A stretch of DNA of 64,000 nt, from contig JAUFSD010000003.1 in assembly GCA_033030425.1 (NCBI GenBank), positions 1,054,001 through 1,118,000 of the forward strand, read 5' to 3'. Below, one piece after another: positions 1 through 64,000 of this stretch. The notes under the pieces were generated by a model. That model was given only the letters and a program-made list of their open reading frames with translations, had not been told where the DNA came from and ran no database searches. Source of the stretch: Verpa conica (taxonomy: Eukaryota; Ascomycota; Pezizomycetes; Pezizales; Morchellaceae). Position numbers and translations under genes: made by a program. Position 1 is the first letter of the stretch; each line of letters begins with the position of its first letter.

Positions 1-2496
1 GAGAATGGCAGGGAGCTTCTTTGCTGAACGACATCTGGCTTCAGGGAGGTTGATGTGTGATCTTGCGAACGATCTTGGGAAGTCGCTCATGATAAAATGC
101 CAATCTTGGAGTCTTACAGAGATATGTGAACTTATGCTTTCAGAGAAAAGGCAAGAGTTAGATAATGAGGAGGCCTTAAAGACCTGGGCGTCGAATGGAA
201 AGGGGTTGTTGGATTATGTACTTCATTGCGAAGCGGATACATACTTCATTGCTGCAGTTGCAATCAAGATTCAGATGTTGCCACTCACGAAACAACTTAC
301 CAATCTCGCTGGTAACTCATGGGCTCGTACACTTAGCGGAACCCGCGCAGAACGAAATGAGTACATTCTCCTCCACGAATTCTACCGTAATAAATTCGTC
401 TGCCCCGACAAAATCTTTGGCAAAGGCAACAAAGTCACAAAAGCTGACGACGACGAAGAAGGGGGTGCAGATGGTGAAGAAGCTGCTTCTGGGAAAAAGA
501 AGGATAAGTACAAGGGTGGTCTTGTGTTTGAGCCTGAAAAAGGATTATATGATAAGTTTATTCTCGTCATGGACTTCAACTCGTTGTATCCCAGCATTAT
601 CCAGGAGTATAATATTTGTTTTACAACAGTCGAGAGGAATGATGATGAGGATAAGGTTCCTGAAGTTCCTGAGAAACAGGAATTGGGGATTTTGCCAAAA
701 TTGATTAGTACGTTAGTGCAGAGGCGACGACAAGTCAAGAATTTGATGAAAGATAAGGGGGCTACGGCAGTACAGAAGTCTCAGGTATATATATATATTT
801 TAGTGCTAAGCGTGAGGGATATGGCTAATGAAGGAGTAGTGGGATATTAAACAACAAGCACTAAAGCTGACGGCCAACTCTATGTACGGTTGTTTGGGGT
901 ATACACGCTCCCGTTTCTACGCACGCCCTCTTGCCATGCTCACGACCTTTAAGGGCCGTGAGATTCTGCGTGCTACGAAGGAACTAGCAGAGTCAATGTC
1001 ATTGCGGGTTATCTACGGTGATACTGATTCCGTCATGATCAACACAAATGTGGACAACTATAGTGATGCTACTAAGATTGGAAATGAGTTCAAGAAGAAG
1101 GTCAATGAGCAGTATAGGCTTCTAGAAATCGACATTGATAACGTCTTTCAAAGATTGTTACTACATGCAAAGAAGAAGTATGCGGCCATTAATTATGTAG
1201 AGATTAATGGGAAACTAGATACGAAGATGGAAGTGAAGGGGTTGGACATGAGAAGGAGAGAATACTGTCAATTGTCGAAGGAGGCATCTTCGTGAGTTTT
1301 ATCTATTTACTTGAGTTGTGCGGTTATGTTTAGTGTGCTAATTGTGAAGAATAGTCATATTTTGAATGAAATCTTCTCAGGGGATGAAACAGAAGTCGTG
1401 GTAGAGAGGGTACACGATTACCTCCGCGATCTCTCGGCCAAGATTAGAGCGGATAAGTTCCCAATCATGAAGTATATCATCTACACAAAGCTCGGAAAGA
1501 ACCCAGAAGATTACCCTGGTGGAAAGACAATGCCGCAAGTTCATGTCGCCCTACGAAAGAAGGCCCGGGGAGAGCCGGTGAAGAGTGGAGATGTTATCTC
1601 ATATATAATCACTGGAGATGGAGAAGGGACTGACAAAAACCCTGCGGAAAGAGCATATTCAGTTCAAGATGTACAAAAAGAAGATTCTGGACTGAAGCCG
1701 GATCCGGAGTGGTATTTAGTTAAGCAGATTTTCCCGCCAATTGAACGTCTGTGCGGGCCAATTGATGGAACGGATGCTATGAGGTTGGCCGAGTGTCTGG
1801 GGCTTGATACAAAAAAATACCAGATTGTCAATGCAGCTGGGCAGGAGAGCCGTGAGATTCATCCTCTAGAGTCTACGATCCCGGATGAGGAAAGGTTCAA
1901 GGATACAGCGAAGCTGAGTCTTCGATGTCGTGCTTGTAAAGAGGCCTTTGAATTTGCGGGACTCCTTTCCTCGGAGGAACTAGTTTCGCCGAAGGGGATT
2001 ATCTGTGCAAATACGTCGTGTCAGAGGATTGTTCCAGTTTCGAGTGTGATTGCGCAGCTGGAATATCAGATTCGATCATTGACGTCAAAGTACTACGATG
2101 CATGGCTGGTGTGCGATGATACGTCATGTGGGAATAGAACGCGACAAATGAACGTGTACGGAAGGAAGTGTCTAGGACCAAAGGGACACGCAAATGGGTG
2201 TAGGGGGGTTATGAGTTATGAGTATACGGATAAGATGCTTTATAACCAATTGTTATATTTTGCGAGCGTGTTTGATGTGAATAAGGCGAAGGAAAAGGTT
2301 GGGGTTGAGAGGAGACGTTTGTGCCCCTGTATATCCTCTCTATTTGAACAAAGGCTAATATGTAATAGTGACTATTCATGCATTGGCGGAGGAGAATAGA
2401 GTAAGGTTTGATTTTGTTTCAGAGACTGTGCAGAGATATTTAGAGAAGTGTGGGAGACAGTGGGTTTCCATGGAGAGCATATTCAGTTTTGTGTAG
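1..2496 (+). CDS. POL1: DNA polymerase alpha catalytic subunit, 3' part (5' end outside window)
   Basis: Family B replicative polymerase that extends primase RNA primers at origins and lagging strands. Exons read 1(partial)-784, 840-1291, 1355-2317 and 2369-2496; introns are 55, 63 and 52 bases with GT..AG ends. Visible motifs: motif [11 protein letters not shown] at about 570-600, KLTANSMYG motif B at about 865-890, and motif C YGDTDS at about 1015-1032. The C-terminal zinc-binding segments follow: a CRAC..CANTSC pair, then [16 protein letters not shown] at about 1925-2200. The conserved basic and aromatic tail ends at TAG 2494. The ATG at position 5 lies inside the gene: family members have a long N-terminal and exonuclease-like region before this point. 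Identity is very secure; exon 3/4 joining rests on phase and on similarity of the tail to the family. Confidence 0.95.
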
Positions 2497-3242
2497 ATGG
2501 GATTGGGTTCTTAGTTTCGAGTTGTATAATTATTTGTTTGTGGGGTATGAGGGGTGAAGTTGTTAGATACCCTAGTATGAGGTGTCTATCACGGTAATAG
2601 AGTACATAAGTGCAGGTGCAGGCGAGTGCCAGACTATGAATAAGAGCTGTTGTCAGACAGGCCCTAAACCCTGTGGAAGAGAACAGAAAAGCCGCCAAGC
2701 CCACGCTCCCCCATAGGGACTAGGGCGGGGGCTCCCGAGAGCCGTGCCAGAGGGAAAAAAAAAATTAGATGGGGCTTTGGGTAAAACACCACGATAAACG
2801 CAGAGGATAGCCACAGGCCAACCATTCAACTCTTACTTCTTTATTGCCGTGTTGATACGGTTATCCGGTTTATAGAACTACCGATTGCTTTTGTGCATTG
2901 TAAAACCCTGTTCTTAAAGAAGGCGGCCCAAGTGGGATCTTATTCTATCACGACATGAGGCGTCTGTCGGTAGGTCACTGCCCCCTTTGCCCCGGATTTC
3001 CTATTCCTAGAATCCCTTCCACGTACACTTCAACCACTTCTCCTTTCTTCTCACCTTCTGTACTACAACCTCGCCCACCCCCCCGTATACCTCATTCGTC
3101 ATCTTCAGCTTTTTAGAAATCCATACAACATTTAATATACTTTTATATACCCTTTTGCCTGCTACTTGTATAAGTGGCGTTTGGTATCTGACATTCTATT
3201 TTTCGACGCAACGTATTACAGAACTTTAATTTGCGGTACATC
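2497..3242. other. Spacer between POL1 and the DExH helicase gene
   Basis: About 750 bases holding the POL1 3' flank and the helicase promoter and leader. A short A-run lies at about 2755-2765 and a pyrimidine-rich stretch at about 2980-3090, typical of fungal promoters. No coding signal or repeat was recognised. Confidence 0.5.
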
Positions 3243-6200
3243 ATGCAAAACCAGCAAAATACTTCGAGGTTCGCCACCCAGACTCCCGCTAGTTCCTGGC
3301 GCGCAAGCTCAAGGCCTGGTGTTGTTCCTGCTCCAGTCCGGCCCGCAAGCAACTTTTACGCTCCGCCGGGTGAGGAAGCATGGACACAGTACGATGGGCT
3401 TGGCCCTGTGGGAAACGGTAGAGATCTTAATAGAAGCTGGAGGGGTCCCGGCCCAGCGGTAGGAAACGGTAACAACAACAGAGACAGATCCACACAGAAT
3501 ACACTATTCCAGCCGCACGGGCAAAAGGCGGGTGGCCAGTACCCTAGAGGACCGGCTCAACGAAATAATAGGGGAAGCTTTAAAGCCCAGGGAAGAGAGC
3601 GATCACCACCAAGAGGAGGGGGAGGGAGGGGAGGCGATAGACAAGCTGATCGGCCACAGGCGAAATCTAGTCTTTTAAAGTCTGGTCCGTCAAAGTCGAG
3701 GGGACAACATGGGGAGCTCATCGATGAGGCTTACTTGCAGAAGCATTTTGAAGCTCCGAAAGAGGAAGATTATAAGAAGGCACCAAAGTCGCTATTCGCA
3801 AACCCAAAGGCGTTCCTGTGGGATTTCAAGACACTTTCGGCAAAATCCGCATTTCTGTCACAAAAGGGTGGAGTTTACAGATGTACGGTTATTGTTACAC
3901 TTCCGAACCACCAGAAAATTGAGGCTGTTGGAGATTCTTCTAATAAGGTTCGTTTTCGTTTATCGTTTCTCTATACAGTTGTTGAATGCTGATGGTTTTT
4001 TCCCCTCCTAGAAAACTTCGGAAAAGCTTGCATGCCAACATTGTGTCCTCAAGCTTCATTCTACCGGACTGCTTAAAGATATCATCTACCAGGGAGCTCA
4101 CGAAGCTGCATTTGATCAGGAGCTGCTAAACGACGAATCGGACGCTAAAATGGATATCTACGATTACTGTGCACGTTTCGACACCGTTCCCATGTTTATT
4201 TTTCGGGAAACCCAACGGCCAGGAAACCGGAAAGCACTAGTTGAATGTACAGTAGAGATGCCGGAACAGAGTATTCAAGCTTCAGCCCGCGCTACTGATA
4301 AGAGGACATCGGAAATTTTGGCATGTGTCGAGTTCAAGAGGCAGGCAGAAGAATACCACGCTAAGCACGGTGAGGCGACAATCGTTGTCAAAGATTTGCT
4401 GGCACTTAGCACTCGAAACGCGAAGAAATTCTTTGAGTTCTACAAAATGCAGAACCGGAATGCGTCATACGACTTGACCTCGAAACAGGTTCAAGGAGGA
4501 AACAAAAGGCTGAAGGCCGGCTATTTCATAGGGCAAATGAACCTCGATGGTAATCCAATTGGAGAGCCGGTGGAGATGCACAGTAAGAAAGCAGCGGAGG
4601 CTGCAGCTTACCTAACGGGTGCTGTTGGATTGAAGAAAAGGGAACCGGGCTTGTTTCCGAGATTCTTGGAGGCCCTCAGACTTGGGAATGGAGAACTTTT
4701 GAAGCCAGTCACTCCTGGATGGGTACAAACAGAGAATGATTCTGTGATGGCTATGACGGATACTTTGGTGAACGTTAGGCGGGTTGGGCTTCCTCCAAGT
4801 GAGGAGGAAGAGGACATGATTGAAGCTCAGCAAGAGAGGAATAGGAGGATGCATCCATGGAGGCGTTTGGATAAGGCGTTCGTAGCTGTTAAGAATATCA
4901 AGTTGCAAGAGGCCCACCAGGAGTACTTGTCTGATCCTAAACTGGCTACACTGAGAAAGAAGCGTGAGGAGTTGCCAATGAATCAGTATCAAGCAAAGGT
5001 TTTGGATATTGTAGAAAAACATCCTGTTAGCATTATTGTTGGTGCTACTGGTTCTGGAAAGACTAGTAAGTCCTAAATACTCTTTATATTAGAGGTTTCG
5101 TTATTAACTCAGTACAGCTCAGGTACCTCAGATTCTACTAGAGAAAGCAATTAAGGGGGGAAAGGGTGCCGAGTGCAATATCATTTGTACTCAGCCTAGA
5201 CGTATTGCCGCTACCTCCGTGGCGCAGCGTGTCGCTGTGGAAAGAAATGAATCCCTTCAGAAATCTGTTGGTTATCACGTTCGGTTCGATTCTAAGTTGC
5301 CATCTGCTGGTGGAAGTATTACCTACTGTACGACCGGTATCCTACTTCAACAACTTAGAAACTCTGCCGATGAAGCGCTAGAGGGTGTTACCCATCTTGT
5401 TATTGACGAAGTTCACGAACGCGATATTCTTATTGACTTCTTGTTGATTATCTTGAAGCGGGTGTTGAAGGATAGGAAGATCCTCGGAAAACCGGATGTT
5501 AAAGTTGTGCTTATGAGTGCAACCATGGATACAGATCTTTTCTCGAACTATTTCCAGCAAAAGAATGAGCATGGCCAACTTGTACGGTGCCCTGACCTTA
5601 GTGTTCCTGGGCGTACTTTCCCAGTTAAGGAATTATACCTTGAGGACATTAAGGAAATTCTTCAGCAGTCTCACTCGCCCCAAGAATTGGCTATGCTCAA
5701 TGAGCCTGATTCAAGGGAGTTCCTTGGAGTTGAGACCAGCCTATCAGCCTCAAATCCAGCCTCAAGGCTTGCATCGAGAGCTCCTTCAAGAGTACCTTCA
5801 AGGGTCCCCTCCAGAGCTGCCTCTACACGGGAAGAGGCTCTTGAGGAAGATGATGGTGTGGACAACTCTACTACTATCAATTGGAAGCAGGAGATTAAGC
5901 TTGGTGTTAATGGTCAGGCAGTTGTTTCAAACGAGAAGCAGGACGCCATCGTTCCTATAGGCCTTATTGCTACCACTGTAGCCCACATCGCAAAAACTAC
6001 AGATGAAGGTGCTATGTTGGTATTCTTGCCTGGTCTTGAGGAAATCACTAGTCTGGACGAGGCTCTCCGGGTCCGGAGACTGTTAGGTGTTGACTTTAGT
6101 GACGAAAAGAAGTTTAAACTCTGCTTGCTCCATTCTTCCATTCCTAACCAGAACGAAGTCTTTGACGATGTTCCGGAGGGCTGCCGTAAGGTTATTCTTT

Positions 6201-7750
6201 CCACAAATATTGCGGAGACTTCAGTCACTATTCCAGATGTCAGATACGTTATCGACAGTGGGAAGATGAGGGAGAAACAGTATGAACAGGCCCGGAGGAT
6301 CACCCAACTCGTCTGCACCTGGATCAGTAAATCGAACTCGAAACAAAGGGCCGGAAGAGCTGGTCGTGTACAGAATGGAAACTACTGGGCTTTGTTCTCT
6401 AGGAATAGATTCGAGTCGATGCGTGCGACAGGATTACCGGAGATGTTGAGATCTGATCTTCAGGAAATTTGTTTGGATATCAAGGCTCAGGGTTTTACGG
6501 ACCCAGTTAAGCAGTTTTTGTCGGAGGCCATTGAAGCCCCTACTCCAGATGTCATTGATGCTTCGCTCAACCAACTGAGAACGCTTGGTGCCCTGACCGA
6601 CGATGAACGGTTGACACCTCTTGGACGAGTATTGGCTACAATGCCTGTGGAGCCTGCTCTTGGAAAAATGATCTTACTTGCTGTTATCTTCCGCTGTCTC
6701 GACCCAATCATCATTTTGGGTGCTTCTACGGCTGCTAGAGATCTCTTCGTTAGCCCTCCGGAAAGACGACAGGAGGCGAATCGTGCGAAGCACGCTTTCG
6801 TTCGTGGTACAGGCAGTGACCATATGGCAATGGTCAACGCCTTTCGTGAGTGGAGGTGGATCCGCGACCAAAATGGTCAATACGCTGCGACAAAATTTGC
6901 CGAAGACAACTTCCTTCACAAGGGTGCTTTAAGGACCCTTGAGCAAACAGCAGAACAAATTGAAGAGATCTTGGTCCAGACGAGTATTATTCCATTCACC
7001 AGGAAGAGTCAGCGTTACCAGTCCGAGATCGGTCACACGCGCTTGAACGATAACTCCAATTGTGTGCCACTTATCAAAGCACTTACTTTGGCTGGTATGT
7101 ACCCGAACTTGGGCATCAACACTGGTGGAAGAGGGTTCCGTACTGCAAATGAAAATTTTACAATGATCCATCCAACATCTGTACATTATGGAAACAGGGC
7201 CGACGAACAGTTGCCTTTTGGGAGCTTGGTTACCTACTCGAACAAAGCCAGGAGTAACGATGGATCAACTCTTCTTCTCCGTACTGTTACCGAAAGTTCC
7301 GCATTAGCTGCTATGTTGTTTGGTGGAAAGCTAAGGTCATATGGAAACACTTTGGAGATCGATTCCTGGTTGCCATTCTTGGTGCCTACCCAGACTGGAA
7401 AAGTTACACATGATTTTAGAAAGCTCTTAGACAGGGTATAATCTCCCATTCTGCTTTTATGTAAACCACTTAGCTAATTATATGCCTTGATAGCTACTTG
7501 CACATGCCTTCCGTAGTCTTTCTCAGAGGGGTAACGACAGAAATGGGTTCTTGGCGGATGATCCAGCTCGTGAGACCTTTGCGAAGGGGTTGGTTGAGGT
7601 AAATTTAGCCTTTCATCTATTTATTTTATAGGATCATTTCTCACATTCTGACAAAAATAGGTTCTCGACTGTGACGCTCAGAAGCGGGCTCCACCCCGTC
7701 AATGGGGATCAGGTGGACAGGCTGATAGAGGGTTTATCCGTAGGTACTAA
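3243..7750 (+). CDS. DExH-box (DEVH) ATP-dependent RNA helicase with dsRNA-binding-like N-terminal region, Ucp12/DHX29-57-like
   Basis: Exons 3243-3947, 4012-5065, 5118-7435, 7494-7598 and 7661-7750 give about 1,423 residues. Start at ATG 3243; the in-frame TTG at 3231 was not used. Residues 1-185 are Gly/Arg/Pro-rich and probably disordered. Two dsRNA-binding-like stretches follow (about 190-265 and 375-460). The helicase core shows GATGSGKT with the exon 2/3 junction inside motif I (about 580), TQPRRIAA, DEVHERD (motif II, about 683), MSATMD (about 719) and QRAGRAGR (about 997). HA2 and OB-fold regions follow. The second letter pair of motif II is VH rather than AH. A Ser/Arg/Pro repeat insert (about 5750-5850) interrupts the core. 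Family members remodel RNA or assist translation; which one this is cannot be told from sequence. The last two tiny exons are the least certain part. Confidence 0.92.
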
Positions 7751-9016
7751 AAAAACAAAAACAAAGGTGGGAGCGGGCGGGTTTTTCTTTCTGGTTCTTG
7801 ACATACTCCCGGCGTTTTATCTCTTGTGTTATTTTATCATTGTCTGGTTTTTTTGTGCATGTCGATAGAGGATCTCCTTCGTCTGTTCTGTAGTATACTT
7901 TACGATTATGGGTTTAGAAAGCGTGTCAACATAATGCACATGCTGCATTATTAAAAGGGAAGGCGACATAGAAAAGTCAGGAAGGACTTACTCAGAGAAG
8001 TGGGGCTACAGATGGGTGAGGGGTTCTCTTGTAAATTTACGATAGAAGACATCTCCATTTGGTTATATATCATGTGGGACTTTCAATAAGCCTTGTGTTT
8101 AGAATATGTACTAGGTGATTGTAGTGCCAAATCCGCTGAGTAGGAGTGAAAGCTCTGGGTCCTAAATTGTAATCGCAGATATGTAAAGAGATTGATTATT
8201 CTCTCGGGATGTGCCGGGGCTACCCCTATATATGACTACTTTAGTATCGATACACCAAACCGTATAAACTTTATCTGAAGTATAGAATTACAGCAGCCTT
8301 TTTCCTTGTCAGTATCAAATAAGCCCCAGATAATCGTGCTTTAGGGCCTTCATAAGGCTTTAATAAATATAAAAGTAGTGTTATATGCCTAAAAGTCTTT
8401 CGAAAATCTACATTCCAGATAAAAATTCAGTAAGGTTTGCCCATTGCCGTTGTCTGGGCCTTCGGAGACCTAGAACTCTCGGGGGGTTCTCTTAGAGTCT
8501 TGGGGAAAGCACCCTAGAAAGTACCCCAAGCATGGTGGGCTCCATATACTTATGATTAATTCATTCATCTGACTCTAAGGAGCTAGGCAGGTCGTATTGA
8601 GTGTCAAGACATGTGGTTACTTGAGAAGCATAGATCATTACATGGTTAGACTTTTGGTACTTTAGGAATGCTTTCTCTCATATATAACACCTAGTTTTGG
8701 CTCTTTAGGAGTCATAATAGCGAAAGTTTCTTAGATAAATCACATGAGATGATATTTGAAGAATAAATATTAATTATTACCAAGATTACAAAAACAGAAA
8801 TAATAGAAGAAATAACTACATAATGTAGGAGGGAGTTGAACCTACTGCACGCCTATATTAGTACAAGAGTGTTAGTATAAGTGGTAAGCAATTATTAAAG
8901 ATAAAAGAACTATACCTTTAAGGTAGCTATTCCAAGTATTAAGATACACTCGGACAACCGGACAGATGCAGACTGGGCCTAACAGTAAAGGATTGTGAAC
9001 AGGACTTGCCCATAGA

Positions 9017-9090
9017 GGTTGGCGAAACTATCCGGTCCTACAACACCTTGTGGGACCTTAGTAGCCGAGGTTTCATTCTGGGGACCGCCC
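9017..9090 (+). repeat. Dispersed repeat, copy A
   Basis: Carries the pattern GAAACTATCC .. ACACCTTGTGGGACCTTAGTAG .. TTTCATTCTGGGGACC. It matches copy B at 9370-9440 directly and copies C (33513-33574) and D (34034-34099) as reverse complement. This copy is the most GC-rich of the four. Confidence 0.65.
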
Positions 9091-9369
9091 TTTTTATAAA
9101 CCTGTTGTTATTAGGCTAGTTAATCAAAATTACTTGACTCTGGAACTATTTTTCTGTTAGTAAATATTTCATATCAGATAGGGTGAGTGGATAGGGTGAG
9201 TGGAAAGAGAAGGGAAGGGAAGAAAAGAGAGGTAGGTAGCGGCGGTAATTAGAGGTGGAAGAGTAGGAGGAGGAAGAGGAGAATATACAAATTCATTCAT
9301 CAGGGGCAATCATTATGGCGTCTAAATTGGCTCTATCGGCTGGGTGTGAGCATAGGATTTAGCTATAGA

Positions 9370-9440
9370 AGGTTGACGAAACTATCTTGTAAAACCTTGT
9401 AGGACCTTGTAACAAAAGTTTTATTCTAGGAACCACTCTG
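9370..9440 (+). repeat. Dispersed repeat, copy B
   Basis: Aligns with copy A at 9017-9090 over about 70 bases. Most differences are C to T or G to A relative to copy A, for example TTTTATTCTAGGAACC against TTTCATTCTGGGGACC. Confidence 0.6.
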
Positions 9441-10916
9441 TACTGCTGATAGGTTAATTAATTAGAATGCTAGGTTAATGTTACTATTGATAGAGATATA
9501 TTATCGGTGATACACCTGATAAAACAGTTCTTATGGTTTTATATGATTTAAGGAGATGAGCAAGAGGTTGTCAGTAAGCCTTTATAGTGTCGATCTGATG
9601 CTTATATGTTGGTTTTGGGAAGAATAAGATTGGGAGAGAGGGGTTTACAAGCTTCTTTTATACCCAAACTGCACCAGGGTAAGGATTACCTAGATAGTGA
9701 AATTTGGGGCTGGGCTGGGCTTGGTTTGCCCCTGCGCTCTAAATAGTATTGAGAAACCGGAGGAGGCATTGTTTGTTTTCCGTTGGGGGTAAGTTTCCTT
9801 TTTTTCACATTGGTGGTTGGGTGGTTGGGGGGCTGCTAAACTTATAGGTGGAAGCGAAGCTCCCGCTACACTGTCAGAATATTTCTAACAGCAAACAAGT
9901 GAGAAGCTACATGTAGTAGAGAGTCAAGATCCCCTACTGAACTGCCAGAGAAATACAAACACCCTGATAGACATAAGAAGTGTCCAACTCTGAAGGAGTG
10001 AAAACACAAATCATCGGTTGTTAAGGAGCTCAAAATCCTCCCACATGTGCCAAAGGCCGCCAAACTGATGTCAGGTGACCTATTCCTAAATTATTTACTG
10101 TAGATCTAAAATATAGTGTGCAGTACGTGCTTGAGTATAATCTTGAGCGAGTATTTTTTATAACTGGAAGATTTTCTTTTTCTATTATTAGGTTGAAGTA
10201 CTTCTGTAAATGATCATGGTCCAGGACTGGTGGTTTAATACATATTAAAATTTATGAATACCCGATAATATGTACTTGGAGGAGATCTAAGGACACGTTC
10301 GACACCTTTGAATACATTCTCACTGCCTACCGAAAGGAAAATTGATAATTCTTATATCCAAACAGTGTTTGCTGAACATGTGTACAATGGGTCTGTTTCT
10401 ATTTGTTAGATTATAGCTAGTATATATGGAAGAGTTATGTAATACGTATGAGTTAACTTTTGTATACTCTCAATCAATGAAGTAAGAAAATGTTTTTCTC
10501 TATTATGATTAATCAATCAATCAATCAGCTATTTCTCTTAATATACTATGATTAATTAATTTATTTATTCAGCTATTCTCAGTGGTATGAGAGTACCTTA
10601 GCGTTTGGGCTCCATATACTTATGGTTCATTCATTCATTCTCAGTGGTATGAATACCATAGCCGAAAGGCTCATATATTCAATGAGAATTTTTTTTTTCT
10701 TTCAGTGGTATAACTTCTTAAACGAGTGATGTTCTATGATTATTACCTCTAGATAAGAGTTTAGTACTAGTAAAGTAATACATAGGCGTTTTCTCGTAGG
10801 AAAGGAGCTAAGCTCAATCTAACCAAATTTTAGGGAATAAACATGAGTCGAAGCTCAACTGAGTAAGAAATAGGCGCTTTGAGATTGTGGAGGCTAGTAG
10901 AGCTATGGAAGGTTTT

Positions 10917-10985
10917 TATTTTTTAAATCAAGTGATTTTTTATTTCTAGATATAAAATCAAGCATGCGGTTATAAAGCTATGGTC
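10917..10985 (-). mobile_element. Fragment resembling the 3' end of the LINE at 39876-51629
   Basis: A T-rich start followed by AATCAAGTGATTTT..TATAAAATC..GCATGCGGTTATAAAGCTATGGTC parallels positions 39898-39960 beside the poly(T) of the large LINE (AATTCAAGCGATTTT..ACAAAATC..GTATGCAGTATAAACTATGACC). The relation is by eye, roughly three quarters identical. It would be a severely 5'-truncated old copy. Confidence 0.45.
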
Positions 10986-11849
10986 TATAGAGTTATGATG
11001 TTTGATTATATATTATATGTAGCTTAAAAAAAAAAAAAAAAAAAACTTTTGCGAGATATAAATTCGGTGTTACGGCTTCATGCTCGCCTCGCAATAGTGT
11101 TTCCTACCTTAGATGAAGAGGCGGGATGCCGTGGTACCTACATATAGGTCTTTTTTTCCCTAGTTCTCGTCGGTAGATCCTCTATAAAAGCTAGCCCGTG
11201 CCAAGTACGGCTAAAGGGAGAAGTAACTGTCTGGATTTCCGATAGAGTAAAACGGTTAAATGGTGAGAGCAAGGCTACAAGTTACTCCTCGGATGTACCC
11301 GAGTGCAGTACCCAGCGAGTGATAGTCGTGATCTGGTATATGTATCCTGACCGAGATGCGGAGAAAGTTTTGTTTACCCGGTTCGGCATTAGATCACGTA
11401 GGGGAGGTCGGCTAGAAGAAGGATATTTCAATAAAAAGGTGTCTCTTGGCTGAATGTTTTACAGGATTTAAACAGAAATTTTATTCAGGGGAGGTTCTGT
11501 ATTTCCCAACTGTGACCCTTCATCCGCTCATCTATTCATCTATTCATCTATTCAACTGAGAACTATCATATCGATCGGATGCTGATAATGTCTTGCTAGG
11601 TATTATATTACCCTACACTGACATTGCTCTGTCTCGGAACCCCTGTAGCTCCACCACTCCCCAGGCAACGTCGTCCTGTCCAACCAAAAGCCTCCACCAA
11701 ACAGGCCTCCCCAGCTATCCCCTTTTTGTACACCTCTCCCCTTTCCCGTGAATATTATGAAAACTCTCGCATCCGCAGACTTCTCTCCCTTTGCAACTCC
11801 ACCGCCTCAATCTAATTCTTTCTCATCCATCGAAACCTCAGACTCCACA

Positions 11850-13483
11850 ATGGTGAAACCATCAACTGTCCTCCACTATACTTGCCATCCTAATCAGCTA
11901 AGGGCATTGGTCCAATGGTAAATCTCCTATATCTCCGCTAGCCTTGCGTTGATTCATTTATACCTTCACTTGGGTTTCTTACAGAGCCTTCTCTAACATA
12001 ATCTCGTTGTATCTCTAGGAAGATCTGGCATAACCCTCTCCACGAGCGGGATGAAGAGAAGGAATCAGAATCCCTAAAACGGTGCTTTAAATTCCTCGAC
12101 CTCACCTCCCGCTCCTTCAGCGCCGTTATCCAAGAGCTTTGCCCTGAACTCTGCGTATCGGTCGCCCTCTTCTATCTTATTCTGCGCGGCCTCGACACAA
12201 TCGAGGATGACATGACAATCCCACTCGCCGAGAAGGAGCCCCTTTTGCGATCATTCGACGAGGTACTCGATAAGGAGGGTTGGAATTACAAAGGCAATGG
12301 CCCCAACGAGAAGGACAGACAGCTCTGCGTCGAGTTTGATGTCGTGATTAAGGAGTTCGCCCTTATTCCCGAGAATCATCGAGTAATCATCAAGGACATC
12401 ACAAAGAAGATGGGAAATGGTATGGCCGACTATGCCAATAATGCTGAACACAATGTCAACGGCGTCAACACCATTGCCGACTATGATCTTTACTGTCACT
12501 ACGTCGCTGGTCTCGTAGGAGAGGGGCTTACCCGCCTTTTCGTCGCCTCTGAGAAGGCGAATAAAGCACTTCTTAACCGCCCCCATCTTGCAAACGCGAT
12601 GGGATTGTTCCTTCAAAAGACCAATATCATCCGTGACTACGCCGAGGACCTTGAGGATGGACGTAGGTTCTGGCCGAAGGAAATCTGGAGCAAGTATATT
12701 ACCAACTACAACGAGTTTCCCAAGCCGGAGAACGAAGAGGTAGCACTCAACTGTATCTCTGAAATGTGTCTAAACGCGCTCAACCACGCCGATGAGTGTC
12801 TATTCTACTTGGCTGGGATTAAAGAGCAGAGTGTATTCAACTTTGCAGCTATCCCACAGGTCATGGCGATTGCGACGCTTGCTTTGGTGTTTAGGAATAA
12901 GGATGTATATCACAAGAATATCAAGATCCCGAAGGGAGAGGCTTGTGAGTTGATGTTGGAGGTTGGGAACTTGAGGACTGTGGCGGAGGTGTTTAGAAAA
13001 TATTTGAAGATTATTCACAAGAAGAACACACCCAAAGACCCCAACTTCTTGAAGATTAGCGCTGCTTGTGGAAAGGTTTGTTGGTCACCCCTCATAACCT
13101 GCCCTTGTTACTAACAACTGGATTATAGGTTGAGCAATTCATCGAATCTATCTTCCCTACTCCTAATACCAATGATGAGGTCGCAACTCGCAGACAACAG
13201 GATGCTACCGGCGAAACACCAGAGGAGGCAGCAGCAGCGAAGAAAGAGATCTTCCTCTTAATCGCAGCTATCGTCGCAACCCTACTTGTCATCTCTGCTC
13301 TTATGGTTAATCCCCCTTCGCCTTTTCCTTTCACTCACCTTTCATACTGACTTATTGTAGATTGGTATCGCATGGTTGATGGGTGCACGTTTCGATATGG
13401 CCATTAAGGAACTTATGAATGGTAATTTCAAACCTCCTGCTGCGGCCGTCACCTCAATAGTACCAGAGCATGTTGAGCTATAA
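11850..13483 (+). CDS. ERG9: Squalene synthase (farnesyl-diphosphate farnesyltransferase)
   Basis: Joins two farnesyl diphosphates head to head to squalene using NADPH, the first committed step of ergosterol synthesis, at the ER membrane. Exons 11850-11917, 12019-13075, 13129-13305 and 13361-13483 give 474 residues, a usual fungal length. The start MVKPSTV is followed by the conserved first exon and [10 protein letters not shown]. The first aspartate-rich motif is LDTIEDD (about 12190-12210). The second is [18 protein letters not shown] (about 12625-12675). The [13 protein letters not shown] helix is also present. A hydrophobic anchor ([19 protein letters not shown], then IGIAWL) spans the last intron near the C-terminus. 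Phases agree at all three introns. Confidence 0.97.
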
Positions 13484-14562
13484 ACTAAGAAGGAGTTTGT
13501 CTTGTTTTTTTCTTTCGGATTGCATTTTTTAACTTCTTTCGAATCTGGTTTGGGTTGTATCATTTGGATAATACTTGTATGCATGGCACCTTTTTAACAA
13601 AATCTTGGGGAAATGATAACGATTGTTCTTTGATGTGGAAAATGGGGTGGACAATGGAAGGATGGGAGGGGGTCTGGTTATGATGACTAGACTAAACATG
13701 CATTGTTAGGTTCTGATAATATTTTAATCGTCCGCCCTTTGTGTCCCTTTTCTTTTCATAGCGCTGGGGGAGAGAACATATAAGCACGGATGTCAAATTA
13801 CAACACCTGCACTTTATTTGCTGTTGGTTGTGCCGAAGATGTGCTGAGATTGAAGTATGTGATTGCCTGGTGACGGGGACTAGTTCTGGAACTGCAACTG
13901 CTTAGTGTACAGGAGCGGGGCTAGTCAAGCATTATATTCCTCTACTTATGAGTGGGTGAGCATGGTTATGAATAACGGCATTAGTATTTATATTTAGTAG
14001 ATTTAGTTTTGTCTTAAAGATATCGTGTTTCCTTCGTGTAACAGAACTGCTCAATTTTTTGGAACCCCAGCGTTGGACTAGTGAGTACTGGGGAGGGGAG
14101 TTTCCGAAAATAAAAAATAGGTAGTGTAATTTTGTGTAGTCAGTGGAGTTAAATAGAAGAGTGAAGCTAGGGATGCAATGCTTCATGTACTCAAGAAAAA
14201 ATTGAAATAGAGTAAATATTAACATATCTATATAGCATGCCCTTATGGTTAGAATGGCTTAGTCTACCCCAACCTAATATTTAGGGAGTCGCTACTTGGT
14301 CTATAGTGGTTTTAGATTACACCCTGTAATTCTACCTATTTATATAATATTACTAGAGGAACTCTCAGGCTGTTTTTTAGAAACAAGCCTATGATCCGGA
14401 CATCTAGATCTATGTAACTCGACAAAGAAAAACTGCCAACGCCACTTTACCTATGATGCAAAGTCTTTGTCCCCCCAAACCTAATGGCTATAAGACCTAG
14501 ATCCCGTATATAATAACCAAGAATGTAGATTTCATCACATGTAGCTATAAACCCCTAAGGAA
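13484..14562. other. Spacer between ERG9 and the four-TM gene
   Basis: About 1.1 kb of AT-rich sequence. The first part is the ERG9 3' flank and the last 200 bases the next promoter, with TATATAATAA at about 14505-14515. No gene or repeat was recognised. Confidence 0.45.
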
Positions 14563-15572
14563 ATGACACCCTCCGTTACCTTTGAAGACCTAGAGCAGAA
14601 CCCCTCACCACCATGCATCCCATCTTCCTCCTGGGGTATAAAAACCGCACGAGACAAACGTTGGCACGGTATTGACCCGGTACCCGTTAATATCGCTCTA
14701 TTATTTCTCTCTCTACTCCTGATAGCTCTCACTGGCGCTGAGCTTTTTCTTGGCTACGCTATATTCCCGTATATGGCCCTTTAATCCTCTATCGGGCTAG
14801 GCATATTATTAACGGAGTAGATGATACAGCTTGATCATCCTCTTAATATCAGTCACAACGACTATTCACACGGCGCTCGACTTGGTACTCTATATAAATG
14901 AGCACCTACCACCGATCTACACACTATGTATGTCAGTGATAATGCTGATATTCTGGGCTGTCGGTGTAGGTCTTGGGGCTGCAGATGTGGCAAGAGGGAG
15001 TATGAGGGGTCTACCAGGGGCGTTGCATGGTCACTGTCTAAGGAGGTATGACGAAGGGCATTATAAAAGGTTGGGGTGTCTCGTGCCGCGGGCGAGGTTG
15101 GTAGACGAGGTTGTTGTGATGTAAGTGTTTCTAAATGTTGAATTTTGGGTGGCGAATATGTAGCAGGAATAGCGGGGAAGGGGAAAATGTCGCTGGTAGG
15201 TAGTGACTACGGCTTACTCGTGGGTATAGGGCCTTCTACATAATTTCTGTAGTTCTGTCTTCCATCGCCTATCGCCGTCATCAAAGTCATATTCTCAACA
15301 AGATCTACGCCCAACGTTGCATATGCGGGAATAACACCTCATCTATAAGGCAAGGCGTTGCAGTGCAACAAACTTATCTAGCTAGGAGAAACTCGCTGGC
15401 AGTGGTTCATGAAGCTAGGGTGGCGATCTCGAAGGAGGTAGACGTACTTGATATATCTACTCCACCTACGGTACCAGAGAGGTCGGCTTCTAGAATAAGT
15501 AGAGGATCAATGATCCATGGTAAGGGTGAAAAGCTTATGGGGGATAATTCCGAGGAGGCAAAGTATATATAG
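14563..15572 (+). CDS. Unknown four-transmembrane protein, MARVEL-like topology
   Basis: Three exons, 14563-14768, 14830-15120 and 15230-15572, give 279 residues with matching phases (2 and 2), GTATAT/GTAAGT donors and a TATTAAC branch site in intron 1. None of the three open frames alone looks like a gene, but joined they give a sensible protein. Four hydrophobic segments fall at about residues 40-68, 69-92, 100-125 and 165-185, with the short N-terminus and long C-terminal tail probably cytosolic. The tail is rich in Ser, Arg and acidic residues. Both splice joins fall at the edges of membrane segments. No family signature was recognised; MARVEL is suggested by topology only. No function is proposed. 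Confidence 0.7.
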
Positions 15573-17652
15573 CGAGGACCTGAGAATAGGAACAAGGCTG
15601 ATGGGACGGTGTTTCTCCCTTTATTTTGAGGGTGTTAGTATCTTATATATAAAATATGACATTTAATACCTGTGGGATGAATTGTTAAATTAGAGGTGTA
15701 GATATAATCATAGTTAAGAAAGTCAATTACTAACTATAAATCACTACCTGATGCTTGATTTGAAAAGAGGTATCAATTTCAGTATATTCCTATAAGGATA
15801 TCATTAATAAGAATTTTCTTAACTGAAATCCCTGAAAATTAGCTGCAAGGTTGGACTATAATGCCCTCTTTATATGAATATTTATCTTAGTTTTTTGTCC
15901 CAACGGTACTCTTATAGTGTGCTGTATAGTAGGCTCCCGTTATAAGAACAAATTTCCCTGACCTTATAGTGGAAACCTTAACGCATGAGATATCCTCTGA
16001 ATTCAAGTTTATGAACTAGTATTAAGAGGGATTTTATAGCACCTGTGAGTGTAATGATGTGCCTAGGTCCCAGATATGCTGTCAATACTGATAGTCTACT
16101 AAGTGAGGAACCCCATTGTGTAACCATTGATAGTCTTCATTTGATCTCTTACCTATATATTTCCCTAGTAGAGTAAAATCTATTATAATGGTCTGCCTGT
16201 ATTGGGGCCACTAATCTCAATAGTTATCTTAGTAAGATACAAAGATGCCGTCCTCAACGTCCAAGGCTAAAGTATGTATATGGGATCATATTATGCCTGA
16301 TGTAGGTAAGTGAAGTAATTATCTTAAAAAAATTGCTTGGCTAAGACAGCTTAGAACTTATAAGAACAAGCCATATACTTATGTTCGGGATCTTATGGCT
16401 TCAGTTCAATTGGCTCTTAATATACCTGTCTCTTTAGTAGTCTTGGCTTGGTTGAAGCTATCTGATTTTTTGATACAGGCCTTACTACCAGGAGTTTTCA
16501 AAGAATACCCACTGGATCCTCGAGCTCTGCAGTATAGCTCATTGCATAGCATCTATAATGTAGTGCCTCCTAATATTCCTACCACATATCGTATAATACT
16601 AACTAGACATCTAAGATTGGGTCGATTATATCTGAGATGACGCATGCCGCTGATCTTAGTGCCCTGAGTAGAGTACAGCTATTTACCGTTACCTTAGGCA
16701 TCCTATGTAAACGCCTATTCCTACCCGTTTATATAAATACTACCAGAGGAAAACATGTCAAGACTTACGTCTACAAAAATAATATGTAGTCTACTCATCC
16801 GAAGCGTATTTGGTGTTAGGTCCCAATCTTTGGCTTTGGTACCGCTGCGGAATGTCATTTCTCTGCTGTCTAGTGTCGTTGGTCTTAAGAATCTCTTTAG
16901 AAAAATTAGATACAGCAAGTGTCTACGTGGCTTAATAACACTTTTTCGTCATTTATGTGTCTTTATGGGCATCTCTCAGAAGCCACCCCCACTCAGTAGC
17001 CCCCTTAGCCCCCTGCACGTCAAATGCGGCAACCCCCGTCCGTACCCCTGTCTAGATCCTCGTTGAGCCGCCAACCTAAAGCACGATGACGCAGAAGTCA
17101 TCCTATGTCACACATAGTTCATTCTGAGCAATGAGGGGGCGACGTAAGGTCCACGACAGCTCGGAGTAAAGACCACGGGTGGTTGGGATCTGTCATCTTG
17201 ATATCTATACATTCAACAAAGACACGTACCAAACAATAAGTCGATCTTATATTTGCCAGTCACAGTTTATCTTTGGACTAGTCTCTAATTTGAGAAATTC
17301 CGAATAAAGTGCAGAAAAAACATTCTCTCTAGATAGAACAGATCACCATAAAAGCATGATGTAATTCCCGAGGTACAAACCCACCCCATGCATATTCCTT
17401 TCATGAAGTTTCAATCCTTAAAAGCCAAACACCAAATCCACCTCACAAATAACATGTCACAAAACAAAAGAAAGATAAAATAAAAGATAGATGGGTGAGA
17501 GAAACACAGAACATCAATCCAATAAGGTTATCCACAACCTAAGGGAAGGCCTGGCCATATATATACGAAATAACCTGTCTCCTTTATCCAATGAGTCCGA
17601 TCCGGGAGTGATAAGAAACTACTCCGAATGCAAATATATACTTAAGACGAGA
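15573..17652. other. 2.1-kb AT-rich spacer
   Basis: No supportable gene. At about 15925-15960 a TAGTAGGCTCCCGTTATAAG-like motif resembles the ends of fungal pogo-type transposons, with a weak, degenerate inverted partner near 16170-16200. Otherwise AT-rich sequence, with the YOP1-like 3' flank at the right end. Confidence 0.4.
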
Positions 17653-18824
17653 TTACTCGTTGTGCTCTTTCTTCTCGGTAGGAGCTGGTACTGGTCTACC
17701 ACCCCAGCCAAACCACCCACCAGACCTCGGGGTACCGACGAATGTGGGTACCTCATTTTCGGCATCACTCATTGAAACATGATCGAAGTCTCCAGCCATA
17801 TTCGCATAACTTGGTGTCCTTGAGAAATTAGGGTCAGCCGCGTTATCAAGGACCGCTGCGACGCTGGTGTTGCCCGCATCTCCAGATACGCGAATTGTTT
17901 CCATTTCCTGCTCCAATGCAGCCATGACTGTCTTTAGCCTCTCCCTCTGTAGCTCAATAAAGCGTGTCTTGTCTGCCTTCCCTTCTATTCCTGCAGGAAT
18001 CAAGGTCGCAGAATTCGGTAATCCATCCGAGGTACTCTCCGGCGCCTGCTGTTGTAGAGCTGAAGAAAGGAAGTGGTAGAAATCCGTTGCCATTTGAGGA
18101 GCATATGGTGTGATAGGTGGAACATTCCACCTCGAGAACAAGTTTGTAACGAATGAAGCCGCGTCTTGGGAGAGTGGCTGTGGTGTCTGCGAGGCTGCAC
18201 CTACCTCCTGAGGACCAAAGAGCTGTTCCCTGGCCATGTGAAGGAGTTTTCGGATGTACTCGATTCCTGCGGCTTTGGCCTGGTCATGGGTTCGGGTAAT
18301 AAAGTCTTCAATCTCCTTCTCATGAGCCTCAAGTGTAGGATGAACGTGTTCTACATAAAGTCTTGTGGCGCCTTGGAACTGGGGAAGAACAAGCCACAGC
18401 ATAAAACCAGCGCGGACTTCTTGGTAGAATGGGAGCCTGTGTGACGTAAATTTAGCTAGTCCAGGAGGCGAGGTGGGGCATTAGTCTAGTATTTGTGAGG
18501 ACTAACCAGCACAGAATCCAGCCTGTCCAGGACTCAACCACGGTGATGCACCCAATGACGACCCAGTACATCAGCCATGGTGTAAGCTGTGATGGGTCGT
18601 TTGCCTTGAGGGCCTTGTATGACGCGAAGACGGGGAAGAGGAAAGTTGCAACGGAGCTACTCAAACATTAGCTATTGCTTCTTGTATGATAGGAACCTTG
18701 TGATTCAAGCGGTGTGTGTGGTGTGTTAAGAGAGAGGGTGGTTGGAATAGAGATGAGAACTCGGGGGCATTTTAGAATGCGGGGCCACAAATTACCAAAG
18801 TAGTTTTGCCAGAAGGTCAAACAT
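17653..18824 (-). CDS. TB2/DP1/HVA22 (REEP/Yop1-like) ER-membrane-shaping protein
   Basis: Exons on the minus strand 18824-18796, 18656-18507 and 18436-17653 give about 320 residues. The first exon is only 29 bases. The conserved core reads LFPVFASYKAL, then TPWLMYWVVIGCITVVESW, WLPFYQEVRAGFMLWLVLPQFQGATRLY, the diagnostic TB2/DP1 pattern of hairpin membrane segments. These proteins bend ER tubules. Canonical Yop1 is about 180 residues. This one has an extra 190-residue C-terminal part with helical, charged segments and a WFGWGG patch before the end, as in longer fungal REEP-like paralogues. It is divergently arranged with the TANGO2-type gene. Confidence 0.9.
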
Positions 18825-20193
18825 GGTGTACTATGTGTAGAAGTTTAAAGATGGGAGAGACCCTGTGTATTTGCCTTGGTTGATGTAAAGCTACTTTTCG
18901 TCAAGAAAGGTAGGTAATGGCTTAATAGTAGATGGAGGCTTGCTGTGTTGATAGAAGGTAGAATGAGGGGGAGAGGGATTTCAGGAGGAGGAGGAGGAGG
19001 ACTGGAAACAAATTATGGGTGAGGAAGAGGGGAAGCTTGCTCTCTAAAAAGAGGGGACGTGGGAAAAAATCTGGATGGAGCTGTGAGTTGTATCTAAGCG
19101 GTCTTTGCGGTTATAGTAATGTAATGTAACGTGGTGTGGTGTAGTAGTGTAGGACGAGGACGCGGAGGACGCGGAGTACGGGTAGGTACAATACGATACG
19201 CAGGAGGTGGGAGGGGCACCTAGCAGCAGAAAAAAAAGCCTAGGAAGCCCCTCCACACCTCCAAGAGCTCTTGTGCATATGCAACTTGTGACCTTCCACC
19301 TGTTCGGAACATGCTCTAGTCTAGCCCAGTGCTAACCCCCGTGATCGCATCAGCCGGGGATAGAGTTGCTACTAGAATGGGTTTAGTGAGATCTGAAGAA
19401 GTTACCACCCAGGCCGAGCTCTGCGGAGACGGCTGCAGGGCACTGGAAGAGGGATAGCAGCTCTATTCTGTCACTCAGCTACTGGAGTAGCCCTAACCCC
19501 CCCGCCCGTTACCACCCGTAAGGCCTTGCTAATCAGGATAGGTGAACTCCTGACAGCTGAGGACGACGATCATCAATACGAGCAAAGCAGAGCCCATAAA
19601 TCTACGTGTAGTCAGCCTTCCGAGTGCCACTGAGTTAATCTAATAGCCCAGCCGATCCCTCCCGAGACTTAACCGCCCGCTACAACGGCTGCTGGTATGA
19701 AGTGTACCTGCAGGGCATGTACTAACTGAATAATAAACCGTCCGTAGCTCACTACCCCCACCATTGACAAAGAGTATCATGTCCTTCCCACCATAATCAC
19801 AACCACAACCACAATTATCCTGGCCAGTTGCCAACAAATATCACGCCGCATCATGAGCTTTCTTTACCATCCCCATCCGCTCACAAACGTAGGAGTTACA
19901 ACCGACTATTTGTACGCCTCTACTAGGGGGTATTGCGTGGGCTGTTGTGTGTTGCGCTGGCACGAGGTTTCTCAGCTCCCTCTAAATAAACCTCCAATCC
20001 CACCGTACATCTGTCCTCTCCTCGTAAACTTCATCATACATTGCCTACATACCTACCCCGCCATTACAAAAAAAAAACGCCTCCTTGGTACAATTGGCAT
20101 ATAAACAAAATTCACAGGGCAGGACAAGAAACACCTCATCCGCAAGCAAATGCAAAGAAAATCTTAGCTGATCCATAATATCAAAACAATACA
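18825..20193. other. Divergent promoter region
   Basis: 1.37 kb between two genes transcribed away from each other. It holds purine-rich runs (18960-19060), a G/T-rich stretch near 19100-19150 and AC-rich sequence just upstream of 20194. No gene could be supported. Confidence 0.4.
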
Positions 20194-21478
20194 ATGTGTA
20201 TCCTACTCGTCACCACTACACACCCAGAGTACCCTCTTATACTCCTCTCTAATAGAGATGTATGTTGTCTCTCGTCTCTTTTCCCACCTCTCACATCCTG
20301 CCTGCTTCCCACTTCCAAGATTAGAAAGATCTGCATGCGTCTACATATCACCTATCCAAGATCCGAGTTAAGCGCATATCACAGCAATACTAATTTCATA
20401 GGAATTCCTTCACCGTCCTACTGCACGTGCAGCTTTCTGGGAAAAGCCCAACTCACACATATTCTCGGGTCGAGACTTGGCCCGTCCAGAAAGAGGTCCG
20501 CCTACGTTTCTACATATCCTTCGTCCCCGGCCTGTTCACCCCTCTTTCATCCAGCCTACACTCCAATCATCTACTCCCCTCTTCTATCCCTGTAGCTAAC
20601 CGCACCACCCAAATTCAGGCACATGGCTTGGCATAACCCGCACCGGCCGCCTCGCAGTCCTCACAAACTACCGCGAACCCACCTCCCTCGCAGCACTCGC
20701 TGAGAAGTCCCGTGGCGCTATGGTCACTTCTTTTCTTACTGCTACTATAGCCCATTCTTCAACATCCGAGTGGCTCCACGCCCTACATGCGACTGGGGAT
20801 CTTCATGGTGTTGGTGGATTCTCACTCCTTTGTGGAATCCTCCGTCCTAAAGACGTTGAAGCTGGGACTATCCAACCTCTTGCTGTTATATCTAACCGCA
20901 CACCTGCCGGGGAGGATGGAGTCGAGAGTGGTGTGACCTGGATAGCCGGCGAGAAAGGGGAGACATGGGGGCTTAGCAACTCTTTATTCGGGGAACCGTG
21001 GCCGAAGGTAAAGAGGGGAGAAGGAATGTTAATAGAGGTTGTTGAGGCAGCAGTAAAAGAAGGAAAGGGTGAAGGCGAGTTGCTAGAGGGACTGTTTGGC
21101 GTGTTGAGTTTTAATACGTTACCGGAAGTGGAGGGGGGGTCCTATGCGACTCAGATGGAGTCGTTAAAGCATAGTATTTTTATTCCACCGTTTTGCGCAA
21201 GCCATGAGAAGGTGGATGCACACCCGGTAGACATAATTCCGACCTCTTCGACTCCAGTAATTGATGAGGCCCCTGCAGTCAACAATTTGGCTAATATTGA
21301 AGCTCAATGGTGGCGTGATCGGAAATATGGGACGCAGAAACAAACAATTATACTAGTTGATAAGAAAGGGAGGGTTAAATATGTGGAGAGGACACTGTTT
21401 GATAACCAAGTGAGGGCAATGGAGAAAGAAGAAAGGGATTGCGTGACTGAGTTTTATATAGAGGGCTGGAATGAGTAG
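20194..21478 (+). CDS. TANGO2/NRDE family protein
   Basis: Exons 20194-20259, 20402-20495 and 20619-21478 give 339 residues. The start is MCILLVTT, and the family-defining NRDE motif is split by intron 1 (SNRD at the end of exon 1, EFLHRP at the start of exon 2). Next come SGRDLARPERGTWLGI across intron 2 and LTNYREP, all hallmarks of the TANGO2 (NRDE, DUF833) family linked to Golgi organisation and lipid or haem handling in other eukaryotes. The conserved late segment FNTLPEVEG..YATQ and a final ERTLF are present. The donor of intron 2 is GTCCGC, a weak site, but phase and motif continuity fix it. Confidence 0.92.
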
Positions 21479-22305
21479 AAGGGAAACCTGAGAGCGAGTA
21501 GTTTTAGAGTAGATTGCTTGGTATGAGCTTGATCTTTGGTATTATATTACATTATTTCTTTTCGTTATGTATAGCTACTTATGTTTGATGCTTCATGGCG
21601 GTCCGGTTTGTTCACTAGTAGGTGTTGGAGATTGAATATGCACGTAGCTTGTAGTATTTCTATATTTTATGAATGATATTGTAGGATCTTTATCTTAAAT
21701 TCTTGTATTTGCGGATATATCGATTTTATAGTACGCTTAAAATATTTATTTTAGCTCAAGATTGGAATCGGTTCTTATCGATGATCCCGACAAGTATTCC
21801 CTCCAACCCTAACCCATATAACTCATAGGCAAATACTTACCTCGGTATATACATGGAACGGTGGTCTAGTTCATCCGCTCCCGCTTTACACAGCTAATTG
21901 CTTGCGGGAGCACCGAGTATTGCTGCGCCCGAGGGCAGCGGGATTCAACATACGGCGTTTCTAAATCCATTCGGGGGTGCCGTTCGAATTGTGAGCGAAT
22001 AGTAATTATACTCTCGGTAGTGCCGATTGTGATTACTTGTTGTTCCGGTCGAGCCAACTACATGATGTGAAGCTTCGGTGTTTCCGAGGAAGGTGATAAT
22101 TTTAAGTATGAACTGTACGTTTACACTGGGGGCGGGCGTTATTTTCAGGGGTTTGGGTTGATACTTAAAGCTGGCCTCTACCACTACTAGTGATTCATAT
22201 TCTCCAGCTATCCAGCGCTTGCAATTACTCTAAAGTACTTTTTACTAATTGATCATTGTCTTTCTCTGTTTATCATATCTCTACCTTACTCTAGATATAA
22301 ACAAG
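21479..22305. other. Spacer upstream of the SDR gene
   Basis: About 830 bases of 3' flank and promoter. Short GC-richer patches at 21880-22060 interrupt AT-rich sequence. No gene or repeat was identified. Confidence 0.4.
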
Positions 22306-23399
22306 ATGTTTGGAGCCTCAGCACCTAATTTCAACCCTGATGATATCCCAGACCTTACTGGTCGAGTCGCTCTCGTTACTGGCGGTAATATCGGATTAGG
22401 GCGTCAAAGTATTCTTGCCTTTTTAAGGAAGGGCGCAAAGGTCTATATGGCGGCAAGAACGGAATCTAAAGCTGTAATAGCCCCCGCTCTATAAATAAAG
22501 TAATTTTGAGGGTTCTGACATTTTTAACCCAATAGCTCGCTGCAATCGAGGAGATAAAGACCGAAATTCCAGGCGCACAACTTGAGTTCATTCAAATGGA
22601 CTTGCAATCTTTCGCTTCAATCAAAGCTGCGGGAGACTCGTTTATTAGGAAAGAAACGCGTCTTCATATCCTCCTCAATAATGCCGGTGTTATGGCGCTT
22701 CCTTACTCAGTAACGAAAGATGGTTATGAAGTGCAGTTCGGGACAAACCATATGGGGCATTTTTTGCTGACAAAGTTGTTGATGTCGGTGATGATTAAAA
22801 CTGCTGAGACAGCGGAGAAAGGTACGGTGAGGATTGTGAATGTGTCTAGTTTTGGACATAATTTTGCAATTGGTGGTTTGAATTTTGAGGATATGCACCG
22901 TAAGAATAGTAGCACGTGGATAAGATATGGAGTTGTAAGCTCTCCCCATTTTTCTTACCCCTTTCCAGTAGGTCTGATGGTGGTCTTGACTCATTGATTT
23001 CAGCTGACGCTTATACTCATATAGTCCAAACTCTCCAATATACTTCACATTGTCTCCCTTTCCAAGTGCCTCAACGAGAACGGGATCATTTGTACTGCCC
23101 TTCATCCAGGTTTTATTTCCTCTTCTCTCTACGATACCGCAGCAAATGCAAATATAATCTCACGTCTCGGGTTTGCGATAATGAGACAAGGATTCACGAG
23201 CGTTGAGGAAGGTGCGTACACGCAAGTATATTGTGCGGCCAGCGATAAGGTTACTTTGGAGGACACAGGAAAATACTACGTCCCTATCGCTGTAGAAGGG
23301 ACCGGATTTTGTAGGCCGAGCGGGTACGCGAAAGATGAAGGGTTGGCAGAGAAACTGTGGGTGTGGAGTGAGAAGGAGTTGGCAGAGCATGGTTATTGA
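22306..23399 (+). CDS. Short-chain dehydrogenase/reductase (retinol dehydrogenase/WWOX-like)
   Basis: Exons 22306-22473, 22536-22934 and 23025-23399 give 313 residues. Classical SDR signatures: the nucleotide-binding TGGNIGLG (about residues 27-34), NNAGVMALP, NVSS with the catalytic serine, and the YxxxK active site as YGVSKLSNIL. The last is split by intron 2, with YGV ending exon 2 and SK starting exon 3. HPGFISSSL follows. ATG 22306 is preceded by an AT-rich leader. The family reduces or oxidises small lipophilic carbonyls or alcohols; the substrate here is unknown. A more upstream AG in intron 2 was rejected because it brings in an in-frame stop. Confidence 0.92.
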
Positions 23400-23539
23400 A
23401 TAGGATTGTGTTAATATATATGTTAGTGTTAGTGTTTACGGATAGTTTTGATTGGAGGTTTACTTGGTAATAGGATAAACAATCGTTAGGCTTCTTTATT
23501 TCTTTGCTAGGGCGCTGGTATTTTTGAATACATATATGT

Positions 23540-23900
23540 GTTCTGGCCCGTTGGGGGGGACGTCCCCTCAACAGGCCAACCTGTTGGAGGGACGTCCTCT
23601 ATATGGGCCAGCCTATGTCCCCTGTATGGGTAACAACATAAAAAAACCTTGGCTACAAAAAAACACTCAGAACAAAGCTTTCAGCCTCCTACAAGTTTAA
23701 TAAAGCATAGTATAAAATCCAAAAAAATCACAAATATAGTTCAAGATAGATTTATATTTTCTAGCTATTATTCTTATTCTTTTGAGTGTCCCTGTATTAA
23801 TTAGGCTATACTTTGTTGGCCTGCCCATGGGTGTCCCTCCAACGGGTAGGGCACCTAACAGATTGCCCGTTGAGGGGACGTCCCCCCAACGGGCCAGAAC
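23540..23900. mobile_element. 361-base MITE with GACGTCCC-rich inverted ends
   Basis: Left end GTTCTGGCCCGTTGGGGG..GACGTCCCCTCAAC at 23540-23573 is mirrored at 23867-23900. Similarity continues inward with CCGTTGGAGGGAC-type blocks. Flanks carry a possible 6-base direct repeat ATATGT (23534-23539 and 23901-23906), although the surroundings are AT-rich. The interior is AT-rich and has no coding capacity, so the element would be non-autonomous. Confidence 0.8.
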
Positions 23901-24113
23901 ATATGTATATATATATTGGGTCATATTCTATTCTATTTTCTCATCCTCCTGATTTTGTGAGAGTATTAATTACAGCGTCTAGAACTATCTAGTATTACAG
24001 TTTTTTCTGTTTAGTCCAGGCTAGGTCAGTGCCCCCAACTGTTTGACGCTCGAAAGACTATTAATATAAATTTGCTAAGGGACCCATAAGGAACGACGTG
24101 CTTTGAGCAACCC

Positions 24114-24180
24114 GGCGTCCACCATAAGCGCTATGGCTCGCCGACGCTGAAAAAACGTGACTGTTACACATGGTGGACGT
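24114..24180. repeat. Short inverted repeat GCGTCCACCAT / ATGGTGGACG
   Basis: GCGTCCACCAT at 24114-24124 is mirrored at 24170-24180, with a CATAAGCGCTATG near-palindrome inside. It lies about 150 bases upstream of the NACHT_N-type ORF. It may be a mini-element or a structured regulatory site; the sequence does not say which. Confidence 0.4.
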
Positions 24181-24329
24181 TAGAGAACGTATACAATAGT
24201 TGATTTGGTAGCTGGACGCATGCAAAATATGCCGACTCAGTTTTTAAACTGCCTATATATTCGGTAGTCAACTGAAAGATTCCTTCACTGCCATGGTCAT
24301 CGGTATAGAAATATTCAGATATTATACCT

Positions 24330-24755
24330 ATGGCGGTAGTTCTAGGATCTTTAGCAAGCATTGTCACTGTCTTAGACCTAGCAGCAAAAATTTCCTTACT
24401 AGGGTACGAATATATCGGCGGAGTGGCATACAAACCAGTAACCCTTCGAGAACTCGTACAGGAGGTGAAGTCTCTCGAACGTATCCTCAGAACACTAAAG
24501 AAATTCGCCGATGAGAACCCCCAAGTAGAAGCGTTGAAGGAGCTAGGAAATAACGAAGATGGGCTACTCCAGGCATGGGCCCAGGATCTGGTAAAACTAA
24601 AACTAAAACTAAAACTGGAGACAAGAGACGGATTCAAAGGGGTGGTTGATAACCTTAAGCGGCCATTTAGAGAGAAGAAAACGTTACAACTCATCAGCAG
24701 AATAGAAAGGTATAAGAGCCTTTTCACATTTATACTATTGGCAGGTCAGATATAA
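24330..24755 (+). pseudogene. NACHT_N-type N-terminal domain of a fungal NLR/STAND protein, truncated
   Basis: A 141-residue frame from ATG 24330. Its beginning (MAVVLGSLASIVTVLDLAAKI..GYEYIGGV), then LRELVQEVKSLERILRTLKKF, follows the helical N-terminal domain found on many fungal NACHT and ankyrin proteins. A CTAAAA repeat near 24594-24615 gives a KLKLKLK run. No NACHT, WD or ankyrin part follows. A TA-flanked MITE starts 75 bases after the stop, and coding-like sequence (IEKIEECALSIDSAVRSLKTEI) resumes right after it, so the gene was probably interrupted. Assignment rests on pattern memory; a stand-alone short protein is possible. Confidence 0.55.
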
Positions 24756-24829
24756 GTGAATCTAGATCGCAGCTAGGAATCTAGTGTAGGTATATTAATT
24801 TGATATTTACCTAATAAAGGTTCATAGTA

Positions 24830-25390
24830 TTGTAGGGGGACAAAAAAACCCGGTCATCCACATGGCAACCAACTCATGTTGGTATCCCACAAAACACAAC
24901 CATGAACTTAGGATTTATTTTCTCCTAGTATAGCAAAGTTATAGGTATATTCTAAGGGTATATAAGTATCTTGCAATAATAGTTTGGTGTCTTGGGTGTT
25001 CCTATCAATAGAAATGGTCCCTAAAAACTATTTCATAATTCCTCAGATCCCAAACTTGTTGGATATGTTTAGGCTATAAGTATATGCTCCCTATATGAGG
25101 ACAGTCCCTAGTCTAATAATTCATGCCCTAAAGGGTCTAATCAGAGCTATGTAACTGTGGAGATAGTAATCTATTATTACCCCATAAAGTCTATTTTACC
25201 TTTATAGTATTTATGATAAGAATGATTAAGGTAATTTTAGATTTATATTCATAATAATAAAAATAATGAGGCTTTTTTGCCATAATTAAATTTTCATATT
25301 TGCTTTTAATGTGGTTGTGGAGTAATGGTTATTTGAGGTTGGCCTTTCTGGCTGCTATCCCAATGACCGGGTATTTTTGTCCCCCTACAA
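24830..25390. mobile_element. 561-base MITE with TA target duplication
   Basis: Left end TTGTAGGGGGACAAAAA..ACCCGGTCAT (24830-24857) is mirrored at 25363-25390 with one or two mismatches. TA dinucleotides at 24828-24829 and 25391-25392 fit a Tc1/mariner/pogo-type target duplication. The inside is AT-rich without a transposase. Confidence 0.8.
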
Positions 25391-25560
25391 TAGAAAAAAT
25401 AGAGGAATGTGCCTTGTCTATAGATAGTGCTGTTAGAAGCCTTAAGACTGAAATTACTACTCACTATAGACGGGAAAAGGTGCAGGACGGCTGTAAAACT
25501 GGTGAGAGTAGCCCGCCTTTACTGAAAATGTTGATGCAATCTTTGACCTCTAGCGCATGA
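25391..25560 (+). pseudogene. Possible downstream remnant of the interrupted NACHT_N-type gene
   Basis: An open frame running out of the MITE encodes an amphipathic helix-like stretch (IEKIEECALSIDSAVRSLKTEI) and ends with TGA 25558. It fits the position where the helical domain of 24330-24755 should continue, but the reading phase across the MITE could not be joined cleanly. Inference only. Confidence 0.3.
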
Positions 25561-26587
25561 ATTTGATTGTCTATATTGGAGGCAATAAACCGGGAGAAGT
25601 ATTGGGGTTGGTACCTGGAGACAGAAAAATAATAGCACGGTACAGCTTTGGAGGAAGAAACTAGAATAAAATTTGGTCGAACTACTGAGATATTCAGGTA
25701 GCTTGGAACAGAGATTTTCCTCCGGACTACATATAGGTTTGGGTTTGGTACGTACGGTACTTGTACTAAGTACGAGATATAGTACGTGTTGTAGGGAAGT
25801 AAGGTGGATGAAAGTCTAATAATGGCACTTGTGGGTTGAGGTTATATAATATGGATTTTCATATGTAAGATCATGAAGCAGTGTTGCAATTAGGTATATT
25901 TGGGCTTTATACTACGCATGTTATACCCGTGCGCGTACGTTCTAGTCCTCAATTTGTCATTCGGTTTATTCTAGCCTATGTAGTAGGTCATTTTTTAATT
26001 TATTTAATTATACTCTTCACTCTATCCTTCTCAGCCCTCCTGTCCGAGCATTCTATATCTTATTCTAATTCCCTTTCGCCTCCCTTGTATCTTACCCCCC
26101 CTTCTGTACTTATCTTGTTTCTTCAAAATTCCCGCACCCTTCGGCACTTATTCATCCTATCCTTTCGGTAATAATCCAGCTAACACCAGCCTCTTTAGCT
26201 CAGCCTCTTTGTGTTTCCTCCTAATTAATTAGTCCCTAGAATCGGTAGCTTTAGATATGGTGTTTTATCTATAAAGTACGTATATGAATGTACATATAAT
26301 CTTGTTTTTTGGGGCTTAGTTTGAGGGGAAAGTCACTATAAATAATCTTCCACTCGAGGGAAAAAATTCCAGAAAGCTTTTCACGTAATAAAGGTTACGA
26401 CCTGTCGAGCGGGGGTGCCCTGAATATCAAATATACATACTTCGCCTTTGTATATCTGCGTATTATCGAAGTATACTAGGGGTATCTGTTGCCCGTTGGA
26501 TAGGTGTTTGGGCTCTCTACACTCTTTGGGAAGGATTTCAGTAACGGATATTTTCTCAATAAAGGTAAAATTGTTACATTATAAGCA
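25561..26587. other. AT-rich spacer downstream of the small minus-strand gene
   Basis: About 1 kb without a supportable gene. A local palindromic cluster of GTACGT/ACGTAC words lies at about 25748-25795. A pyrimidine-rich stretch spans 26005-26160. Confidence 0.4.
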
Positions 26588-27257
26588 TCATTTCCGCACC
26601 TCGCCTATTACTATACTTTGCAACTTTGCTCTTTTTCTTTCCTTTACTGGCCTTTGAATTGATAGGTCTAGGTTTGGTGAAAATTATAAGTAAAGTGAAG
26701 TATTTAATATAGCAAATAAAAGAAGGTACTTACACTACCACCGTCGGCGAGTTCTCTTTATTCGTAGGGCTCCCCTTAGGACTGAGTGGCAGTGATAGTG
26801 GTGTTTGTAACGCTGAGTTTGGCAAAGGTGGGAGGGGGCGGTTCGGTGGTGGGCCAGGAGAAGGGGGAAGTTTTCGTCTTGGGCGGCTTGCAGGGCCTAC
26901 ATATTTGTTTAAATCAGTAGCGAATAGTTTTAACGAAATACAAAAACTTGTGAACCAACTCTAGAAACTTACTGGTTTCTATAAGGAGGTTGAAGCGACC
27001 ATTCTTTTGTACGCGAAGTGCAGTATCCCGCTCTATAGGGAAGATTAGCGTGATGTCTACTACGTTAGTCAAGAAACATGCATTAGTGAACAATTGGGGT
27101 AGTAGGAGGCATGTGAGGGATATTGGAAAGAAGAACGAAAGAAAGGAGACTAACTCCCGATCTCATCAGAGATCTCGCTGAACTCTATCTCTACCTCCGC
27201 AAGCCAGTTATCGACATCGATAGGCCCCTGTGAAACTTGTTTGCTCCTTTTATCCAT
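26588..27257 (-). CDS. Small four-exon gene, proline-rich protein of unknown function
   Basis: Exons on the minus strand 27257-27155, 27032-26973, 26896-26734 and 26651-26588 give 129 residues. Donors are GTTAGT, GTAAGT and GTAAGT with matching phases (1, 1, 2), and all four exons are open in the chosen frame. No single open frame here is longer than a few dozen codons, so it is easily missed. The N-terminal half is acidic and helix-like (DNWLAEVEIEFSEISDEIG, then RDTALRVQKNGRFNLLIE). The middle is rich in Pro/Ser (PSPGPPPNRPLPPLP), and the end is basic (KERKRAKLQSIVIGEVRK). The frame stays open upstream of the ATG to an AG at 27301-27302, so earlier coding exons are possible. No family was recognised. 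Confidence 0.55.
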
Positions 27258-28652
27258 GGTAACGGTAAACGTCTTCCAGTTTGCAGTAGCGGTAATGACA
27301 CTGCTCAAAGAATAGCTTTAGTTATGGTGGTAAAATAGGCTGGACTGTGGAGGAAAGAAATCTGGGCTACAAAAAAAAATTACAGAATATATTAGTGCAA
27401 CCCCTTCGCCAATATTTGACTTATGTTTCCAATGGAGAAGTATCGGTTTTTCTTTTGTTTCCGGAGGGGCTTAACGTAACGGGAATACCATTACCGCTCA
27501 GCTCCGACAAAGCACATCTTACTAGTGCCGCAATGATTTTCGGAATAGATCAATCTCTATGGGACTAGGAACAAGTATGCGCTGGAACGGCGGGGTACAC
27601 AAAGCGTAACAAAAATTGCCTTGCATGAAATTTAGGACCTTGTGTCACATCAACCCAGGACCAAGTCTGATACGTCAGGTTTTGGCCACAAACTTCAGGT
27701 ACACAATTGGGGAAGGCAGTAAAGTACCTAGAATTAAATAGGGGCGTTAAGCTGACCAATTAACCAACCATTATGAATAGGTGAAAGACGCCGCCCCCAA
27801 GGATTGGTTTCTAATGCATTAGATCAAAAATTGACTCTACTCTGATGTTTTTACAAAACTACATGTAGAATTTAAATAGCTGCGAGGAAAGATACCAGCT
27901 ATCATGTATAATGCAACATATAGGGGCAAAGTTTGAACGGCCAAGGTAATGGTAGGGATGCTATACAGCTTAGATATTGGCCAGGTATCTTACACACCCA
28001 AACCCCACTCTTTGCACTTGTAGAACTTACCTCAGATAGGCCATCCCAGCAGTTTGGTGACTACAGCCAGGCATGTGGAAACACGTGTAGATTGGGGGTA
28101 TCATCTTGGAAATGGCCTTATCGTCAGCAATCAGGAACCGTTGCCAAGCGCCAGCCCTATCAGCAAAATCAATTGGTTCTACAGTTGTGTATGAGCTTCA
28201 GAAAAGGGGTTTCAGAGTATAAATCAGGATTGAATGAGATACTGTAAGCGAGGAGGAGGTTTTTTGTGGTAGGAGTGTTACTCCTGTAGTTGTGGTGTAG
28301 GGTGGCCTGTCGATTTACCATGTTTTGTCACCCCCATCATTCGAAAGGGAAAAAAGCTTGCATTCTTGGCTGTTGCCTACTCAAGCAATTCTTGGCATAA
28401 TCATTTGGGGATTAGCCGATTCGTGGTGGCCGAGTGATTTAACGTGAAGCCGATGGAGTGTGAATGGGCATTTCTCCTCCCCACTCTCTCCCCTTCTGTT
28501 TATACCACTAATTACAGGACTAAATAGGCTCTAAAGAGGAAGACACTCTAAACTACATTAAAAGAGTCAGATTTGGCGCCCTATATTCTTGGACGCGATA
28601 ACGGAAGATACACTAATAATATACATGAAACAACCGGTACCCCAAGCACGCA
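27258..28652. other. Spacer between the small gene and TOF1
   Basis: 1.4 kb. Sequence at about 27370-27500 on the minus strand has weak exon-like patches and a strong acceptor after CTAATATATTC, possibly an upstream exon of the small gene. 28250-28650 is the TOF1 3' flank. Nothing else supportable. Confidence 0.35.
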
Positions 28653-31600
28653 TTACTCCGAATCACTATCTGCAACCACTCTCCGGGCCCTACCAGGTCT
28701 GCGCGTAACATCCTCATCCTCATCTTCTGTAGCATTATTCATGTCAATATCATCGCCTTTTGATGGTGTTGTCCTCGCTATCCCAGCTAGGTCATCACTA
28801 TCATCCTCCGACGATAAGTTGGCCAAAACTGGTACAACAGGTGTAACCTCTCTTGAGATTACACCTTCATCATCTTCAATTACCACCTCTTCATCATTCT
28901 CCTCCATCATCCGCTTCTTTTTCTTTCTTTCTTTCTCTACACTTTTCAAACTGTCTCTTTTATCTGACTTCTTCCTCTTCTTCGTTGCTGAGGGTTCTGG
29001 ACGTTTAGTACCAACAACTAATAATGGTGCAACACTACGTTCCACCTCCAACATCTTCGGCCCCGCTTCCCTCTGCGCCTTTTCCTTTAAAAGGAATTCC
29101 ATTTCCTTCTCTGGATCCATTTCTTCATCCGAATCGTGAATATAAATATCACTCTTAATTGCTGCCCTCTTTTCTTTCTCCCTTTGTAGTCTCTTCTTCC
29201 GTTTCTCCCTTGCTAACTCATCAAGGACGTCTTCATCAAGGTCCTGATCATCGATAGGAGTGCGTCTTTTCCTACCTAGGGTCTTCTTTTTCGGTTCCAG
29301 CGGTTTCATTTGCGTGGGACCCCCAGGTACGAAGAGAAATTCCTGATTATCGTCAGAATCATCGTCGGAATCAAATATTTTCCGTGCTTTTGCTTTTCGT
29401 TTGATAAGGTCCTCAGGAACCTTGCCATCTTCGAAGGTGATAGGATCATTGGTATATTTTTTAAGGAGATCGAGAGATTCTTGGAGCTGATCGGAGGTGA
29501 GGGACGAGGGAATAATCCAGGGAGTGTCCGGACTTTCGTCTACCTCGAGCTTTTCAAGACCGAGGGTGGTCATAAGGAGACGGAGTTTAGCGTCTTTAAA
29601 CATTGCGTTCTTCCGCTCTTCAGAATCAGGTTTTATTACTGCAAAAAAAATTAGCTTCTGATCCCAGAAGAATTGAAGGAAGTGGCTTACTGATATATGG
29701 GGGCTTGTTTGATTCATTCGGGATCACCTCTGCGCCTGCATCCGCTGCAGCTTCTTCTTCAAGAATTCTTCGGGCTGTATCCTCTGCTTCCCAGGATTTT
29801 CGCTCGCTGATGGCCTTGTTGAGTTGGTCTTTGAGCCAGTCTACTCCATCACCCTTATTATCGTCTAGCAGTGCGCCAACAGCAATGCCAACCTGTTCAT
29901 TTCGTGATACCCCAGGGATATGCAGCTCTGCAGCTGGTCTACTAAGGATTAGAAAAAAAATCATATATAAGAATCCTAGGAGATACAAACCTTGCCTGCC
30001 GGATCTTGATTTCTTTATCATACCCGTGTGTAAGATAATGCATAGTGTTATTCATTTTCGTGAACAAAAGCTCCACAAACATCTCAGGTCTACTTTCGAG
30101 TTTCTTAATCAACTTCCTCAAATAGTATTTGACAAACTGGTCCATCTCCTTCCTCGCCGGGTGGCTCTGCGGCATACCGTCAGGGTCTTGCATAATCCGG
30201 TAAAACTGTTCCACAATATCCAACCTGAACAGTAACACCTCTTCCTGCCGCTTCACAAAGATCCGGTGGAAAAATGTAATCGCTCGTTTAACCTGGCTAT
30301 ATGAGAGCTCTTTGTAGTTGTCTAGAAATGCTAGGAAAGTATTGATACAGTTTTGTTGAAGGAGCTTAGTTTCGAATCGCCCAAAATCGAAGGCACGCTC
30401 TTTCATGGTATTGCGAGATACCATAGCCATATCCTCCTCGTCTTCTTCTTCTTCGGGCATGTCGGTTCTTTCTTGCTTCTTCTTAGTCTTTTGCCGGCGC
30501 TTGGACCGGACAAAGAGTACTTCATGTTGCTTCGAGTATCTTTCGAGCATTTTGAGATGAACATGGACCATCTCTGTACAGTCATCTAACCAACTAAATG
30601 GCTGCTTCGTATAGGAGCGTAGTATACCAACTACGAGGTCTAATGTAGTCTCCTCATAAAATAACCTATTCTGAATATTCTCAGCGATGTCTTGGTCGTC
30701 TTCTAGTGGCGATATTGCCATGTCCTGTACTGTTAATAAGATCTGAGTAAAGCACCGCATTCCGGCTTGGAGCTCTATCCAGTACTTGAGATCGAACCAA
30801 CCTGTCATCAGACGGTTCAGCGTGATTAGCATTTCCTGATTTAATACCGATGCAACGAGAGAGAAAGAATCATCCCCTGAATCGGTAGGCTGCTTCTCAG
30901 CCGACTTTCTGCGCACCCGCTCGGCTTTGAGGAACCAGGCGATCAGGTAAAAGAATTGACGTTGATTCGTATTTAGGAGCCGCTCGGCATCACGGTCAAT
31001 GGCACGGCGTATATGGCCAAACAACGGGTTGAAACCCGCATCTAGGAATTCTTCAACAAAGGCCCGCATCTTTGGTTTCGTGGGGCCTTCGAGAGTCACC
31101 ACCATATCGAACTCCGTCTTCCGCCCAACACCCTTGGCGTCACTTCCCTTTGGCTTCTTCCATTTCTTACTCGCATCCATTTTCTGCTGTGCTGTGCTCT
31201 TACCTAGGAGCGCACCTTGGCCAGAGACGAATGCACGGCGTCCGTCATCTTTCTCTACCCATACTGTTGTTCCGAAGCGGTTGTGCCTTGTGCTCGCACT
31301 ACGCACAGATGCCCGCTTCATCTCGTCTTCTGCTTTGAGTAAATCGGTGAGACTCTGTGCTTTTCTCTTATTTTCTTCGGCGCCGGAGAGGAAGAGTTGT
31401 TCAATGTCTACGCTCTTCAGCAGGTGGTAGATAACCTCCATGACCACCACATCCTGCGTTATAAAATTATTCCCCATCTCGCTGCTTATGGCCAACAGTA
31501 AGTATAGGATGTTTTGCGCATCGTATGCCTCGATTGTTGCAGATCTATTGATGTCTTCACCGGTATCGGTCTCGTTGGGGTTAGGGTGTTCAATAATTGC

Positions 31601-32426
31601 AAGGTTGCGGAAGAGGTAAAGAACGAGCTTTATGATTCCTTCATCACGTTCGGTACGTTCAGAGCCCGGGATGTCAATGGATGGGAGAGCCACGCGGACG
31701 ATAGAGGATAGAATGTTTTTTGAGGGGTGGCGCAGAATAGCAGCTTTGTATCCAGCTTGGGCATGGGTGAGGGCGGGGAGGTGGCGATGGTGGTTTTGTG
31801 TCATTTCAGAGAGGGTTTTGTCCAATGGCCAAGTGAGAGGAACGAGTAGTTCGACTACGGGAAGTTTTAGTATTAAGTAGTTATATCTTATTTATTAAAC
31901 AGAGGTGAGGCATACCACATGCGAGTGCTAACCGATGCTTGCTCCTATCTTCGGTATCTTCATCCTTCCAGCTAGCAAGAATCTCTAGTAGGTCCCCCTT
32001 GACCAGGTTCGCCTCCGCCATACATCTCGCAACCTATGCCAGATAGCCCCATCAGTACTTGCTCTTCCATTCCGTAGTTCTATCGGGAGTCTCACATCGT
32101 ATCTGTTCAGTTTCTCGTCATAGAGTCGTAGCCATTTCCGCAAGTCTTTTAAACAGGCCAATGCATCATCTCCCAGCTCATAGCCCGTGGGTGTAGATCC
32201 TCCGAGCTGTTACTTCCGGTTAGGTTTTTATGTTCTCTTTTTTTTTTTGTAAAGCCGGGAGAGGGGTAGTTACCGCCGAGACTAGGGAGAGGATGTGTGC
32301 CCTCTAGAAGGAATATTAGCTAGTACTCTTGGGTATAGGTTTGAATTAGGGACATACAATCATAGGGTCTACTGTCTCTGGAGCTCCACCAAAACCAGGA
32401 GCATCACTTTCGCTGTCGGTATCCAT
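28653..32426 (-). CDS. TOF1: Tof1/Swi1 (Timeless) replication fork protection protein
   Basis: Seven exons on the minus strand: 32426-32358, 32303-32274, 32206-32096, 32033-31916, 31854-29991, 29941-29691 and 29638-28653, giving about 1,142 residues. The conserved Timeless N-terminus reads [51 protein letters not shown] and [11 protein letters not shown] across the small exons. [14 protein letters not shown] and [15 protein letters not shown] follow further in. The C-terminal 300 residues are highly charged, with acidic and Lys/Arg clusters, as is usual. Tof1 acts with Csm3 and Mrc1 at replication forks in checkpoint signalling and pausing. Exon 2 is only 30 bases. Every splice phase agrees. 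Confidence 0.95.
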
Positions 32427-33512
32427 GATTGAAGGCTCGGGATTTGCAAGTTTATAAGGTTATAATCACGCCGTCCGGGGGAGGTGGTTATATGACGGTC
32501 GGGGGATAGCCGGCGGGGGCGTTTTACGGCTCGGTAGGATGGTGTAGATAATGTATACTCTTGCAGACCTACAGACAGATTTTATAATGGACAAGGTTGA
32601 CGGGTATCTGTGGGAATGCCGGAATTTCAAATATAAGAGCCTCGATAAAGGAGTTTCTCTAAAAAGTTCAGTGATGGTAACGCGTCTGAGCGCGTCGCGT
32701 AAATTGATCTTGGCGTTATAGCCCGTGCATACACGTACTAAGAGAGAGTGAACTCCAGTCCCAAATGTTACAATATTAAATGAGGAATGCTGAGGAGTCT
32801 GGGTTCTGTATATAGGAGATCCAGTGCTTAATATATTTCTGGCTATTAAGAGATTCAGATTTTGTGATTTGACCTAGATCATGATTCATCACTCGGTAGT
32901 GTTTGAGTTAGAAAACTCTAAATAAATGAATTAATCATGGGCTATTGGTTTACTACCTTTACTGTAACATGTACTGTAAACTATGCTGCGAGAGTATTGT
33001 CTACGCTGCAACTGTATAAGACTGCCTCCTTATACCTTTCCCCCCCGCTCTCTTCCTCCCCTCTTCCAGTCACTTAGAGGGTACGCTTCAATTTTGGCTA
33101 CTCCTAGGTCTGAAGCCCTAAAGTATCGTCAATAGCATAAAAATCCCACTCTCTTCTCCCCACAACATTGAATTTACCTTTATTCAGCCTCAAGAAATTA
33201 CCATCTACAACTTTATCAGCTGTATCACTGAAAATATTTGATTTTCATTAACAGCTCCATAATCAGTATTACCAGGGTGATATCTAGAATAAATACCGGT
33301 AACAAAGGCTCTACAAAGCTGCAGTAGAATAGCCCTACTAATCATCTAGCTAGGGAAAATCCTGTCTGTAGTTTGTCAAGAACCAAAGGTGCTGTCTTAC
33401 TACTACATTTTGAGTAATAAATTATGCGTTTACCCGGCCTACCCTTCTTCTTTTCTTCTCCCGGCCGCCCTTCTTCTCCTATTTCCTATTCATCTTGCTA
33501 GTTCCTCTCTAA

Positions 33513-33574
33513 AAGGGGTTTCTAGAATGAAACATCGTATAGAACTTATACAGGGTGTAGTAGGATAGTTTCTC
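33513..33574 (-). repeat. Dispersed repeat, copy C
   Basis: Its reverse complement follows copies A and B: GAAACTATCC .. ACACC..TGTATAAG .. TTTCATTCTAGAAACCCC. A pyrimidine tract sits next to it, as a purine tract does after copy A. Confidence 0.55.
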
Positions 33575-33715
33575 TAATCCTATATGAGTAAATACTACTT
33601 ATACCTGGATAATTGGCCAAAGTAGATTTATTAAAGCTGCTCTTCTAAGGGTGAATGTGCGTCTATATCCTTCTCCTTCTCCTTATATTTCTCATGCATG
33701 TTACTATAGTTTAAT

Positions 33716-34022
33716 TGGCCTATAAGAATTCTCTTTGTGGGCGTATTCGCCTTATAATAATATTCATCTTATAAGAATACGTCGGGCTGGACAGGAATTA
33801 CTTTATTTTCATCAGTGCTTTCCTATAAGAATATAGATTCGCTCTAACCTCATGTTTTTATAGGACGATTGGACTGTACGGTACACTTTCTCTATAAGAA
33901 TATGTATTCTCGGTCCCAACTAGATAAACAAGGCTAGACTAACGCTAATTATAAGAATATTCGCTTTATAAAGGCGCTGGGATTCAGTCCCAAGCGTATT
34001 ATTATAGAGGGAGTCTACTGTA
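33716..34022. mobile_element. Degenerate pogo/Tigger-like element or MITE remnant
   Basis: The right end, read on the minus strand, is TACAGTAGACTCCCTCTATAATAATACG, resembling ends of fungal pogo elements. Inside, CTTATAAGAAT(A/T) recurs at least five times. The left end near 33716 is too degraded for a clear inverted match. No coding frame remains. Confidence 0.35.
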
Positions 34023-34033
34023 ATACCTTTCTA

Positions 34034-34099
34034 GAGGGTGATTCCTAGAATGAAATATTTGCTGCTAAGTCTCCACATAGTATAACAGGATAGTTTTGT
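34034..34099 (-). repeat. Dispersed repeat, copy D
   Basis: The reverse complement contains AAAACTATCCTGTTATACTATGTGGAGACTTAGCAGC..ATTTCATTCTAGGAATCACC, the same order of blocks as copies A-C. It is separated from copy C by the pogo-like remnant. Confidence 0.55.
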
Positions 34100-35053
34100 C
34101 AAGCTTACATAGGTAGACTCTATTCATAAATAACCGATTAACTAATACGGATGTCTTGAAGTCCACATTTAAGAGATTTGTTTTATTTATGTTTCACTTT
34201 CCACCCTCCTTTTTCCTATTCTCTTCTTTTGTTCTTTTCTTTTTATTAATCTAATATCTCTTCCCAAAGTGGTCCACTTAAATAACCCCGGCCTTAGCGC
34301 TCTATCGAGGGTGGTGGCAGGATTCACGTCGATGATCCTACATAGTGCAGGTCCTGTTCTACATCTGTCCGGTGGCCCGTCAAAATAAATAACGTCAATA
34401 AATAACCCATAGAAATTATATTTTCCTTTGATTTTCTTTATGATAGTAGCTTTTGTTTAAATTTTTATTTACAGAATATTTGCTTGTGTTTGGTATACTT
34501 TTGTCTGTTAAAATATTTTTATATTTTAATCCAATATTACTTCATATATACAGTGAGGCTTCTGAAACTATTTTTGATTTTTGCTATGATTTATAGAAAG
34601 GAAATCTCGTGTGTAGTGGAGTCTTCTACCGAATGTTCGTAGAACGGAAATGATTAGAAATTACGTTACACAAACTGTCATATTCTAATTGGCCTGAACT
34701 CACTACAACTGTAAAAACTATTTTGGTAAGCGAGTTACTAGTAAGAAGGCCTAAACTTGCGTGCAGCCCGTAGCACATAAATCAAGATACAAACCTCGCT
34801 TCAAACAAACCGTGAGAACAGGAACTAGTTAGTAGAGAGCAGATTTCATATTTTACAGTCAGACTTAAATCCGCCGCCCATCAATCCACCACCTGCAAAA
34901 AAAAGCAAATCAAACCCCTAAAAGTTCAATGACAAAGAAACAGAACACCAAACCACCCAATGCCTTTTTACCCCTTCCATCCAGTACATAATGACCATCA
35001 ATTCATATATACCCTAATCCCAAATCCCACTAAACAAGAAAAAAATTCTACAC

Positions 35054-36694
35054 TTAATGCTGACTCCACTCAATAGTATTTAAATCTACACCTTCCTGCA
35101 CGAGCTCCCAGAGTGGACTCAACTCTCTCAGGAATGTAACTCTCTCTTTCACTGCTTTCAACACATAATCAATCTCCTCTTCTGTCGTAAATCTGCCGAT
35201 TCCGAATCTGATACTGCTATGTGCGCTTTCGTCGCTGGATCCAAGCGCGCGAAGGACGTATGAGGGCTCAAGAGACGCGGAGGTACAGGCGGAACCGGAG
35301 GAAAGAGCAATATCTTTGAGGGCCATGAGGAGTGACTCGCCTTCAACATACGCAAAGGAGACGTTGACGCAGCCGGGGTAACGAGCACTAGGGTGGCCAT
35401 TGAGAGTTGTGTGCTCCATTGCGAGGAGGCCATCAGTAAGTCGTTTAGAGAGGGAGGAAATGCGGGCGTGGTCGTACTATAGACATTAGTAAACCGGAAT
35501 CACAAAAAGGTAGAGGGGGGCTCCTTACAGAAATTTCCTCATAGGCGATACGACAAGCTTCACCAAACCCAATAACCAAAGGTGGGGCAAGGGTCCCACT
35601 TCGGAGACCACGTTCTTGACCACCTCCCGAAATCAAGGGCTCAATTCTAACCCTGGGTCGTCTTCTCACGTAGCAGGCACCAATTCCCTTGGGTCCATAT
35701 ACCTTGTGTCCTGAGATAGACATGAGATCGATGTTCATCTTGTTGACATCAATGGGGATTTTTCCGACTGCCTGAGCCCCATCGCTGTGGAAGAAAATCT
35801 TTTTTGAGCGACATAGCTTCCCGATTTCTTCCATGGGTTGAATAACACCGATTTCGTTGTTGACCGTCATTATTGACACCAGCACGGTATCAGGACGGAT
35901 AGCAGCTTCGAGTTCTTCCAAATTGACTAAACCGTTTGCCTGTACAGGAAGGTAGGTGACCTCGAATCCCTCACTCTCCAGATGTCGGCATGAGTCAAGC
36001 ACACACTTGTGCTCCGTTTGGCTCGTAATAATGTGCTTCTTCTTGCTTTTATAGAACCTTGCCACACCTTTGATGCTCATATTGTTTGATTCTGTGGCTC
36101 CGGATGTGAAGATGATTTCTTTGGGATCAGCACCAATGAGGCGTGCAATATTGCCGCGGGCCTCCTCGGTGGCTCTCTCAGTCTCCCAACCATAAGCGTG
36201 GGTGCGGGAGTGGGGGTTTCCGTAGAGTCCGGTGAAGAAGGGAAGCATGGCGTCGAGGACTCGGGGGTCTGTCGGGGTTGTGGCCTGCATGTCGAGGTAT
36301 ATGGGACGGGTGCCTTCGTCCATTATTGTTGCCTGCTTGAGGATTCCTAGGTGAGGTTAGCATTGTGTTGCAAGATGTGGTAATTGAAATGTTGAGATGT
36401 ACCTGCAGAGGGCGACATCATCGCATCAGCAGTCAACCCGCTCCCAATCGGCCTGTCTGAAGGCTTCAACCCTCCAGTCTTGTTGACGAAATCTTGAGTA
36501 TCAATAGCCCTGTTCTGGACATCAACATTGATCGCGGCATTTTTCTTCCCTGATGATGAGACATAGCATCTTGCCTGCTGGTGAAATCTAGGTAGGGCAC
36601 GGGCAAATGGGAATCTTGTAGAGGTAGAGGAGCGAGTGAGGCTGATATTTGTGCAGCGACACAGGGAAGCAACTACCCTGGCGGGCGCGGCCAT
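35054..36694 (-). CDS. NFS1: Mitochondrial cysteine desulfurase
   Basis: Minus-strand exons 36694-36403, 36346-35529 and 35476-35054 give 510 residues, the size of fungal Nfs1. It takes sulfur from cysteine for Fe-S cluster assembly and tRNA thiolation, mainly in mitochondria. The first about 45 residues are rich in Arg, Ser and Ala with few acids, a mitochondrial targeting pattern. The PLP-enzyme core starts [19 protein letters not shown]. Further motifs are [23 protein letters not shown] and the PLP lysine in [10 protein letters not shown]. The catalytic loop cysteine is in [21 protein letters not shown]. The end [16 protein letters not shown] is the family's C-terminus. It shares a divergent 733-base promoter with the reductase gene. 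Confidence 0.97.
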
Positions 36695-37427
36695 TGCAGG
36701 TAAGATAGATGTATGCTGGTGGGGGTGTTTTATGCAGGTCTTATCAGATTGAGGTTGTAAGTGGGCTGATGCTGGAGTTAGATTGATTGTCGGAGTTGTG
36801 AGTGATGGCGGGCGGGCCAAACACCGTTGATATTCGGTGCCGCCCCTCACATGTCTTGGCGCTTGTTGGTAAGCAGCCACATGTACCTATCTCCGCCCCG
36901 GTTCTGGACTGGAGCACCACCGCCGTTAATCGGGAAATCTCTGCAAAGTCCTCGACTCGATTGGCCTGATAGGGGACAGCGTTCCAGTAAGAATTGAGAA
37001 TTGTCTCGGAGTATTAAGAAAATGTCCCCAAGAATTCTGTAACCATTGGTCTAGGCTATCTCTCGTCTTTACCGTCTGTAGAATCATTGCCTGGCCCTCT
37101 AGCTAGGGACAACATGATGTACTCCCTAAGCCTAAATCGGGCTATCCCCGAAACATATTCACGCATATTCCGATGAGAAGCAATTTATCAGCCCTTAATT
37201 GCTAAAACCACTTAATCCCGCCTATATCCGGATCGCGACATTCTCGGGATCTTTGGACCTAACTAGTGATGACGTATAAGTATTGAGGGGTGTCAATAAT
37301 TATAACAAGACCTTCGTATAAATTGCTCTATAACTCCCCACACTCGGGTTTATAAAGTATCAGTTTCTTCAATTCAAACACCTTGCACTTCACAGTCTAG
37401 ATATCTAATTTTTGTGAAATCTTCGAA
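36695..37427. other. Divergent promoter between NFS1 and the reductase gene
   Basis: 733 bases between two start codons facing away from each other. A CT-rich leader lies before 37428 and TATAAA-like words at about 37350. No gene seen. Confidence 0.45.
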
Positions 37428-38789
37428 ATGACTCGCGTTTTGTTAACCGGTAAGTTCCCCAGCTCAACTCCCAAGCTTTAGTACTAACGCTTCATGCCTA
37501 GGTGCCTCTGGCTTCATTGCCTGTAAGTTCTCCCATAGCTCCAAAAAACCTCTAGATTCGAATCAAAGATTCCTTGGAAATGAACCCCCGTCTCTCCCAA
37601 GAGCCTTTATTAACTTCCCCTAGCCCATATTCTCGAAATCCTCCTCAAACGCGGCCACTCTGTCCGCTTCACAGTCCGTTCCGAAGAAAAGGCTCAAAAG
37701 CTCCTTGCCGCACACTCCGAATACTCCGATAAGCTTGACTATGTCCTTGTCCCCGAAATCGCCGTCACCGGTGCATTCGATGAAGCCGTAAAGTCCTCCC
37801 CACCAATCGAGGCAATCATCCACACTGCCTCCCCATTCCACTACAATGTCACGGACCCACGGAAACAGCTCATCGAACCGGCTATCCAAGGAACAGTCGG
37901 GGTTCTCCAAGCCGCAAAAAAATTTGCTCCAGAGGTCAAGAGGATTGTAAGGCGTCCCCCCCCTTTAGGTTGAAGCACGAGTGCGTTGCTGATATAATGG
38001 TGAGTAGGTGATCACCTCCTCTTTTGCCTCGATCCTTGACCCTGCTAAAGGGGACTGGCCATCTAAGACCTACAGCGAAGAGGACTGGAATCCTATAACC
38101 TTGGAAATTGGTGCCAAGGAACCAATTAACGGCTACCGGGCCTCTAAGAAACTGGCTGAAAAGGCTGCATGGGAATTCCTTGAGAAGGAGAAACCGAACT
38201 TTACTATTGCTACCATCAATCCGCCGCTTGTCTTTGGTCCTCCAAAGCCTTATATTTCGAGTTTGGAGAGTTTGAATACTAGTAACCAAGTTAGTAGCGA
38301 ACTCCTCCCTTGTAGTAGAGAGCTGACAATATTAATGATATATAGCGCGTTTTGAACTTTATTCGTGGAGACTGTAAGGAAGCTCTTCCGCATAGTGGTG
38401 TTTATATCTGGGTCGACGTTCGAGTAAGTCCAAGCCTAAATTATACCTTATACCAAACACCCACATATTAACCATTCTAAACCCCATTATAGAATGTAGC
38501 AGAAGCCCATGTTGCTGCTCTTGAGAAACCAGAAGCCGCCAACAAACGTTTCTTTATTGTCTCGGAAATCTACTTCTCAAACCAGATGATTGCCGATGTG
38601 ATTAAGAAGAACTTTCCACAGTACAGTGATCGGCTTCCGGAGAAGAGTGAGCCGAATCAGGGGTTGCCAGAAGGGGGTTGTTACAATGTGGACAATAGAA
38701 GGAGTAAAGAAATTCTCGGGTTGGAGTATACGAAACTTGAGCATAGTATTGTTGATCTGGTAAAGGTATTACAGGAGATGGGGGTGTAG
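37428..38789 (+). CDS. NAD(P)-dependent epimerase/reductase of the extended SDR family (Gre2/dihydroflavonol-reductase-like)
   Basis: Six exons, 37428-37449, 37502-37522, 37624-37946, 38008-38289, 38346-38423 and 38493-38789, give 340 residues. The first two exons are only 22 and 21 bases and together encode MTRVLLTGASGFIA, the dinucleotide-binding TGxxGFxA motif. Also visible: HILEILLKRGHSVRFTVR, HTASPFHYNV, ITSSFAS with the catalytic Ser, and the active site YRASKKLAEKAAW (YxxxK). NPPLVFGPP and VDVRNVAEAHVAAL follow. Yeast relatives (Gre2) reduce methylglyoxal, isovaleraldehyde and other carbonyls; the substrate here is unknown. Confidence 0.93.
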
Positions 38790-39858
38790 AGTGGGATTGG
38801 ATACTTGTTGGTTAGATAGGTTCTCGAGTAGAATAGTCTATGGGGTTTTTAAATGAGTGATTTATGAGATATTGACATTGATTGTGAATTTTTATTATAA
38901 AACAAGAATAGTGGTCATAGTAGGAGTAAGCAATTAGATACTACATACCTATATCAATCGAATTCATTGGCACAAACTAGAAATAGTTAGCGAGGGTTTG
39001 AAAGCTACTCAACTGGAATAATTTTAACTGAATCCATCAGAATATAAGAAAGAGTAAAAAAAGAACGTATGTGCCACTCATTTTTACGAAGAGGAGATCT
39101 TGTTGATGAGCCTGCTCATAGAAAGCAGCTATCTGCTGAAATTATTCTAGTAGAATCACTATTATAGTCGTTTATAATAATTATATTAAGGCTAACTACA
39201 GTATGAAAAAACAGAGTTAATTTACTACCATAGCACTATGAAATTTAGTTACAAATACCGAATTAAATCAGTAGTTGAGGTATATTACTGTGCCAATACC
39301 GTATTTCTCCCATATCGCTAGTGTATTGGCGGGAGTATCGTATTGATCCCACCCGTCTTTTTGGTACTGTACATAATAGTATTTGAAGTAGGAAAAAGCT
39401 AGGGAGATATGGAATTCTGTCTCAGTTTCATAAAACCACACTCCTTGGTAGTTGTTTTACCTTCTCTCCATGTACCTATGATTAATTCATTGATTTATTT
39501 ACTTTACCTTCCCTGGCCGAGTGATTGACTATGACTGTAATTAACGAGAATTTTCCCTTCGAATAATCGATTCCTTGTTCTCTGTACGTACAAGTGCTAC
39601 AGAGATTTGAGCTCGTTCGTTCACCAGGATTGGAAGATCTATATAAGCTTGGAAATCATTGTAAAGGAGTCCCCTGTGCCATTTATTATACAAGTACATA
39701 CAGCTACCTACACCAGTACGTAGCTAAATACATGTATACTCTAACAAAGTCACGTGAGAGAATTTACAAACCCCAACCCAAACGAATAAAACCTCTAGGC
39801 TACCAATTCTTTCTAGAGTATAGGGCCCCGTATATTTCACGACACCTAGAGAGAAAGG
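38790..39858. other. Spacer up to the LINE insertion site
   Basis: About 1.07 kb, AT-rich. A third copy of the CTCCAT(A/G)TAC(T/C)TATGATTAATTCATT motif lies at 39465-39500. No gene supported. Confidence 0.45.
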
Positions 39859-39875
39859 GAACTACTTCATGAAAT
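39859..39875. repeat. Target-site duplication, left copy, of the LINE
   Basis: GAACTACTTCATGAAAT, identical to 51630-51646. The last T merges with the poly(T) tract, so the duplication is 16 or 17 bases. Confidence 0.9.
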
Positions 39876-40151
39876 TTTTTTTTTTTTTTTTTTTTTTTTA
39901 ATTCAAGCGATTTTATTATTCTGGGTACAAAATCTGGTATGCAGTATAAACTATGACCTAAAAAGAACCCTTCCCCTTCCTAAAAATAAAACACGTCCCC
40001 TTTCAAAATTCCAAAAAAAATATCGTAACTATAACACAGGAAAGAAAAAGAAAATTTGACAAAAACAATGTACTGCTCATTTATATCTTCCTTCCTTTTG
40101 ACTTGCTGTCTTGGTGCCGTTATACACGGGCTTGATGAGATTGCTGACTCC

Positions 40152-40716
40152 TTATGATTCGGAGTAGGTAACAGACGTGAGAGAGAATATAGTGGAGGGA
40201 GATAGCACCGGTGACAGGAGTGCTTTTTTGGTAAAGTTTATCTTGTTCTGAACGACGAAGGTCCCGACGAGTAGCGAAAGAGTTTCAGAGCTCCAAATTT
40301 TGTCGAGGGAGCTAACACTGGGCAGAAGAGAATTTCTGGATGTGGTGAGACTAGGGCAGTGAAGAAGCACGTGCTCTGTGGTTTCGGGAAAAAAAGAACA
40401 CCTGGGACAGGTGTCGGGTGTGTGAAAATTTATCCACGACTTGTGGGCATTTAAATAGCTCTTTTCCACCCGCATTTGGTGGAGACGGGAGGATTGAAAT
40501 TTGTGAAGAGATATAAAATATGGTGTTGTGAGGGAACAGCCGTATTTGTAGTAGCTGGGTGGGGGATAGAGGGTCTCCCAATTCTTAAGGAGCTGTTGTT
40601 TGATAATTATTGAGAAATTTTTATGGCTAAGATTAGAGCCTAGCAGTGATTGAATGAGGGAGCCTAAAAATTCAATTGGCAGGTGGTTCACTCCTGCCTT
40701 GGCGACTGAATTCTGT
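40152..40716 (-). pseudogene. LINE ORF2 C-terminal part with zinc-binding motif
   Basis: Continuation of ORF2 after the SINE insertion. The frame has a CPRCSFFPETTEHVLLHCP segment (Cys-x2-Cys .. His-x4-Cys), as in the zinc-binding domain after the reverse transcriptase of many LINEs. It ends at a stop at 40152-40154, followed by the 3' UTR to the poly(T). It is cut from its upstream part by the SINE dimer. Confidence 0.75.
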
Positions 40717-40723
40717 GACGAGC

Positions 40724-41665
40724 TAACCATCGTCATAACTAGTCTCAAGTACCTCTCCATAGAGACACCTAAGGATCTCCCTTGAGGGATAGGACTAGCT
40801 ATCCTATTCCGGTCAATAGATACTAAGGAAAGTCGTTACTATGATAGCCCAATCCCTAAGCGAGCTGGCGAGCTCCTAGGATGGAGCGAAGCTCACCGTC
40901 GTCGGTATGCGACAGAGACCAGAGTAATGCGTCTGTAGCTTATAGCTACGGGAGATACTAGTGCAATGAGACTGAAGCTGTTGCCTCCATGAACAGAGTT
41001 AAGCTCCTGTTCCTCTAGGAGGAATAACAACGGTTTCGCTGATGGCCAACCTTATGGTAGGTCGAGAGCCGTGAGATGAGAGCAAAGCTGTGCTTAGTAG
41101 TTAGGGCCGCCAGCAAAAATAATTAACCTGGCGGCGTCACGAATCGAACCATACGGGGCTATTGTGACGATTTAACCATCGTCATGACAAGTCTCAAGTA
41201 CCTCTCCATGTAGAGACACCTAAGGATCTCCCTTGAGGCATAGGACTAGCTATCCCATTCCTGTCAACAGATACTAAGGAAAGTCATTACTGTGATAGCC
41301 CGATCCCTAAGCGAGCTGGCGAGCTCCTAGGACGGAGCGAAGCTCACCGTCGTCGGTATGCGACAGAGACCAGAGTAATGCGTCTGTAGCTTATAGCTAC
41401 GGGAGATACTAGTGCAATGAGACTGAAGCAGTTACCTCCATGAACAGAGTTAAGCTCCTGTTCCTCTAGGAGGAATAATAACAGCTTCGCTGATGGCCAA
41501 TCTTATGGGAGGCCGAGAGCCATGAAACGAGAGCAAAGCTATGCTTAGTAGTTAGGGCCGCCAGCAAAATAAATAATTAACCTGGCGGCGTCACGAATCG
41601 AACCATACGGGGCTAGGCCTTGTGCGTCGCCCTAAGGTCCTTATGGATCAAGATTACCTCTCCGC
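40724..41665 (-). repeat. Tandem SINE-like dimer with tRNA-like head, nested in the LINE
   Basis: Two copies of an about 430-450-base unit (40724-41172 and 41173 to about 41600) are nearly identical; the period measured at TAACCATCGTCAT is 449. On the minus strand the right end begins GGTCGTGGCGGAGAGGTAATC (resembling an A box) and then GGTTCGATTCG (resembling a B box) at about 41655-41598, like a tRNA-derived promoter. The second unit keeps only the B-box part. No frame is open. It interrupts ORF2 of the LINE. A clear target duplication was not found. Confidence 0.65.
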
Positions 41666-42412
41666 CACGACCCCAGGTTGGACTAGGAACGTGGGAAAGG
41701 AATCTAAGCAACGGCAGGAATCACCAGTGGGTTACCCTACCTAGGGGACTCTGTGTTTTCTAACACCCCCGAGGCGCCCCACTGTGCCACCCGCCGTTTG
41801 CAGAGGGGGCCCCCCTGAGTTGCTGATTCCCTAACAAAAAGACAAGTTTTGGACCCCAAAAATAACCCCAAAACCGTCAGGAAAATTCGTCCAACCGAAC
41901 CAAACTCGGAGGGTATATGGGGGACAGTGCTGCGAATCCATAGGTGCAATCGGATTTGAAATCGGACCATTTTAGCAATAGTTACAGAGCTTTTAGTAAC
42001 CAACGCTTTTTAGTCGCTAGTCTATCGACCCCGCTAGTTCTTAGGGGCGCTCTAGACTCAGTTGATTTCCAAGCACGGAGGAATTGTTCCCCCGCTCCTT
42101 GGCAGCCTGCTCGCAACCAAAATCATAGCTTAAACCCGTCCTTCCCCCAGGACAATCATTCTTGCTAGTCAACGAACAACCGTTGTTCAGAGACCCTCAT
42201 ACTCTTTGCTAAAGACGTTTGTCTTCCCCTGGAAGCAGAGCCTTTTAAAGTCTTTAGTTATCTATCCATTAAATCCTTATTCCTGTTTTGCCTAGGAACT
42301 GTCGACCTTCCGTGTTGACGAGCGGTTCTAAGCCTCGCTGCTGAAGCTTCTCGTCAGAAAGGGAGGTTGTTGGTTTTTTTGGTACGGCAGTACTCCCCTG
42401 GGAGTGCCCCCG
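41666..42412 (-). pseudogene. LINE ORF2 degraded segment
   Basis: Between the stop at 42413-42415 and the SINE dimer, coding-like patches continue in more than one frame (for example 42328-42552 and 41737-42003), indicating frameshifts. A RNase H domain would be expected about here in an I/Tad-like element, but no TDGS-type motif could be read. Confidence 0.5.
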
Positions 42413-43765
42413 TTACAAATTCCACTTTTTGGGGGGATTAGGGAGGCCTTTGAGAAGTTCGGAGTGTGAATAGCTCCGTTCGGATGAGATGGTTGGAAAC
42501 GAGGAGTGAAACCGGGCCGTGACTGGGTTGTTAAAGGAGTGGGCCGTCGCAACCCTGATGGCGTGTTTAATCTTAAGGTACTGAAGATAAAGTATTAATG
42601 GGGGGGCGGAGGCCTCCGCCCATAGAGCGTGTAGATTGGTTGCTCTAAAGCAGCCTAGGGCCCACCTGAGAACGGAGTTCCAAAAGACCTCCATTTCTTT
42701 TAGGGCTGAGGTGGGGGTGAAAAGGGTGGCACCATAGGTAAGCATGGGGCGAATGGCAAGGGTGGCTAACTTCCTGCAATTACTTGAGGAGAGACCTTTC
42801 CCGGAAGAGGAAAATCTTTGAAGAATGCCAAAAGAAGCCTGGGCTGAAGCCAGTCTTCTTGTAAAATGGTCGTTTGGGTTAAATGAGGGTGAGAACCAGT
42901 AGCCGACCCACCGTACTATTGGTTTTGGATGAAAGGTGTGTCCATCAATGCACACGGAGAGGTGTGAAACTGGTGACTTGTCTCTGGAGGTGCGCCAGTG
43001 CATCAGCTAAGTTTTAGCGACTGAGAAGGACATGTTGCGGGGAGCTGCATTGTTTTTAAGGTGATAGTAATTTTCTTGAAGTAAAAGAATGTTTTCCTCC
43101 ACTGTGGGGGAGGCGACCATGATGGCAAAATCATCAACGTATGATAGGGTAATGCCTGGTGAGGGTTCCAGGTGATGTAAAACGCTAACGTAGATAACAA
43201 ACAATAGAGGAGAAATAGGGGATCCTTGGGGGACCCCGACTTGAACTGGAACGGCTAGCTTGGGGGAGCTTTTGTAAAGCAAGGTAACCCAGCGGTCGGA
43301 CAAAAAGAAGAGAATCCAATTGACCATATAGGGAGGAACGCTTTGAGAAGTAAGAATGGAGGCTAGAGTGTGTTTTACCACATTATCAAAGCCGCCTTTA
43401 ATGTCTAAGAAAAGAGTGGAAACTTTCAGTTTAGCTAGCTGCATGGCTCTAATTTCGTTATAAAAGACTGTGGTGGCGTCTGAAGTGGAGAGGCCTGCGA
43501 CTGAGCCGCATTGGTGTGGATGAACTAGGCCAGTGGCCTTTGCTATCTTTGCCAATCTAAGTGTAACAATTTTCTCCAAAACTTTTGAGAAGGTTTGGAG
43601 AAGAACAATTATTTGGTAGGAGGAAGTGGCTGAGTAGTCATCTTTGCCTGGCTTGGCTAGGACTACACCATTTGCCTTTTTTAGGGAGAGTGGGTGATAA
43701 CCGCTTTTCAAAAGAGGGGTAAGAATTCTGGGAATGACTGTGGGATTAATCCTGTGGACATCTTT
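42413..43765 (-). pseudogene. LINE ORF2 reverse transcriptase region, in-frame stop
   Basis: Same frame as the endonuclease region. Core motifs: NGVVLAKPGKDD, LFLDIKGGFDNV (motif A), GVPQGSPISPLLF and the catalytic YVDD at about 43143-43132, then the thumb-like segment. A TAG stop at 43009-43007 interrupts it shortly after the palm, and a TAA at 42415-42413 ends the frame. Both are single-codon or frame defects in otherwise well-kept sequence. Confidence 0.85.
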
Positions 43766-45250
43766 CTATACTGAGTAAGGAATGGAGTCGGGTCCTGGTG
43801 CCGAAAGATTGGATGTTTTAAAAAGAACAAGCTGAATTTCTTCAGGAGTAATAACGGGAACATTATGATGCCGTAGGGGAAGGGGGGAGCCAGTATCTGG
43901 TCTTGGGGGAAAGAATGCATTCACTAAATTCTCATTTAGGATTTGAGGTGTAGAGGAATTGGGGATGGAAGGGATCCGGTCCTCGGATCTGGTGGCCATT
44001 TTCTTAAGCCGCCACACATCGGAAGGGGAGGCGTTGGACACAAACGTGTTCCAATGATCACGTTTGGCCTTTTTAATAGCGTTAAAGTAGGCGTTTTTGG
44101 CCGCTTTAAGCTCGAATGGAGGGGAAAGTCCTTTGCGGTAGGACTTGTGGACGCTGTGGTATATAGACCTTAACTGGGATAGATTAGGGTTCCACCAGGG
44201 TTTTGACCATGATGAAACTTTCTTTGTGGGGGTATGTAAAAGGAGTGTGTTATGAAGTTGATTAAAGGACTCGTCAAACCATTTGTCTAAGTCGGAGGAG
44301 TCGGGGGGGAGCTGAAACTCGCTTAACAGGGGAGTAATGAGGTCCCAGTTAATGAGGGACCAGTTGGGGGTGTTATAGGGAGTGAAGTCAGTGTCCGGGG
44401 GGACCAGCTGACAGAGTATGACTCTGTGGTCTGAGCCTGAGGAGACTGGTGGGATAAGCCACTTTGAGACTAATTGAATTGCGGATTGATTTGCCCAGGT
44501 AAAGTCGATGACGCTATGTCGCTTTCTCGGGTCAGGGGAGATTCTGGTGTACTTCCCAGGAGTGTTAACAAGTGAAAAGCCAAGTTGGTTGGCCAGCCTA
44601 AAATAGGGAGTGGAAAGATTTAGTTCCATTGTAGAGAACTTTCGCAGGGGATCCGCAGCAGGGGAGTGAACATTAAAGTCACCAACGACAACGGTAGGGA
44701 CAGATGAGGTCGGAAAGGCCATGTAAGGAGGGACAGATCTAACGGAATCGGACACCTGTCTATTGTAGACATTAACAAGTGCTAAGGATGAAAATGAGTG
44801 ATTTGAGGTTGCAAAATGTAATGTAATAAAAATAATGTCTCCTCGGTGCAAGGGGGACTGGGTAACAGAGTTCTTATCCAAAAAGGAAAAGTTAATATAA
44901 AAGCACACCGACACCTTGTCTGTCTGGAGTGTGGGTGTGGGTTTAAAAAGAGCGAAGTTGGGTGCAATTAAAGGAGAGCGATTAAATAACGGGGGTTCTT
45001 GCACAGCTATGACCTGTGACAAGTGAACTACTGGATTTGAGAATAGAGAAAGAAACACATTTGTCGCGGGCAGCTCCAAGGATACCCACGCCACCGTCAC
45101 ACGAAACAAGGCCAAAACCGGATCACACCTCCGCAAGAGGGTCACCTTCGACCTCGCCCCCACTAGACGATCGAGTCGATTAAGTGCGCGCGGAGGGGAC
45201 GTTTCTACAAACAGGCAATAATAGGCGCGGGAAGGCTTGTGTTCGCGCAC
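43766..45250 (-). pseudogene. LINE ORF2 apurinic-type endonuclease region
   Basis: The open frame ends at a TAG at 43768-43766, after which the same frame continues into the reverse transcriptase. Endonuclease motifs: IAVQEPP with the metal-binding Glu, VVVGDFNVHSP (GDFN-H), VIDFTWAN and SGSDHRVI (the SDH motif). The frame starts at a GTG at 45250; no convincing ATG was seen, so the true start is uncertain. This enzyme nicks the target DNA at integration. Confidence 0.88.
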
Positions 45251-45778
45251 CCGAGGTTGATAACGATAAACGTATTTGTCAATAAGGTTTTTCGGGCCGA
45301 CGGCCCATTTTGTTAGTTTCGGATTTTACGTAACGTTGTCGGATGCCCCCAAAGTCCCCTTGTACACTTTGTATGTGGTTTGTATGGGAAAGATACCTTT
45401 CTGTTGGATATGACATATCCAACAGAAACAGTGGGGGGGATTTTGGAATTGGAGTGAAAAGTTTTCTTCGGTGTAAAAGTTATTTTGTAGGCAGGAAAAG
45501 AGGGGAAACATATAAGGAGGGACCTCGCCCCGAGAGTTTTCTTAGGCACGCAACGTCTTGTTTATATTGTTTAGTAAAGAAATATTACAGAGTTTTTCAC
45601 TTGTAATATCTTTTGTCGTAACACCGTTTATTGTCGCCGTCTTAGTCGCCGTCACCGTTTCGTTGCCTAGGCTTCACTGTACCATCCCAACCGCCCCGCC
45701 ACAACATTGTTGCTCCCGGCGCAGTTGTGTTGAATGATGTTAAGTGGAGAATTGTGTTTAGTGGTTGTACTAAACATT

Positions 45779-46400
45779 TTAATTGGTGTCGTTCATTGCC
45801 ACTTCCTCGGTGGCTTCTGAAGAGGGTTGAGCCTCCTGGGTAGGTCCGTCTCTGAGCTTGTTGATGATGGAAATGCGGTGAGGGCATTTCGAGAAATTTG
45901 CCGTGTGATTACCTCCACAGTTGACACACTTGGAGGGGGTGGCGACACAGCAGTTGGGTTTTGGGCGGACGTGGCCAGGGCACGTAGTAACGGCACACTG
46001 GTGTTTGTCTCTAGGGTGGCCTAGGGAACAGATGGGACAGGTAGGTTCTTTTTGTTTGCACCCTTTAGTTGGGTGGCCGAATTTGTAACAGTTGCGGCAG
46101 AGGGTGGCTTTGGAGGCTGACCACATGACGGAGCAGTGGCGGGGGCGCGAATAGAGTCTGATGGTGGTGCCAATGATGGCTGCTTCCTCAGCAGTGACAG
46201 TGATGACAACTGTTGAGAACTTCTGGGCGTTTCGGGCGGTGTCGTCGGCGGTGAGAAAGCGGGTGTCGAGGGGAGTGATCCCTGTTGCGAGTTTCACCGC
46301 TTCAGGGAAGGCTTTTTTGAGATGGGCGAGGTCGGGGAACTCGCTTAGTGGGATGCCTCTGACAGCAACGTCGCAGGTGGTAGGGGCTTGCTTGAACAGC
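45779..46400 (-). pseudogene. LINE ORF1, 3' half with CCHC zinc knuckles
   Basis: Gag-like nucleic-acid-binding protein. A canonical knuckle CRNCYKFGHPTKGC is followed by two variant ones (CPICSLGHPRDKHQC and CVNCGGNHTANFSKC), then a Glu/Asp-rich tail and a stop at 45779. It is separated from its 5' half (50647-51507) by the foldback element. The join QLFKQAP here follows ..SNPF there if the element and one TG are removed. Confidence 0.88.
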
Positions 46401-46402
46401 TG
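46401..46402. repeat. TG target duplication, left copy, of the foldback element
   Basis: TG here and at 50645-50646. One copy is needed to rebuild the LINE ORF1 frame. Confidence 0.6.
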
Positions 46403-46463
46403 CATCAGCAAACCTGCAAGATTGCGTCAGGAGCAACTGTTGCACGGGACGCTGGAGATGCCA

Positions 46464-47713
46464 CATCAGCAAAAACAAAGATTCCGCCCCGCTCTCCTGA
46501 AGAGCGGGGCGAGCGGGGCGACGATTTCGCAAACCTACCCTCCCACAGGTGCTTTATGCTGCACGTCATCTCCGGGAAATCTCAGGGCGGACGCTAGCAG
46601 TCCGGGAGATGCCGGGAGAGCCTCAATAAGAGTAGAACAAAAAGTTGCGTCTAGAAGAGTCTCAATTCTCTATTCTCTATTCTCTATGTTCTATCTAATC
46701 TATATACAAGAATATACCTGCTTTGCTGCCTCCCCGCTGCCCCCCCCCCCGCTTGCCCCGCTGCCTGCCTGCCTGCCTGCCGCTGCTGCGCTGGGAGGCA
46801 GCTCGACGTCCAGTCGACGCGTCGGACCAAGGGTGTTCGTACCTGAACGGATAGGTTGTTCGCTTGGTGGCTCGGGGGCTGCTGAAGGCTGCTGGGGGTC
46901 CTGCTGGGGGTCCTGCTGCAGCTGTCGCGCTAGGGGTTCTCTGGGGTCACGTTGACGCGTCGGACACGGGAGGTTCGTCTCGCCCCGGGTTCATTGTTTG
47001 CTCTATAGGAGAGAGCCTGCAGCTGTTGCTGGAGGGGGTCTGCTCTGTCTGCTGGGTCTGCTCGAGGGTCTGCTCGAGGTCCATAGACGCGTAGGACATG
47101 GAGGGTTTGTACCGTGACGGGTAGGTTGTTCGCTTTATAGGAGAGAACCTGCCTATCCCCCACCCCCCCGCCTGCCTGCTTGCCTGCTTGCCTGCTTGCC
47201 TGCCTGCTTGCTGCCTGCTGCCGCTGTCGCGCTGAGAGGCAGCTCGACGTCCAGTCGACGCGTCGGACCAAGAGTGTTCGTACCTGAACGGGTAGGTTGT
47301 TCGCTTGGTGGCCCGGGGGCTGCTGAAGGCTGCTGGAGGCTTGCTGGGGGTCCTGCTGCAGCTGTCGCGGCTGGTCTGCAGGGAGTCGCGTTGGCGCGTC
47401 GACGTAGGGTGTTCGTACCGGTACGGCCGCTGGGGGGGGGGGCTACTGCTGGCGGTGCTATAAGGCGCTGTTCTCAATAGTTAGCATAGGTTCATAGAGT
47501 GGTAGTGAGTGGGTGGGGGGTGCTGGGGGAGAGGGGTTGCAGGCGCGTTAATGTGGTACGGCCGGGTAACACCAGCACCTCTCCAGGAGACTGGGGGCGA
47601 CGGTCCCTCGCCCGGGTGCTGAGGGGTCGGCAGCGCTCTCCAGGAGAGCGGGGCGAACTTTCTCCGCCTGGGCGACAAAAATCTCCCGGAGAGTTTTTTT
47701 TTTTTTGCTGATG
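46464..47713 (+). repeat. Left arm of the foldback
   Basis: Begins CATCAGCAAAAACAAAGATTCCGCC and ends in a run of T followed by GCTGATG. It holds about five related modules (near 46815, 46953, 47087, 47255, 47395) built on GACGCGTCGGA..GTACC..GGTAGGTTGTTCGCTT. Flanking blocks of GGAGAGCGGGGCG occur at both ends. GCAACTGTTGCA words sit just outside on both sides (46432-46443 and 47718-47728). Confidence 0.85.
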
Positions 47714-48265
47714 TAGCAACTGTTGCATCACAGGAAATCACTTGCGTCACAAGCATCCCCAGCATCCCCAGCACCCCAAGCGTCACCATACCACTGCCAG
47801 TACCAGGAGCGCCTCACAAGAGGCTCTGGGAACCGTACTACTTAAAATTATGTTTCTTGTGAGAGAACTATTGTTCCCTCCTACCCGCAGATTACTAGCC
47901 TTTATTAACTACCGTTCTTTTCAGAAAAACAAGCGAGGTTTTGGAGGTGCGTTCCGCCAACCCTAACCCTACTGGGGATACACCTAACCCTGCTTGGATA
48001 CCCCTAACCCCTATCCCTATTCCTCCAGGGACTTCGCCAAAATCTCTAAGTCCCTGAACAGACCACACCACACCCACCTCATCGCACCACACCACATCTA
48101 CCCCCACCCCCTACCCCCTCTCCCCTACCCCTCTCCCCTACCCTTCTCCCCTACCCCTCTCCTCTATTTCTCTATTGCTATTTGAACAGTAAAAGCTAAC
48201 TTATATGCAGGCTGTCTTGTTTCCTTTCACCCGTGTCATAACGCGTTCTACCGACGCATCATGCC

Positions 48266-49045
48266 AGTAGCAGGACCCTTGAGACCCTCCAGGCGACAGC
48301 AGCAAGACCTCCTAAGCAGCAGCAGCAGGACCCCCTAAGCAGCAGCAGGACCCCCTAAGCAGCAGCAGCAAGACCCTCGAGACCCCCCTCCAGGCGACAG
48401 CAGCAAGACCCCCTAAGCAGCTGCAGCAGGACTCCTAAGCGACAGCAGCAAGACCCCCTAAGCGACAGCAGCAGGACCCCCTAAGCGACAGCAGCAGGAC
48501 TCTCGAGACCCCCTCCAGGCGACAGCAGCAAGACCTCCTAAGCAGCAGCAGCAGGACCCCCTAAGCAGCAGCAGCAAGACCCTCCAGGCGACAGCAGCAG
48601 GACTTCCTAAGCAGCAGCAGCAAGACCCTCGAGACCCCCCTCAGGCGACAGCAGCAGGACCTCCTAAGCAGCAGCAGGAGGACCCCCTAAGCGACAGCAG
48701 CAAGACCCCCTAAGCGACAGCAGCAAGACCTCCTAAGCGACAGTAGCAGGACCCTTGAGACCCTCCAGGCGACAGCAGCAAGACCTCCTAAGCAGCAGCA
48801 GCAGGACCCTCCAGGCGACAGCAGCAGGACCCCCTAGGCGACAGCAGTAAGACCCCCTAAGCAACAGTAGCAGGACTCTCGAGACCCCCCCCAAGCGACA
48901 GCAGCAAGACCTCCTAAGCGACAGCAGCAAGACCCTCCAGGCGACAGCAGCAGGACTCTCAAGACTCCCCCCAGGCGGCAGCAGCAGGACCTCCTAAGCA
49001 GCAGCAGCAGGGTCCTCGAGACCCCCCCCCCCAGGCGACTGCTGT
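48266..49045. repeat. CAG-rich minisatellite in the foldback centre
   Basis: About 780 bases of irregular units of roughly 20-40 bases: GACAGCAGCAAGACC(C/T)CCTAAGC, AGCAGCAGCAGGACCCCCTAAGC and CTCGAGACCCCCTCCAGGC alternate. Units differ in number of CAG triplets. The plus strand is closed by frequent TAA; the minus strand gives only Leu/Arg/Ser repeats. Confidence 0.85.
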
Positions 49046-49204
49046 AGGTCTCCAGGACTATGGGAACCTCTCGGGTGACAAGCAGGTGCTGAGGACAAGC
49101 GAATTAGAGATATTTTGTACATATTAGATAGCATATAATAAAATAATTGAGAACCATACTAGTACTTCTGTGATGTGACCGTGACAAGAGCGTGACAGCA
49201 CCAG

Positions 49205-49355
49205 AGGACGTCAGGAAGCCTACCAGAGAGCATCAGAACGTCTACCAGAGAGCGTCAGAGGCATCAGGAGCCTCTGACGCTCCCATAGCAGCGTCAGGAG
49301 CCTCTGACGCCTTCAGCAGAGCGTCAGGAGCCCCTGACGCCTCACAATAGCGTCA
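49205..49355. repeat. Cluster of GCGTCAGGAGC inverted words
   Basis: GCGTCAGGAGCCTCTGACGC-type near-palindromes occur about three times in succession, with shorter GCGTCA words around. The same word is found near both outer ends of the element (46425 and 50614), suggesting a binding site for the mobilising protein. Inference. Confidence 0.55.
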
Positions 49356-49378
49356 TATTCGGCCAATTGCCGAATGTG

Positions 49379-50603
49379 CATCAGCAAAAAAAAAAAAACT
49401 CTCCGGGAGATTTTCGTCGCCCAGGCGGAGAAAGTTCGCCCCGCTCTCCTGGAGAGCGCTGTTGACCCCTCAGCACCCGGGCGAGGGACCGTCGCCCCCA
49501 GTCTCCTGGAGAGGTGCTGGTGTTACCCGGCCGTACCACATTAACGCGCCTGCAACCCCTCTCCCCCAGCACCCCCCACCCACTCACTACCACTCTATGA
49601 ACCTATGCTAACTATTGAGAACAGCGCCTTATAGCACTGCCAGCAGTAGCCCCCCCAGCGGCTGTACCGGTACGAACACCTCATGTCTGACGCGTCGAAC
49701 GCGGCCCAGAGGGACCCCAGCGACAGCTGCAGCAGACCAGCAAGCCTCCAGCAGCCTTCAGCAGCCCCCGGGCCACCAAGCGAACAACCTACCCGTTCAG
49801 GTACGAACACTCTTGGTCCGACGCGTCGACTGGACGTCGAGCTGCCTCTCAGCGCGACAGCGGCAGCAGGCAGCGGCAGCGAGCGAGCAAGCAGCGAGCA
49901 AGCAGGCAAGCAGGCAGGCGGGGGTGGGGGATAGGCAGGTTCTCTCCTATAAAGCGAACAACCTACCCGTCACGGTACAAACCCTCCATGTCCTGCGCGT
50001 CTATGGGCCTCGAGCAGACCTCGAGCAGACCAGCGAGCAGCAGAGCAGGCCTCCAGGCAACAGCTGCAGGCTCTCTCCTATAGAGCAAACAATGAACCCG
50101 GGCGAGACGAACCTCCCGTGTCCGACGCGTCAACGTGGCCAGAGAACCCCCAGCGCGACAGCTGCAGCCACAGAGGAGCACAGCCTTCAGCAGCCTCCGC
50201 CACGGCGAACAACCTACCCGTTCAGGTACGAACACCCTTGGTCCGACGCGTCGACTGGACGTCGAGCTGCCTTCCAGCGCAGCAGCGGCAGGCAGGCAGG
50301 CAGGCGGCGGGGCAAGCGGGGGGGGGGCAGCGGGGAGGCAGCAAAGCAGGTATATTCTTGTATATAGATTAGATAGAACATAGAGAATAGAGAATAGAGA
50401 ATTGAGACTCTTCTAGACGCAACTTTTTGTTCTACTCTTATTGAGGCTCTCCCGGCATCTCCCGGACTGCTAGCGTCCGCCCTGAGATTTCCCGGAGATG
50501 ACGTGCAGCATAAAGCACCTGTGGGAGGGTAGGTTTGCGAAATCGTCGCCCCGCTCGCCCCGCTCTCCAGGAGAGCGGGGCGGAATCTTTGTTTTTGCTG
50601 ATG
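49379..50603 (-). repeat. Right arm of the foldback
   Basis: Inverted copy of 46464-47713. From CATCAGCAAAAAAA at 49379 it mirrors the left arm's inner end, and it finishes ..GGCGGAATCTTTGTTTTTGCTGATG at 50603. It differs by small indels in the GGCAG/CTGCC tracts and lacks about 25 bases. Confidence 0.85.
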
Positions 50604-50644
50604 TACACCAATTGCGTCAGGACACGATTGCAGGTTTGCTGATG

Positions 50645-50646
50645 TG
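50645..50646. repeat. TG target duplication, right copy, of the foldback element
   Basis: Matches 46401-46402. Confidence 0.6.
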
Positions 50647-51507
50647 GAATGGGTTCGAGAGGTCGTTAACCGTTTGGTTGAGAATCGCAGTGAGCCCTTC
50701 AAAGAAGGGGGCGTATGTAGAGGCTGGGACCGTTGGGGGAGCGGTGACTGAGACAGCTCCTTGCTGGTTAATGGAGACTGTGAGAGAGGTGACGGGGGTG
50801 ACTTGTCCCCCTTTAGCGAGGAACTGGCCTAGGAGAGTTGGGAGACGTTGGACAAGGGAATCGGAGTCTTTGAGGGGAGAGGGGGTCTGTCTAGACGAAA
50901 AGAACCTTCGCTGAGCAGTGGGTAAGGTCTTGGGCTTATCCTCCGTGACTTTTTGCTGCTTGGGGCGAGGATTGGTGGCCTTTTTCGGGGTGGTGTTGGC
51001 GGCCGACTTGGCAGCATCAACATAGGACATCTTTTCGGTGGTCGTGACCGACTTGGGGGGGGATTTGGCGGGTAGACTCTGATAGGAGGGACCAGCAGGG
51101 GAGATTGGTTGGGTTCTTTGATGGGGGAAGGTTGCAGGAGGGGAAGAGGTTGAATTTTTAATGTTTTTAACGATGGCTTCGAGCCTCTCGAAGCGGTCGT
51201 AAACGCTGGTGGGGGGATGGTTGGAGGCGTACCGAGTCTTTGTCTGAATGTCATCGACTACGGCCGTGATAGAATCGAGCTGATGGGAGAGTTCGAGGGC
51301 GGCATGTTTGGCCTGAGCCGCGACCTTGAAGGTGGAACAAAGAAGGGTGAGGAGCAGCTTCTCCATGGGAGAGGTGTTGTCGTCATTCATAGCGCTGGCA
51401 ACGGTAGAGGAGATGAGGGAGGAGTTTGGCATGCCTATTTCATGGTCTATAAGACCAGTTTGTAGGTTGTCATAGATTTCGGAGAGAGAGGGGTCAGGGC
51501 TTGGCAT
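50647..51507 (-). pseudogene. LINE ORF1, 5' half
   Basis: Starts at ATG 51507-51505 (MPSPDPSLSEIYDNL). A coiled-coil-like stretch rich in Leu, Ala and His (about 51380-51200) is followed by a Pro/Ser/Lys-rich linker. The frame is open until the foldback border after ..NDLSNPF. It would continue into the zinc-knuckle half at 46400. Confidence 0.85.
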
Positions 51508-51629
51508 TTTGAGGCCTGGAATTTTTGTGAGTTTGGTGGGGAAAAGTGGTTGCCACGCAAAATTTTGGTGTTGAGTTTCAAAAACTGAGAAAATAGAAGG
51601 GATGGAGGATGATAGAAGGGATGGAGGAT

Positions 51630-51646
51630 GAACTACTTCATGAAAT
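51630..51646. repeat. Target-site duplication, right copy, of the LINE
   Basis: Same 17 bases as 39859-39875. It lies 88 bases past the stop of the hydrolase gene, so the LINE landed in that gene's 3' flank. Confidence 0.9.
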
Positions 51647-51733
51647 ACCTACCCATCTATTATATTCTAAACTCAAAAACAAAATAAAAAAATAATATTA
51701 ATACTAATCTGACACTATACACCCCTCTTTCAA

Positions 51734-53353
51734 TCAAACGCTCGGTGACCTCCCATCCTTATACCTCCAAAGCCTACTCAGGTCTCTAACCGTCTTCCCT
51801 CTCTGCCTCTCCACACTCCTCCTCGCCTCCCTCGCACAATGTCCATCTACGCAACTTTTCGGTGTCCCATGCCCACCCGCAGATCTGGATTCCTCCGCCC
51901 TGGCCTCTGCCCTAACTCCCTCCGCACCATGCGCGATATTTGCTCCACGATTCGTTCTTGCATCAACCTCGGTCTTATTCAGTGCGCCCTGCACCTCTGC
52001 TTCCTCCTCCCGCTGTACAGCAGTTGTCTCGTCAATTTCCACAACCTGATTCAAGAACCCGTTTGAATCGTCAATAAACATATGGGCAAGGTAATGTTGG
52101 TTCATCAAGTGACCTCCATGCCCTCTGTTTTCAAAGACCTTTCCTACAAACCTGTTTGAGAGCTTGTCACGCGTGAAATGCAGCACGCCGAAACGGGAGA
52201 CGAAGTCGTGTTCGTTGGCATAGTGTTCAATGTGCCGGATTAGGCGTTCTTCACGAGGAGGGCTGTCGGAGGTGCCTAATGAATCAAGGGGGCCTGTCGT
52301 AATAGAACTCGAGCTTGAGGAGGAAGAAATGCGGTCGGAAGTTGGAGTGGGGACGAAACGGACCGGATTGTTGAAATGGTTGGCTGCACAACTACATGCA
52401 CAGATTAGCATAAATGCACAATGAACGTGTGTCACACGTGGATAAGGTAAGACACCTACCCAAATGTATAAATCTCTAATTTATCAAATGCATCACTCGG
52501 TACATCGGCGAATAAGCTATCTAGTGCAGTAGACAATATGATACCACCTTGTGAGTGAGCGATTACTACGACTTTGGTAATCTTCGGATCCATAAGGACG
52601 CCTTTGAGATGCTGGTATATGATGCGAGTATCTTCTGTAGAATAGGAAAAACATCGCTGAATGAGGCATTCCACAAGATCAAAGACTGTACCGTAGGTTC
52701 GATTATGAACACCGACTACTGGCCGTTTGAATATCGAACTGAGCATGTCGATGTTGGCTGTCACGTTGACGTTTAAATTAGAGAAAACTTCTCAAAATAC
52801 CTCTTATAACATGGTGGTGTTTCGGAAACTAACCTTGTAGCCAGTGCTCCCCTGCAGCGACACCGTTCACAAATACCCAGTTCTCTTCTGGCCTCACTTC
52901 ATACCCTTCTAGGTCAACATTACTATTAACAACCCGCTTGCCCCTTAGCGGTATACATAACAGCCAGACCAGTATATAGTAGAACCCTACAAATATTACA
53001 AATGCCCCACCAGGCGCTGCAATAGCTAACGGTATTGCAACTATCAAAAATATAACCCCCAAAAGCCCCAAGATCACTTGTATAAACAGATCACGCATGT
53101 TCATCCAACTAGGATAAAGCTCCGAGTAAAGGTTTGTCGTTTTCACTGGCAGAAAAATATGGGGCACCCATAGCAGGAGGCTCCCAACCAGTTTGATGTC
53201 GGCCCATAGAAGCTTAAAGGGCGAGTCGCGGAAGTTCAACGGCGTGGTTGACGCGCCGCCGTCGATCTGTGAGGGGAGATAGGAGACAGGCATGCGGAAT
53301 AGCTGGCGGGGTTCGTAGAGGGGGAGAACTGGGGGATGCGCCATCCTGGCCAT
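51734..53353 (-). CDS. Alpha/beta-hydrolase-fold membrane protein (lipase-like, AHSQGG motif)
   Basis: Minus-strand exons 53353-52834, 52757-52460 and 52391-51734 give 491 residues. Start MARMAHPP at 53353; a second ATG lies 9 bases further. Two or three hydrophobic segments lie at about residues 95-155 (FIQVILGLLGVIFLIVAIPLAIA and FVIFVGFYYILVWLLCIPL). Next come WVFVNGVAAGEHW, NIDMLSSIFKRPVVGVHN and VVVIAHSQGG, a nucleophile elbow of GxSxG type with Ala in first place and Ser at about 242. IYTFG and CAANHFNNP follow. A His-rich patch FENRGHGGHLMNQHYL fits the region of a catalytic His. The C-terminal 100 residues are charged and poorly structured. It resembles fungal membrane-bound DUF676-like hydrolases; the substrate is unknown. 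Confidence 0.85.
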
Positions 53354-55629
53354 CTTTATTCTGTGCGTAGCTACGATAGTAGGCGTGAATATTACTATTA
53401 CAGAGTGTGGCACTGCCGAAAACGATACTATATGTGCGGGTGAAGCCGAAGTCTGGAATGCGGGAAGTGAAGGATGGACTCAATATTGCACATGCGAGCC
53501 CTATGCTAGGCAGAATGCCGTCAGGTCAGCTGAAAAAAGAAAGCATAGATGCCGCGGCGAGGGGCTGAAGGAAGAGTTACACTCACTTGACCAAGATGCG
53601 AGTTATCGTGTTTACACACACAGTTCAAGTGTAGCTGCCCAGCTGACGTTCCGCGGTTCTCAGCCCCCAGCCGAACCGCCCAAACAGGGGTTTGACAAGG
53701 CAGATGGATGGGATTGGCGACCACCCAACTCCTTACAGCAACTGGCAACTGATGCATCTTCATAAGGCTGTAGAGTAGGTGCTGTCCTCACTACATGTAA
53801 GTATAACATAATCGATTATATATATTCTGCTATTGCTGAGCATCTCGTAATGAAAGTTGGGAATGTATCACTGGCTTGGCGTCCGACCATCACGACAAGT
53901 ATAGTAAATGCACTTTCAAAATGAAGAAGGAGAGCGGGGGAGATATGAAGTCGAGACTCTGAGGTTGAACTCCGGAAGTCGGCATAGAAGGCGGGTAAGG
54001 CTTGTGCTTAAGCTTTCTACGATCGTGCGGTACCTTCTTTACGTCATCCCACGTACTCAACGTACTTACTACAATAGGTATGCATGCACGACATGACCTT
54101 AAACCGCATCCCATCCGATGTTGTACGAGGCAACATAAAAGCACTGTATTACTACAAAGCTCTTATTACCATGACACCTACTATCTGAGTCTTTGGTTCT
54201 GCTGCTCTTTCCTACATTCTTGTAAGATTTCTGCAATGTGCAATTATCAGAAGCCAGCATCTCCGACCAAGGGGGGAGGTGTTTATAAGCGACGTTCTCT
54301 TCGGGCGTCTTTGCTGGGATACCCTGAGAGATAATTATATCGGGCACTGCCACCACGGCCACGGCTCCCCCGGTGAGGGGTCGAAGAATATAACTCTTCC
54401 TATTGGACTGTGACATTGTAAATGTTAATATGTTTCCTAAAAGACTAGATGAAATAATTGGCATGCAGCTATCCTCCTAGGGATACAAGGTAAAGTTAAA
54501 ACAGACAAGCATTTGGTGAGAACAAAAAAGCTTTTACTACTGGTTCAAACATCACCCCTTGTATGTTTGCTAGGAGCTCATGGAGGCACGGGAGCTTTAA
54601 GCGAAGGGTGTCATGTTATCCCCAATGCCAAGGTTATGGTTTGTTCAAGGGCTCGGGTGCACACAACACATATTTTCGCCATTGACAGTTAAAAACTGTA
54701 TACTCGCCTGTATACATGTATATTAAAAGCTCACTTAGTAAGCAAAATAAAAGGAATACTAGAATTAAATTACTAGCTAGAAAAAAGCATGAGATCTTAG
54801 AGACAAGGGGTTAAATTAAAAGCAGAAGAGTTTCCTATACGCAGCCCTATCGCTTCTATCTTGAGATGTGTAACACAGTAACTGAAGATCATCGGATATC
54901 ACTCCCCTTAATGTTACACTCCGCTACCTGTAATTACGGTTTTAGCCCTCTAATTGACTGTGAGGGGCAAAATAATGTTTTACCAAGTACCAACCCACCC
55001 CGTTGACAGGCAGATCGGGAATGCCCCCCCTATCTGCATGTACCACCGCAGTACCATGAACGTCCAGATGACACCCAGCAACCAAGACTGCCCCATCTTC
55101 GTCTCGATTCTCAATTCAAGGCTTGAGCACATAATTATTTCCTGCTACCGCTTCTCTACTCTAACTAGAGATGTGTCACTAAACCTGTATGGTGTTTGGT
55201 TGTTGTTCCAATCAATGGTATTGAGAACCAACATTAGAGGCGTCAATCATATCTTGCTTGACGTCAACACAGGGGTTCCAAGACTTCCATACCCCCTACT
55301 CTATATCAGTATAATATCCTAGGCCCATCTTTACTTGGATAAATGTTGTTCCCAGACGCTCGAGGCTTTCTCGATGGGTCGAACTCACCGAAAAGAGTCG
55401 TAGCGTATCTAAAATAAAAACGTACTCGTGAGTTGTGAAGTTGTGACCACCAATGATCTACGTACCAAGGATCATGGGTTTGACATCCCTTGCGTATCAT
55501 AGCATGTTGTCTCGACCACATTCATCAGAACTTTCTAAATACTCATCATGTCAAAATTGTATTTAAAGACAGTGTGGGTAGGTAGATGAGCCCCTCATCT
55601 TTATTCTGGATTACAGATCCTTTGCTATA
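53354..55629. other. 2.3-kb divergent spacer
   Basis: Lies between the hydrolase (-) and the GH76 gene (+). Several short open frames (for example minus strand 54416-54099) lack supporting splice or family signals. AT-rich from 54480 on. The last 300 bases are the GH76 promoter. Confidence 0.4.
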
Positions 55630-57305
55630 ATGTTATTTTCTAATTCTTTATTGGCGGCTCTGCTGATCGTTACGCCTATATATCAAGTCTATGCAGGGAT
55701 TGCCCGAGACTTTAGAGGGGAACTAATTAAAAGAGTTATGCATTCCGCAACCACTCCTTTAAAAGTCATCGAAACTAGAGACGCAAATTCTTTGATTTCA
55801 GAGGGCGTACAGTTGTCGAATACATTCTGGAACTATTTTTGGGATCCGGATTTTCAACACTTCAGGACGCAAAGGCAGAGCTCTGAGACTGTATGTGATT
55901 CCCTGCAATTATACTCCTCGTGCTTGTGTTGCTTTAGGGTCTTTTTTAAGCTTACCGAATAAATTACAGGTTGGATCATGGAATGGATATACACTCTGGC
56001 CATATGTATGGATCATAGATGTTCTCAAGTAACACGAGAAACGTACTAACATGCTGTAGGTCATTGGCACAGAAGCCCTTCTAGAAGCTGAAGCTGCTCA
56101 ACCTGACCAATTTTCTGACGAAATCACCTCTGCATTATCAGGAATGGAGAAGTTCTTTTCAAGTGAATACAATGCATACACTGCATGGGTCTGGACATCT
56201 GGGAATTCAGATATCTACTACGGTTAGTGGGATTTTAGTTAAAGATGTATAAGCCTTGACTAAATAACATTATAGACGATAATGCCCAGGTCGTCATCGC
56301 ATTACTACGTGCCTACGAACTCGGAACAACTTCCAAAGCATCATACCTTTCCCAGGCCCAGAAAGTTACCGATTTTCTCGTCACGGGTTGGGACTCTGCC
56401 AATGGCGGTGGCATGAAATGGCATCTTGGTGATCCAGGAAGAAACGCTTGCACAACATCCCTAACGGCTGTCGCAATGCTGAAGCTCGCTAAAATGGGAC
56501 AGAGAACCCCAGGAAAGTCTCGAAACCAGTTGATTGAGTTTGCAAGAGTTGCTGTCGAATGGATTCTCGATGAGCTGCAATTGGATTCGGGATTGATTGA
56601 GGATGGTGTCGGTGGTGGGCCAACCTATACGTGAGTTGACCGGCCTCGTGGTGCCAATCTCCCGTACCAATAATCCTTACTGATAATCGGTATGGCAGCT
56701 ATAATACCGGGATTACTTTGCATGCTATCTGTATGTTACAGGAGCTTAGCCCCAACTATGATGGTGCAGCCAAAGCAAAGAAACTTGCGGAGGCAGCTCT
56801 CGATAGAAATAAATCTCTCTTCGACACTACCGTCGCCGATACAGAGTATAGGTACTGGTGGGATAATACCTTTTTCCTACACCTTCTTATGGAGGGTCTC
56901 TCTGAATACATTCGTGTATTTGGCGGGGCAAACGGGGATATCGTATCCAAGATCAAATGGGAGTTTCAGAGGCACACTGATTATATGATGAATTACATGA
57001 AGGATGATGATGGACTGTATGTTTCACCGAGGATTTTCAGACCCCCAGAGTCTACTGAAAGCTAACAAATATCCGCTTCTAGATACTGGCGTGGTCTGAG
57101 ACTTTACACAATCTCTCTCAATAGGCTTGCGGCGTATAAGACATTTACAGGAGATACAACACGGGAAGCTTCGCTGAACAGCGAGGAGAGGTGGACTGAT
57201 GCTGCCAGCTTGGCACTTCCAGTAGGCACCCGCGGGATGGCAAAGACCTTACTTGGGAACGGTGGTGCAGCGAGGAGTTTCTTGATTGCAGCGAGGAACC
57301 TGTAA
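55630..57305 (+). CDS. Glycoside hydrolase family 76 (endo-1,6-alpha-mannanase-like) cell-wall enzyme
   Basis: Six exons, 55630-55890, 55970-56005, 56060-56222, 56276-56630, 56699-57016 and 57083-57305, give 451 residues. Exon 2 has just 36 bases. A signal peptide (about residues 1-22, MLFSNSLLAALLIVTPIYQVYA) marks secretion. GH76 hallmarks: SWNGYTLWPYV, the catalytic Asp pair in YYDDNAQ (about 154-155), GGGMKWHLGDPGRNACTT, GPTYTYNTGITLHAI and a late WWDNTFFLH. Family members Dfg5/Dcw1 in yeast link GPI proteins to the wall; secreted forms degrade alpha-1,6-mannan. There is no C-terminal hydrophobic GPI signal, so the protein is probably soluble and secreted. Phases agree at all introns. Confidence 0.93.
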
Positions 57306-59277
57306 TTTCCGGAGTTAGCTGGAAGGGTATTTTCCAGAGCACTAGACTTTGCCTTTATTATTATTATTATATCTTATTTAAAACTATATAATATTTTTAC
57401 AACATTTATATTGAAATACCCTTGATTTTTGAAGGCCTAGCGATCCTTCGATACTACGTATACATGTAATGCAACTGACCGTGAAATCCTATGCGCCCGT
57501 AACATAGGACACCTACGGTTTTTCTTTGAAGACAGAGTTTAAGAAACATACTTAGACTCTGGTGGAGCTCTCAAGCACCTAACAAGCCATGATAAACACA
57601 TTGGAGGATAATTTGTTGAAATCATAATAAACCATGAGGGGGTGGGCTCTTTCTTGTGTTTTATATATGTATATATGTACCTAATACGTATAGTGCCGGT
57701 ACAAGCAAGTTTTTGGTCTATGATGTAGGAGGCTTTGCCCTAGGAGCGCATATATAGAGGCCTAAGCCTACAGTCTACTTTCGTACTCTCATCTTGTTTA
57801 GCTTATTTATGTATGTACTTATATATACCACATGACTGTTCTCGCTCCCAGCTTCATATTTGCTGCGTATTACGGTGCTGCGCAGCAAAAGCAAGTATTG
57901 GGGCTAGATATAAGACTACCACATTACCAATAAAAATCTATGTATGTAATTACATATATTTATCCTAGTCTATTGCTATAATGATTGCGTACAACCAATA
58001 AGACTCCCCTCAAGATTCCACAAGAATATGGGGTGTGAAGTTATAGCGGTGTCATGAAGGTATCGGCTGGCGTAAAGGTATCGGCTGGCGTGGCTTAATT
58101 ACACATTAACTGCTACTAGTGCAAAAACAAAGTCTATTCGGTTTAGTACAAGCAACAAAGTCTACCCCAACGAAAATGTCAATAGCAAAAAATGTCAATA
58201 GCAAAAAATTCCCCTTATCCCTATTCATATACATAAATTCTAATATAGTCTTCTGAAGCTTTGTAGCTCTAATTTCATCCTAAAATTAGTTGCTGTGAGG
58301 TTTAGTTGTGAGGTTGGTGGTTGCATCGCCATGTACCAAACCGAACAGACCTTATTTTCGCACTAGTATAGCTAGGCGTCTTTGACGTTCCGTCTTCACC
58401 CATATATATGCCTTTACGTAGGTATAGGCGTATATTTAGTCAAAAGTAGTATAAGATCCCCAAGTGTTTCTAATGATGGCATTGGGGGTTAGATTTTTAA
58501 ATTAATATGTGTATTTATAACTCCCTGGATTCCTTTGGCCATTAATGTGCTCTGGCATGGTTTTTTATAACGTGTCCTAGAAAAGTCCGCCCCGCTACTT
58601 GGTAATACATGGAATTACAGGTATCCAGTGTATAAGTACAAATAAAATAACACCACTATTCAAGGAAAGTTATATGTCTCATATCTCTACTTGGCGCTTC
58701 TGATAGTTCTACCGTAGGGACTGACTATATTCAGACCGTTGCCGAGAAGGTGGCTTCAAAGAACCATACCAGTTATGGCAGTTTTGTTGTATGTTAAACC
58801 GTGTGTTGAGGTCCTTTTTACCTCCTGACGTGTTATTTTGCCCATAAACAGTAATAAATTAGGAAATCGTACTCTCGGCAACGGTCTGAATATGGTCAGT
58901 CCCTACGGTATCAGTTAATTTTTTTTCTTTTACAAGATAATGCCGTAGCACACGAACGTGGACCTTTGATAGAAAGGCTGGCGTTAAGCCCAGCCGATGT
59001 TTCAGAATAATAAAATTTGGTTTTTTGATTGAAGTTTCTTGTTAATATTCTCATTATGCTTCTATTCCATGTATATCATACTCTATCACTCGAGCTTTAG
59101 TAAGGTACTGTATAGGTGTATATCACGTGACTGCCAAGCACCCCGAACCACCTCCAAGGTTGCAAACGAAAACAACAGCCACGAGCTCCATATTTCAGCG
59201 TGATTTCTCCAATTTCCCAACGCCCGCACTCCACGAATCCACGAAGCAAACCCCTGATCCCCGCCTCGACTAAGATC
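57306..59277. other. Spacer with a MITE and short tandem repeats
   Basis: Nearly 2 kb, AT-rich. A doubled GGTATCGGCTGGCGT lies at about 58058-58097 and a doubled AATGTCAATAGCAAAA at about 58175-58208. The MITE (58712-58908) is the main feature. No gene. Confidence 0.5.
58712..58908. mobile_element. 197-base TA-flanked MITE
   Basis: Ends CCGTAGGGACTGAC(T/C)ATATTCAGACCGTTGCCGAGA are inverted over about 36 bases (58712-58747 and 58873-58908) with one visible mismatch. TA sits immediately outside on both sides (58710-58711, 58909-58910), the Tc1/mariner-type duplication. The interior of about 125 bases is AT-rich and non-coding. High arm identity suggests recent origin. Confidence 0.9.
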
Positions 59278-62200
59278 ATGGTCAAGGTCGACAAGCAAGC
59301 TGCAGGATTCGATGAAGGACGCCCGACGGTCGCAGATCTCCATGGTGACAACCCATTCGCGCAAGCTGCGAAACAGCACTGGTTAAAGGAGAAGCCGTCT
59401 AAATTCAAGCCGGATGTTTTGAAAGCAGAATTCTATGATGTGTTGGAAAAGGATGGATTTCGATTCAGATCCATGCTAATCTTAGAGAATCTACAATTCT
59501 TGGAAAAGTTTGTGCTCTGCCCGATGCCGCCCGGAATTGGTTGTTGACATCTTTTTTACAAACAGATTCCTATGGCCCAATTTCACCGAGGACTCGTCCA
59601 ATTTTCATATCATCTTGATCGCGTTGATGGTAAATGTGAAGCGGAGAGAAAATTTAGGGATATGGGGTGGGAACCTTCGGAAGCTGTGGTGAATTGTTGG
59701 AATACTAATTGGGTGAACTAGACCACATCTCCGGCTTGCCCGAGAATTTCTCGGTTCTCTTCCGCCGCATCCTATCGATGTGCATTGACTACAGCCTTCC
59801 GCTTTCTATTCGGGCCCATTTATTGACGTTCATAGTCACATCATTCCAATCACTAGACAGTGCACTCGTACGGAAAGAATGCGCGCCGTTAGTCTCAATA
59901 GGAGTATGGCACAACATCTCCACCGAAAGTCTACGAAACGCACGATTCGACAAATATCCTCAGACAAAGAAGGTCTGGAGGGCTGCTGGAAAACGATACG
60001 AAGCATCGGATGATAGCACTAAGTCAAGACTGCGGTTCGAGAGGATGTGGCTTTTCCAGATGATACTAGATTTCCTAAATCTCATGTACAAGCCTGCGGA
60101 TGAAGGGGATGACCCAAAACGTTTGTAATACCGTACACCGATAACATACTTCTTAAGCTAACCGAAAATAGAAATTTTAAATTATTGTGAACGTTTTATT
60201 GAACTTCTCACAGACCTTGAATCTCAGCTACCCACAAGGCGCTACGTCAACTTCCTGATCAAGGATCTCCACATCCTTACCGCCATTAAGCTATCACCTC
60301 TCTATGCCAATTCCGAAAACGGCCTCTTCCGTGATCTCTACACACTCCTTGCACATTATGTCAACTTTTCCATCGACGACCACTCTGGTCTCCAGCTATC
60401 CCAGGAAGAATCACGGCAGAATCATAATTCAGATTTGGCGAAGCTCCAGAGGACAGCGTTTAAGCATTACAAGGACAAATTAACCATCCTAGCTCTTGCA
60501 AACTACGGGAGCATAGGACAAAGGGAAGAGCTCGCAACCCATATCACAGAGCTAGAAGATGAAGAAGTTATAAACTTGTGCCAGTTACTTGGATTACGAA
60601 CAGAATATCCAAAGAATGTGATTGTACCTGTAGATCGCGTGTTTTTGACAGAAGCGCTACTAGCTATTCATGAAAGGAGAAAGACCTTCCAAGAACAAGC
60701 CAAGGAACTGCCGGTACTGCCAAACCAGAGTACTCTTTTTGAGTCATCCCTTCTCCGGAATGAGTATTACGATGGATCTCGACCCTTGGCAATTCCGAAG
60801 CTTAATCTGCAATACTTGACCGTGGGCGATTTCTTATGGAGATCCTTCATTCTATATCGGTGTGAAGCATTCTTTGCAATTCGGAGAGACATCGAAGATT
60901 CGTTGCATAGGCTGCAACCTAAGATCCAATATCCAAGCATGCAAACCCAGTTCCATGGATTCTCCAAGATGGCACTTTTAATCACTAGGCCTTCGTACGT
61001 ACACACCACCCCATATTGGCTAATTCTAAGACACTAACGGTTCCAGGATCCTCGAGACTGCGCCCCCTCGAGTAGGTGAGGAGAAGCCTGCTTATGTCCG
61101 CGCGGAGATCAGCCTTGACCTTACCCGCCTTTCCGATGAAGTTCGTCGTGACTGGGAGTCTCTCCGACCGGATGATGTTGTGTTCCTCCTTGCGGTGAAG
61201 GGCGTGGATGAAGGTGATAAGTTGATTACCAATGGAGGGTCAGAAAAACTGAGTACTGCAGAGAAGTTCGGCATTAAGTGTTTGAGAGCTGCAGAAGTTA
61301 TTCAGGTACTTGATCAAGACGGGAGGCAGTTAAGGAGCGGTGAGGGACAGGTTAGGAGATCAGGGGGAAGGTGTAGACTACATGTTAAACTCGATACGGA
61401 GATGTATAAGGTATGTGTTCTATTGACGCGGAATATTTTTATAAATGAAATTACTAATAAATTAACATTTCAGATTGATGCGGATCATATCAAGGCTGGG
61501 AAGCCGGACATTTATGACTCTATTAATGTGCTAATCAAAAGAAAGGGCAGAGAAAACAACTTCAAGCCGGTGTTGGAGTCCATTCAGGAGCTTACGCAAG
61601 CGGATGTCCCCATGCCGATTTGGCTGCAAGAAGTCTTCTTGGGATATGGAGACCCGGCTGGGGCTAACTATACAAAGCTTCCCAACCGGCCGAAGACTCT
61701 CGATTTCCGTGATACCTTCACTGATTGGAAACATCTTTTAGAGAGCTTTCCTGGAGTGGTATGTTGCCCCTATTATGTTGCCTCACATAATACTAATTTT
61801 ATAATAACGATATTGCAGAGCCTTCAGCCAAAAGAAGGTACCCCAGAAGGATGTGACCCCCCATATGTCCTGTCGGATAAACCTGCCCCAGAAAAATCCA
61901 GACCAGTAGCCAAGAAACGTAGAAGAGAAGTGATGGAGACTCTAAACGATGCTCTCGAGATTTCGACCTACAAGCTCCCGAACATGGGACCTTACCCCAT
62001 TGACAAGCCACGCATCAATCACATCAAATTCACCCCAGCGCAGGTTGAGGCGATCAGGTCCGGGACTAATCCAGGTCTTACTGTAATCGTCGGACCCCCT
62101 GGAACCGGGAAAACTGATGTTGCTACCCAGATCATTAGTAACCTATATCACAACTTTCCGACGCAGAGGACATTATTGATTGCGCATAGTAACCAGGCAC

Positions 62201-64000
62201 TAAATCAATTGTTTGAGAAAATTACCGCGTTAAATATTGATGAGAGGCATTTGTTGAGACTGGGGCATGGCGAGGAAGACTTGAAGACGGATACTAATTA
62301 TAGTAAGCAAGGAAGAGTAGAGTCGTTTATGGTAAGTTTAGCGGGTGTTTTGTTTTATTTCCAAACTATCTTCTTCGAGCGTTTAGTTCTAACTCGCCTC
62401 TAGGATAACCGTGTTCGATTGCTCACAGAAGTAGACCGGTTAGCTGCTTGTATGGGAGCTCCAGGTGCTCATGGCGATTCCTGTGAAACTGCAGGCTACT
62501 TCAACCTCGTTTACATTCTGCCAGCATGGACAAAATTCCAAAACGAGATTTTCGGCGATGGTGTAACTTTCGAGAAGATATATGGAACCTTCCCTTTTCA
62601 CAACTACTTTTCCAATGCACCAGGGAAAATGTTCCCAGATGATGCAACAGTCGAAGAAGCTATTGAGATTGCGGAAGGGGGATATAGACATATCGCGAAA
62701 TTATTCTCCGAACTGGAGGAGATCAGGCCGTTTGAGCTATTGAGGACTGCTAGGGATAGACAGAATTACCTGCTTACAAAGGAAGCGAGGATTGTTGCTA
62801 TGACTTCGACTCATGCAGCTATGAAGGTACGTTTTTTATTCTGAGTTAGATTTCCTTTTGGCATTCAAGTGCTGATGGTATGCTACAGCGTGGTGATATT
62901 GCTAAACTAGGCTTCCATTATGATAACGTGGTGATGGAGGAGGCAGCACAGATCACCGAGGTGGAAACATTCATTCCCCTAGCCCTACAGGCTCCCAGAG
63001 GTGGAGAGCTATCGTTACAGCGAGTCGTACTTTGTGGTGATCATTACCAGAATTCCCCGATCGTTCAAAATATCGCATTCCGCCAGTACGCAAACCTGGA
63101 GCAAAGTCTTTTCGCCAGGTTAGTCCGATTAGGTGTCCCCAGCGTGAATCTAGATCAACAGGGTCGCGCACGGCCAAATATCGCACAGTTATATAACTGG
63201 CGTTATCGTGATCTTGGCAACCTCCCGTTGCTGGGCCAGCAGCCGGAATATCAAACCGCTAATGCTGGGTATGTTAATTGTTTCATTCTACTTTTTTATC
63301 ATTGGCATTGGATTACTAATAACCCTCTAGATTTCGCCACGAATTCCAGTTTATCAATATCGAGGATTATAAAGGCCAAGGCGAACAAGAACCTACACCT
63401 CATTTCATCCAGAATCTCGGAGAGGCGGAGTATGCGGTCGCTATGTTTCAGTATATGCGTTTATTAGGCTACCCAGCTGAGAAGATTACTATCCTTACGA
63501 CATACGTAGGACAAAGAGCACTCATCAGGGATGTTCTTAATCGTCGTTGTTCACGTAGCCCTCTGTTTGGCTTTCCAGCTGCACTTACTACCGTGGATAA
63601 ATACCAGGGAGAGCAGAATGACTGTATGTTTCCCCGCCCTTTAGGACTTTATTACCACAGATCCTAACGGATACTTAGATGTGATCCTTTCCTTGGTACG
63701 CACAAAACGTGTTGGCTATCTTCGTGATATCCGGCGTATGACTGTCGCTCTCTCTCGAGCACGGCTAGGACTCTACATCCTTGGACGACGTGAGGTTTTT
63801 GAGTCCTGTTATGAGCTCTCCGAGGCCTTTAATAGGCTCCTCGAAGACAAAAGCGATAAACTTCAACTCGTAACAGGAGAAATGTGGCCAGCGAACCGGA
63901 GGCCTGACGAGGTTGCTGAGGCAACAGAAATGGCGAATGTAGAACATATCGGACAATATGTGTATGAGATGACAGCAACTAAAGTAGAGAGCCTTAAAGC
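59278..64000 (+). CDS. Intron-binding protein aquarius / Cwf11 spliceosomal helicase (3' end outside window)
   Basis: Eleven exons seen: 59278-59507, 59566-59666, 59722-60120, 60172-60994, 61047-61410, 61474-61758, 61819-62331, 62404-62826, 62889-63268, 63331-63623 and 63679 onward; more than 1,370 residues. The N-terminal aquarius region reads [52 protein letters not shown] and [17 protein letters not shown] superfamily-1 helicase core follows: [11 protein letters not shown] (about residue 825), [47 protein letters not shown] and MTVALSRAR. Aquarius binds introns upstream of the branch point in spliceosomes. Fungal homologues are about 1,400 residues, so the end is near. All phases agree; ATG 59278 chosen, though the frame is open a little further upstream. 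Confidence 0.95.

Follow-up and report, generated by a model that had tools for sequence, protein, structure and literature searches.

Results

Structure of the locus

The window, which is the whole 64,000-nucleotide stretch of the Verpa conica genome analysed here (G000:C3:1054001-1118000), contains a LINE on the minus strand, whose ORF1 is split by a 4,242-bp unit at positions 46403-50644. The features of the LINE and the unit are as follows.

43010-43765, minus strand: LINE reverse transcriptase frame (PF00078)
43769-45325, minus strand: LINE endonuclease frame (PF14529, PF03372)
45782-46402, minus strand: 3' part of LINE ORF1, with CCHC-type cysteine clusters (by eye in the translation) and no Pfam match
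46401-46402, no strand: left copy of the outer target site duplication (TSD), TG, from comparison of the flanks with empty LINE sites
46403-46463, plus strand: terminal piece of the outer element, 61 bp, consisting of the 17-bp terminal inverted repeat (TIR) followed by GCGTCA; its closing bases, CA at 46462-46463, are also one copy of an arm TSD
46464-47713, plus strand: left arm, 1,250 bp, a complete copy of a 1.25-kb non-autonomous family with ends CATCAGCAAAAAC..TTTTTGCTGATG
47714-49378, minus strand: middle of the outer element, 1,665 bases, lying the other way round from the 20 fetched relatives; TA at its start and TG at its end each match, crosswise, the flank of the arm on the far side
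48269-49036, no strand: minisatellite with a 23-bp step, within the outer element
49379-50603, minus strand: right arm, 1,225 bp, also complete and of the 1.25-kb family, in the opposite orientation
50604-50644, minus strand: terminal piece of the outer element, 41 bp, with TA first and the second 17-bp TIR last
50645-50646, no strand: right copy of the outer TSD, TG
50647-51648, minus strand: 5' part of LINE ORF1, no Pfam match

The outer inverted repeat, CATCAGCAAACCTGCAA, is 17 bp long and perfect (46403-46419 and 50628-50644), with TG on either side. Each arm is bounded by CATCAGCAAAAA ends of its own. Allowing up to one mismatch, the window contains 12 occurrences of CATCAGCAAA, where 5.0 would be expected; six are exact, and these are the six borders. 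An earlier note on this DNA had described the outer repeat, the two inverted arms of about 1.25 kb with their own ends, and a repeat-filled centre, and all three were found, the last as the 23-bp-step minisatellite. Its statement that the unit carries no credible protein also agrees with our result, as none of the overlapping non-LINE frames with a length of 200 aa or more has a Pfam match; there are three of these, at 46155-46952 and 49612-50364 on the plus strand and at 50217-50828 on the minus strand.

Elsewhere in the window, a gene for the replication-fork protein Tof1/Swi1 (Timeless) lies at 29945-31891 on the minus strand, matching other database proteins at 77-82% and, as the nearest named species, Tuber melanosporum at 70%.

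Insertion into the LINE

In the genome (45.8 Mb, 25 contigs), 33 rows match the right flank of the unit, and four of these places were taken to examine the insertion point. It is empty in all four LINE copies, with which the joined flanks plus a single TG align straight through. Arithmetic on the ORF coordinates shows that removal of 4,244 bases (the unit and one TG) shifts codon position 46426 to 50670, a multiple of three from 51648, while deletion of 4,242 bases instead breaks the ORF1 frame. Since the four LINE sites are empty and the frame is kept after removal of the unit and TG, the borders that the earlier note assigned to an insertion in a LINE are right.

The outer family

The 17-bp outer end has 56 exact copies genome-wide; when up to two mismatches are allowed, there are 102 (50 + 52), against 5 (2 + 3) with a reversed-pattern control. 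Elements with paired exact outer ends include some on C17 and C18, for example, and 20 others that we fetched. The shortest of these 20 is 1,187 bp and the longest, L066, described below, 9,245 bp. Identical 2-bp flanks, varied in sequence, are present in 18 of the 20, and the exact duplication is missing in L069 (AT/TA) and L072 (CT/TT).

The outer element of the window, minus its arms, is 1,763 bp long. The middle itself is common to 19 of the 20 relatives, and L066 shares the ends alone. The closest relative is L075 (G000:C16:1392871-1396212), with an identity of 95.6% in the first 1,102 aligned columns, rising to 98.4% when the first 500 bp are taken alone, and of 99.4% in the last 693 bases. 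L075 is continuous through both arm sites and has no arm at either. Because this relative is armless at both sites, the arms are secondary to the outer element.

Some relatives carry insertions of their own. L075 has one of 1,256 bp inside its minisatellite, which starts with TGTAACGGGGGC and has AGCAGG on both sides. L076 (G000:C20:683325-690679, noted at 1383-5990) is an outer-family copy broken by an insertion with an open 1,535-aa frame that resembles a copia polyprotein by eye. The fetched outer-family copies shorter than 2 kb span 1,187-1,926 bp, and this difference in length suggests that the minisatellite array (48269-49036 in the window) varies in length among copies.

The arm family

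A query made of the unit's initial 1,198 bases gave at least 72 matching rows in the genome, a lower bound from the 40 of 156 candidates that were scored. The outer 53 bases are matched by the window's own row only; the other rows all begin at base 54 or later, at or close to the arm border, base 62 of the unit. Five other arm copies have both ends in view (L007, with its second end out of view, is outside this set). Identical 2-bp flanks are found in four of them (TA, TA, CC, and AT), and the exact duplication is missing in the fifth, L006 (CA/AA). The 2-base duplications that the earlier note proposed to look for in all copies are present in the copies examined of both families, except for L069, L072, and L006. 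In G000:C1:1019208-1020844, two arm-family copies in opposite orientations are apparently nested one in the other, judging from end and match positions alone.

The two arms of the window share complementary blocks of 287 nt at 100% (rounded; one substitution is present at 46500), 278 nt at 99%, and 138 nt at 100%, a complementarity far beyond chance. In an alignment of seven copies, their full-length identity at aligned bases is 95.1%, and 49 columns contain gaps. The differences are mostly found around gaps in the repeat-rich part; away from gaps, the identity is 97.8-99.6%. Between the arms there are 16 gap runs, and the 873 columns lying over 5 columns away from a gap contain 19 substitutions. 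When all columns are taken, the left arm is closer to a copy on C11 (97.5%) than to the right arm. If only columns at a distance above 10 from every gap are counted, the arm-arm identity is 99.0% versus 98.9% for the left arm and the C11 copy, and at a distance above 20, the values are 99.6% and 98.9%. The closeness to the C11 copy therefore fails, away from gaps, as proof of a separate insertion. From these identities, it is possible that the two arms come from one recent source or have undergone conversion between them. Two separate arm insertions are supported by their two different target duplications, on which this view rests.

Inversion of the middle

The orientation of the middle should be noted. 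In the relatives, the stretch starting at 47714 adjoins the 41-bp terminal piece, found at the far right of the unit in the window. The ends of all 20 relatives (L066 entered this comparison by its ends) are joined to the middle the opposite way round from the window. With the middle reversed, the scores of the 20 relatives are 68-92 for the first 100 bp and 80-98 for the last 100 bp; against the present arrangement, they are 21.5-27.5 and 33.5-42.

As arranged in the window, neither arm is flanked by a matching 2-bp pair. Turning 47714-49378 back gives a TA/TA pair at one arm and a CA/CA pair (TG on the plus strand) at the other. Since both arm duplications are restored in this way, recombination between the arms has probably flipped 47714-49378; a single crossover between inverted arms yields exactly the pairing seen.

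Transposases are also able to join the ends of neighbouring elements, as in reversed-ends transposition of Ac/Ds, so a flip through aberrant transposition on the arm ends rather than homologous recombination has a precedent. This route is improbable here: the two inner ends are alike in type (both poly-A/T), and no dinucleotide is lost, the four having only exchanged partners, which is what a crossover between inverted repeats should give. Assemblies are known to be prone to error at long inverted repeats, and the similarity of the arms away from gaps would suit a palindromic (snap-back or chimeric) read that joined them. Such an artefact becomes highly improbable in view of the gap runs and substitutions by which the arms differ, and of the precise, crosswise-paired duplications at both arms.

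Each outer junction of the composite, left and right, has one genomic match at up to three mismatches, and the 4.24-kb composite shows no visible spread in the genome. A search for other copies, as the earlier note had proposed, thus finds the outer and arm families each in many copies and the whole composite, with its junctions, once. A single long-arm foldback family moving as a 4.24-kb unit, the giant element first proposed, would explain the perfect outer TIR, the TG duplication, and the long inverted arms, but is hardly credible given these unique junctions, the 20 relatives that are armless at these sites, and the many arm-family copies elsewhere with duplications of their own. The arms are not the termini of one multi-copy mobile unit; they are nested elements of another family, and the unit consists of three elements with a middle inverted against that of the relatives fetched.

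Candidate transposase-bearing partners

PF18759, the Plavaka transposase domain, is found in 35 rows in the genome, several of which are neighbouring pieces. L066 (C9:862223-871467), 9,245 bp long, has 17-bp TIRs identical to those of the outer family, AA/AA flanks, and PF18759 in two frames (E = 5.9e-55 and 2.5e-15). Where species are named among the 120 matches listed for its transposase, they belong to Morchella and Kalaharituber. Just inside the terminal pieces, L066 resembles the outer element for 84 bp at one end (91.7%) and for 66 bp at the other (75.8%). Since nothing but these end stretches matches, there is no support for the outer interior as a whole having come from L066.

Among the long outer-end elements L066, L068, L069, and L076, the Plavaka transposase is found in L066 only. 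As partners of the outer family, the other three were rejected: L069 (5,640 bp) has a 631-aa frame that is LINE-ORF1-like by eye, without a Pfam match; the 1,535-aa frame of L076 (7,055 bp) is the copia-like one; and in L068 (4,196 bp) all frames are shorter than 120 aa. A TET/JBP domain was not found in the six L066 frames scanned. Further minus-strand frames occupy positions 1169-5062 of the L066 region (G000:C9:861923-871767), one with DUF6532 (PF20149, E = 4.9e-9). A 556-aa minus-strand frame of L066 is weakly related (22%, E = 4.9e-7) to a frame in an arm-family element on C1.

GCGTCA occurs nine times in L066, every one within 231 bp of an end. The 19 other relatives have 2-3 in the first 150 bases and 3-9 in the last 250 bases, against a background of 0-1.27 per kb in the interiors of the relatives and 0.28 per kb in the window outside the unit. 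As the motif was chosen by eye, this distribution is only suggestive of a transposase-binding repeat.

The arm family has two long elements on C1. One is 10,006 bp long (C1:3429545-3439550), with CA/CA flanks and a PF18759 match at C1:3436802-3437799, and the other is 9,111 bp long (C1:1001657-1010767; the sequence fetched leaves out 1008049-1010499), with TA/TA flanks and a PF18759 match at C1:1008049-1009040. Both match the arm over the first 146 bp at 79-82% and over the last 106 bp at about 92%. Because the left-end match is only about 80%, the long C1 copies may not be the direct source of the arm family. Derivation of the whole arm from C1:3429545-3439550 is likewise unsupported, as the end stretches alone match. 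L066 and the two C1 elements thus carry the transposase, between matching ends, that the earlier note had suggested looking for; its remark that no transposase is recognisable stands for the unit itself.

Discussion

Family placement

According to section 3.2.2 of Kojima 2025 (PMC12730594), PlavakaB families have termini CATCA..TGATG and 2- or 3-bp duplications, and the same source assigns PlavakaB DNA transposons to the CMCT clade. Both the outer and arm families have 5'-CATCA..TGATG-3' termini. Duplications of 2 bp are found in 18 of the 20 outer-end elements, the window copy, four of the five other arm copies, and both long C1 elements, and PF18759 is present in longer members of both families. 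The two families therefore appear to be PlavakaB-type, with the B placement resting on the ends and duplications. The earlier note knew of no fungal family with these ends, and PlavakaB is such a family. The window copy differs from PlavakaB as described there in being without a transposase and split by two other elements. EnSpm/CACTA proper, for which PMC12730594 gives CAC..GTG termini and a 3-bp duplication, is ruled out by the CATCA termini and 2-bp duplications here.

The section concerned in PMC12730594 treats Plavaka families from Agaricomycotina, whereas the host here is a Pezizomycete; a literature search on Plavaka together with Pezizomycetes gave that paper alone. Passages of the Marasmius oreades papers report Plavaka elements there too, and describe non-autonomous hAT copies that use the transposase of a partner.

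Origin of the unit

We consider, with a probability of roughly 0.94, that non-autonomous PlavakaB elements were nested in a LINE and that recombination between the arms then inverted the middle, the ends being shared with Plavaka partners. The nesting, the duplications, the inversion, and the shared ends are read from the sequence of the genome.

A non-autonomous PlavakaB-type element of about 1.76 kb would have entered LINE ORF1 with duplication of TG. One copy of the 1.25-kb family would have inserted about 40 bp inside one end of the outer element, with duplication of TA, and a second copy, in the opposite orientation, about 60 bp inside the other, with duplication of CA/TG. These arm insertions could have taken place either before or after the entry of the outer element into the LINE. 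Homologous recombination between the two inverted 1.25-kb copies, the route of the flip that we infer, would then have turned the middle over. The acting transposase was most likely supplied in trans by longer Plavaka elements of the same genome, because both families share their ends with longer Plavaka elements that carry a transposase.

Comparison with known systems

Foldback transposons such as Tetris (PMC4079207) likewise have long inverted arms round a repeat-rich centre; the arms here differ in being separate elements with TSDs of their own, not the terminal repeats of one family. In TE-mediated inversions (PMC12368964), transposon copies likewise flank a flipped segment, whereas the scale here is very small (1.66 kb) and the segment lies inside another transposon. 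Mu killer of maize (PMC3440606) likewise consists of inverted transposon sequences with a potential long hairpin RNA; by comparison, the present structure is known from DNA alone, and the long frames over its arms have no Pfam match. By analogy, a read-through hairpin RNA of about 1.2 kb might silence the PlavakaB arm family in trans, as a fungal counterpart of Mu killer arisen by chance nesting, which we regard as very improbable. The hairpin looks like a by-product.

Implications

The unit is ordinary mobile-element wreckage, comprising new families of a known superfamily and a small inversion, and is not a new class of element. An odd-looking structure is thereby resolved as nested transposons, and two non-autonomous Plavaka families with candidate partners are recognised in a Pezizomycete. 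The locus further indicates that crosswise-paired 2-bp duplications can expose a small inversion.
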